Below, piece after piece: positions 1 to 36,962 of a stretch of 36,962 bases of DNA (position 1 is its first letter; each line of letters begins with the position of its first letter). Made by a program: the position numbers and the translations under genes. The stretch is from Turicibacter sp. (GTDB lineage: Bacteria; Bacillota; Bacilli; MOL361; Turicibacteraceae), in contig JAUMTV010000013.1 in NCBI GenBank assembly GCA_030531025.1, positions 1 to 36,962 on the forward strand. Direction: 5' to 3'. The notes beneath the pieces are model-generated. The model was not told the origin of the DNA, did not search any database, and was given only the letters and a program-made list of their open reading frames with translations.

Positions 1-15
1 AGATTCTATTTATGA

Positions 16-696
16 GTTTTTTTATGTGTCGCACTTAATATTACAATCTGTCAAAACAAAAAAGAAACATTAAAAAAGGACTTAAAAGTAATACCCGAAA
101 ACGAACTGAAAGAAATCAAAAAAGCGATCCAAAACACTCGTTACTACATTCCTTATATTATCGCTCTTCATACAGGTGCAAGACGCGGAGAAATACTAGG
201 GCTCACTTGGGAAGATGTAGATTTTGAAAATAATAGAATAAGTATCAATAAAGAACTACAATATCAAAAAAATGTTGGACTAGTATTGGTTGGAACAAAA
301 ACTAAATCTAGTATTCGCGATTTCAAAATGACAAATCGTCTGACACAAGAACTGAAAAGTCATTATTTAAATTTTCAAACATCCAAAGAATATTACGGAA
401 GTTTATATCACCAAGAATACAATTTCATTTGTTGCAATGAAGATGGTACCCCTATTCATCCAACACGATTTTCAACATTCTTTATTAATTTATTCAAAAG
501 ATTAGGATATAAATATAGTTTCCATGATCTACGTCATACGCACGCGACTATGTTACATGAAGCTGGTGCAAACTTAAAAGTCATTCAAGAACGATTAGGT
601 CATAGTGATATTAGAACTACGATGAATATTTATAGTCATATGACAACGACATTGGAGGATGAGGCGGTTGATAAATTCAATAAAAAATTCAACTAA
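16..696 (+). pseudogene. Tyrosine recombinase/integrase, catalytic domain only (integrase 1)
   Basis: This is the C-terminal catalytic domain of a phage/ICE-type tyrosine recombinase, which cuts and rejoins DNA at attachment sites. The frame is open from base 16, after a TGA at 13-15. It carries the full catalytic set: Arg in TGARRGE, the HDLRHTH box, GHS, and the nucleophile Tyr in NIYSH. The N-terminal arm-binding and core-binding domains of a usual 370-400 aa integrase are missing in this frame. The first in-frame ATG (286) lies past the catalytic Arg, so it is not a plausible native start. The gene is therefore either broken or continues in another frame beyond the window edge. It is about half identical to integrase 2 at 35.6-36.2 kb. 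It converges on efp, as integrases of elements inserted at gene 3' ends often do. Confidence 0.8.
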
Positions 697-697
697 C

Positions 698-728
698 TTT
701 GCCATCATAAAAGAAAATGGATGGCAAA
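698..728. repeat. Inverted motif TTTGCCATC-N13-GATGGCAAA after integrase 1
   Basis: Perfect 9-bp arms are separated by 13 bp, and the motif starts 1 bp after the integrase stop codon. The same layout with the same 13-bp spacer occurs at 36182-36210 (after integrase 2) and 28138-28170. The long spacer and lack of a following T-run argue against a simple terminator. A recombinase-binding site is the inference. Confidence 0.6.
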
Positions 729-748
729 TACTCAAAAACAAATAAAAA

Positions 749-785
749 GCACCTTAATAGTCGCCACTATCAAGATGCTTTAAAT
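749..785. terminator. Possible terminator hairpin between integrase 1 and efp
   Basis: An imperfect hairpin with AAAGCA/TGCTTT and CTTAATAG/CTATCAAG arms lies between the converging integrase 1 and efp. It could end either transcript. There is no strong T-run. Confidence 0.35.
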
Positions 786-854
786 GTTGTAATTTCAATA
801 GTTTTAGTCCCTTATCACCGTTACCAGTTCGCGTGACAGAGAACTAAAAATTAA

Positions 855-1412
855 TTATCCGCGAGATACGTAACGTCCATCATTTGTATTGATGATTAAT
901 TTATCTCCAACTTCAACGAATAATGGCACTTGTAAAGAGTATCCAGTTGATACAGTTGCACTCTTAGTTGCATTTGATGCTGTATTTCCTTTTACTCCTG
1001 GTTCACATTCAACAACTTCTAACGTTACTTTTTCAGGAACTTCTACCCCTAAAATTTCGTTATTGAATGTATTGATTTTAACTTCCATTCCTTCTACTAA
1101 GAAGTTTTTCTCATATTCTAATTGAGCTACTGGGATTTCTAATTGTTCATATGTTTCATTGTTCATGAATACATATTCTTCACCCATTGAGTATAAGAAT
1201 TGCATTGTTGATTTTTCAATGTGAGCACGTTTAACTTTTTCACCTGCATTGAATGTATTATCAATAACAGCACCTGTACGTAAGTTACGTAATTTAGAAC
1301 GTACGAAAGCTTGTCCTTTACCTGGTTTTACGTGTTGGAATTCGATAACTTGGAATAAGTTCCCTTCATAATCAATCGTCATTCCTGTTTTAAAATCATT
1401 TGTAGAAATCAT
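855..1412 (-). CDS. efp: Elongation factor P
   Basis: EF-P enters the ribosomal E site and rescues ribosomes stalled on polyproline. At 185 aa it has the normal family length, with the KOW-like N-terminal domain followed by two OB-fold domains. The loop PGKGQAF places a lysine at residue 32, the position modified by 5-aminopentanolylation in Bacillus, and not the Arg of the EarP-modified type. The start is an ATG with a strong AAGGAGG site. A promoter lies about 90 bp upstream (TGGACA-N17-TATAAT). A rhodanese gene is divergent upstream, and efp and yqhL are also near each other in Bacillus. The 3' end faces integrase 1. Confidence 0.95.
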
Positions 1413-1476
1413 AAAAATCCTCCTTGAACACTATACAAACTACTCCTTAGTAGTATGATAATCATTTCCGTATTTA

Positions 1477-1505
1477 ATTATAACGATTAATGCTTAAAAT
1501 GTCCA
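1477..1505 (-). promoter_or_regulatory. efp promoter
   Basis: On the minus strand, -35 TGGACA (1505-1500) and -10 TATAAT (1482-1477) are separated by exactly 17 bp, upstream of efp. Confidence 0.7.
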
Positions 1506-1679
1506 TGCAAACCCGCCTTTTTTCCTCGATAACGTCTGTTTTTTTAGTCAAATTCACTATATTTTAGCAGCATAAGATATTAGTTTTAATTTCTCTGATG
1601 ATATGACGATAAAAGTGCTTTATTTTTAACTAAAAATTCTGTAAAATATTAATATATTAAGAAAAAGGAGGTTCTAACG

Positions 1680-2072
1680 ATGAATTGGAGATTATTAATT
1701 ATTGCGATCATTCTAGGGATTATTTTAGGACTATTTATCATGATGCGTCGTGAATCAAAGAAAGCTGTCGTGAGTTTATCAGAAAAAGAATTTATTGAAA
1801 ATATGCGTAAAGGACAATTAGTAGACCTCCGCAAAAAAGAAGAATTTGAGGAAGGACATATCAATGGAGCTCGTAATATTCCATTTGCTATGTTAACTCG
1901 TAATCCTGGTCGATTACGCAAAGACTTACCAATTTACTTATATTGTGAAAAAGGTAAAGTAAGTAAGCGTGCAGCTTTAGTTCTTTATGGAAAAGGATAT
2001 GAACAAATTTACCAACTTGAAGGTGGATTAACAAACTGGAATGGTCCATTGAAAAAAACAGTTAAGAAATAA
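1680..2072 (+). CDS. Membrane-anchored rhodanese-like protein (YqhL family)
   Basis: This is a small single-rhodanese-domain protein with an N-terminal membrane anchor. Residues 5-21 form one hydrophobic segment followed by MMRRESKK, so the domain should face the cytoplasm. The rhodanese core spans about residues 32-125, with a VDLRKKEEFEEGHI motif. The catalytic cysteine is C89 in the YCEKGKVS loop, so it is probably active in persulfide or sulfur transfer; the acceptor is unknown. The 130 aa length matches Bacillus YqhL. The start is an ATG after AAGGAGG. A strong terminator follows the stop. The neighbouring divergent efp is a known pairing in Firmicutes. Confidence 0.85.
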   Translation: MNWRLLIIAIILGIILGLFIMMRRESKKAVVSLSEKEFIENMRKGQLVDLRKKEEFEEGHINGARNIPFAMLTRNPGRLRKDLPIYLYCEKGKVSKRAALVLYGKGYEQIYQLEGGLTNWNGPLKKTVKK

Positions 2073-2076
2073 ATAA

Positions 2077-2117
2077 AAAGATTATTAAATCTAGTTGATT
2101 TAATAATCTTTTTTTAT
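2077..2117 (+). terminator. Rho-independent terminator of the rhodanese gene
   Basis: A perfect 15-bp stem (AAAGATTATTAAATC and its complement) with a 5-nt loop is followed by a T-run. The IS1595-family element inserted directly behind it, and its left target duplication overlaps the T-run. Confidence 0.85.
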
Positions 2118-2225
2118 TTTTGGTTCTGTTTTAAGTAAAAGTTGATAATAGAAAATTTTTGCATAACTTACTTCATTTGGTGTAGTATAATAAACGTACA
2201 AACATTCGTTTAGGTGGTGAGTTTT

Positions 2226-3285
2226 ATGGCGAAAAAGAAGAAAACAATAAAAGAAAAAGTGTTAGCTCTAATTCCTAAGTTATCTGAAATAGAATTTGAG
2301 GAAGTAGCCCAATTCGTTGAGCTTAGTCATATTAATTTTCATTTAGATAATCTTCAAAGAGAGATAAAAGAAACACGTTATTCTGAAGGGCAATACACTT
2401 GTCCTTTTTGTCATAACACTCATATCGTAAAAAATGGAACTCAAAATGGAATTCAACGTTATTTATGCCGTCAATGTCGAAAGTCATTTAGCAATCAAAC
2501 CGCTACTCCTTCTTATCATTCTAAAAAATCCCCTAAGCTGTGGCTTCAATATCTTAAATGTATGTTATCGGGGTATACCATCCGTCAATGTGCTGAGGAG
2601 TGTCAAATAAATATTGCCACCTCCTTTTTCTAGCGACATAAGATTTTAGATGCATTAGCCACAGCTATCGGTGTTGGAGATTTAGAGGGACTGGTATGAT
2701 GAAACGTTTTTTAGATTTAATCGAAAAGGAAACTTTACAAAGGTTAGAAGCTATAAAAAAGGCGTTCGTACTTCAACTGGTCGAATACCTAAACAAGCTA
2801 AGAAAAAGAAACGTGGATTATCCTGTGACCAAGTTGCCGTTGGAACAGCTTTGGACCGTTTAGGTAATTTTAAAATGGGATTAATTTGTACAGGACGATT
2901 ACAGTACCCTGCTCTTAAACGATTTTATGAAGGACATATTTCAGAAAATTCCACTCTATGTACGGATAGTGCTCATGGATATGCTACCTTATCGGATGAA
3001 TTGAATCTTAATCATATTAAAATTGAATCAGGGAAAAGGAAGAAAGATATTTATCACATTCAGCATATTAATTCTCTTCATAGCCGATTAAAAGCTTTTA
3101 TGGGAGACTTTAAAGGTTTTGCGACTAAACATTTACAAAATTATCTTTATTGGTTCAAATTTATCGAAATCTTCAAGCCTGAACGAGAATCTATTAAGGT
3201 AGAAAAAGCTTATGTATTGTCTCAGGCTCATTACACGGATTGTTCCATTGAAGCGATTAAAAAAAGAGTACCTGCTTTTGTTTAA
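2226..3285 (+). pseudogene. IS1595-family transposase, disrupted by a nonsense codon and a frameshift
   Basis: The N-terminal part has a zinc ribbon (two CxxC pairs, CPFC and CRQC, about residues 58-88 from the chosen start) and a helical linker. The C-terminal part has the ISXO2-like DDE domain: DETFF (first D), then CTDSAHGY. A TAG at 2631-2633 interrupts the frame where the sequence reads FF-stop-RHK. Family members have Trp here (FxWRHK), so this looks like TGG to TAG. A second lesion near 2690-2698, just before DETFF, moves the reading frame by +1. The catalytic residues beyond it remain, but no single protein can be made. The start is ATG 2226, 8 bp after AGGTGG; the earlier GTG overlaps that site. 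Confidence 0.85.
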
Positions 3286-3413
3286 TTTATAAATATTTTT
3301 ATAAGACGAAATTATGATTTACGCTAAAATATCTACTCATTTAATATTTAATAGTTAAATTATTCCATATAGTGTATAATAAAATTATCAATTATAGAGG
3401 AGGGAATATTATT

Positions 3414-3776
3414 GTGAGTAATATAGAACCAAAATGCGAACAATTGTTATTTCATATAAAAAAGTGTCAAACGGCTACCAACTTAGATGGCTTCACTGAT
3501 GCAGGAATTGCGGGCTATTTCATAAAATTACCCTTTAAATGGATTTATAAAAAACATTTTAATCAGGTTAATTTATTAGTGGAGCAATTGAACGAGTTGT
3601 TAGGAACTCAGGGCTCAGAAATTCATTTAGAAGTTTTTAAGGAATACGAGAATGAAGCGATTTTGTACGAGCCAAGTCAATTAGGGGCACTAGCATATAA
3701 ACAATATCAATATCGTGTAAAATATTTTGAACGTTTAACTGAACAAGTAAATCATTTATTAAAATCAATTAAATAA
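3414..3776 (+). CDS. Passenger protein of the IS1595-family element, unknown function
   Basis: A small protein of 120 aa is encoded between the transposase remnant and the right end of the element. The start is a GTG at 3414, 9 bp after a GGAGGG site; an ATG at 3372 has no ribosome site. The protein is soluble and helix-rich, without membrane segments or clear motifs. It contains a GFTDAGIAGYF segment near residue 24 and a basic, aromatic stretch (KWIYKKHF) near residue 41. I do not recognise the family. The gene is uninterrupted although the transposase is broken, and it has its own near-perfect 25-bp terminator hairpin. Selection for a host-relevant or regulatory role is possible but unproven. 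Confidence 0.65.
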   Translation: MSNIEPKCEQLLFHIKKCQTATNLDGFTDAGIAGYFIKLPFKWIYKKHFNQVNLLVEQLNELLGTQGSEIHLEVFKEYENEAILYEPSQLGALAYKQYQYRVKYFERLTEQVNHLLKSIK

Positions 3777-3781
3777 TTGTT

Positions 3782-3831
3782 CCATAAAAAATAGTAAAGG
3801 ATAAAATTTTATCTTTTACTATTTTTTATGG
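3782..3831 (+). terminator. Terminator hairpin after the passenger gene
   Basis: Two 25-bp arms starting CCATAAAAAATAG pair with a single mismatch and essentially no loop. The hairpin lies 6 bp after the passenger gene stop and can act in both directions. Confidence 0.75.
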
Positions 3832-3847
3832 ATTTTATTATTAATAG

Positions 3848-3881
3848 GATAGTTGATAATATATATATATTATCAACTATC
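3848..3881. repeat. 34-bp perfect palindrome at the right end of the IS1595-family element
   Basis: The arms read GATAGTTGATAATATAT and its exact complement. The outer part (GTTGATAATA) is also shared with the left end, so the palindrome includes part of the terminal repeat. Confidence 0.75.
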
Positions 3882-3950
3882 TTTTAAAACAGAACCTTAT
3901 TTTTATGATCAAAGTAGCATAAAATAAAAAAACACACATAAATGTGTGTT

Positions 3951-4412
3951 TTATTGTTGGTTTAAGTAAGCTTTCACTAATGCACTCACTAAAGCACCAT
4001 CTGCACGTCCCTTTGTTTTAGGAACAATAGCACCCATCAACTTACCCATATGAGATGGATTTACTGCGTTAATCATTTTAGCTGTTTCAGATATAAGTTG
4101 TTTGATTTCTTCCTCAGTAAGTTGCGCTGGTAAATAAGCATTTAAGTACACTAATTCTTGCTCGATTTTTTCTGCTAAATCTTCACGATCAGCATCTCTG
4201 AATTCTTTTAAAGAATCTCGACGTTGTTTAACTTCACGTGACAGAACAGTTAATTCCTGCTCCTCATTTAACTCTGCTACACCTAAATGAATTGATTCAT
4301 TTTGTAATGATGCTTTTAACATACGAATGACAGATAAGCGATCTTTTTCTTTCGCTTTCATCGCCTCTTTCATATCAGCATTTAATTGATCGAGTAATGC
4401 CACTGAAATCAC
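3951..4412 (-). CDS. yqeY: GatB/YqeY-domain protein
   Basis: At 153 aa this is the full length of the YqeY family, which resembles the tRNA-binding tail domain of the amidotransferase subunit GatB. It is helical throughout (MISVALLDQLNADMKEAMKAK, then LSVIRMLKASLQNE). Its biochemical role is not established; a link to tRNA handling is inferred from the domain. It lies 10 bp downstream of rpsU, the same rpsU-yqeY pair as in Bacillus. The IS1595-family element inserted just downstream of its 3' end. Confidence 0.9.
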   Translation of the reverse strand: MISVALLDQLNADMKEAMKAKEKDRLSVIRMLKASLQNESIHLGVAELNEEQELTVLSREVKQRRDSLKEFRDADREDLAEKIEQELVYLNAYLPAQLTEEEIKQLISETAKMINAVNPSHMGKLMGAIVPKTKGRADGALVSALVKAYLNQQ

Positions 4413-4422
4413 CTATTTAAAA

Positions 4423-4611
4423 TTAGTATTTGTTACGTTTGCTAGCTGTTTTACGAGCTGCTTCAGATTTTTGTTTACGTTTGATACTCGGTTTAACGTA
4501 ATATTCACGTTTACGAGCTTCAGTAAGGGTACCTACTTTAGATACTTCTCTCTTAAAACGACGTAATGCATCATCTAATGATTCGTTTTTTCGAACTACA
4601 GTTTTAGCCAC
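4423..4611 (-). CDS. rpsU: 30S ribosomal protein S21
   Basis: This is the small basic S21 protein (62 aa) of the 30S platform, with the family hallmarks [19 protein letters not shown] and [16 protein letters not shown] chose the GTG at 4611 because it lies 6 bp after AAGGAGGG and gives the canonical (V/M)[10 protein letters not shown] start. Upstream in-frame ATGs would add 17 residues that overlap the ribosome site. It is the first gene of the rpsU-yqeY operon. femX is divergent upstream. Confidence 0.95.
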
Positions 4612-4771
4612 CACTAACCCTCCTTCCGCTTCGCTACGATTAACAGTAATATTATACAACAAATCTTACGTTATGTAAATAAAACAAAATAAATTCATTA
4701 AAATGATTTTATGTTATAATAATAAACGACAATAATAATAGTGCTAAACACTAACTTAAAGGTGGAGTTTT

Positions 4772-6085
4772 ATGAAATTTGTGACGAATCTATCGGCAGA
4801 ACGTTTTAATGAATTTGCTGCCAACCATAAAAAGAATCATTTTTTACAAAGTTACCAATGGGGAGTCTTTAAATCAAAATCACCTGATTGGTCATTTGAT
4901 GCCGTTGGATTAGAAGATCAAGATGGAAACTTAGTTGCAGGTGCACTTGTCCTTATTCGTTTTCTTCCAATTATTAAGCGACCATTTCTATATGTCCCAC
5001 GTGGTTATATCATTGACTTTGATAATAAGGAGCTACTTGAAACATTTACAAAAGCTATGCGTCAATATGCAAAGTCAAAAAAAGCAATTTTTATTAAAAT
5101 TGACCCAGACATTAAATATGTTGACCGTACTGTTGATGGAGAAAAAATCGAAGGAGCTCTTGAAAATAACGAATTACTTCAAACACTTAGTCACTTAGGT
5201 TATCGCCACTTAGGCTTTACACAAGACTTTGATTCTAGCATTCAACCGCGTTATACATTCCGTTTAGACTTAACCCCTTCAAAGAAAGACTTATTAAAAG
5301 GGTGCCAATCAAAAACACGTTATAATATAAAAGTAGCTCAGAAAAAAGGAATCGAAATTATTGAAGGAACGAAAGAAGATTTAAAAACATTTGAAGCTAT
5401 TATGCGCGTGACGGGTGAACGAGATGGCTTCTTAACACGACCACTTTCATATTTTGAAGATATGTATGACACTTTAGCACCAAGTGGAATGTGTAAATTA
5501 TACTTAGCCAAATTAAATACTCAACAAGCATTAACAAACATCGAACAAGAATTAACTCAAACTCAGTCATCCATTCAGAATTTACAAACTCAACTTCAAA
5601 ATGACGAGTTAACTGAAAAGAAACGCCAAAAACTTCAAAATAAATTAGATCCTGAAATGAATAAACTAAACAACCTCACTTCGCAAAAAGCTGAACTTCA
5701 AAAGTTATATGAAAAACATCCGGATGGAATTACGATGTCAGGTATTATTGCTACTTATTTTGGAAATAAATCTTGGTATTTATATGGAGCGAGTGATAAT
5801 GTTTATCGTGAATTTATGCCAAACTACTATATTCAATGGCAAGCTTTCACAGAAGCGAAAGAGGCTGGTTATAAACTTTATGATTTCTTCGGAATTAGTG
5901 GTAAAACAGATGAATCAGATCCGCTTTATGGACTATATCGCTTTAAAAAAGGATTTGGTGGAGAATTCACTGAATTTATTGGAGAATTTGATTATGTCAT
6001 TGATCCAATTGGTTATTTTGCTTGGACAAAATTACTTCCTCAATTTAAAAAGTTTAAGAAAAAATTACGTCAGAAAAAACATTAA
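4772..6085 (+). CDS. FemX/FemAB-family peptidoglycan bridge aminoacyltransferase
   Basis: FemAB-type enzymes transfer an amino acid from aminoacyl-tRNA to the stem peptide of lipid II, building the interpeptide bridge. The 437 aa length fits. There are two GNAT-like subdomains: an N-terminal one containing HFLQSYQWGVFK, and a second containing RYNIKVAQKKGIE. They are split by a coiled-coil arm at about residues 250-312 (rich in Q, L, E and K), which is the tRNA-binding helical arm typical of the family. The C-terminal part has YDFFGISG and FKKGFGGEFTEFIGEFDYV. The start is an ATG after AAGGTGG. Which amino acid is added, and to which residue, cannot be told from sequence. It converges on murE, which makes the acceptor peptide. 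Confidence 0.88.
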   Translation: MKFVTNLSAERFNEFAANHKKNHFLQSYQWGVFKSKSPDWSFDAVGLEDQDGNLVAGALVLIRFLPIIKRPFLYVPRGYIIDFDNKELLETFTKAMRQYAKSKKAIFIKIDPDIKYVDRTVDGEKIEGALENNELLQTLSHLGYRHLGFTQDFDSSIQPRYTFRLDLTPSKKDLLKGCQSKTRYNIKVAQKKGIEIIEGTKEDLKTFEAIMRVTGERDGFLTRPLSYFEDMYDTLAPSGMCKLYLAKLNTQQALTNIEQELTQTQSSIQNLQTQLQNDELTEKKRQKLQNKLDPEMNKLNNLTSQKAELQKLYEKHPDGITMSGIIATYFGNKSWYLYGASDNVYREFMPNYYIQWQAFTEAKEAGYKLYDFFGISGKTDESDPLYGLYRFKKGFGGEFTEFIGEFDYVIDPIGYFAWTKLLPQFKKFKKKLRQKKH

Positions 6086-6086
6086 T

Positions 6087-6120
6087 AAAAAAGTGTTCCT
6101 TAATTAAGGAACACTTTTTT
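6087..6120. terminator. Bidirectional terminator shared by femX and murE
   Basis: A perfect palindromic stem (AAAAAAGTGTTCCTTAA and its complement) has A- and T-runs on both sides. It sits directly after femX and overlaps the end of the convergent murE. Confidence 0.9.
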
Positions 6121-7562
6121 TATCCAATTTGAAGTTTTTTACGTAAAATCTCTTTAGCAACTTCACGATCATCTAATTCGATATTTCCACTTTTCCAATA
6201 CTGAACTTTTTCATGACCACGGCCTGCAATTAAAACAATATCATTTTTTTGTGCTTTATTAATCGCTGCTTCGATAGCTTTAATACGATCCACAATGACT
6301 TCATAATGGCTCTCTTCCATTCCTTGTGTCATCTCATTTAAGATATCTTCTGGATCTTCAGAGTGTGGATCATCTGTTGTGAAAATCACATCATCTGCAT
6401 AATCAACAGATAACTTCGCAATAACTGGACGTTTTGTACGGTCACGATCTCCCGGACAACCAATGACAACTTTAACAGAATTTTGCTTAATATCATTCAC
6501 AAATTCTAAAACTTTCTCTACACCATCTGGAGTATGAGCATAATCAACAATGACTGTAAAGTCTTGTCCTTCATTAATAATTTCCATGCGACCATCAACC
6601 GGTGATAATTTAGCAATTAAATCAACAATTTGTTCCATTGGCATTCCCGCTGCATAAGCAGAAGCCATTGCACCTAATGCATTATGAACATTAAATGTTC
6701 CAAGCAATGGTGTTTTTACTTCATACTCCCCTACTGGTGATTTTAAAGTAAAGGCTGTTCCTGATGTTGTCATCGTGACATTCATGGCTTTAAAATCAGC
6801 ATCTATATCAATTCCATATGTATAAACGCGTTGATGTACTGCTCTGATACGATTAACAAGTCGAACACCATATTCATCATCCAAATTAACAATCGCATAA
6901 CCATCTGGCGTTAACATTGTAAATAATTTATATTTTGCTTCAAAATACTCATCCATTGTTGGATGAAAATCTAAATGCTCAGGTGTTAAATTTGTAAATA
7001 AAGCCACTTTAAAGCGACAGTAATCTACACGATGCAACTCTAGTGCATGTGATGACACTTCAATCGCTACATTTTTAACACCTGCGTCTACCATTTGGTT
7101 AAACGTTTGTTGTAAACTTAACGGTTCCGGTGTTGTATTTTTCGGTTCAATAAACACATCATTGTAACGAATTCCATTTGTTCCAATATACCCAACGTGT
7201 CCCTCAAACCCACCTAGTAGATGCTCAAGAATATAGGCTGTTGTTGTCTTCCCATTTGTTCCTGTTAAACCAAATAAATTGAGTTTCTCTGTCGGTTTAT
7301 TAAAAATTAGATGCGCTAAACGTGGCAACTCAACTTTAGTATCCGCGACGATAATTTGTGGAATCCCAATATTTTCAATTGTATGTTCACAAATAATTGC
7401 TACAGCACCCGCTTCTTCTGCTTGTTTTGCAAATGAATGACCATCTACTGTATACCCTTTAATACAGACAAATAAATCTCCAGGTTGAACGCGACGATTA
7501 TCCGTCGCGATTCCTGTTACATTCAAATCAAAATCTACATCAAATAACAATTTAATATCCAT
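6120..7562 (-). CDS. murE: UDP-N-acetylmuramoyl-tripeptide synthetase (MurE)
   Basis: This cytoplasmic Mur ligase adds the third, diamino residue to UDP-MurNAc-L-Ala-D-Glu using ATP. Visible features, numbered from the upstream GTG-side frame start at 7577, are the P-loop GTNGKTT (106-112), NTTPEP (147-152), carbamylated-Lys motif YFEAKYKLF (K near 215), YAHTPDG (346-352) and a C-terminal GRGHE. The specificity loop at 401-408 reads TDDPHSED. The DNPR motif of meso-diaminopimelate enzymes is absent, so Lys or another diamino acid may be used; the FemX-like neighbour is compatible with that. I prefer the ATG at 7562 (GAGG 7 bp upstream) over 7577. It follows mtaB by about 20 bp, probably in the same operon. 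Confidence 0.92.
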   Translation of the reverse strand: MDIKLLFDVDFDLNVTGIATDNRRVQPGDLFVCIKGYTVDGHSFAKQAEEAGAVAIICEHTIENIGIPQIIVADTKVELPRLAHLIFNKPTEKLNLFGLTGTNGKTTTAYILEHLLGGFEGHVGYIGTNGIRYNDVFIEPKNTTPEPLSLQQTFNQMVDAGVKNVAIEVSSHALELHRVDYCRFKVALFTNLTPEHLDFHPTMDEYFEAKYKLFTMLTPDGYAIVNLDDEYGVRLVNRIRAVHQRVYTYGIDIDADFKAMNVTMTTSGTAFTLKSPVGEYEVKTPLLGTFNVHNALGAMASAYAAGMPMEQIVDLIAKLSPVDGRMEIINEGQDFTVIVDYAHTPDGVEKVLEFVNDIKQNSVKVVIGCPGDRDRTKRPVIAKLSVDYADDVIFTTDDPHSEDPEDILNEMTQGMEESHYEVIVDRIKAIEAAINKAQKNDIVLIAGRGHEKVQYWKSGNIELDDREVAKEILRKKLQIG

Positions 7563-7583
7563 GCCATCGCCTCTCATCTACCG

Positions 7584-8888
7584 TTATTTAATCATTTCCC
7601 CTTGACAGATTGGATAGTCAGCTTTAACAACTTTAACCTGCACAACTTCTCCAATTAAATCAGGTGTTCCTTTAAATTCAACTTTTACATAATTACTAGC
7701 ATGCCCAACTAAATAACCTTCATTCGTATGTGAAACTTCTTCAGGGATAACTTGTAACACACGTCCTTCACATGAACTTGCATACTCTTTCGCTAATTGT
7801 TCACTCACTGCTAATAATTGATTCACACGCATTGATTTCACTAATTCAGGAACTTGGTTTTCCATACGAGCAGCTGGCGTCCCATTTCGAACAGAATAAG
7901 GGAAGACATGTAACTCCGAGAATCCAATTCGTTTAATTGTTTCTAATGTTTCATTAAATAATTCTTCTGTTTCACCAGGGAATCCAACGATTACATCAGT
8001 TGTAATGGCTAAATTATCAAATAACTCACGTAATTCTTTTACTTTTTCTTCAAATTCAGCTACTGTATATGGACGTTTCATCGCTTTTAAGATTGCATCC
8101 GATCCTGCTTGAATTGGCATATGTAAATGGTTCACAATCTTATCTGATTTCTTCATCGCCTCAATAACATCTTCTGTCATCTCAGATGCCTCAATTGATG
8201 AAATACGGATACGTTTTAACCCTTCAATTTCAACTAAATCTTGTAATAATTTTCCGAAGCTATAATCTTCTAAATCTTCACCATAAGCTGCGGTATGAAT
8301 TCCCGTTAAAACAACTTCACAGTGCCCATTTGCCACTAATTGTTTGACTTGTTCAATCACGACCTCAGGTTTTTGTGATCGAACCGTTCCACGCGCCCAT
8401 GGAATAATACAGTACGTACAGAAGTTATTACATCCATCTTGAATTTTTAATGTGGCACGTGTACGATCTGAGAATTGTGTGACATTAAGCGTCTCAAACC
8501 CATCAACTTTAAATACATTTTGAATTTGTGAAATTGGTTGACGCTCTTCACGATATTTTTGAACTAACGCTGGAATTTGATCACGCCCATGTGTTCCAAT
8601 GACAATATCGACACCTTCAATATCCATGATTTCTTTTGGCTTCGTTTGAGCATAGCATCCCATAACACACATAACAGCTTCTGGATTACGACGAATCGCA
8701 CGACGAATCACTTGGCGACTCTTTTTATCTCCTGTATTTGTAACGGTACATGTGTTGATAATATAAACATCTGCTACTTCTTTAAAATCTACTTTCTCAT
8801 AACCTTCATTTTTAAATAATTCCCATACGGCTTCTGTTTCGTAATGATTTACTTTACATCCTAGGGTATGAAATGCTACAGTTGGCAT
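7584..8888 (-). CDS. mtaB: tRNA t6A37 C2-methylthiotransferase (MtaB)
   Basis: This radical-SAM methylthiotransferase converts t6A37 to ms2t6A37 in tRNAs reading ANN codons. The N-terminal MTTase domain carries cluster cysteines C11 (LGCK), C47 (NTCTV) and C78 (MGCY). The radical-SAM CxxxCxxC is C153, C157 and C160 in DGCNNFCTYC. A TRAM domain closes the 434 aa protein. The ATG at 8888, about 9 bp after AAAGGA, is the start; an in-frame TTG at 8897 abuts the ribosome site and is rejected. It is the Bacillus yqeV orthologue by gene order (prmA-rsmE-mtaB) and is followed by murE. Confidence 0.93.
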   Translation of the reverse strand: MPTVAFHTLGCKVNHYETEAVWELFKNEGYEKVDFKEVADVYIINTCTVTNTGDKKSRQVIRRAIRRNPEAVMCVMGCYAQTKPKEIMDIEGVDIVIGTHGRDQIPALVQKYREERQPISQIQNVFKVDGFETLNVTQFSDRTRATLKIQDGCNNFCTYCIIPWARGTVRSQKPEVVIEQVKQLVANGHCEVVLTGIHTAAYGEDLEDYSFGKLLQDLVEIEGLKRIRISSIEASEMTEDVIEAMKKSDKIVNHLHMPIQAGSDAILKAMKRPYTVAEFEEKVKELRELFDNLAITTDVIVGFPGETEELFNETLETIKRIGFSELHVFPYSVRNGTPAARMENQVPELVKSMRVNQLLAVSEQLAKEYASSCEGRVLQVIPEEVSHTNEGYLVGHASNYVKVEFKGTPDLIGEVVQVKVVKADYPICQGEMIK

Positions 8889-8921
8889 TAATATCAATCC
8901 TTTCCATACTCTTGTTGTCTT

Positions 8922-9668
8922 TTATAATTCTAATGCGTAGGAAATTGCACTTAAAATATAAATAGGAGCAGTTTCCGTTCTTAATATGCGAGGCCCTAGC
9001 GCACATGGTTTAAATCCTGATTGTAATAAAAGTGCTTCTTCTTTCTCGCTGATTCCACCTTCTGGACCAACGATGACTAAAAGCTTTTCATTATTTTCCA
9101 CTTCATTTAATGATTGCTTTAATTGGGCTAATTGACCTTGTTTAGCCGTTTCTTCATAAGCAAATAAACAAATATCATAATGTGATGCCTGTTCTAATAA
9201 CTGCTTGAAAGATTGAACGTCAGTTACGGTTGGGACCATTTGTCGATGAGATTGTTCTGCTGCTTCCTTTGCAATTTTATTCCAACGTTCGACTTTCTTC
9301 ATCGCTTTTTTAGCATCTAATTTAACCACTGATCGTTCCATATTTAATGGAATAAATTGATGGGCTCCACATTCCGTTGCTTTTTGGATCACCCATTCAA
9401 ACTTATCACCTTTAGGTAAGCCTTGTGCAATAGTTACTTCGATTGGAAGCTCCGTTTGAGCTTCTATTACAGAGTCTAGTGTAACCTCAACTTCTTGTCC
9501 ATTCATTTGCTTTATAGTCGCATAATGACAAACTTTATCTTCATCACAGACAATAATTTGATCACCACTTTCCATACGCATCACACGTGAAATATGATGT
9601 GCATCATCACCAGTAATAATGGCAGACTTAGCTTGAAATTGAGTGTTTTTTAAAAAATAGCGCTGCAT
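8922..9668 (-). CDS. rsmE: 16S rRNA m3U1498 methyltransferase (RsmE)
   Basis: RsmE is a SPOUT-class methyltransferase that methylates N3 of U1498 in 16S rRNA. At 248 aa it has the family length: an N-terminal PUA-like domain (HHISRVMRMESGD) and a C-terminal knotted SPOUT domain with VGPEGGISEKE and LGPRILRTETAP, which form the SAM-binding trefoil. The start is an ATG after GGAGG. It sits 43 bp downstream of prmA, matching the Bacillus yqeT-yqeU order. It acts in the same operon as other translation-modifying enzymes. Confidence 0.93.
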   Translation of the reverse strand: MQRYFLKNTQFQAKSAIITGDDAHHISRVMRMESGDQIIVCDEDKVCHYATIKQMNGQEVEVTLDSVIEAQTELPIEVTIAQGLPKGDKFEWVIQKATECGAHQFIPLNMERSVVKLDAKKAMKKVERWNKIAKEAAEQSHRQMVPTVTDVQSFKQLLEQASHYDICLFAYEETAKQGQLAQLKQSLNEVENNEKLLVIVGPEGGISEKEEALLLQSGFKPCALGPRILRTETAPIYILSAISYALEL

Positions 9669-9711
9669 TTAATTGCCTCCAATGACTAATTCTTCTTCAT
9701 CTTCTTTATAA

Positions 9712-10656
9712 TTAGTGGCGACCATTATAGCTAGCTACAATAGCAACCCATCCATTTTTTTCTTTCACTTCTACCACTGTAAAACAATGTGTGTTTAGTG
9801 CCGTTAAGACAGCTTCCTTTTCATGATCAACGATTCCTGAACAGATAAACGTTTTACCGACTGGTAACACTTTTTCAACATCGTCTAACATATTAATAAT
9901 AATTGGAGCTAAAATATTAGCTACCATTAACGTTGGTGGTTCTGTTAATGCCTCTACCCCATCAATTAAGTTATTTTTCTCGACTAAGATATTTTGACAA
10001 TGATTCATCTCAATATTTTCTTTGGCACGAATAACAGCCATTGCATCTAAATCAACCGCATAAACCCATTTCGCCCCTAATTTTGAAGCAGCAATCGCTA
10101 AAATTCCTGAACCTGTTCCAACATCAACAACTACTTCAGTTGGAGTCACATATTGTTCAATTAACTCTAAACAAAGTTGAGTCGTCTCGTGCGTTCCAGA
10201 TCCGAACGCCATTCCTGGGTCTAACATAATTTCAACAATTGAAGGATCAGTTGTTGGTTCTAACCAACACGGCTTAATGACTAATTTATCCGTAATTTCA
10301 ATTGGCGTATAATGTTTTTTCCAACTATTAGCCCAATCTTCTTCATCTAACATGGTCACTTCTAATTTATTATGATCATACTGATCAAGCTTTAAATTCA
10401 ATAATTGTGTTCTGACAAACTCTAATTGGTTTTCAATATCTGATGTTACTGCTAAATAACCTTTAATAATAACTCCATCTGTTGGATAGTCATCTGGATT
10501 TAAGCGATAAATTTCACCAAAATGATCTTCATGTGCTTCAGTTAATGTATTTGAGTCTTCAACAAGTACGCCTTTTGAACCAGCCTCAATAAAAATATTA
10601 CTAACTAAATCAAATGCCTCGTGAGTTGTATGGAAACTTAGTTCTAACCAGTTCAT
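9712..10656 (-). CDS. prmA: Ribosomal protein L11 methyltransferase (PrmA)
   Basis: PrmA trimethylates L11 of the 50S subunit. Length is 314 aa. The N-terminal substrate-recognition domain is followed by a class I SAM fold with motif I VDVGTGSGILAIAA (about 177-190), preceded by DPGMAFGSGTHETT. The motif resembling the catalytic NPPY loop reads VANILAPII. The start is an ATG with GAGGTGA upstream. It appears to be the first gene of prmA-rsmE-mtaB-murE, which is separated from dnaJ by a terminator and by a leader of more than 300 bp that may be a structured RNA. Confidence 0.93.
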   Translation of the reverse strand: MNWLELSFHTTHEAFDLVSNIFIEAGSKGVLVEDSNTLTEAHEDHFGEIYRLNPDDYPTDGVIIKGYLAVTSDIENQLEFVRTQLLNLKLDQYDHNKLEVTMLDEEDWANSWKKHYTPIEITDKLVIKPCWLEPTTDPSIVEIMLDPGMAFGSGTHETTQLCLELIEQYVTPTEVVVDVGTGSGILAIAASKLGAKWVYAVDLDAMAVIRAKENIEMNHCQNILVEKNNLIDGVEALTEPPTLMVANILAPIIINMLDDVEKVLPVGKTFICSGIVDHEKEAVLTALNTHCFTVVEVKEKNGWVAIVASYNGRH

Positions 10657-10694
10657 ATGGTCACCTCATTTAAATTTATAATTCTATCAAATTC

Positions 10695-10990
10695 ACCTAG
10701 TCCTACTTTATATAAATCAAACTGGACTTTCAACTATTAAACTTAGTCTATCGTGATCAAAACACTTGCAAACTAAGGCTAATGATGATCTGTTTGACAT
10801 TTATCCATTTAGAAGAAGACATCTCCTCCATCGTTCGATGACTCACCTTTCACGCACTGAAAAGCGAGTCTTTGACAGCTCTTCTTATCATTATGATTTG
10901 AGAAGGGCGAATCATGTTACCATTTGATTAAACATACTAGGACTTATATATAACAAGACTCGACTTGATAGCTATTTTTTCTCATTTTAT
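10695..10990 (-). ncRNA. Candidate structured 5' leader RNA upstream of prmA
   Basis: About 300 bp without a gene fold into nested helices. Outer pairs are AGTCCTA (10699-10705) with TAGGACT (10938-10944), then AATCAAA (10715-10721) with TTTGATT (10923-10929). Inner pairs are TAATGAT (10780-10786) with ATCATTA (10887-10893), and AAGAAG (10813-10818) with CTTCTT (10881-10886). The hairpin at 10839-10869 has GACTC/GAGTC plus CTTTTCA-type arms. Another hairpin, CATCGTTCGATG, lies at 10829-10840, and CTTAGT/ACTAAG closes a further one at 10742-10776. On the minus strand a TATAAT (10997-10992) would start transcription just before it. I do not recognise a known riboswitch, RNase P, tmRNA or SRP signature. 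The strand is inferred. Confidence 0.45.
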
Positions 10991-11071
10991 AATTATAACA
11001 CAAAATAGACTAAACATAAAATTATGTCTCTTTGTTTAATTTGGTAAATTACAAGATACTATCTGATAAAT

Positions 11072-11106
11072 AAAAAGGTTATGAGTCAAATTACTCATAA
11101 CCTTCT
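11072..11106 (-). terminator. Terminator after dnaJ
   Basis: The stem AAGGTTATGAGT and its complement is followed by a T-run on the minus strand, just beyond the dnaJ stop. It separates the heat-shock operon from prmA. Confidence 0.85.
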
Positions 11107-11110
11107 CTCA

Positions 11111-12253
11111 TTATTTAAAAGCTTTTTTTAATTTATCCCAAATTGAACCTGATTTATCTTCTAATTGATCAAATTCATGTAAGATTTCACGTTGACGATG
11201 GTTAAGTTTTTTAGGTACCACTAATTTAACTTTAACGTATAAGTCACCTGTCATCTCACGGTTAATATATTTAACTCCTTTGTTACGAATTCTAAACTCT
11301 GTACCTGGTTGAGTTCCTTCTGGAATTTTCAATGCTACTTTACCATTTAACGTTGGAACTTCAACCTCTGATCCTAATGCAGCTTGAGAGAATGAGATTG
11401 GAATTTCACAACGTAAATCATATCCATCACGAACAAAGAAATCATGTGGTAAAACACGGAAGGCAACGTATAAATCTCCACTTGGACCACCATTTCGCCC
11501 AGCTTCACCTTGTCCACTTAAGCGGATTTGTTGTCCATCATCAATTCCTGCTGGAACTTTAACTTCAATTGTTTTTGTTTTATGAACTGTTCCACGTCCG
11601 TTACATGCATCACATTTATGTTTAATACGTTTTCCTGCTCCATGACAGTCAGGACAAACCGTTTGTGTTTGAACACGTCCTAAAATAGTATTTTGGATTT
11701 CAGTTACACGACCACTTCCACTACAACGTGAACATGTTTCTACGTCATCTTTAGAGCGTGCACCACTTCCTCCACACTTTGTACACTCTTCTTCACGATT
11801 AACAGAAATTTCTTTTGTTGTCCCAAATGCGGCTTCTTCAAATGAAATCGTAATCGTTTGTTGTAAGTCATTTCCGCGTTGAGGAGCATTTGGATTACGA
11901 CGACTTGCGCCTCCACCAAAGCCACCGAATCCCCCACCAAACATACTTTCAAAAATATCACCAATGTCTTCGAAACCTCCGGCACCACCGAAGCCACCAA
12001 AGCCACCAAATCCGCCTTGTCCACCAAAGCCTTCTGCTCCTGCATGTCCAAACTGATCATATGCAGCACGTTTTTGTTCATCACTTAAAACATCGTAAGC
12101 TTCTTGAACTTCTTTAAATTTTTCTTCTGCATTTTCTTCTGTTGAAACATCAGGATGGTATTGTTTTGCTAATTTACGATAAGCACGTTTGATTTCGATA
12201 TCACTTGCTGTTTTTGAAACCCCAAGGACTTCATAGTAATCACGTTTTGCCAT
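11111..12253 (-). CDS. dnaJ: Chaperone protein DnaJ (Hsp40)
   Basis: DnaJ delivers unfolded clients to DnaK and stimulates its ATPase. Domains in order are the J domain (residues 1-70, HPD at 33-35), a Gly/Phe-rich linker (about 75-115, many GGFGG repeats), a zinc domain with four CxxCxGxG motifs ([32 protein letters not shown]), and C-terminal client-binding and dimerisation domains. Length is 380 aa. The start is an ATG with GGAGGG upstream. It is the last gene of the hrcA operon, separated from dnaK by a strong hairpin that may lower dnaJ expression relative to dnaK. Confidence 0.97.
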
Positions 12254-12296
12254 GCCTTATTACCCTCCTTTTTATACTTTCCTACTATATCATAAA

Positions 12297-12330
12297 AAAA
12301 AGTCAAAGTCATAGTAGACTTTGACTTTTT
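12297..12330 (-). terminator. Intra-operon hairpin between dnaK and dnaJ
   Basis: A perfect 14-bp stem (AAAAAGTCAAAGTC and its complement) with a 6-nt loop is followed by T residues on the minus strand. It looks like a real terminator or attenuator, so dnaJ would be made by readthrough or from a local promoter that I could not define. Confidence 0.75.
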
Positions 12331-12339
12331 ACTTGTGTA

Positions 12340-14154
<1,815 letters not shown>

Positions 14155-14174
14155 TCATCCTCCTTAATCTATTT

Positions 14175-14735
14175 TTATTCGCTAACTTTAACCATAGATG
14201 GTCGGATTACACGATCCTTTAGCTTATATCCTTTTTGTAATTCTTGTAAAACCATACCTGATTCTACACCTTCTACAGCTTCTTGCATAACAGCTTGATG
14301 AACGGTTGGATCAAAGGCTACACCTTCAGCTTCAATCACTTCAACTCCTTCTTGTTTTAGAGCTTCAACTAATTGAGCATGAATCATTTTAAATCCTGTT
14401 AAGAATGTTTTTGTGTTTTCATCTTCAACAGTAGTTGATAGTGCACGTTCGAAGTTATCAATAGCTGGAATAATATTTGTCACAATTGATTGAGAACGAT
14501 ATTTCGCTTCACGGACACGCTCTTCATTCATACGGCGCTTAAAGTTCTCAAGCTCTGCCGCATTGCGTAACAATTGATCTTTTAGCTCTTCAATTTGTTG
14601 TTTTAAGCTTTCAGTTTCATCAATCGTTTCAACTGTTTCTGTAGCTTCACATTCTTCCTCTTGGCAGCACGTTGATTCTACAGCTTCTGTTTGTTCTTCA
14701 TTTAATTCCTCAACTGATTGGGCATCCTTATTCAA
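14175..14735 (-). CDS. grpE: Nucleotide exchange factor GrpE
   Basis: GrpE releases ADP from DnaK. It has a long N-terminal acidic, coiled region (residues 5-80, including the unusual CCQEEEC stretch), the conserved NAAELENFKRRMNEER helix, a four-helix bundle and the C-terminal beta wing (DPTVHQAVMQE, LQKGYKLKDRVIRPSMVKV). I chose the TTG at 14735, 8 bp after AGGAGG; the GTG at 14744 overlaps that site. That gives 186 aa. It follows hrcA within the heat-shock operon by 12 bp. Confidence 0.94.
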   Translation of the reverse strand: MNKDAQSVEELNEEQTEAVESTCCQEEECEATETVETIDETESLKQQIEELKDQLLRNAAELENFKRRMNEERVREAKYRSQSIVTNIIPAIDNFERALSTTVEDENTKTFLTGFKMIHAQLVEALKQEGVEVIEAEGVAFDPTVHQAVMQEAVEGVESGMVLQELQKGYKLKDRVIRPSMVKVSE

Positions 14736-14747
14736 TCGTCCCACCTC

Positions 14748-15770
14748 CTATTTATATAAATCAGACATAATACGAGCCACATGTTCAAGAAGTGGAATGA
14801 TTTTACGATACTCCATTCGAGTTGGACCTAGTACCGCAATCTTACCATATTCATGATCACTGATTTGATATGGAACTGTAATTAATGTACAGTTCTCCAT
14901 CGCTTTAATTTCATTCTCTTGTCCAATTTTAACTGTTAATTGATGGCCACCTTCATCGGCCTCTATTACTTTAACAATTTCGTCCGCTTCTATCATATTA
15001 AATAAATGATAAGCTTTATCTAAATCGTTAAATTCAGGTTGTTTTAAAATATTTGATTTCCCACTTAAAATATAATTATGTTGAGTTAATGATTGGGTTA
15101 GGAGTTGTAACATCGCGTACATAATCTCTTCTTTATATGAAATAAAATCATGTAGTTGATTTTCAAAACTCTCAGTCAACCTTTCTTGAACATGACCAAT
15201 ATACTCTCCTACTAATAGCTCATCGAGTGCTTTAATAATGCTTTCCATTCTAGTTATGTCAATATTAGTTGGAAGTGTAATCGTTCGACTTTCAACATGT
15301 CCTTGATCCGTAATCAAGACGAACACGGCTTGACGATCTGAAATCGGAACAAATTGAATCTTCTTGACTCGACTATAATCACGTGATGGGCCAAGTAATA
15401 TCGATGTATAATTGGTTAGACTTGATAAAAGCTTTACTGCTTCTTTAATCGTCGTCTCACGTTCAAACTGTTTTTGATCTAACAATTGTCTAAATATTCC
15501 TACTTCTGGTGTTGTCTCCATTGGTTCTTGATTTACAATATAGTCTACATAATATCGATATCCTTTTTGACTCGGGACACGACCACTTGATGTATGAGTT
15601 TTTTCAATAAATCCTAAATCCTCTAAATCCGCCATATCATTGCGAATTGTAGCAGCCGAAAAATTTAACTCTTCTTTTTTAGAGAGGATTCGAGAACCAA
15701 CTGGTTGTGCAGTTTGTATGAACTCTTCCACAATTGCCTTTAAAACTAATATTTGACGTTCTGTTAGCAA
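14748..15770 (-). CDS. hrcA: Heat-inducible transcription repressor HrcA
   Basis: HrcA represses class I heat-shock genes by binding CIRCE. The N-terminal winged-helix domain (LTERQILVLKAIVEEFIQ, then RNDMADLEDLGFIEKTHTSSGRVPS) is followed by the GAF-like HrcA domain. I chose the TTG at 15770, 7 bp after AAAGAGG, because it gives the family start MLTERQ; the GTG seven codons upstream precedes the ribosome site. Length is 340 aa. Two CIRCE copies directly upstream indicate autoregulation. Confidence 0.95.
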   Translation of the reverse strand: MLTERQILVLKAIVEEFIQTAQPVGSRILSKKEELNFSAATIRNDMADLEDLGFIEKTHTSSGRVPSQKGYRYYVDYIVNQEPMETTPEVGIFRQLLDQKQFERETTIKEAVKLLSSLTNYTSILLGPSRDYSRVKKIQFVPISDRQAVFVLITDQGHVESRTITLPTNIDITRMESIIKALDELLVGEYIGHVQERLTESFENQLHDFISYKEEIMYAMLQLLTQSLTQHNYILSGKSNILKQPEFNDLDKAYHLFNMIEADEIVKVIEADEGGHQLTVKIGQENEIKAMENCTLITVPYQISDHEYGKIAVLGPTRMEYRKIIPLLEHVARIMSDLYK

Positions 15771-15784
15771 TGTAAACACCTCTT

Positions 15785-15811
15785 TTAGCACTCGTTCATC
15801 TTAAGTGCTAA
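15785..15811 (-). promoter_or_regulatory. CIRCE operator 1 (HrcA site)
   Basis: TTAGCACTC-N9-AAGTGCTAA matches the CIRCE consensus except for one base in the right arm. It lies downstream of the -10 box and overlaps the transcript start region and leader. Confidence 0.93.
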
Positions 15812-15815
15812 TATC

Positions 15816-15844
15816 ATTATATATAAATCTATTAGCACTGTCAA
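15816..15844 (-). promoter_or_regulatory. Promoter of the hrcA-grpE-dnaK-dnaJ operon
   Basis: Consensus TTGACA (15844-15839) and TATAAT (15821-15816) are spaced by 17 bp on the minus strand. The -35 box lies partly within CIRCE 2 and the -10 box just upstream of CIRCE 1, so HrcA could block the promoter from both sides. Confidence 0.92.
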
Positions 15845-15858
15845 CACTATAGTGCTAA
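15832..15858 (-). promoter_or_regulatory. CIRCE operator 2 (HrcA site)
   Basis: TTAGCACTG-N9-TAGTGCTAA has the exact CIRCE spacing, with one base changed at the inner edge of each arm. It overlaps the -35 box of the operon promoter. Confidence 0.88.
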
Positions 15859-15924
15859 TTTTTTAGTTTTTTATTCCTTTTATGTAAATTAAGGTGATTT
15901 GGTTTTATAGTTAACAGTTATGAA

Positions 15925-15960
15925 AAAAAGAGGGTACAATACCTAGTATACCCTCTTTTT
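15925..15960 (-). terminator. Terminator after trxA
   Basis: Stem AAAAAGAGGGTA with complement TACCCTCTTTTT encloses a 12-nt loop. It ends trxA transcripts before the hrcA promoter. Confidence 0.85.
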
Positions 15961-15969
15961 GAAGTTTCA

Positions 15970-16284
15970 TTATTTATTTGATTCGATTAATGATAATAAC
16001 GAAGCTTTTGGTTGGAACCCAACTGTTTGTTGAACAACTTGACCGTCTTTGAATAAAATTAATGTTGGAATTGACATTACTTTATACTCAGCAGCCACTG
16101 ATTGGCAGTTATCAACATTAACTTTTACAATCTTTGCTGTTCCTTCTAATTCTGTTGCTAACTCATCTAAAACTGGAGCGATCATTTTACATGGCCCACA
16201 CCAATCCGCATAGAAATCAACTAAAACTAATCCACTTTTGATTTCTTGAGCAAATGTTTCTTCTGTTGCATGAATAACTGACAT
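15970..16284 (-). CDS. trxA: Thioredoxin
   Basis: This is a general cytoplasmic dithiol-disulfide oxidoreductase. The single thioredoxin fold has the canonical active site W28-C-G-P-C32 followed by KMIAPVLDEL. The cis-proline is in SIPTLILF, with the buried Asp in LVDFYAD. Length is 104 aa from the ATG at 16284, which is 7 bp after AGGAGG; an ATG six bases earlier abuts the ribosome site. In Bacillus trxA is also close to mutS2; here a lysine transporter lies between them. Confidence 0.96.
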   Translation of the reverse strand: MSVIHATEETFAQEIKSGLVLVDFYADWCGPCKMIAPVLDELATELEGTAKIVKVNVDNCQSVAAEYKVMSIPTLILFKDGQVVQQTVGFQPKASLLSLIESNK

Positions 16285-16457
16285 ATTCATTCCTCCTTAA
16301 ATACCCATTTATATAGCATTAGTATACCATATTGGCATGAAATTACAAATAAATTGCACTTTCGTTCATATTATCTCACATTTATATCTCTGTATCCACA
16401 ATTGCTTAAACTAAAAACTTTTAAAATTTCATATTAATAGCAAATCATTAAAATTAA

Positions 16458-16481
16458 AACCGTTAGAAAACTAACGGTTAT
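16458..16481 (-). terminator. Terminator after the ABC transporter operon
   Basis: The stem AACCGTTAG with its complement CTAACGGTT overlaps the stop codon of the ATPase gene. It is followed by a short T-rich stretch. Confidence 0.75.
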
Positions 16482-17227
16482 AGACTATTTGATAAATAAC
16501 GGTGTAAGAAGGCTTTTGTACGTTCTTGCTTTGGATGGATAAAAATTTCTTCAGGTGTTCCTTCTTCTGCAATCACCCCTTGATCCATAAAGACAACACG
16601 ATCACTCACTTCTTTGGCAAATCCCATTTCATGTGTCACGATAATCATCGTTAGCCCTTCATCTGCTAACTGTTTCATAACATCTAAGATACCACCAACC
16701 ATTTCTGGATCAAGTGCACTTGTTGGTTCATCAAATAATAAAACTTCAGGATCCATACATAGTGCTCTTGCAATCGCCACACGTTGCTTTTGTCCACCTG
16801 ATAATTGTGTGCTACTACAATCTGCAAATTGTTCCATTCCAACCTTTTTCAAATAAAACATAGCCTTTTCTCTTGCCTCTTCTTTGCTACGTTTTAAAAT
16901 TTTGATTTGACCAATCATACAATTTTCTAAAACTGTTTTATTATGAAATAAATTGAAGTTTTGAAAGACCATCCCTACTCTTGTTCGATGGTGATTAATA
17001 TTAATATTTCCTTTTAATATATCTTTTCCATGATATAAAATTTCGCCACTATCTGGATTTTCTAATAAATTGATACATCGTAAAAGTGTTGATTTCCCAC
17101 TTCCACTTGAACCAATGATCGTAATGACCTCACCCTTATTCACATGAAACTCAATGTTTTTTAAAACTTCTAAGCTTCCAAAGTATTTCTTTAAGCAATG
17201 GATATTAATAATTTGATTCGCTTCCAC
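16478..17227 (-). CDS. Amino-acid ABC transporter ATP-binding protein (PAAT family)
   Basis: This is the cytoplasmic ATPase that energises uptake. Walker [10 protein letters not shown] (39-47), Q-loop VFQNFNLF, signature [10 protein letters not shown] (142-151), Walker B LLFDEP (163-168) and the H-loop TH ([12 protein letters not shown]) are all present. Length is 249 aa, typical of GlnQ/ArtP-like subunits. The start is a GTG with AAGGAGG 6 bp upstream. It is the last gene of the binding protein-permease-ATPase operon, which sits under a lysine riboswitch. Lysine, or a related basic amino acid, is therefore the likely substrate. Confidence 0.94.
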
Positions 17228-17238
17228 TATGACCCTCC

Positions 17239-17997
17239 TTAGTCGAGCGCTTTAGGCACTGTTTGCGATGCTGGAAAAGATGTCTTTGGCATATTCATTT
17301 TCTTTTCAATCAATCTCAAAATTTGAGATGTAATCGTCGTGAGCACTAAATAAATAATACACGTAATAAAAAATGTTTCTGAATACAACATCGCACTTCC
17401 AGCAACTGATCGTGATTGAAAAAATAATTCGATAACTCCAATAACATTTAACATCGAGCTATCTTTAATATTTACAATAAACTCATTTCCGATAGACGGA
17501 AAGGCATTTTTAATCGCTTGAGGTAAAACAATATAAAACATCGTTTGTGCACTACTCATCCCGATACTACGTGCTGCTTCTACTTGTCCTCGATCAACGG
17601 ATTGAATCCCTGATCGAATAATTTCTGACATATAGGCACCTGTATTAACTGAAATAATCACAACCCCTGCTGTCATGGCGTCCCACCCTAGGATAGGACG
17701 TAACGCATAATATAAAAACATCGCTTGAACCATCATTGGTGTTCCTCTAAAGAACCAAACATAAATTCCGATAATAGTATGTAATAACTTTTTAACAAAC
17801 TTAACACCACGAGAATCGCGTGGTTCGATTTCAATGGCACGAATCCCACCAAATACAAGACCAATCACTAGCCCTAAAAGCGTTCCTAATAGAGCCAGTA
17901 ATAAGGTAATCTTAATTCCATACCAAAATAACTCAAAATTATTCGTAAATAAACGATAGGCTTTTTCTAAAAACTTAACTTGAAACATAATAAACAT
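17239..17997 (-). CDS. Amino-acid ABC transporter permease (PAAT family)
   Basis: This is the membrane subunit of the polar amino-acid importer, belonging to the HisM/GlnP-type permeases. Several hydrophobic helices are visible. The EAA loop [28 protein letters not shown] contacts the ATPase. Preceding it are [13 protein letters not shown] and the helix-rich region [15 protein letters not shown]. The ATG at 17997 lies about 9 bp after AGGAG, which is inside the end of the binding-protein gene. An upstream ATG at 18027 would overlap that gene and lacks a ribosome site. Length is 252 aa. Translational coupling with the preceding gene is likely. Confidence 0.93.
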
Positions 17998-18001
17998 CGA
18001 C

Positions 18002-18811
18002 CTACTCTCCTGTTGGGGCTGATTCACGTGCAGCCATCATCCACTCATCACGTGTTGTTTCTGAAATTGAATCTAGGGCAGCTTGGACTTCATTAAAGAA
18101 ATCTGTCCCTCGACTTCCTTCTTTTAAACCGATTGAAACAGAGGTATCTACATCAAATCCTTGACCGTCACTAAAGTGAACAATTGTTAAGTCAGGGTTC
18201 GCCTGAACAACCCCTTCAGCAACTGGTAATTCAGCTGTAATCCCATCACTCTCGCCGCTTAACAACGTTTGTACTAACTCCGGATAACTTGAACGTGGTG
18301 TTAAATGATTTACTCCGGAAATTTGATCAATAATTTCATCGTATGTCGTATTCATTTGTCCAATGACATTTGCTCCACTAAAATCGGCAATCGCTGTTGC
18401 ATTTGTATAACTTCCATTCTTTTTCACAATCATCACCATCTCTGATTCAAAATATGGTGTTGTGAAATCAATCCCTTGTTCACGTTCTTCATCCGCAGTC
18501 ATCCCTGCGATAATCGCATGAATTTCACCTGATTCAAGAGCTGGTTGCAACCCATCCCAATCTAATTTTTTGACGACTAATTCTTTTCCTAATGCATCAG
18601 CGATCTCTGACGCCACTCTTACATCATAACCATCACATAATCCCGCTCCACCAATTGAAACACTTGTCTCTGTTTGCTGTGTCGTTTGCCAGTTAAACGG
18701 AGCATAATTACACTCCATCCCAACAATAAATTGATCTTGTTCATTTGTTTTATTCGCTCCACATCCTACTAACAACGAACCCACTGCTAAAACTCCAATA
18801 AATTTTTTCAT
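18002..18811 (-). CDS. Amino-acid ABC transporter substrate-binding lipoprotein
   Basis: This is the extracellular solute-binding subunit, anchored as a lipoprotein. The signal peptide MKKFIGVLAVGSLLVGC has a lipobox ending at C17, so LspA in this window would process it. The type 3 extracellular binding domain starts at about residue 28 (FIVGMECNYAPFNW). It contains YDVRVASEIADALGKEL and WDGLQPALESGEIHAIIAGMTADEER, typical of polar amino-acid binders. Length is 269 aa. It is the first gene of the operon and directly follows a lysine riboswitch. Confidence 0.93.
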   Translation of the reverse strand: MKKFIGVLAVGSLLVGCGANKTNEQDQFIVGMECNYAPFNWQTTQQTETSVSIGGAGLCDGYDVRVASEIADALGKELVVKKLDWDGLQPALESGEIHAIIAGMTADEEREQGIDFTTPYFESEMVMIVKKNGSYTNATAIADFSGANVIGQMNTTYDEIIDQISGVNHLTPRSSYPELVQTLLSGESDGITAELPVAEGVVQANPDLTIVHFSDGQGFDVDTSVSIGLKEGSRGTDFFNEVQAALDSISETTRDEWMMAARESAPTGE

Positions 18812-18846
18812 ATGTTCTAACGCTCCCCTTTTTGATTTTCTTTAAC

Positions 18847-18873
18847 AAAAAAAGTCGTGCTATTAAACACGAC
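18847..18873 (-). terminator. Expression-platform terminator of the lysine riboswitch
   Basis: Stem GTCGTG and CACGAC is followed by seven T residues on the minus strand, between the aptamer and the transporter start codon. Confidence 0.85.
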
Positions 18874-18874
18874 C

Positions 18875-19055
18875 ATCATTAAAGTTCGTTGTATTAATAG
18901 CTCCTCTTCATTTCTGAAGGAGTGTTACAGGTATTCCCTGCAACCCCAAGCTAGACATCCGCCAATGCTAACTTTCGGCGATGATTACCTTTCCTATTCT
19001 TCTTTGTCTGCCGACTCCAAATAGTACTCTGATGCACCGCTACCTCTATACGATT
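18875..19055 (-). ncRNA. Lysine riboswitch (L-box)
   Basis: On the minus strand the leader contains the conserved L-box blocks GAGGTAGCGGTGCAT and ATCGCCGAAAGTTAGC, a TTGGCGGATG segment, and the P5-type hairpin AGGAG/CTCCT at 18901-18922. The layout agrees with Bacillus lysC leaders (GAGGUGC, then GUCGCCGAAG). A terminator hairpin follows, so lysine binding should stop transcription of the downstream ABC transporter. The boundaries are approximate. Confidence 0.88.
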
Positions 19056-19070
19056 TTTCTTGTTAAATTT

Positions 19071-19099
19071 AATATACCATCGTTTTACATATAATGCAA
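19071..19099 (-). promoter_or_regulatory. Promoter of the riboswitch-controlled transporter operon
   Basis: TTGCAT (19099-19094) and TATATT (19076-19071) are spaced by 17 bp on the minus strand, just before the aptamer. Confidence 0.7.
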
Positions 19100-19161
19100 G
19101 TCTTATAAAGGAATTTTTTTCTTATTTCAGTTTAAATTATAATTAAATTCCTTTCTTAAAC

Positions 19162-19193
19162 AAAAAAGACATAGGAAATCCTATGTCTTTTTT
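19162..19193 (-). terminator. Terminator after mutS2
   Basis: A perfect stem AAAAAAGACATAGGA with its complement, directly behind the mutS2 stop, is followed by T residues. Confidence 0.9.
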
Positions 19194-19194
19194 G

Positions 19195-21540
19195 TTATTT
19201 CAATTCAACAACGGTTGCACCCGTTCCACCTTCACCAGCACCACCGAATCTAAATGAGGCCACATGTTTATTTTGTTTTAAATATTTATGAACCCCTTGT
19301 CGGAGTGCACCTGTTCCGTGTCCATGAATAATCGTAATGGTTTGATACCCTGCTAATAAAACATCATCAAAGTATTTATCTAGACGTAACATCGCGTCTT
19401 CATAACGCTCTCCACGTAGATCCAATTGAATACCTACATTCGTATTACGCTTATGAATCACTTTACCTTTTTTCGTCTCTTTTTTCTTCACTGATTGACG
19501 GATATATTCTAAGTCGTCTTCTTTGATGTTAACTTTCATCATTCCTAATTGAACCATCCATTCACCATTTTTTGTCTTTTCAATTAGTTCACCTTGACGA
19601 TTTAACGAAAGAACCATAACCTCATCGCCAGCTTTTAATGGCCCTTTATTTTTGGCTTTTCGCTTAAACTGTTCCGCTTGTTTTGCTTCTGATTTTTTAA
19701 GTGATGTTAATTTTTCAGTTAATTCGTGATCTTTAATACTTAAGTCTGCCATTTTCTTCGCTTGACGTAAATCAGCCACAATTTGTTCAGCTTCTTCTTT
19801 CGCTTGACGAATATTTTCAAAGGCTTCTTTTTTAATCTCTTCAAGTACACGTTCACGTTCAGCTTCAAACTTAGCAATCTTACGTTCATAATCAAGACAC
19901 ATCTCTTCTACTTCTTGATTTTGCTTTTGTAATAATTGAATTTCATGATCAAGTTCAAGTCCACGATCTTCTAATTTTGTAATTAAATCTGTCATCTCTG
20001 TACGCTCTGTTTCTACATACGCACGAGCTGACGTTAAAATCGCTTCTTTTAATCCGAGACGTTTTGAAATTTCGAAGGCATTTGAACGCCCAGGTACTCC
20101 AACTAATAAACGATAAGTAGGCGATAATGTTTCAATATTAAACTCTACTGATGCATTAATGACATCATCATTTTCATACGCATATGCTTTTAATTCTGGA
20201 TAATGTGAAGTGGCAATCGTTCGTGCACCACGAACTTTTACATAATCTAAAATTGAAATAGCTAATGATGCCCCTTCTTTTGGATCCGTTCCGGCCCCTA
20301 ACTCATCGAATAAGATTAAACTATTGACAGTTAAGCGTTCCATAATACGAACAATATTTGTCATATGTGAAGAGAACGTTGATAAACTCTGTTCAATACT
20401 TTGCTCATCACCAATATCTGCAAAAACATGATCAAAGATAGCTAACTGTGATGTTTCATGTGCTGGGATTAAAAGCCCTGCTTGAGCCATTAACGTTAAT
20501 AAACCAACTGTTTTTAACGTCACAGTTTTTCCACCTGTATTTGGTCCTGTAATTACAATTGTCGTATACTCATCACCTAGTTCAATATCATTTGGTACGA
20601 CAACTTTTTGATCAATTAATGGGTGACGTGCTGCAACTAAGCGAATAATTCCTTTTGTATTCATTGTCGGACGTGTCGCATGAATTAATCGAGCATATTT
20701 CCCTTTAGCGAACATAAAGTCGATTTCACCTAACACATCCACATTAACAGATAAAGCATCGACAAATTTTTTCACTTCTTCTGTTAAAGCACGTAAAATA
20801 CGCTCAATTTCACGGCGTTCCTCCACGTGATATTCTTGTAATTTATTATTTAAATCGACAACTTCTTTCGGTTCAATAAAGTAAGTATTTCCTGATGATG
20901 ATTGATCGTGAACCGTTCCACCAAAGGTATTTTTCGCTTCAGCACGAACAGGAACAACGTATCGTTCATTACGAATTGTAACGATTCCATCTGTTAATTT
21001 ATTACGACGCTCAGACACGACTTGATTTAAACGCTCTTTAATTCTTGCTTCTGTACTTTGAATTGAGCGGCGAATACTACGTAATTCTGATGACGCACTA
21101 TCTAATACATACCCTGTTTCATCAATACAATCATTAATGGCTGTTTGTAAACTATTTAAAGAAACTAGGCTATTCACTTGTGATGAAAAGATCGGTGCCT
21201 CCACTTTAATTTCATTTAAACGTTCAGCAAATGTTTTTAATTGAGAAACAGCATATAATAAACGACTAATTGATAATAATTCTTGTGCACTTAACATCGC
21301 TGAAATTTTAGCACGTTTGATCGCTTCAGTAATATCAGTGACACCACCTAATGGAGCTTCTCCTAAGGCTAAAATAATTCGCAATGCTTCATCTGATTGA
21401 TTTAAAGAATACTCCACTTGTTTTTCATCAACGGATGGGCTTAAATACTCCACTCGTTTTTGCCCAAGTGAACAAGCACATAGTGAATCAACGGTTTGTT
21501 TAATTTTATTAAATTCTAATATTTGAATGGCCTGTTTCAT
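19195..21540 (-). CDS. mutS2: Endonuclease MutS2
   Basis: MutS2 binds branched DNA and collided ribosomes; in Bacillus it acts in recombination control and ribosome rescue. Domains are an N-terminal MutS III-like core (residues 1-300), an ABC-type ATPase with Walker A GPNTGGKT (332-339) and ILFDELGAGTDP, a long coiled-coil region rich in E, K and Q (about 515-640), a KOW-like patch, and a C-terminal Smr nuclease domain (LDLRGERYEDAM; HGHGTGALR). At 781 aa it is full length. The start is an ATG with GGAGTGAGG upstream. rnhC is divergent and trxA lies downstream, as in Bacillus. Confidence 0.95.
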   Translation of the reverse strand: MKQAIQILEFNKIKQTVDSLCACSLGQKRVEYLSPSVDEKQVEYSLNQSDEALRIILALGEAPLGGVTDITEAIKRAKISAMLSAQELLSISRLLYAVSQLKTFAERLNEIKVEAPIFSSQVNSLVSLNSLQTAINDCIDETGYVLDSASSELRSIRRSIQSTEARIKERLNQVVSERRNKLTDGIVTIRNERYVVPVRAEAKNTFGGTVHDQSSSGNTYFIEPKEVVDLNNKLQEYHVEERREIERILRALTEEVKKFVDALSVNVDVLGEIDFMFAKGKYARLIHATRPTMNTKGIIRLVAARHPLIDQKVVVPNDIELGDEYTTIVITGPNTGGKTVTLKTVGLLTLMAQAGLLIPAHETSQLAIFDHVFADIGDEQSIEQSLSTFSSHMTNIVRIMERLTVNSLILFDELGAGTDPKEGASLAISILDYVKVRGARTIATSHYPELKAYAYENDDVINASVEFNIETLSPTYRLLVGVPGRSNAFEISKRLGLKEAILTSARAYVETERTEMTDLITKLEDRGLELDHEIQLLQKQNQEVEEMCLDYERKIAKFEAERERVLEEIKKEAFENIRQAKEEAEQIVADLRQAKKMADLSIKDHELTEKLTSLKKSEAKQAEQFKRKAKNKGPLKAGDEVMVLSLNRQGELIEKTKNGEWMVQLGMMKVNIKEDDLEYIRQSVKKKETKKGKVIHKRNTNVGIQLDLRGERYEDAMLRLDKYFDDVLLAGYQTITIIHGHGTGALRQGVHKYLKQNKHVASFRFGGAGEGGTGATVVELK

Positions 21541-21764
21541 TTACCTCACTCCAACTAATTTAAAAAATGAAAAAACTTTATCCGTTTTATTTTAACATAA
21601 AAACTTTTAAAAACCTAGCCTTCTAAACGACCACATCTTGTGTAATGAAGCCAATTTTCTGTTTTGACATTAGATATAGCTGCTAATCCCTCACTTTTTC
21701 AAGTACACGATGCACCAATGAGTAAACACCTTATCCATTCGATACCTCATTATGCATAGGCAAC

Positions 21765-21793
21765 TTGGACATTTTCTGGTAAAATCATAATAT
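21765..21793 (+). promoter_or_regulatory. Promoter of rnhC
   Basis: TTGGAC (21765-21770) and TAATAT (21788-21793) are spaced by 17 bp, followed by AAAGGGACGG as a ribosome site before ATG 21817. Confidence 0.7.
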
Positions 21794-21816
21794 CAAGAAA
21801 AAGGGACGGTGCAAAG

Positions 21817-22731
21817 ATGGCAACAATCACACTTACAGTATCTCAACAAATGTTAGAAAAAATGTATCAAACGTATCAGAATCAAATCATTAAAGTTCCT
21901 AATCATACGTTATTTCAAGCAAAAACCAATCACTGTACCATAACCGCTTATTTAAGTAAAAAAGTAGTCTTTCAAGGAAAAGCACCTGAAGTTGAAGCGG
22001 CTAAATGGCAATCACCAACAACAACTGCTTCTTCACCTAAAAAACCAGCCACTTCTTCACTTCCAGCAAATATTGCGACATTAAGTGCCGTTGGTTGTGA
22101 TGAAGTGGGAACAGGAGATTATTTTGGACCATTAGTCGTTTGTTGTGCATATGTCGAAAAAGATTTAATTCATAAGCTACAAGCAATGGGCATTAAAGAT
22201 TCTAAAGCACTAAAAGATCCTGAAATTTGTCAATTAGCTTCACAAATTGAAACGTTAATTCCCCATCAAGTCCTTATTTTGCCAAATGAAAAATATAACA
22301 AGATGGTGGATCAAGGAATGAATGCTAACTCTATTAAGGCCTTTTTACATAATCAAGCCCTTAATAAATTAACGCAATCTCTTTCAACATATCCTGACTA
22401 TTTAATTATGGATGAGTTCGTGAATGAAAGAAAATATTTTGAATATTTAAAGCAGTTACCGAAACAACCCGTTATTGTAAAAGATAATCTTCATTTCATT
22501 CAAAAAGGAGAATCTGTTCATGTCGCGGTGGCAGCTGCTTCTATTTTAGCACGCGCCTCATTTGTTAAATATATGACTATTATGAGTAAAAAACTAAACT
22601 TTGATTTACCAAAAGGTGCTGGAAGCCCCGTTGATGTTGCAGGACGCCGATTTGTAAAACAATTTGGTGAAGCTAAATTAAAAGAACTGACAAAGTGGCA
22701 TTTTGCAAATACAAAGAAAATTCTAAAGTAA
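21817..22731 (+). CDS. rnhC: Ribonuclease HIII
   Basis: RNase HIII degrades the RNA strand of RNA-DNA hybrids and removes R-loops. The N-terminal TBP-like substrate-binding domain (1-85) precedes the type 2 RNase H domain with the acidic residues of GCDEVGTGDYFGPLVV (D95, E96), DSKALKD and IMDEFVNE. The rest follows as HFIQKGESVHVAVAAASILARA. Length is 304 aa. The start is an ATG after GGGACGG. The stop codon coincides with the left end of the IS1182-family element, so its native 3' flank has been separated from it. Confidence 0.94.
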   Translation: MATITLTVSQQMLEKMYQTYQNQIIKVPNHTLFQAKTNHCTITAYLSKKVVFQGKAPEVEAAKWQSPTTTASSPKKPATSSLPANIATLSAVGCDEVGTGDYFGPLVVCCAYVEKDLIHKLQAMGIKDSKALKDPEICQLASQIETLIPHQVLILPNEKYNKMVDQGMNANSIKAFLHNQALNKLTQSLSTYPDYLIMDEFVNERKYFEYLKQLPKQPVIVKDNLHFIQKGESVHVAVAAASILARASFVKYMTIMSKKLNFDLPKGAGSPVDVAGRRFVKQFGEAKLKELTKWHFANTKKILK

Positions 22732-22782
22732 AAGAGACTAGCCTTAGAGCGAGGTCACTGAAATACATTTCATAAAAAATGG

Positions 22783-22818
22783 AAACCACTAAAACTGTTA
22801 ATTGTTTTAGTGGTTTTT
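22783..22818 (+). terminator. Hairpin at the left end of the IS1182-family element
   Basis: A perfect 13-bp stem (AAACCACTAAAAC and its complement) with a T-run probably stops rnhC transcription from entering the transposase. Confidence 0.8.
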
Positions 22819-22867
22819 CTCCTCTATGATATCATTTAGTTATCGATTACATTTTTGGAGGTACCTC

Positions 22868-24493
22868 ATGATTAAAAACTTTGATCAATTATCTTTAAAT
22901 CTATCTCAAGGACATCCGTTATACGATAAAATTATTCCTAAAAATCATCCGTTGCGATTAATTCAGGAATCCATTGATTTTTCTTTTGTGAATCCGTTAC
23001 TCGGCGCTAACTATTCCATTGATTATGGTAGACCTGCCTATTCTCCTAAAGTGATGTTTAAACTTTTATTTTTAAAACTCCTTTATAACTTATCGGATGA
23101 GCGTGTGATTCAGGAAGCTCAAGTCAATATGGCGTATCAATACTTTTTAAATTTAGAGCCAGAAGATTCATTAATGCATCCTTCCTTATTGACTAAATTC
23201 AGAAAATTAAGACTAAATGATGAAGAGATTTTAGAAGAACTCCTCCATAAAATCGTGAGCCAGGCGATTGAAAAAGGATGAATCAAATCTAAACCATTAA
23301 TCATGGATGCCACACATACTCGAAGGCAATATTCGGTTCAAACTCCAATTGAGATGTTAAGGAGCGTTTCAAAAACAATACGCAAACAGCTATACCGCTA
23401 TGCGCCAGAAGTCAAAGAGAAGGTTCCTCCTAAGTTACACGCCACGGCTTCACTCGAAGAAGAAGTCGCCTACACGCAAGAATTAATTCACTTTGCCACC
23501 GACTATATCGAGCAACATGCCAACATTAAACAGGCAACTAAGAAAGCTTTAACCGTCTTAAAAGATAAAGCTTATCAAAGCATTCTCTCGGTTTCAGAGT
23601 AAGAAGCTAAAAGGGGATATAAATCATCAACTGAATCATTTGTCGGTTATAAATCTCATCTTGCCATCACAGAAGTGCGAATCATTACAGCGGTTGAAGT
23701 CACAACGGGTGAAGTGAGTGATGGAAAATAGTTAGAGACCTTAGTCGAGAAGTCAAAAAACAATACCATTGGAGTTCAAGAAGTATTAGCTGATGCGGCG
23801 TATTCAAGTAAAGGTAATTTAGCGTATATGGAGAAAGAGAAGATCACAGCTGTAACCCCCTTAAACCCAATCGTGTCGAATGGGGTAAACAGAGAAGCAG
23901 ATGGATTTGAATATAATAAGGATGCCGGGCAAATGCGTTGCCCGGCTGGTCATTTAAGTGTCAGAAAAGCTCGAACAGGAAAGAAAACTCAGAATCAACG
24001 TTGGACTTACTACTTTATGATTGAAAGATGTCAAACGTGTCCATTAAGAGAAGGATGTTATAAATCTGGCGCGAAATCTAAGACGTATTCGATCACCATT
24101 AAATCTGATATTCATCAAAGAGCAATAGATTACCAAAAAACAGATGAATTCAAACAGAAGAAAAAGCAGCGTTATAAAATTGAAGCGAAAAACGCAGAAC
24201 TAAAACAGTCCCACGGATTTAAAACATGTAAATTCGCGGGACTTTTCGGCATGAAAATTCAAGACTATCTAACCGCATTCGTGGTCAATTCTAAACGAAT
24301 CGTGAGGTTAATCCAACTCAAAAAAGTAAAACTCAAGCAACAAGATCCAAAATTAATACAAATAATGAATATATTTAAGAATAAGAAAAAAGGAGCCTAT
24401 TATTTAAAAAATAATAAGCTCCTTTTTCAGTGGCCTCATTTAATTGGGCTCTTTTATCAATCTTTATTTAATATAAATGAAGCGTTTCAATAA
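22868..24493 (+). pseudogene. IS1182-family transposase with three in-frame stops
   Basis: A single reading frame covers the whole DDE transposase. The N-terminal DUF772-type domain (about residues 30-110) starts from the ATG at 22868, 7 bp after GGAGG. The catalytic region has MDATHT, GYKSHLAI and DAAYSS, and the C-terminal cysteine-rich part has CPAGH and CQTCPLREGCYKSG. The frame is cut by TGA (23279), TAA (23600) and TAG (23729) with no frameshift. TAG most simply reflects Gln CAG to TAG in DGKQLETL; the original residues at the other two are uncertain. The frame also runs past the element's right end to 24493, so the last residues are encoded by flanking DNA. Confidence 0.85.
24386..24427. 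terminator. Bidirectional hairpin at the right end of the IS1182-family element
   Basis: The stem AAAAAAGGAGC with GCTCCTTTTT, plus an inner ATTATT/AATAAT stem, could end the transposase transcript. On the minus strand it could also serve as the terminator of gluP, whose own flank was displaced. Confidence 0.75.
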
Positions 24494-25727
24494 AATTTAA
24501 AGCTTTTTCTGGATGTCCAGTTTCTAAATAATAAGCAATCATCGCTTGATTAAGTTGACTATAATCCGTGTTTTCAGTAATAGACGCTCCACGATTAACC
24601 AATCCAACTAATAATAAAATCATTGTAGCAGCTGCAAGTAAGGTACGTGAAAGATAATAAGTATGCTTTGGTAACCCAATAATACTTGCAATTAAAAAGC
24701 CTCCTAAAAAGCCTCCTACATGTCCATAAAAATCAATACTTGGATCAACAATGACCCAAAAAATTGAAATAAATAAAATAGGGAAAACCAAGGTACGAAC
24801 AAAGTGCATAAACATTTTGCGTTTTTCAATTCCTAAGAATAAAAGTGCACCTAGTAATCCATATGCCACGGTTGAAGCCCCAAGTGATGGCCCCTCAACA
24901 AAGGCATAACTACACAAGTTTCCAAAGAAAGCCGATCCTAGAATAATTATAGCCATTCGCCACCAGCCAAATACATGCTCTATCATCTTTCCAAATTGAT
25001 AAATAAAAACAAGGTTAAATAATAAGTGCATCAGGTCAATATGTAAAAAAGCTGATGTAAGAAGACGATAATACTGCCCTTTTAGAATAAGTGGATTATA
25101 TTTGGCTCCATATTCGATTGCAACGGCTGCTCCCCACTGTGAAACAGGCTTAAATTGCAGGATAGCAAATACTACGATTAAACTAGCAATAAATAAATAC
25201 GTGACAATAGATTTATTTTGAAATAGCAGCATTTGCCTAACATTTAGTGCTTTTTCTTTTGTTGACTGTTGCATTTGACTAATTAATTCTACCATTGGTT
25301 GGTTTAAATTTGCTTCTTTTAGTTTTGGAAATAGTGGTTGTAACTCAGTATCTTCTGTCAAATCCGTCGATTGGTTCACATGAACAATCTTAAGATAGGT
25401 GCGATGAGATTCAAGTATACGTGAACTATACTGATCTAAATTTAGAATAATGACATTCAAGCGTCCCATTAAATATCGACGGCGAACGCGTGAGCGAACC
25501 ACGTCAACTTGTTTAAATAAGTGAGTCGCTTGCTCTTCACTAAAGATACTACGTTGATTAATATATATCAATTGAACGGTAGGATGAGATAAATTCTCTA
25601 ACCAAATATCACGTTCATTTCCAACATAAACATAATCCTCTTCCACCATGAGGTAATTAATAATATTCATGGCTAATTCGCTTTGTATATCAATTCGAAT
25701 TTCTTTCATCACACCTTGATTACTCAT
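24468..25727 (-). CDS. Rhomboid-family intramembrane serine protease (GluP/YqgP type)
   Basis: Rhomboids cleave membrane proteins within the bilayer. The first ~165 residues are a soluble domain, as in Bacillus GluP (YqgP). Then come six or more transmembrane helices. The catalytic dyad is S285 in GAS and H336 in YGHVGGFLGG, with the oxyanion Asn in HLLFN (N238). C-terminal residues 385-419 resemble the start of a TPR-like tail. Length is 419 aa, shorter than the roughly 500 aa of Bacillus YqgP, so the TPR tail is reduced. The IS1182-family element ends 12 bp beyond the stop, but the final residues look intact. The start is an ATG after AGGTGA. Confidence 0.9.
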   Translation of the reverse strand: MSNQGVMKEIRIDIQSELAMNIINYLMVEEDYVYVGNERDIWLENLSHPTVQLIYINQRSIFSEEQATHLFKQVDVVRSRVRRRYLMGRLNVIILNLDQYSSRILESHRTYLKIVHVNQSTDLTEDTELQPLFPKLKEANLNQPMVELISQMQQSTKEKALNVRQMLLFQNKSIVTYLFIASLIVVFAILQFKPVSQWGAAVAIEYGAKYNPLILKGQYYRLLTSAFLHIDLMHLLFNLVFIYQFGKMIEHVFGWWRMAIIILGSAFFGNLCSYAFVEGPSLGASTVAYGLLGALLFLGIEKRKMFMHFVRTLVFPILFISIFWVIVDPSIDFYGHVGGFLGGFLIASIIGLPKHTYYLSRTLLAAATMILLLVGLVNRGASITENTDYSQLNQAMIAYYLETGHPEKALNFIETLHLY

Positions 25728-25744
25728 GCTTATATCACCTATAC

Positions 25745-26659
25745 CTATCCTAAATTTTCAAGACTCTCTAGTGCCTCTTCAAAATATGATGGAAGCGGCG
25801 TTGAGAATTCCATATACTCCCCTGTATTTGGATGATTAAATCCTAAAATAGCTGCATGTAAAAATTGCCCATGCTCCCCACCAATTGTCTTACGTGGTCC
25901 ATATTGAGGATCGCCTGCCAATGGATAACCAATATATTTCATATGAACACGGATTTGATGTGTTCGACCTGTTTCAAGACGACATTCAATTAAAGTAAAC
26001 TCTTTGAAACGTTTTAATACTTTGAAGTGTGTGACCGCATGCTTTCCACCTTCAATAACCGTCATTTTTTTACGATCTTTAGGATCACGACCAATTGGCG
26101 CATCAATGGTTCCATTATCATGTGGAATCACGCCATGCACTAGTGCAATATAGCGACGAGTCACAGTTTTTTCTACTAATTGATTCACTAAAGACTCATG
26201 TGCGATATCATTTTTAGCCACCATTAATAACCCTGATGTATCTTTATCAATTCGGTGAACAATTCCAGGACGTAATACACCATTAATCCCAGATAAATTT
26301 TTTGCTTGAGCCATTAAACCATTAACTAATGTTCCACTCATGCTTCCTGGTGCTGGGTGTACAACCATTCCTGATGGTTTATTGACAACGATGACATAAT
26401 CATCTTCATAAACAATATCTAAATCCATGTCTTCAGGCACAACATCTAATGCCTCAGGCTCAGGAATTGTCACTTCGATTTGATCATTTAAGCGACATTT
26501 ATAATTAGCTTTTTCATGTTTTCCATTAATTAATACTTTTTGATCTTTGATTAACTGTTGAATATATGAACGTGATAAATCGCTAAATAATTCATTTAAC
26601 ACTTTATCTAAACGCACACTTACTAATTCATTTGGTACTAAGACTGTCTCTTGTTCCAT
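25745..26659 (-). CDS. 23S rRNA pseudouridine synthase, RluD/RluA family
   Basis: This isomerises uridine to pseudouridine in large-subunit rRNA. An N-terminal S4 RNA-binding domain (about 13-75; VRLDKVLNELFSDLSRSYIQQLI) precedes the catalytic domain, with D138 in HRIDKDTSG and the RTHQIRVHMKYIGYPLAGDPQYG motif. I chose the ATG at 26659, 9 bp after AAAGGATGGG; the GTG at 26677 has no ribosome site. Length is 304 aa. It follows lspA, as Bacillus ylyB does. The exact target uridines are not determined by sequence. Confidence 0.93.
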   Translation of the reverse strand: MEQETVLVPNELVSVRLDKVLNELFSDLSRSYIQQLIKDQKVLINGKHEKANYKCRLNDQIEVTIPEPEALDVVPEDMDLDIVYEDDYVIVVNKPSGMVVHPAPGSMSGTLVNGLMAQAKNLSGINGVLRPGIVHRIDKDTSGLLMVAKNDIAHESLVNQLVEKTVTRRYIALVHGVIPHDNGTIDAPIGRDPKDRKKMTVIEGGKHAVTHFKVLKRFKEFTLIECRLETGRTHQIRVHMKYIGYPLAGDPQYGPRKTIGGEHGQFLHAAILGFNHPNTGEYMEFSTPLPSYFEEALESLENLG

Positions 26660-26774
26660 AAACGCCCATCCTTTCACAAAGCAGAAAGCTATTTAAGCAT
26701 TTACTACTTATCTTGTTGCAATTTTATTTCTTTATGTCGATACACTGGTGTAGGAATAAATGAAGCTTTTAAAT

Positions 26775-27242
26775 CTATGATTGTGGATGTCGTTTAACAT
26801 CTAAGATAGCATCCACAGCCATTAAAAAGACCCCAATACATAAGGCACTATCTGCAATATTAAAGATTGGGAAGTTATAACCAAAAATATACGTGTCGAT
26901 AAAATCAACCACGTGCTGATACATCACACGATCAATGAAATTCCCAATTGCTCCACCTAAAATTAACGATAAAGCAATCACTAATAATTTTTCTGTTTTT
27001 ACATCTAGTCGACGAATCCATAAAATCACAACACCAATAACAATTAAAGTTACAACATAAAAGAAAAGCATTTTCCCTTGCAAAATTCCCCATGCAGCAC
27101 CTTCATTACGGTGAGATGTGATATATAAAAAATTATCAATTATTGAAATCGATTGCCCGATTGTCATGTATTGAACAACTAAAAATTTCGTTAATTGGTC
27201 AATGATAATCGTTGCAGCTACAATCAATAAAACAAGCCACAT
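26775..27242 (-). CDS. lspA: Lipoprotein signal peptidase (signal peptidase II)
   Basis: LspA removes the signal peptide of prolipoproteins after diacylglyceryl transfer; the binding protein at 18.0-18.8 kb is one predicted substrate. It has four transmembrane helices and the two catalytic aspartates: D113 in VVDFID and D131 in FNIADS. NEGAAWG and GAIGNFIDR are conserved family motifs. Length is 155 aa. The start is an ATG after AAGGAG. It is followed by rluD with a gap of about 115 bp. Confidence 0.95.
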
Positions 27243-27568
27243 TTATCTCACTACTCCTTTAGTATTCGTTTTATTTTGACATTTTAACATTATAACAAAC
27301 AATTCATTATTTGTATATAAGATTTACCTTTTGTGGTAAGCACTTCTTGGAACTTTCATCTGTTCATTGAGTCATTCCAATTCACTAGCCTTATCTCTAT
27401 TTTACTAGTTTTTGTCATAATAGTCATCTATGAAAATACTTTTTCGTCAGATAGTTGCCGTTAGTATCCATGTGTTCTCTCGCAGAAATTATACGTAACT
27501 CATTTTATATCAGAAACATTTTAGAAGTTTTTTCAAAATAGCTTTTATTATTTCATCATAAATTATAT
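27243..27568. other. Intergenic region lspA-csp without identified features
   Basis: I see no gene, repeat or convincing promoter here beyond a TATAAT-like box (about 27282-27287, minus strand) without a good -35 for lspA. Confidence 0.5.
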
Positions 27569-27599
27569 AAAAAAACCGCTGAATTTTCAGCGGCTTTTT
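27569..27599 (-). terminator. Terminator after the cold-shock gene
   Basis: A GC-rich stem CCGCTGAA with its complement, flanked by A- and T-runs, lies 18 bp downstream of the csp stop. Confidence 0.88.
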
Positions 27600-27617
27600 G
27601 ATTCATCATGATTTTAA

Positions 27618-27821
27618 TTATAAACTTTGTGGAACAACATTTTGAGCTTGGAATCCACGTGGTCCTTGTGTCGTCTCAAAAGTTACTTTTTGACCTTCTT
27701 CAAGACGCTTGAATCCGTCGGCTTGAATAGCTGAGAAGTGAACGAATACATCATTTCCATTTTCTGTAGAAATAAATCCAAATCCTTTTTCTTCATTAAA
27801 CCATTTTACTGTACCTTTCAT
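27618..27821 (-). CDS. Cold-shock protein (CspA/CspB family)
   Basis: This is a 67-aa single cold-shock domain, an OB-fold nucleic-acid chaperone that melts RNA structure at low temperature. RNP1 is KGFGFIS and RNP2 is VFVHFSAI. The start [17 protein letters not shown] is canonical, with ATG after AGGAGG. The transcript has a leader of about 140 nt from a consensus promoter, as is usual for cold-regulated csp genes. Which Csp paralogue it is cannot be told. Confidence 0.95.
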
Positions 27822-27968
27822 ATTGGTACCTCCTAAAATTTATTTCTGTAATGAAAGCAAAAAATTCACGCATTATTACAGATTACATTAAGTGGTGGAA
27901 TATAATCTCTAATAACATGTGAATTTCATGAAAGTTAAAAGCTATAAACAACTACTGAATATAATTCT

Positions 27969-27997
27969 ATTATATGCTACTTATTGAAAAATGTCAA
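27969..27997 (-). promoter_or_regulatory. Promoter of the cold-shock gene
   Basis: Perfect TTGACA (27997-27992) and TATAAT (27974-27969) are spaced by 17 bp on the minus strand. This gives an approximately 140-nt untranslated leader that probably takes part in cold-shock control. Confidence 0.88.
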
Positions 27998-28137
27998 TGA
28001 TAGTTGAGCCTTGCTTGTGCCCTTCTTTTGATGAACTAGACTTTTATCCCATCTAAAACGATCTACTCAATCTAAATCTTATCTTATTTTTCACCTCATA
28101 AGTAGATTATTTGATATATTTTATCATTTGTAATAAA

Positions 28138-28170
28138 AATTGCCATCCATTTTAATTAATGATGGCAATT
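28138..28170. repeat. Inverted motif AATTGCCATC-N13-GATGGCAATT without an integrase gene
   Basis: This is a third copy of the integrase-linked motif: 10-bp perfect arms and a 13-bp spacer. The bases just upstream (about 28119-28135, reading FDIFYHL-stop) resemble the C-terminus of integrase 2 (FDRFFE-stop). It may mark the end of a deleted integrase that once sat next to the comEB 3' end. Confidence 0.55.
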
Positions 28171-28244
28171 AAAAAGTTCATATTAACGTGTTAACGAGTT
28201 ATGATTATGAATAATAAAAAAGTGATATGATGAGCTAAATCAAT

Positions 28245-28376
28245 CTATTCTACTTGAGTTTCAACTGTTAATTTAACTTCTTTCATTTGGCGATACTTTA
28301 CTCCCGCTGCATCAAGCATTCGCTTTGAAGCAATCGTACTATCTGTCTGAGCATATTTATCACTCATGTAGATTAT
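28245..28376 (-). pseudogene. 3' fragment of the dCMP deaminase gene (comEB'), likely displaced attachment-site copy
   Basis: The minus strand encodes 41 residues from YMSDKYAQTDS to VETQVE-stop that match the C-terminus of the complete comEB at 36.3 kb with only three changes. Similarity begins abruptly at about 28373. Identical DNA blocks include 20 bp at 28351-28370 (matching 36433-36452) and 23 bp at 28297-28319 (matching 36379-36401). There is no start or N-terminal part. Such a leftover 3' end is what integration into the end of a gene leaves at the far side of an element. Confidence 0.9.
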
Positions 28377-28464
28377 TGGATATTTAAATATTAATCATAA
28401 TCTTTCTTAAATATCCCTATAAGTAGCGGGATATCAATGCTTTTTAAGAAATGATTATATAATT

Positions 28465-28492
28465 TTAACTCCTTATCTATCCTTACTATAAT
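28465..28492 (+). promoter_or_regulatory. Promoter of the 74-aa gene
   Basis: TTAACT (28465-28470) and TATAAT (28487-28492) have a 16-bp spacer. The inverted motif at 28502-28531 lies directly at the transcript start, so a protein bound there could repress this promoter. Confidence 0.55.
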
Positions 28493-28501
28493 ATATCTAA
28501 T

Positions 28502-28531
28502 TTTCCACCATTAGTGACAAGATGGTGGCAA
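28502..28531. repeat. Fourth copy of the integrase-linked motif: TTTCCACC-N14-GGTGGCAA
   Basis: One arm has a single mismatch to TTGCCACC, and the spacer is 14 instead of 13. It lies just inside the left end of the island, 126 bp from the comEB fragment. The copy at 36182-36210 lies 117 bp from the intact comEB stop, so both ends of the island carry it. Confidence 0.5.
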
Positions 28532-28556
28532 GTAAAAAAAATGGAGAGATACGATT

Positions 28557-28781
28557 ATGAATAACGATATTATTAACGATTGGTTAGAAACATACCAGCT
28601 CCCGCTACAAGAATTAGCGGTTAAATACAACGTCCCCTTAGGAGAGGTCGTAGAGATAACAGAGCTTTATTTATTGATTAATTGTATCATAGATGTGATG
28701 TATCTTTATAATCAGTTGGAATGGTATGGTAACAAAGAGTTGCAAAAAGAAATCAGCGATCTAGTTTGTGAGACATTTTAA
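28557..28781 (+). CDS. Small acidic protein of unknown function
   Basis: This 74-aa protein sits at the left end of the island. It is acidic and helical, with an LQELAVKYNVPLGEVVEI segment (residues 17-34) that could be a helix-turn-helix-like pair, although I cannot assign a family. The start is an ATG with GGAGAG 8 bp upstream, behind a recognisable promoter and in front of a terminator, so it is probably expressed. Its position next to an element end would suit an excision or control protein, but that is inference only. Confidence 0.6.
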   Translation: MNNDIINDWLETYQLPLQELAVKYNVPLGEVVEITELYLLINCIIDVMYLYNQLEWYGNKELQKEISDLVCETF

Positions 28782-28807
28782 ATAAAGCGTAGTCAAAATA
28801 AAACAAC

Positions 28808-28858
28808 AGATAGCGAGTAAAATAGTTCATTCTATTCTCACCATCTGTTGTTTTTTAA
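28808..28858 (+). terminator. Terminator after the 74-aa gene
   Basis: The outer stem AACAACAGAT/ATCTGTTGTT and an inner GAGTAAAATAG/CTATTCTC stem are followed by TTTTTT. Confidence 0.7.
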
Positions 28859-28960
28859 GTAGTCACCATCGACAAAACTAAATATCATCTGTAAATTCTA
28901 CTATAGATTGCGGCTTGTAGATAACTAACAATTTATTCCATATAATAAAGTCAAAAGTTA

Positions 28961-28992
28961 AAAAGATAGATAGACACTCCATCTATCTTTTT
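28961..28992 (-). terminator. Terminator of the DHFR-like gene
   Basis: Stem AAAAAGATAGAT with ATCTATCTTTTT overlaps the 3' end and stop codon of the reductase gene. Confidence 0.7.
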
Positions 28993-29519
28993 TTATGTTT
29001 ACTATACCTTAAAATCGTGATTCCAGATTCTACATAATACCCTTTTAACTTTAGGTTTATTGTTGGATTATTCTCTAAAAACAAAGGGCGTCCTGAACCT
29101 AAAATCGTTGGAATCACCCCTACAATATACTCATCAATACTGTCCGATTTAAGAAATGCATCAATCATTTGACCACCACCAAACAAGTAAATATCTTTCC
29201 CTTCTTTTTGCTTCTCTTCGATTAAAAGCTTAACAATATCTCCTTTGATAAAATGAATATTATCAAAATCTTCAAGTTCTTCTGAAGTTGCTACGAAAAC
29301 TTTTTTATTGGGATATTGTAAATGCATGTCTTGTTCATAACATCGTTTCCCCATTACCACTATATCTATGCTTTCTAAAAAGTCATCAAAGCTCCATTTT
29401 TGATCAGTATCTAATGTTGAATTTCCATCACCAACGATCCACTCATAACCGCCCGTTTCATCAGCAATATACCCATCCAAACTCATCGCTAAATTCAAAA
29501 TTATTTTTCTCTTCATCAT
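28983..29519 (-). CDS. Dihydrofolate reductase-family protein (RibD C-terminal-like)
   Basis: A 178-aa reductase-like protein of the DHFR/RibD-C superfamily, related to Bacillus YwjB/YyaP-type proteins. The N-terminus KIILNLAMSLDGYIAD is the family hallmark. VVMGKRCYEQ and the GGGQMIDAFLKSD nucleotide-binding loop follow, then PTILGSGRPLF. It probably binds NADPH, but the substrate is unknown, and it is not the housekeeping FolA. The start is one of two adjacent ATGs after AAAGGAG. It is a single-gene transcript inside the island, likely cargo. Confidence 0.85.
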   Translation of the reverse strand: MMKRKIILNLAMSLDGYIADETGGYEWIVGDGNSTLDTDQKWSFDDFLESIDIVVMGKRCYEQDMHLQYPNKKVFVATSEELEDFDNIHFIKGDIVKLLIEEKQKEGKDIYLFGGGQMIDAFLKSDSIDEYIVGVIPTILGSGRPLFLENNPTINLKLKGYYVESGITILRYSKHKKR

Positions 29520-29925
29520 AACATCTCCTTTCTAAGCTGTAGATTTATTATACTATAATTAAGGTGATATCCTATGTCATATTGCTCTCTTTGTAAGTTA
29601 ATCTTTATCGAGGACGAATTGTCAATACAAACGAGATAGTTTCTCATATACTTTTATTCTATTTTATTGCAAAATAATGATTAGTTAGTTCTCTAGCTCG
29701 ATTACCACCTTTCCTTTTGTGGGATATATTAGTTATTGAACAAACTTATACGGATATGTTATATTTCTTTTTGGGAAAATAAGAGAGATATTTCGAAGTT
29801 TCTCACATATACAACCTACTTAATACAGAGACTTTATGCCTCTTTTTCTATACGTATCGCTTGATAAATATTGTATTATTTTGTAGAATATGTATTGAGG
29901 TTTTTGCCTCTACAATCCCAAATTA
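29520..29925. other. AT-rich gene desert upstream of the DHFR-like gene
   Basis: I see no convincing gene here. Short GAG(G)-N-GCCTC inverted repeats occur near 29827-29845 and 29897-29910. The only longer open frame (29871 onward) crosses the hairpins at 29950-30032 and lacks a ribosome site. Confidence 0.4.
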
Positions 29926-29935
29926 TCAGTATAAT

Positions 29936-30032
29936 ACTTTTTCTTCGAGGCTACTGCTATTGCCTCGTTTATGCATCTAAAAAAGTCATCCCAATTAAAA
30001 AGCAACCAGTATTTTTACTCGGTTGCTTTTTT
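29936..30032 (+). ncRNA. Candidate small RNA with two hairpins
   Basis: A TATAAT at 29930-29935, with a poor -35, precedes about 90 nt. It holds a GAGGC/GCCTC hairpin (29947-29967) and a terminator-like hairpin AAAAGCAACC/GGTTGCTTTT (29999-30031) with a T-run. No ribosome site or good ORF fits. It could be a small regulatory RNA or the RNA partner of a type I toxin-antitoxin pair, but no toxin was recognised. Confidence 0.35.
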
Positions 30033-30110
30033 CAACTTTATTTATATAAAGGGCTATGTAATAAGTGTATTCGGTACAGAGTAGGAATACGCTTGGTAAA
30101 ATAAAAAAAA

Positions 30111-30136
30111 GATAGCTATTTCATTTCATAGCTACC
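30111..30136 (-). terminator. Terminator 3 of the tandem minus-strand units
   Basis: On the minus strand the stem GGTAGCTAT with ATAGCTATC is followed by eight T residues. Confidence 0.7.
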
Positions 30137-30190
30137 TTTCCGAATCCAAAGTGACCTTCAGCGTTTTGTAGAGTAAATATTAAACCTACC

Positions 30191-30391
30191 TTTATAATAT
30201 AACATTTTATGGCAAAAAAATCATAACAAAAAAGATAGCAAGTGAACTTAATCACCCGCTATCCTTTTCAAGAGCTTTTCTTTTTTTGTGAAGAGAACAT
30301 TAGAAATACTTCCATAATATAACATTTTTCAACAAACATTGCAAGACAAAAAAGGTAGCAAAGTGAACCTAATCACCTGCTACCTTTTTTA
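30191..30391 (-). repeat. Tandem promoter-terminator repeat, two units 120 bp apart
   Basis: The blocks 30191-30271 and 30311-30391 are diverged direct repeats. Each has an AATATAACATTT box (a TATATT on the minus strand), an A-rich spacer, then a terminator stem (GATAGC/GCTATC, or GGTAGC/GCTACC, enclosing GTGA/TCAC). On the minus strand each terminator is followed by a promoter-like box. The second has TTGCAA-N17-TATATT. Transcripts of about 80-90 nt would end at the next hairpin. Small RNAs are the inference. Confidence 0.5.
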
Positions 30392-30915
30392 TTATCTTCA
30401 TTTATCGAATCATATACGGCTTGTCTACGCTCTAAAGACATTCTTTCGTTAGATGTAGATTTTCGAGTTTTTGTTATCAAATACCATATATCATTCGTAC
30501 TCTTCACAAAACAACATAACGTAAAGATGATTGATATAGTTATAACAAACGGAATAAAATTCATCAGTAAGTTCGTCATGGCTGATGAACTGATAATCAC
30601 CAATAACGCTAAACACACTGAAACTATTCCTGCCCAAATCCCGAAAACTACGTTTAGGTACATCCTATCTACAATTGAAGTAGCCGATCATCTTTGCATT
30701 ATCTTTCCATCAGACATTCCCATGATAATCCCTAGCGCAGTAAACATAAACCCTGAAATAATAGCATTAAAGTTAATTACATTCCAGTAAAAATCATAAT
30801 TAGATTCATTCACCATAAATATACTATAATCAATAATATTTGTTTGTTTTAACAGAGTAGCAGTAAGCACAGATAAAAACATTGAAACCAATATATTTTT
30901 CCATTTTCTCCACAT
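30373..30915 (-). pseudogene. Four-helix membrane protein interrupted by an in-frame TGA
   Basis: Two open segments in the same frame (30915-30688 and 30687-30373) are separated only by a TGA at 30690-30688. Together they form one protein of about 180 aa. The predicted helices, in order, lie around NILVSMFLSVLTATLL, ISGFMFTALGIIMG, VFGIWAGIVSVCLALLVII and FIPFVITISIIFTLCCF, with a basic C-terminal tail. The ATG at 30915 follows AGGGAG by about 9 bp. It lies 38 bp behind the gene at 30954-31913, in the same operon. A toxic membrane effector paired with a soluble sensor is possible, and loss by nonsense would fit that, but no family was recognised. Reinitiation at the ATG at 30663 could still make the second half. 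Confidence 0.6.
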
Positions 30916-30953
30916 TAAAACAACTCCCTTTTCTATATTCAATTATATCTCAG

Positions 30954-31913
30954 TTATAACTTATTCGCTAATAAAATTAGTCTATCTTGATGCTTTTTAT
31001 ACTCAGTCTCCATCACCTCATAAACTTTTTCCCTGAAGCTTTCAGAATTATATAGGATTTGCCCTAATTCATTTATTTCAAAAGCTATTTTAACTTTAGC
31101 ATTAAACTGTTGTTCCACCAATCTATAATCTTGAGTTCTAGAGTTTATCGTCTTTCCTCCTATAGATAACCCTCTCATTAGTTTATTATCTTTGAATCTA
31201 TTTGACATACTATTTACAAAATCATTTATCTTTTCTTGTTCAAATATTAATGCCTTCTTATTTTTTACACTTCTTACCTGAATAGCAACCTCATACTCCT
31301 CATCTGTTGCTAATTGTTTAATCGCTTTATCAGGAACATTCAACTGCTCTAAATACCCTGCTTCAGGAATGATAAATTTATAAGAAAATTTAGAAATTTC
31401 AGAGCCGGGTGCTAATAACTCTTTAACATTCTCTGCTGAAACGATATTCAATAACTCCATCTCATATTCTTGAGTATACTGATTTACAATATTATTCAAT
31501 ATTATCGGTTGAGGTGCTGATTGCCCTGTGATAAAACCTATAATCCCATTTTTATAATCTAATAAAAAGTGCGTAAATATCTCTATACCGAATTGACCTT
31601 CTTGTTCTGGTTTCAAAATATCTTGATGTGTACAATCGGAATAGTTTCGTAAATGTATTTCTACTGTAGGTTTAATTTTCCCAACTCGAGCGAACAAGAA
31701 ATTTTCGTCATTTTTTAAAATATCCATAGTTGTGAAATGAGAACCACTAGATAACCGTAAACTGTTATTAATTGAAAAACTTGTAAAAACCTTATTAAAT
31801 ATAGTATAAATTCTATCATTAGCAGAAGTTTTGTCTGCACTATTCATAATATTTACAGAATAATAATAAATCATTCTATCTTTTTTCAATACTTTATTAG
31901 CTTTTTTACTCAT
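30954..31913 (-). CDS. Soluble protein of unknown family, partner of the membrane protein
   Basis: This 319-aa protein has no signal peptide or membrane segment. N-terminal landmarks are YYYSVNIMNS and FARVGKIKPTVEIHLRNYSD; the middle has HFLLDYKNGIIGFITGQSAP. A long helical C-terminus ends near ETEYKKHQDRLILL. I do not recognise a family. I chose the ATG at 31913, a few bases after GGAAAGGGATAGG; the ATG at 31943 has no ribosome site. It is directly followed by the four-helix membrane gene. Two-gene soluble-plus-membrane pairs on mobile islands are often anti-phage systems (Kiwa has such an architecture with the opposite order), but I see no diagnostic motif. Confidence 0.7.
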   Translation of the reverse strand: MSKKANKVLKKDRMIYYYSVNIMNSADKTSANDRIYTIFNKVFTSFSINNSLRLSSGSHFTTMDILKNDENFLFARVGKIKPTVEIHLRNYSDCTHQDILKPEQEGQFGIEIFTHFLLDYKNGIIGFITGQSAPQPIILNNIVNQYTQEYEMELLNIVSAENVKELLAPGSEISKFSYKFIIPEAGYLEQLNVPDKAIKQLATDEEYEVAIQVRSVKNKKALIFEQEKINDFVNSMSNRFKDNKLMRGLSIGGKTINSRTQDYRLVEQQFNAKVKIAFEINELGQILYNSESFREKVYEVMETEYKKHQDRLILLANKL

Positions 31914-32005
31914 CTCATTCCTATCCCTTTCCTTTATATTCATATCAGTCGAAGATTATACCCTATACTACTTTTTATTATAATTTCTTCAATATTTTAC
32001 AAAAC

Positions 32006-32047
32006 AAAAAGAGGTAGAAACAGAATTAACTGAATCTACCTCTTTTT
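32006..32047 (-). terminator. Terminator after the deaminase gene
   Basis: A 13-bp perfect stem AAAAAGAGGTAGA with its complement, flanked by T-runs, lies between the deaminase and the soluble-protein gene. Confidence 0.8.
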
Positions 32048-32205
32048 CACAAAGAACATCATGACATTTGATTTATTATATTATAAATTCCATTTTTCAG
32101 AAATAAATGGAGGGGGGATACAGTAAGTGAGGCTGAGAAATCATGATTAGAATAAAAAAATTCCTTCGTAATTAAGAGGCAAGATAAAGTAAAAAAGCTA
32201 CCTCG

Positions 32206-32700
32206 TTATTTACTATTCCAATATCCAATATGCGGCTTAACAATTTCTTTAGCTACCTCTTCATTTGCAATAGGCCCGATAATTTCAATAGGTTTTTGGC
32301 CTCTAGCAACAATTTCCCTACATGGCATATCAAAAGTTGGATTATCATCATCATTTCCTGTCAATTCCAAAAGCTTTTTCTCACTAATTCCATAAACTAT
32401 TCTTCCAACATTTCCCCAATAGATTGCTCCAGTACACATACAACATGGTTCTGCTGTTGAATATAAAGTACAATTCCATAAAAATTCTTTTGAATAAAGT
32501 TTTACAGCTTTTCTCATGGCTGTTGTTTCCGCATGTCCCGTACACTCTCTATCGGTAACTTCTATATTTCCAGATTCAATAATAATCTGCCCATCTTTAT
32601 CTACGATCAAGGCTCCAAAAGGATGATTTCCATTTGCTAGTGATTCATTAGCAATCTCAATGCATCTCTTAATATACTTAATATGATCCAAATCTTTCAC
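32206..32700 (-). CDS. Nucleoside/guanine deaminase-like protein (CDA superfamily)
   Basis: This 164-aa zinc-dependent deaminase is close to the GuaD/TadA branch of the cytidine deaminase fold. The catalytic HAE motif is in CTGHAETTAMRKA and the zinc cysteines are in AEPCCMCTGAIYW. HPFGALIVDKDGQII is typical of the branch. The C-terminal FDMPCREIVARGQKPIEI resembles guanine deaminases more than tRNA deaminases, but the substrate is not certain. The start is a GTG 8 bp after GGAGG. A candidate attenuator lies upstream. It is cargo of an island that is itself inserted in another CDA-fold gene, comEB. Confidence 0.85.
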   Translation of the reverse strand: MKDLDHIKYIKRCIEIANESLANGNHPFGALIVDKDGQIIIESGNIEVTDRECTGHAETTAMRKAVKLYSKEFLWNCTLYSTAEPCCMCTGAIYWGNVGRIVYGISEKKLLELTGNDDDNPTFDMPCREIVARGQKPIEIIGPIANEEVAKEIVKPHIGYWNSK

Positions 32701-32734
32701 AATATTTTCCTCCTAACACATTCATCGAATTTAA

Positions 32735-32860
32735 CAAAAAAAGTAGCCACATATTTGGGCTACCTTATAAATACTTGATTTTTTATACAATCAGCCCATA
32801 CAAGATGAGTAGCATATATATCTACCTAATGAGTCTCTTGCGGGCGCCATTGATACAAAT
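32735..32860 (-). promoter_or_regulatory. Candidate transcription attenuator or riboswitch upstream of the deaminase
   Basis: On the minus strand a bulged hairpin (32845-32794; GCCC/GGGC, CAAGA/TCTTG, GTAG/CTAC) is followed by a terminator (32763-32743; GTAGCC/GGCTAC, then seven T). The GGGCT at the 3' end of the first hairpin (32797-32793) can pair instead with AGCCC of the terminator (32761-32757). The two folds would then be mutually exclusive. A TATAAT (32867-32862) precedes it, with no good -35 at proper spacing. I do not recognise a known aptamer consensus. Confidence 0.5.
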
Positions 32861-33026
32861 CATTATATCTATTCTTTTGTCAACAACTATATTATATATT
32901 CTTTTTAATAAAAATCAATAGAATAAACAATATATCTGAAAAAACTCTATTTTAGACTATCTCAGCTTGTCCGAAACTTTGATATATCTGAAATCTTATA
33001 TAGAAAAATTTAATTGGAGATTTAAT

Positions 33027-33236
33027 ATGAGGACTGTAAGCAATAATAAAGAAGAGATTGAAACTATGCTAAATATCTTATTTAGAAGTCCTGTGAAAAC
33101 TAGAAGGCAACTAAAAAATAGTATTTCCTTATACGTTCTAAAAGCTCAAATATTCTATCGCAACGACCAACAGTTTAACAAAACTACTTCTAATAGGGTA
33201 ATACTGTTTAAAATTTTAGCCATTCAAAAGAAATAA
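33027..33236 (+). CDS. Hypothetical small basic protein
   Basis: This is a 69-aa open frame from an ATG that follows GGAG by 8 bp. The product is basic (PVKTRRQLKNSISLYVLKAQIFYRN) with no recognised motif. The region is very AT-rich and no terminator or clear promoter is visible, so it may be a degraded fragment or not a gene. Confidence 0.3.
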   Translation: MRTVSNNKEEIETMLNILFRSPVKTRRQLKNSISLYVLKAQIFYRNDQQFNKTTSNRVILFKILAIQKK

Positions 33237-33472
33237 TCGTAGTAAGTTTCTTTCAATCGTAGTAAATTAGTGGTAAATAATTTCTTTATTTTTCTAATAT
33301 ATATATAAACAGATAAGTTTTTCACATTATCAAGAGGACTTTTAAATCGACAAAAAGTTATCTAAAAGTTAAAAGGTATAGAAAACTAAGTATGCTTTAA
33401 ACTATGAATTACATTTCTGTTTATATATAGATAAAATCACTAAACATCTCACTCAAAAAAATATATCGCCAT

Positions 33473-34075
33473 GAAAAAAATCCTGTCTATATTTAATTTA
33501 GGTGTCGTTCCTAATGAAGTCAAAATTGGCTTGAATTATTTATTCCTTTAAAGGAAAAAAACTATCGGAAAATCTTTCGACACCTCTCCACTCACGTTAA
33601 TTTTACCGTCAGCTAATAATACAGATTGATCATACACTTTTAAATTTTTAATTATAGAAACTAATTATCCATCTTAAGGGCATCTGAAATTCTCGCTTTA
33701 TAGACCTTTCAATTACGACCTTTAGTTATAGCTAAACAATCACTGACAATAGAAATATGCGTGTCCTGTATCAATAAATCCTAATAATTCTAAATCAGAA
33801 TTATTCAATCGACGCAAATTTGCGCTCATTACGTAACTTTAATGATTTTGTCGTGGGATTTTCACTCACCACAATTTCGTGGTCAGTTATTTATATTTAA
33901 TTGTATGAGAAGCATACAATTGAAACTCAGATTTCAAAGATATTGACAGCTAAAATTTGTTATCGGTATCACCGATATGTTTTTTACAGCTCAAAATTGA
34001 GCCGTTTATTTCAGTTGCATCCCCCTCATTTTTGAGAAAACCTACAGTTGTTTATCATAAAACAACGCTGTGTTA
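33473..34075 (-). ncRNA. Candidate large structured RNA (~600 nt) in a gene desert
   Basis: No ORF is credible here, but perfect hairpins follow one another. AATAATTCT/AGAATTATT lies at 33783-33805, CGCAAATTTGCG at 33813-33824, ACCAC/GTGGT at 33868-33883, and AATTGTATG/CATACAATT at 33899-33921. TATCGGT/ACCGATA lies at 33961-33977, an 8-bp stem at 33987-34004, and GTTGTTT/AAACAAC at 34047-34066. AGGTGTCG (33500-33507) pairs with CGACACCT (33578-33585) at longer range. The stem at 33987-34004 gains a G-U pair only if read from the minus strand, which favours that strand. The boundaries are estimates. Confidence 0.5.
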
Positions 34076-34127
34076 AATAAAAATATTGTTAAAATATAAA
34101 AAAGAAACTACAAACTAATAAAATGTA

Positions 34128-34171
34128 CCCTAGAGAGTAGACAAAGAAAAAAGTCTACCCTCTAGGGTTTT
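34128..34171 (+). terminator. Hairpin at the left end of the IS150-like element
   Basis: A stem of about 15 bp (CCCTAGAG-AGTAGAC with GTCTAC-CCTCTAGGG) plus TTTTTT overlaps the left inverted repeat. It should block outside transcription from entering the transposase. Confidence 0.8.
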
Positions 34172-34211
34172 TTGATAGAATAGAAAGTATATAGTTTTTG
34201 GAGGATTAAAA

Positions 34212-34583
34212 ATGAGCAAGAAGTTATTTACATCAGAAGAAATTGAACAGTTAAAACAAAATACCTGTGTTAAATCAGTGTCTGAAAAAGGCATTACGTA
34301 TACAAAAGAATTCAAAGAAAATTTTATTAAGATGAGTGAGAAAGGTCATTTGCCTAGAGAAATATTTGAGGTTCATGGATTTGATCTCTCAGTTCTTGGC
34401 ATGTCTCGTGTGGCATCAGCGGCTAAACGTTGGAGACGCGCCTATAAAACACAAGGGGCTTTAGGATTAGATGATGCACGTACGAAATACTCAGGACGAC
34501 CGATTCAGCGTGAGTTAACATTAGAAGAACAACTGCAACGCACGCAAGCCGAGTTAGAGATATTAAAGATGGAAAATGAATGA
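34212..34583 (+). CDS. IS150-like transposase OrfA (helix-turn-helix subunit), probably shortened
   Basis: This 123-aa DNA-binding subunit has an N-terminal helix-turn-helix (KEFKENFIKMSEKGHLPREIFEVHGF) and a C-terminal leucine-rich helix (LTLEEQLQRTQAELEILKMENE). The start is an ATG after GGAGG. A TGA at 34581-34583 ends it three bases before a classic A-AAA-AAG slippery heptamer (34586-34592), where this family normally shifts -1 to make the OrfAB transposase. Because the stop precedes the heptamer, the fusion should no longer form. Trp (TGG) in ENEWLKKL is a plausible original codon. Confidence 0.85.
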   Translation: MSKKLFTSEEIEQLKQNTCVKSVSEKGITYTKEFKENFIKMSEKGHLPREIFEVHGFDLSVLGMSRVASAAKRWRRAYKTQGALGLDDARTKYSGRPIQRELTLEEQLQRTQAELEILKMENE

Positions 34584-35536
34584 TTAAAAAAGTTGAGACT
34601 CATGAGAAAACTGCTCGAATAGTTTCACCCAGTTTAACGTTTCAAATCATTCACGAGATTGTTAAGCAATCACGGTTTAAACATTTAATTTCTTATTTAT
34701 GCGATAGTTGTGGTGTTTCACGTTCAGGATATTATCGCTATTTTTCGTCATGCGCAAAAGCAGCGCGATTAAAACGGCAACAAGAAGAAGAGACTCGTTT
34801 AGCGGCCATTAAACAAGCGATTAACTTCAAAAACCGTACCACTAAAGGGATTCGTCAAGTCGCAATGGTTCTACAGGGGGAGTTTAATCTGACATACAAT
34901 CTCAAACCCGTTCATCGCATCATGAGAAAATATCACTTACTTAGTCCTGTCTGACGTGCCAATCCTTATCGTAAAATCCCAAAAGCAACACATGAACATC
35001 GTATTTATTCAAATAAAGTTAATCGTGAATTTAAACGTTCAAAACCTAATAAGGTATTTTTAACAGACATTACCTATTTAAAGTATGGAAAGAATCGTAC
35101 CGCCTACTTATCAACCATTATAGATAGTGCGACAAATGAAGTGGTTGCGTCTCAGATTAGCGAAAATTTGAAAATTTATTTTGTTCTTCAAACGTTGGAT
35201 AAGCTACGTGAAAATCCTAATGTTCAATTAACTGAAACAAGTCTGATTCATTCAGATCAAGGAGTTCATTATAGTAGCCCACAATTTTCGACTAAATTGA
35301 AGGAATTAGGAATTCAACAATCGATGTCACGAAGAGGAAACTGTTGGGATAATACACCCCAAGAATCATTTTTCGGTCATTTAAAAGATGAAGCCAACAT
35401 CAAAAAACACCAAACATTTGAAGAATTAGCAGGAGAAATTTACGATTATATTTACTACTATAATCATTACAGATACCAATGGAATCTAAAAAAGCTGACT
35501 CCTGTAAAATTCAGGAATCAGCTACTAGCAGCATAG
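34580..35536 (+). pseudogene. IS150-like transposase OrfB, interrupted by TGA
   Basis: The rve-type integrase core has all three acidic residues: TDITYL (D), HSDQGVHY (D) and PQESFFGHLKDE (E). The N-terminal HTH_21-like region contains CGVSRSGYYRY. A TGA at 34952-34954 interrupts the frame at SPV-stop-RANPY, where CGA (Arg) to TGA is the simplest origin. The frame is otherwise open to 35534. The ATG at 34580 overlaps the orfA stop (ATGA), but normal expression would be by frameshifting from orfA. Confidence 0.87.
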
Positions 35537-35568
35537 GTTTTTTTTCTTTGTCCTTGACAAAGGGTACA

Positions 35569-36179
35569 GATTAATAAATTCCGAAGATCTAAACACTATT
35601 GAAGAGGAAGTTAACAACACACGTTACCAATTACCATTTCTTATCTCACTTCACACTGGGATGCGTAGAGGTGAAGTTTTAGGTTTAACATGGGACAATA
35701 TAGACTTTAATTCTAAACGAATAACGATAGAAAAGCAACTACAGCGCCAAGGAAATGGAACACTATTATTAGTATCTACTAAAACAGATTCTAGTATTAG
35801 GAAATTTAAAATGACATCATCATTGTATACTGCATTACAAAAGGCATCAGAGGACTTTAGAATAAATCAAGAACGCTATGGTGAATATTTCTATAAAGGC
35901 AATGATTTTGTATGTTGTAACGAAGATGGTAGCCCAATAAACCCACAATCCTTAAGCCTTTATTTTAGAAAGGTTAGTAAGCGATTAGATATTCCATTTA
36001 GTTTCCACGATTTGAGGCATACTCATGCAACAATGCTACTAGAAGCGGATGTTAATATGAAAGTAATCCAAGAGAGGCTTGGACATTCAAATATCAGTAC
36101 TACATTTAATGTCTATAGTCATTTGACAGATAAGATGGAAGATAAGACAATTGATAAATTTGATAGATTTTTCGAATAA
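35569..36179 (+). pseudogene. Tyrosine recombinase/integrase of the comEB island, 5' truncated by the IS150-like element (integrase 2)
   Basis: This is the catalytic domain of a tyrosine integrase: Arg in TGMRRGE, HDLRHTH, GHS and the Tyr of NVYSH, ending KFDRFFE. The frame is open back into the IS150-like element, and recognisable integrase sequence starts at the first base after it, so the N-terminal arm- and core-binding domains are lost. It points toward comEB and stops about 150 bp short of the comEB stop, the usual place for an integrase beside its attachment site. The island can probably no longer excise by itself. Confidence 0.88.
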
Positions 36180-36181
36180 AA

Positions 36182-36210
36182 TTGCCACCATTTTTAATTT
36201 ACGGTGGCAA
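36182..36210. repeat. Inverted motif TTGCCACC-N13-GGTGGCAA after integrase 2
   Basis: Perfect 8-bp arms and a 13-bp spacer start 2 bp after the integrase stop. An extra GTGGCA half-site lies at 36215-36220. The layout matches the copies at 698-728 and 28138-28170. Confidence 0.6.
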
Positions 36211-36326
36211 AATAGTGGCAGTTAATAAAAATTCTATTTATTATGCTTCTCAAATCTTCTTGTGTTTGATACTCATAAAAAGCAAATAAACACTGATACC
36301 CAAACACAACAAACACTCGAAAAACT

Positions 36327-36803
36327 CTATTCTACTTGGGTTTTAACAGTTAGGTGAACCTCTTTCATCTGACGATATTTTACTCCCGCTGCATCAAGCA
36401 TACGTTTTGAAGCGATGGTGCTATCGGTATGTGCATATTTATCACTCATGTAAATAATTTCTTCAATTCCTGATTGAATAATATATTTCGCACATTCATG
36501 ACATGGAAATAGTGACACATAGATACGACATTTTTTTAATCGCGTTGTACTATTTAAAATCGCATTTTGTTCTGCGTGAACGACGTATGGGTATTTTGTA
36601 TTCAAGAACTCCCCTTCACGTTCCCATGGGAATTCAACATCTGAACATCCATGTGGAAATCCATTATAACCAATTCCTACAATTCGATTATCTTCATTCA
36701 CAATACATGCACCAACTTGTGTTTGAGGATCCTTACTTCTCATCGCTGATAGTAATGAAATTCCCATAAAATATTCGTCCCAGCTTAAATAATTTTCACG
36801 CAT
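36327..36803 (-). CDS. comEB: Deoxycytidylate (dCMP) deaminase, ComEB family
   Basis: ComEB deaminates dCMP to dUMP for thymidylate synthesis. The zinc-binding CDA motifs are HAEQNAI and PCHECAKYI; the N-terminus WDEYFMGISLLSAMRSKDPQTQVGACIV and the insert GCSDVEFPWEREGEF are typical of dCMP deaminases. Length is 158 aa. The start is an ATG after AGGAGG. The last 44 codons are duplicated as the fragment at 28.25 kb, so this 3' end was probably supplied by the integrated island and keeps the gene functional. Compared with the fragment the tail differs at three residues. Confidence 0.93.
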   Translation of the reverse strand: MRENYLSWDEYFMGISLLSAMRSKDPQTQVGACIVNEDNRIVGIGYNGFPHGCSDVEFPWEREGEFLNTKYPYVVHAEQNAILNSTTRLKKCRIYVSLFPCHECAKYIIQSGIEEIIYMSDKYAHTDSTIASKRMLDAAGVKYRQMKEVHLTVKTQVE

Positions 36804-36962
36804 TTAACAATTCCTCCTGCATTACTATAATGATACCTCTTTAATTATAACTGATATTTAAAACATTTGCTTGAATTTCATCATTTTTCTTTAATTCAGA
36901 AATATGAATATATAAGTCCAGATAAATTTTCTTCATAGAAAATTTTTAAGCCCTAGTAGCGG

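What the first reader, a model, noticed from the sequence alone, without database searches (positions are those of the whole stretch)
28245..36803. An ~8-kb island inserted at the 3' end of comEB, leaving a displaced gene tail
The last 41 codons of comEB exist twice: as a fragment at 28.25 kb and in the full gene at 36.3 kb, with a 20-bp identical block at the edge of similarity and a tyrosine integrase beside the intact gene. This is the signature of an element that integrates into a protein gene and supplies a replacement 3' end. Here the replaced part is long (about 130 bp), and the cargo includes another CDA-fold deaminase. I know of no described family using comEB as its site.
Basis: partly seen in the sequence, partly recalled or inferred. 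Interest (0 to 1): 0.72.

Follow-up and report, generated by a model that had tools for sequence, protein, structure and literature searches.

The report
Grounded mobile island at comEB tail
A bacterium of the Turicibacter group carries an 8-kb mobile DNA island that once inserted into the end of the gene for a nucleotide-converting enzyme and supplied its own copy of that end so the enzyme stayed whole; the trick is known from other elements, this target gene was not found described, and the island has since lost half of its integrase.

Summary
The last 126 nt of comEB (41 codons plus stop) occur twice, 8,082 bp apart: as a displaced fragment (28245-28370) and as the end of the intact gene (36327-36452). 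Both share an exact 20-bp core at the inner edge.

Relatives settle which is which. All five Turicibacter genomes held have comEB without the island. A near-identical ComEB protein found elsewhere (P0126) ends with exactly the fragment's residues. So the fragment is the native tail, and the intact gene wears a tail brought by the element. The tails differ mostly at synonymous sites, so each diverged as a working gene end. Matching arm-like repeats lie near both island ends and nowhere else in the window.

Correction: the integrase is a remnant. It keeps only its catalytic part, abuts an IS3-type insertion, and its N-terminal part is missing, so the island looks unable to excise by itself.

The mechanism is a known kind (e14 replaces 165 bp of icd in E. 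coli). The target gene was not found described, but no second comEB insertion was found either: a new member of a known kind.

The parts
28245..28370 (-). Displaced native 3' end of comEB: 41 codons plus stop (stop at 28245-28247)
   Evidence: residues identical to the end of ComEB P0126; G005 DNA tail 113/126 identical
28351..28370 (-). 20-bp core, copy at the int-distal end of the island (attachment-site candidate)
   Evidence: exact repeat of 36433-36452
36433..36452 (-). 20-bp core, copy inside the intact comEB
36327..36803 (-). Intact comEB (deoxycytidylate deaminase family, 158 aa)
   Evidence: PF00383 E 1.3e-25; 94% aa identity to G002 and G005
36327..36452 (-). Replacement tail of comEB, most likely brought by the element
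   Evidence: three residues differ from P0126 in this stretch, the fragment has none; 14 of 18 nt differences to the fragment are synonymous
35574..36179 (+). C-terminal (catalytic) part of a tyrosine integrase, converging on comEB; N-terminal part absent from the window
   Evidence: PF00589; relatives of about 375 aa, best 56%; no N-terminal match in the window better than E 0.67
34119..35573 (+). IS3-type insertion sequence abutting the integrase break; its second reading frame is split in two by a stop codon
   Evidence: 98% to G005 C1:1428492-1429947; PF20310, PF13276; NCBIfam IS3 E 0.0023, below its cut-off; split frame from the ORFs 34580-34954 and 35141-35536, one frame
36203..36220 (+). 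Arm-type repeat pair (two GTGGCA-like units 11 bp apart) at the integrase end
   Evidence: pattern found only twice in the window, 0.04 expected; binding by the integrase is inference
28513..28530 (+). Arm-type repeat pair at the int-distal end
   Evidence: also upstream of the ORF74 homologue in G004
28557..28781 (+). ORF of 74 aa, no family; a close homologue in G002 and G004
28983..29519 (-). Cargo: RibD C-terminal / dihydrofolate-reductase-like protein, 178 aa
   Evidence: PF01872 E 3.9e-21
30373..30942 (-). Cargo: two small ORFs (96 and 84 aa) that look hydrophobic, perhaps one gene broken in two
   Evidence: no family; hydrophobicity by eye; that they were one gene is inference
30954..31943 (-). 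Cargo: orphan protein, 329 aa
   Evidence: 5 relatives found at E<=0.001, one of them 99% identical; no family, DUF6827 only at E 0.069
32206..32700 (-). Cargo: nucleoside or tRNA deaminase-like protein, 164 aa
   Evidence: PF00383 E 1e-22; TadA model E 3.3e-19, below its cut-off

Best explanation
The 8,082 bp between the two cores are an integrated genetic element of a Turicibacter-type bacterium. A tyrosine integrase recombined a 20-bp core on the element with the same sequence inside comEB (codons for YMSDKYA), 103 bp before the stop codon. The element's attachment site carried its own comEB-like 3' end next to the integrase gene, so integration gave comEB a new working tail and pushed the native tail to the far end. 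Shown: the repeat and core, empty sites in relatives, identity of the displaced tail's residues with the end of a near-identical ComEB, mostly synonymous divergence of the tails, matching arm-like repeats near both ends. Inferred: the crossover inside the core, the arm sites as integrase binding sites, and the former circular form. Later an IS3-type insertion and, most simply, an adjoining deletion removed the integrase's N-terminal part, so the island is probably fixed in place unless a related integrase helps in trans.
For: Repeat and core. Empty site in 5 of 5 genus genomes. Native tail: P0126 differs from the window protein at one residue before the core and three in the tail, and from the fragment at none. 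Selection: 18 differences in 123 nt of codons, 14 synonymous and 4 not; dN 0.042, dS 1.0; P 3e-7 for so few non-synonymous changes by site numbers alone. Similarity ends a few bases after the stop codon. Arm-like repeats: exactly 2 in the window at up to two mismatches, one near each end, 0.04 expected. Integrase relatives mostly have PF14659+PF14657+PF00589. Yardstick e14/icd: 165 bp, 153 identical, 11 codons differ, 2 change a residue.
Against: No second comEB insertion was found: 0 of 119 other comEB locus files have an integrase-like frame within 3 kb. At DNA level the test of which tail is native is weak: of 18 differing sites the relatives side with the fragment / the intact gene at 11/6 (G005), 9/5 (G002), 8/4 (UBA7094), 6/5 (G003) and 7/9 (G004); P 0.33 for G005, and the excess divergence of the intact tail over the gene body is borderline (P 0.053). 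P0126 is the representative of a cluster at 90% identity; its DNA and the tails of the other members were not seen. The integrase is a fragment, so its specificity cannot be read from it. The far-end arm-like pair also occurs in G004 upstream of the ORF74 homologue, and the integrase matches found in G004 lie elsewhere. The arm pattern was drawn from the two sites themselves.
Confidence: 0.91

Rival explanations
1. Segmental duplication: the 3' end of comEB was copied within the chromosome (for example by IS-mediated rearrangement) and the copy decayed; the integrase remnant is a bystander.
For: An IS and non-coding stretches with partial matches to other Turicibacter loci are present in the island.
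Against: A dead copy should gather non-synonymous changes, but 14 of 18 differences are synonymous (P 3e-7). The copy that would be called the duplicate has the native residues and the intact gene has the altered ones. Similarity stops just after the stop codon and at the core, as in an attachment site. A converging integrase end and matching arm repeats sit at the ends.
Confidence: 0.04
2. Homologous replacement: a related strain's comEB region with an island already in it was taken up, and the mosaic tail reflects a crossover between strains and not site-specific integration in this lineage.
For: The tails are diverged like those of different species (83% outside the core), and comEB bodies of species are 78-90% identical.
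Against: The displaced fragment next to csp has the native residues and the change of similarity falls at the core, which needs no second event. It would still require an integrated element in the donor.
Confidence: 0.04
3. The two ends belong to different elements: an older integrase remnant at comEB and an unrelated cargo block that came by IS or other means.
For: The ORF74 module is also found in a block 97.6% identical between G002 and G004, with the integrase matches of both genomes elsewhere; the stretch 33.0-34.1 kb has hardly any coding sequence.
Against: The arm-like repeat pair is shared between both ends, and the far end joins the core with its comEB tail directly. It would alter the story of the cargo, not that of the junctions.
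Confidence: 0.12

Closest known systems
e14 prophage in icd of Escherichia coli K-12
   Same: Insertion in the 3' part of a protein gene; a displaced gene end (icdC) lies at the other end of the element; long replaced part (165 bp) with mostly silent differences.
   Different: Different gene and host; e14 is annotated with an integrase gene of full length and phage genes; here the integrase is a remnant and no phage structural family was hit.
Streptococcal ICEs with tyrosine integrases in 3' ends of rplL, rpsI, lysS, rpmG, guaA (PMC4701971, passages read)
   Same: Tyrosine integrase, 3' end of a conserved housekeeping gene, flanking direct repeats (12-54 bp there).
   Different: That main text has 0 occurrences of comE or deaminase; here the exact repeat is 20 bp inside a longer diverged 126-bp stretch, and no conjugation family was hit.
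Tn916-type integrases of Turicibacter and Firmicutes phages
   Same: Best relatives mostly have PF14659+PF14657+PF00589; the 25 phage rows listed are 35-40% identical to the relative P0005.
   Different: The window protein keeps only PF00589. Integrases very close to that of Tn916 integrate with low specificity (PMC4701971, passage), whereas this site lies inside a gene whose tail is supplied.

Membership tests
Integrated elements that restore the 3' end of a protein gene (e14/icd type) | Two copies of the gene's 3' end flank the element, one in the intact gene and one displaced | tested here: met
Integrated elements that restore the 3' end of a protein gene (e14/icd type) | Relatives have an empty site with the gene uninterrupted | tested here: met
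   5 of 5 genus genomes
Integrated elements that restore the 3' end of a protein gene (e14/icd type) | Displaced end is the native one, supplied end keeps the protein | tested here: met
   residues of P0126; reading frame kept. The DNA-level test alone is inconclusive
Integrated elements that restore the 3' end of a protein gene (e14/icd type) | Integrase gene of the element next to one attachment site | tested here: met
   catalytic part only, about 150 bp from comEB
Integrated elements that restore the 3' end of a protein gene (e14/icd type) | Element can excise as a circle and rejoin the native gene | not testable with these tools
   no reads or strain; the broken integrase speaks against autonomous excision
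Integrative conjugative element | Relaxase, coupling protein and secretion genes | tested here: not met
   no such family among 9 island ORFs scanned with Pfam; other short ORFs were not scanned and deleted genes cannot be excluded
Prophage or phage satellite | Phage structural, packaging or replication genes | tested here: not met
   PHROGs hits of 8 island ORFs are integrase, transposase and nucleotide-metabolism families, plus two weak hits of unknown function; deleted genes cannot be excluded
Tn916-type integrase | N-terminal arm-binding domain, core-binding domain, catalytic domain | tested here: inconclusive
   catalytic domain only in the window; most relatives carry PF14657, PF14659 and PF00589; the roles of the first two domains are recalled

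The most novel reading that the evidence does not exclude
Turicibacter hosts a group of tyrosine integrases with several specificities for the ends of conserved genes (comEB here, the efp flank in this window and in UBA7094). The comEB type is a new specificity whose integration swaps the last 41 codons of a nucleotide-metabolism enzyme, leaving an altered C-terminus (three residues here), while its cargo brings a second deaminase and a reductase that may act on the same nucleotide pools.
Probability: 0.2. Interest if true: 0.5.

Novelty: new member of a known kind. Interest (0 to 1): 0.36.

Why it matters
It adds a likely new target, a dCMP deaminase gene, to the conserved protein genes whose 3' ends serve as docking sites for mobile elements, in a genus for which the listings showed no paper on its mobile elements by title. 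The pair of tails (native and supplied) is a clean record of how such elements keep their target gene working: silent differences accumulate while the protein hardly changes. If intact relatives turn up, the site would be a defined integration target in Turicibacter.

Tried and rejected
Duplication in place was rejected by the synonymous pattern and by P0126. The hairpin-like repeats at 28136 and 36178 (D5) were first taken for element ends; the one at 28136 sits where G002 and G005 have, by eye, a hairpin of their own after comEB, so it was read as the host's terminator. No tRNA or tmRNA gene was found in the window, and no Rfam family in 27500-36962. The structure prediction of the 329-aa cargo protein gave mean pLDDT 48 and was not used. 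The core as a degenerate pattern in viral contigs: 0 matches. ComEB in viral contigs: 6 loci; the 3 closest entered and have no integrase-like frame within 3 kb, the other 3 were not examined. Integrase loci: of 98 examined none carries comEB and one (L129) carries efp, but only 44 of the 98 hold more than 200 bp beyond the integrase. Of 15 of 395 class genomes with an integrase relative at E 1e-20 or better, comEB places were printed for 8: on another contig in 7, about 720 kb away in 1; the loci of these integrases with their flanks hold no comEB. Records of L112, L130 and L131 searched for comEB: 0 of 3, an empty answer that by itself shows nothing, as the tool says. Plasmids: no near match to 34000-36962.

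Literature: comEB with 'integrative' and 'integration site', 3 papers, none on the topic by title (listing); 'deoxycytidylate deaminase' with integrase, attL, genomic island, 268 papers holding 3 of the 4 terms, 20 listed, that enzyme in none of the 20 (listing); 'dCMP deaminase' with attB, prophage, integrated, 0 papers; comEB with prophage and integrase, 11 papers, 10 listed, comEB passages read in two, both in accounts of competence genes, the other listed ones not opened; 'elongation factor P' with 'tyrosine integrase', 0 papers; Turicibacter searches gave listings only. Mageeney et al. 2020 on precisely mapped islands is not held. That comEB is undescribed as a site rests on these searches only. 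Further paper searches on e14 and on mapped islands served the comparison.
Full report
Host and frame. The window is most likely the whole of a contig: its integrase protein (P0001) is listed with one contig, of 36,962 bases. The closest ComEB locus in the species-representative genomes is Turicibacter sp. UBA7094 (84% aa), and the five genomes of that genus held here carry comEB at 82-94% aa identity. No genome is held for the window. The names csp, lspA and efp are recalled from the look of the proteins.

The observation. The end of comEB is present twice. The largest direct repeat in 27.5-36.96 kb is 134 nt at 85% identity, 8,082 bp apart. Its inner edge is an exact 20-bp block at 28351-28370 and 36433-36452, with no other place on the + strand of the window reaching 15 of 20 matches. 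From there to the stop codon both copies are 126 nt long and in frame. Upstream of the block the fragment departs from comEB; downstream of the stop codon the two copies part within a few bases. This is more than chance and has the shape of two attachment sites.

Empty sites. In UBA7094 comEB is followed by lspA. Blast of the region against L091-L094 shows comEB beside lspA (G002, G003, G004) or beside csp and lspA (G005) without the island. G005 has the window's gene order without the 8,082 bp. A ComEB protein search of the five genomes, with all first-look candidates scored, finds in each one comEB and one distant deaminase and no second tail. A blast of the whole island finds a comEB tail only at each native comEB, though there only 40 of 58-142 candidates per genome were scored. 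So 5 of 5 lack the island and no second tail was seen.

Which tail is native. DNA comparison alone is suggestive but not significant. After the core the fragment is 87.7% and the intact gene 83.0% identical to G005. Of 18 differing sites the relatives side with the fragment / the intact gene at 11/6 (G005), 9/5 (G002), 8/4 (UBA7094), 6/5 (G003) and 7/9 (G004); tests give P 0.33 for G005 and 0.053 for excess divergence of the intact tail over the gene body. The protein database gave the clear answer. P0126, the top hit to ComEB and representative of a cluster of 176 sequences on 18 contigs, differs from the window protein by one residue before the core and three residues after it, and its last 41 residues are identical to the translation of the displaced fragment. 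The fragment therefore has the native tail and the intact gene's tail is the foreign one. The tails of the other cluster members were not seen.

How the tails diverged. Between the two tails there are 18 nucleotide differences in 41 codons: 14 synonymous and 4 non-synonymous (three residues). dN is about 0.042 and dS about 1.0. If changes fell by site numbers alone, so few non-synonymous ones would have a probability of 3e-7. Both tails thus diverged while they were ends of working genes, which speaks against a local copy that decayed and for a tail carried by an element that resides in comEB. As a yardstick, e14 in E. coli K-12 shows the same picture: icd and the displaced icdC share 153 of 165 bases, 11 codons differ and 2 change a residue.

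The integrase. The frame 35661-36179 is the catalytic domain of a tyrosine recombinase (PF00589; PHROGs integrase family phrog_1, E 1.2e-46). Its full-length relatives are about 375 aa long, mostly with PF14659 and PF14657 before it; the best outside the window is 56% identical, and named ones include Turicibacter proteins. Alignments of eight relatives begin at residue 165-173, and their first 170 residues find nothing better than E 0.67 in the window. An IS at about 34119-35573, 98% identical to a copy in G005, abuts the break. Left of the IS there is no integrase sequence, so an IS insertion followed by a deletion is the simplest account. The element cannot be expected to excise by its own enzyme.

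Arm-like sites. A pair of GTGGCA-type units 11 bp apart occurs at 36203-36220, just after the integrase gene, and at 28513-28530, near the other end; allowing two mismatches these are the only matches in the window, with 0.04 expected in shuffles. The pattern was drawn from these two sites, so the figure measures their rarity and mutual likeness, not an independent prediction. The far-end pair also occurs upstream of the ORF74 homologue in G004. That they bind the integrase is inference from the general layout of lambda-type integrases (own knowledge).

Cargo. A RibD_C/dihydrofolate-reductase-like protein, a deaminase of the PF00383 family, two small ORFs that look hydrophobic, and a 329-aa orphan protein with 5 relatives found. 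One of these relatives (P0124) and one integrase relative (P0055) are both listed with a longest contig of 37,980 bp and the same sources, which suggests, without proving, that cargo and integrase travel together. No conjugation and no phage structural family was hit among the island ORFs scanned (9 with Pfam; 8 with PHROGs), so the class of the original element stays open.

Search for further cases. Among 119 other comEB locus files (at most 113 distinct places by my count; 116 of the 120 files, window included, hold at least 500 bp beyond comEB) none has an integrase-like frame within 3 kb. Of 395 class genomes 15 have an integrase relative at E 1e-20 or better; for the 8 with a printed comEB place it is on another contig in 7 and about 720 kb away in 1. 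Hence this is one documented insertion, not a documented family at comEB.

Novelty. Insertion into the 3' end of housekeeping genes is established: Streptococcus ICEs in rplL, rpsI, lysS, rpmG, guaA with repeats of 12-54 bp (PMC4701971, passages); e14 in the isocitrate dehydrogenase gene and Gifsy-1 in lepA without loss of gene function (PMC4632033, passages). Protein-coding sequences host 43.4% of about 1.75 million mapped islands (PMC12424338, whole text). comEB was not found named as a site in the searches made, but the main catalogue paper could not be read. I therefore file it as a new member of a known kind.

Noticed in passing
window 52-696 (+) with efp at 855-1412 (-): A second integrase C-terminal fragment, 98% identical to residues 164-377 of P0013, converges on efp; UBA7094 has an integrase remnant at the same place (L095, L129). 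By eye the flank after efp is alike in G005 and carries the same TTTGCCATCC repeat there, but G002 lacks that flank. The efp flank looks like a recurrent site in the genus.
   Followed up: partly
window 52 and about 35574: Both integrases of the window are cut at nearly the same residue (about 164 and 165-173 of 375), one by the IS3-type element, the other beside DNA that is repeated in G004 and of unproven type. Coincidence or a preferred target in the linker is open.
   Followed up: no
window 33285-33444: Imperfect palindrome (arms 57 nt) that matches 24 places in G002, G004 and G005: a multi-copy, MITE-like repeat. In three of these cases the two halves lie about 1.15 kb apart, as if they were the ends of a full insertion sequence.
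   Followed up: no
L221 7746-12483 and L222 6270-10993: A 4.7-kb block 97.6% identical between two species whose neighbouring stretch is about 71-72% identical, containing the ORF74 homologue and, in L221, the arm-like repeat: probably a recently transferred segment.
   Followed up: partly
window 17-52: 36 bases at the start of the contig are identical to L221 7509-7544, so the contig may end inside a repeated element.
   Followed up: no
window 30954-31943: Orphan 329-aa protein with 5 relatives found, followed by two small ORFs; PADLOC gave no hit. A gene group of unknown role.
   Followed up: partly
window 2214-3285 and 22826-24493: Two further loci that look like transposases split into several frames, besides the IS3-type element. 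That they are transposases is recalled from the look of the proteins, not from a family search.
   Followed up: no
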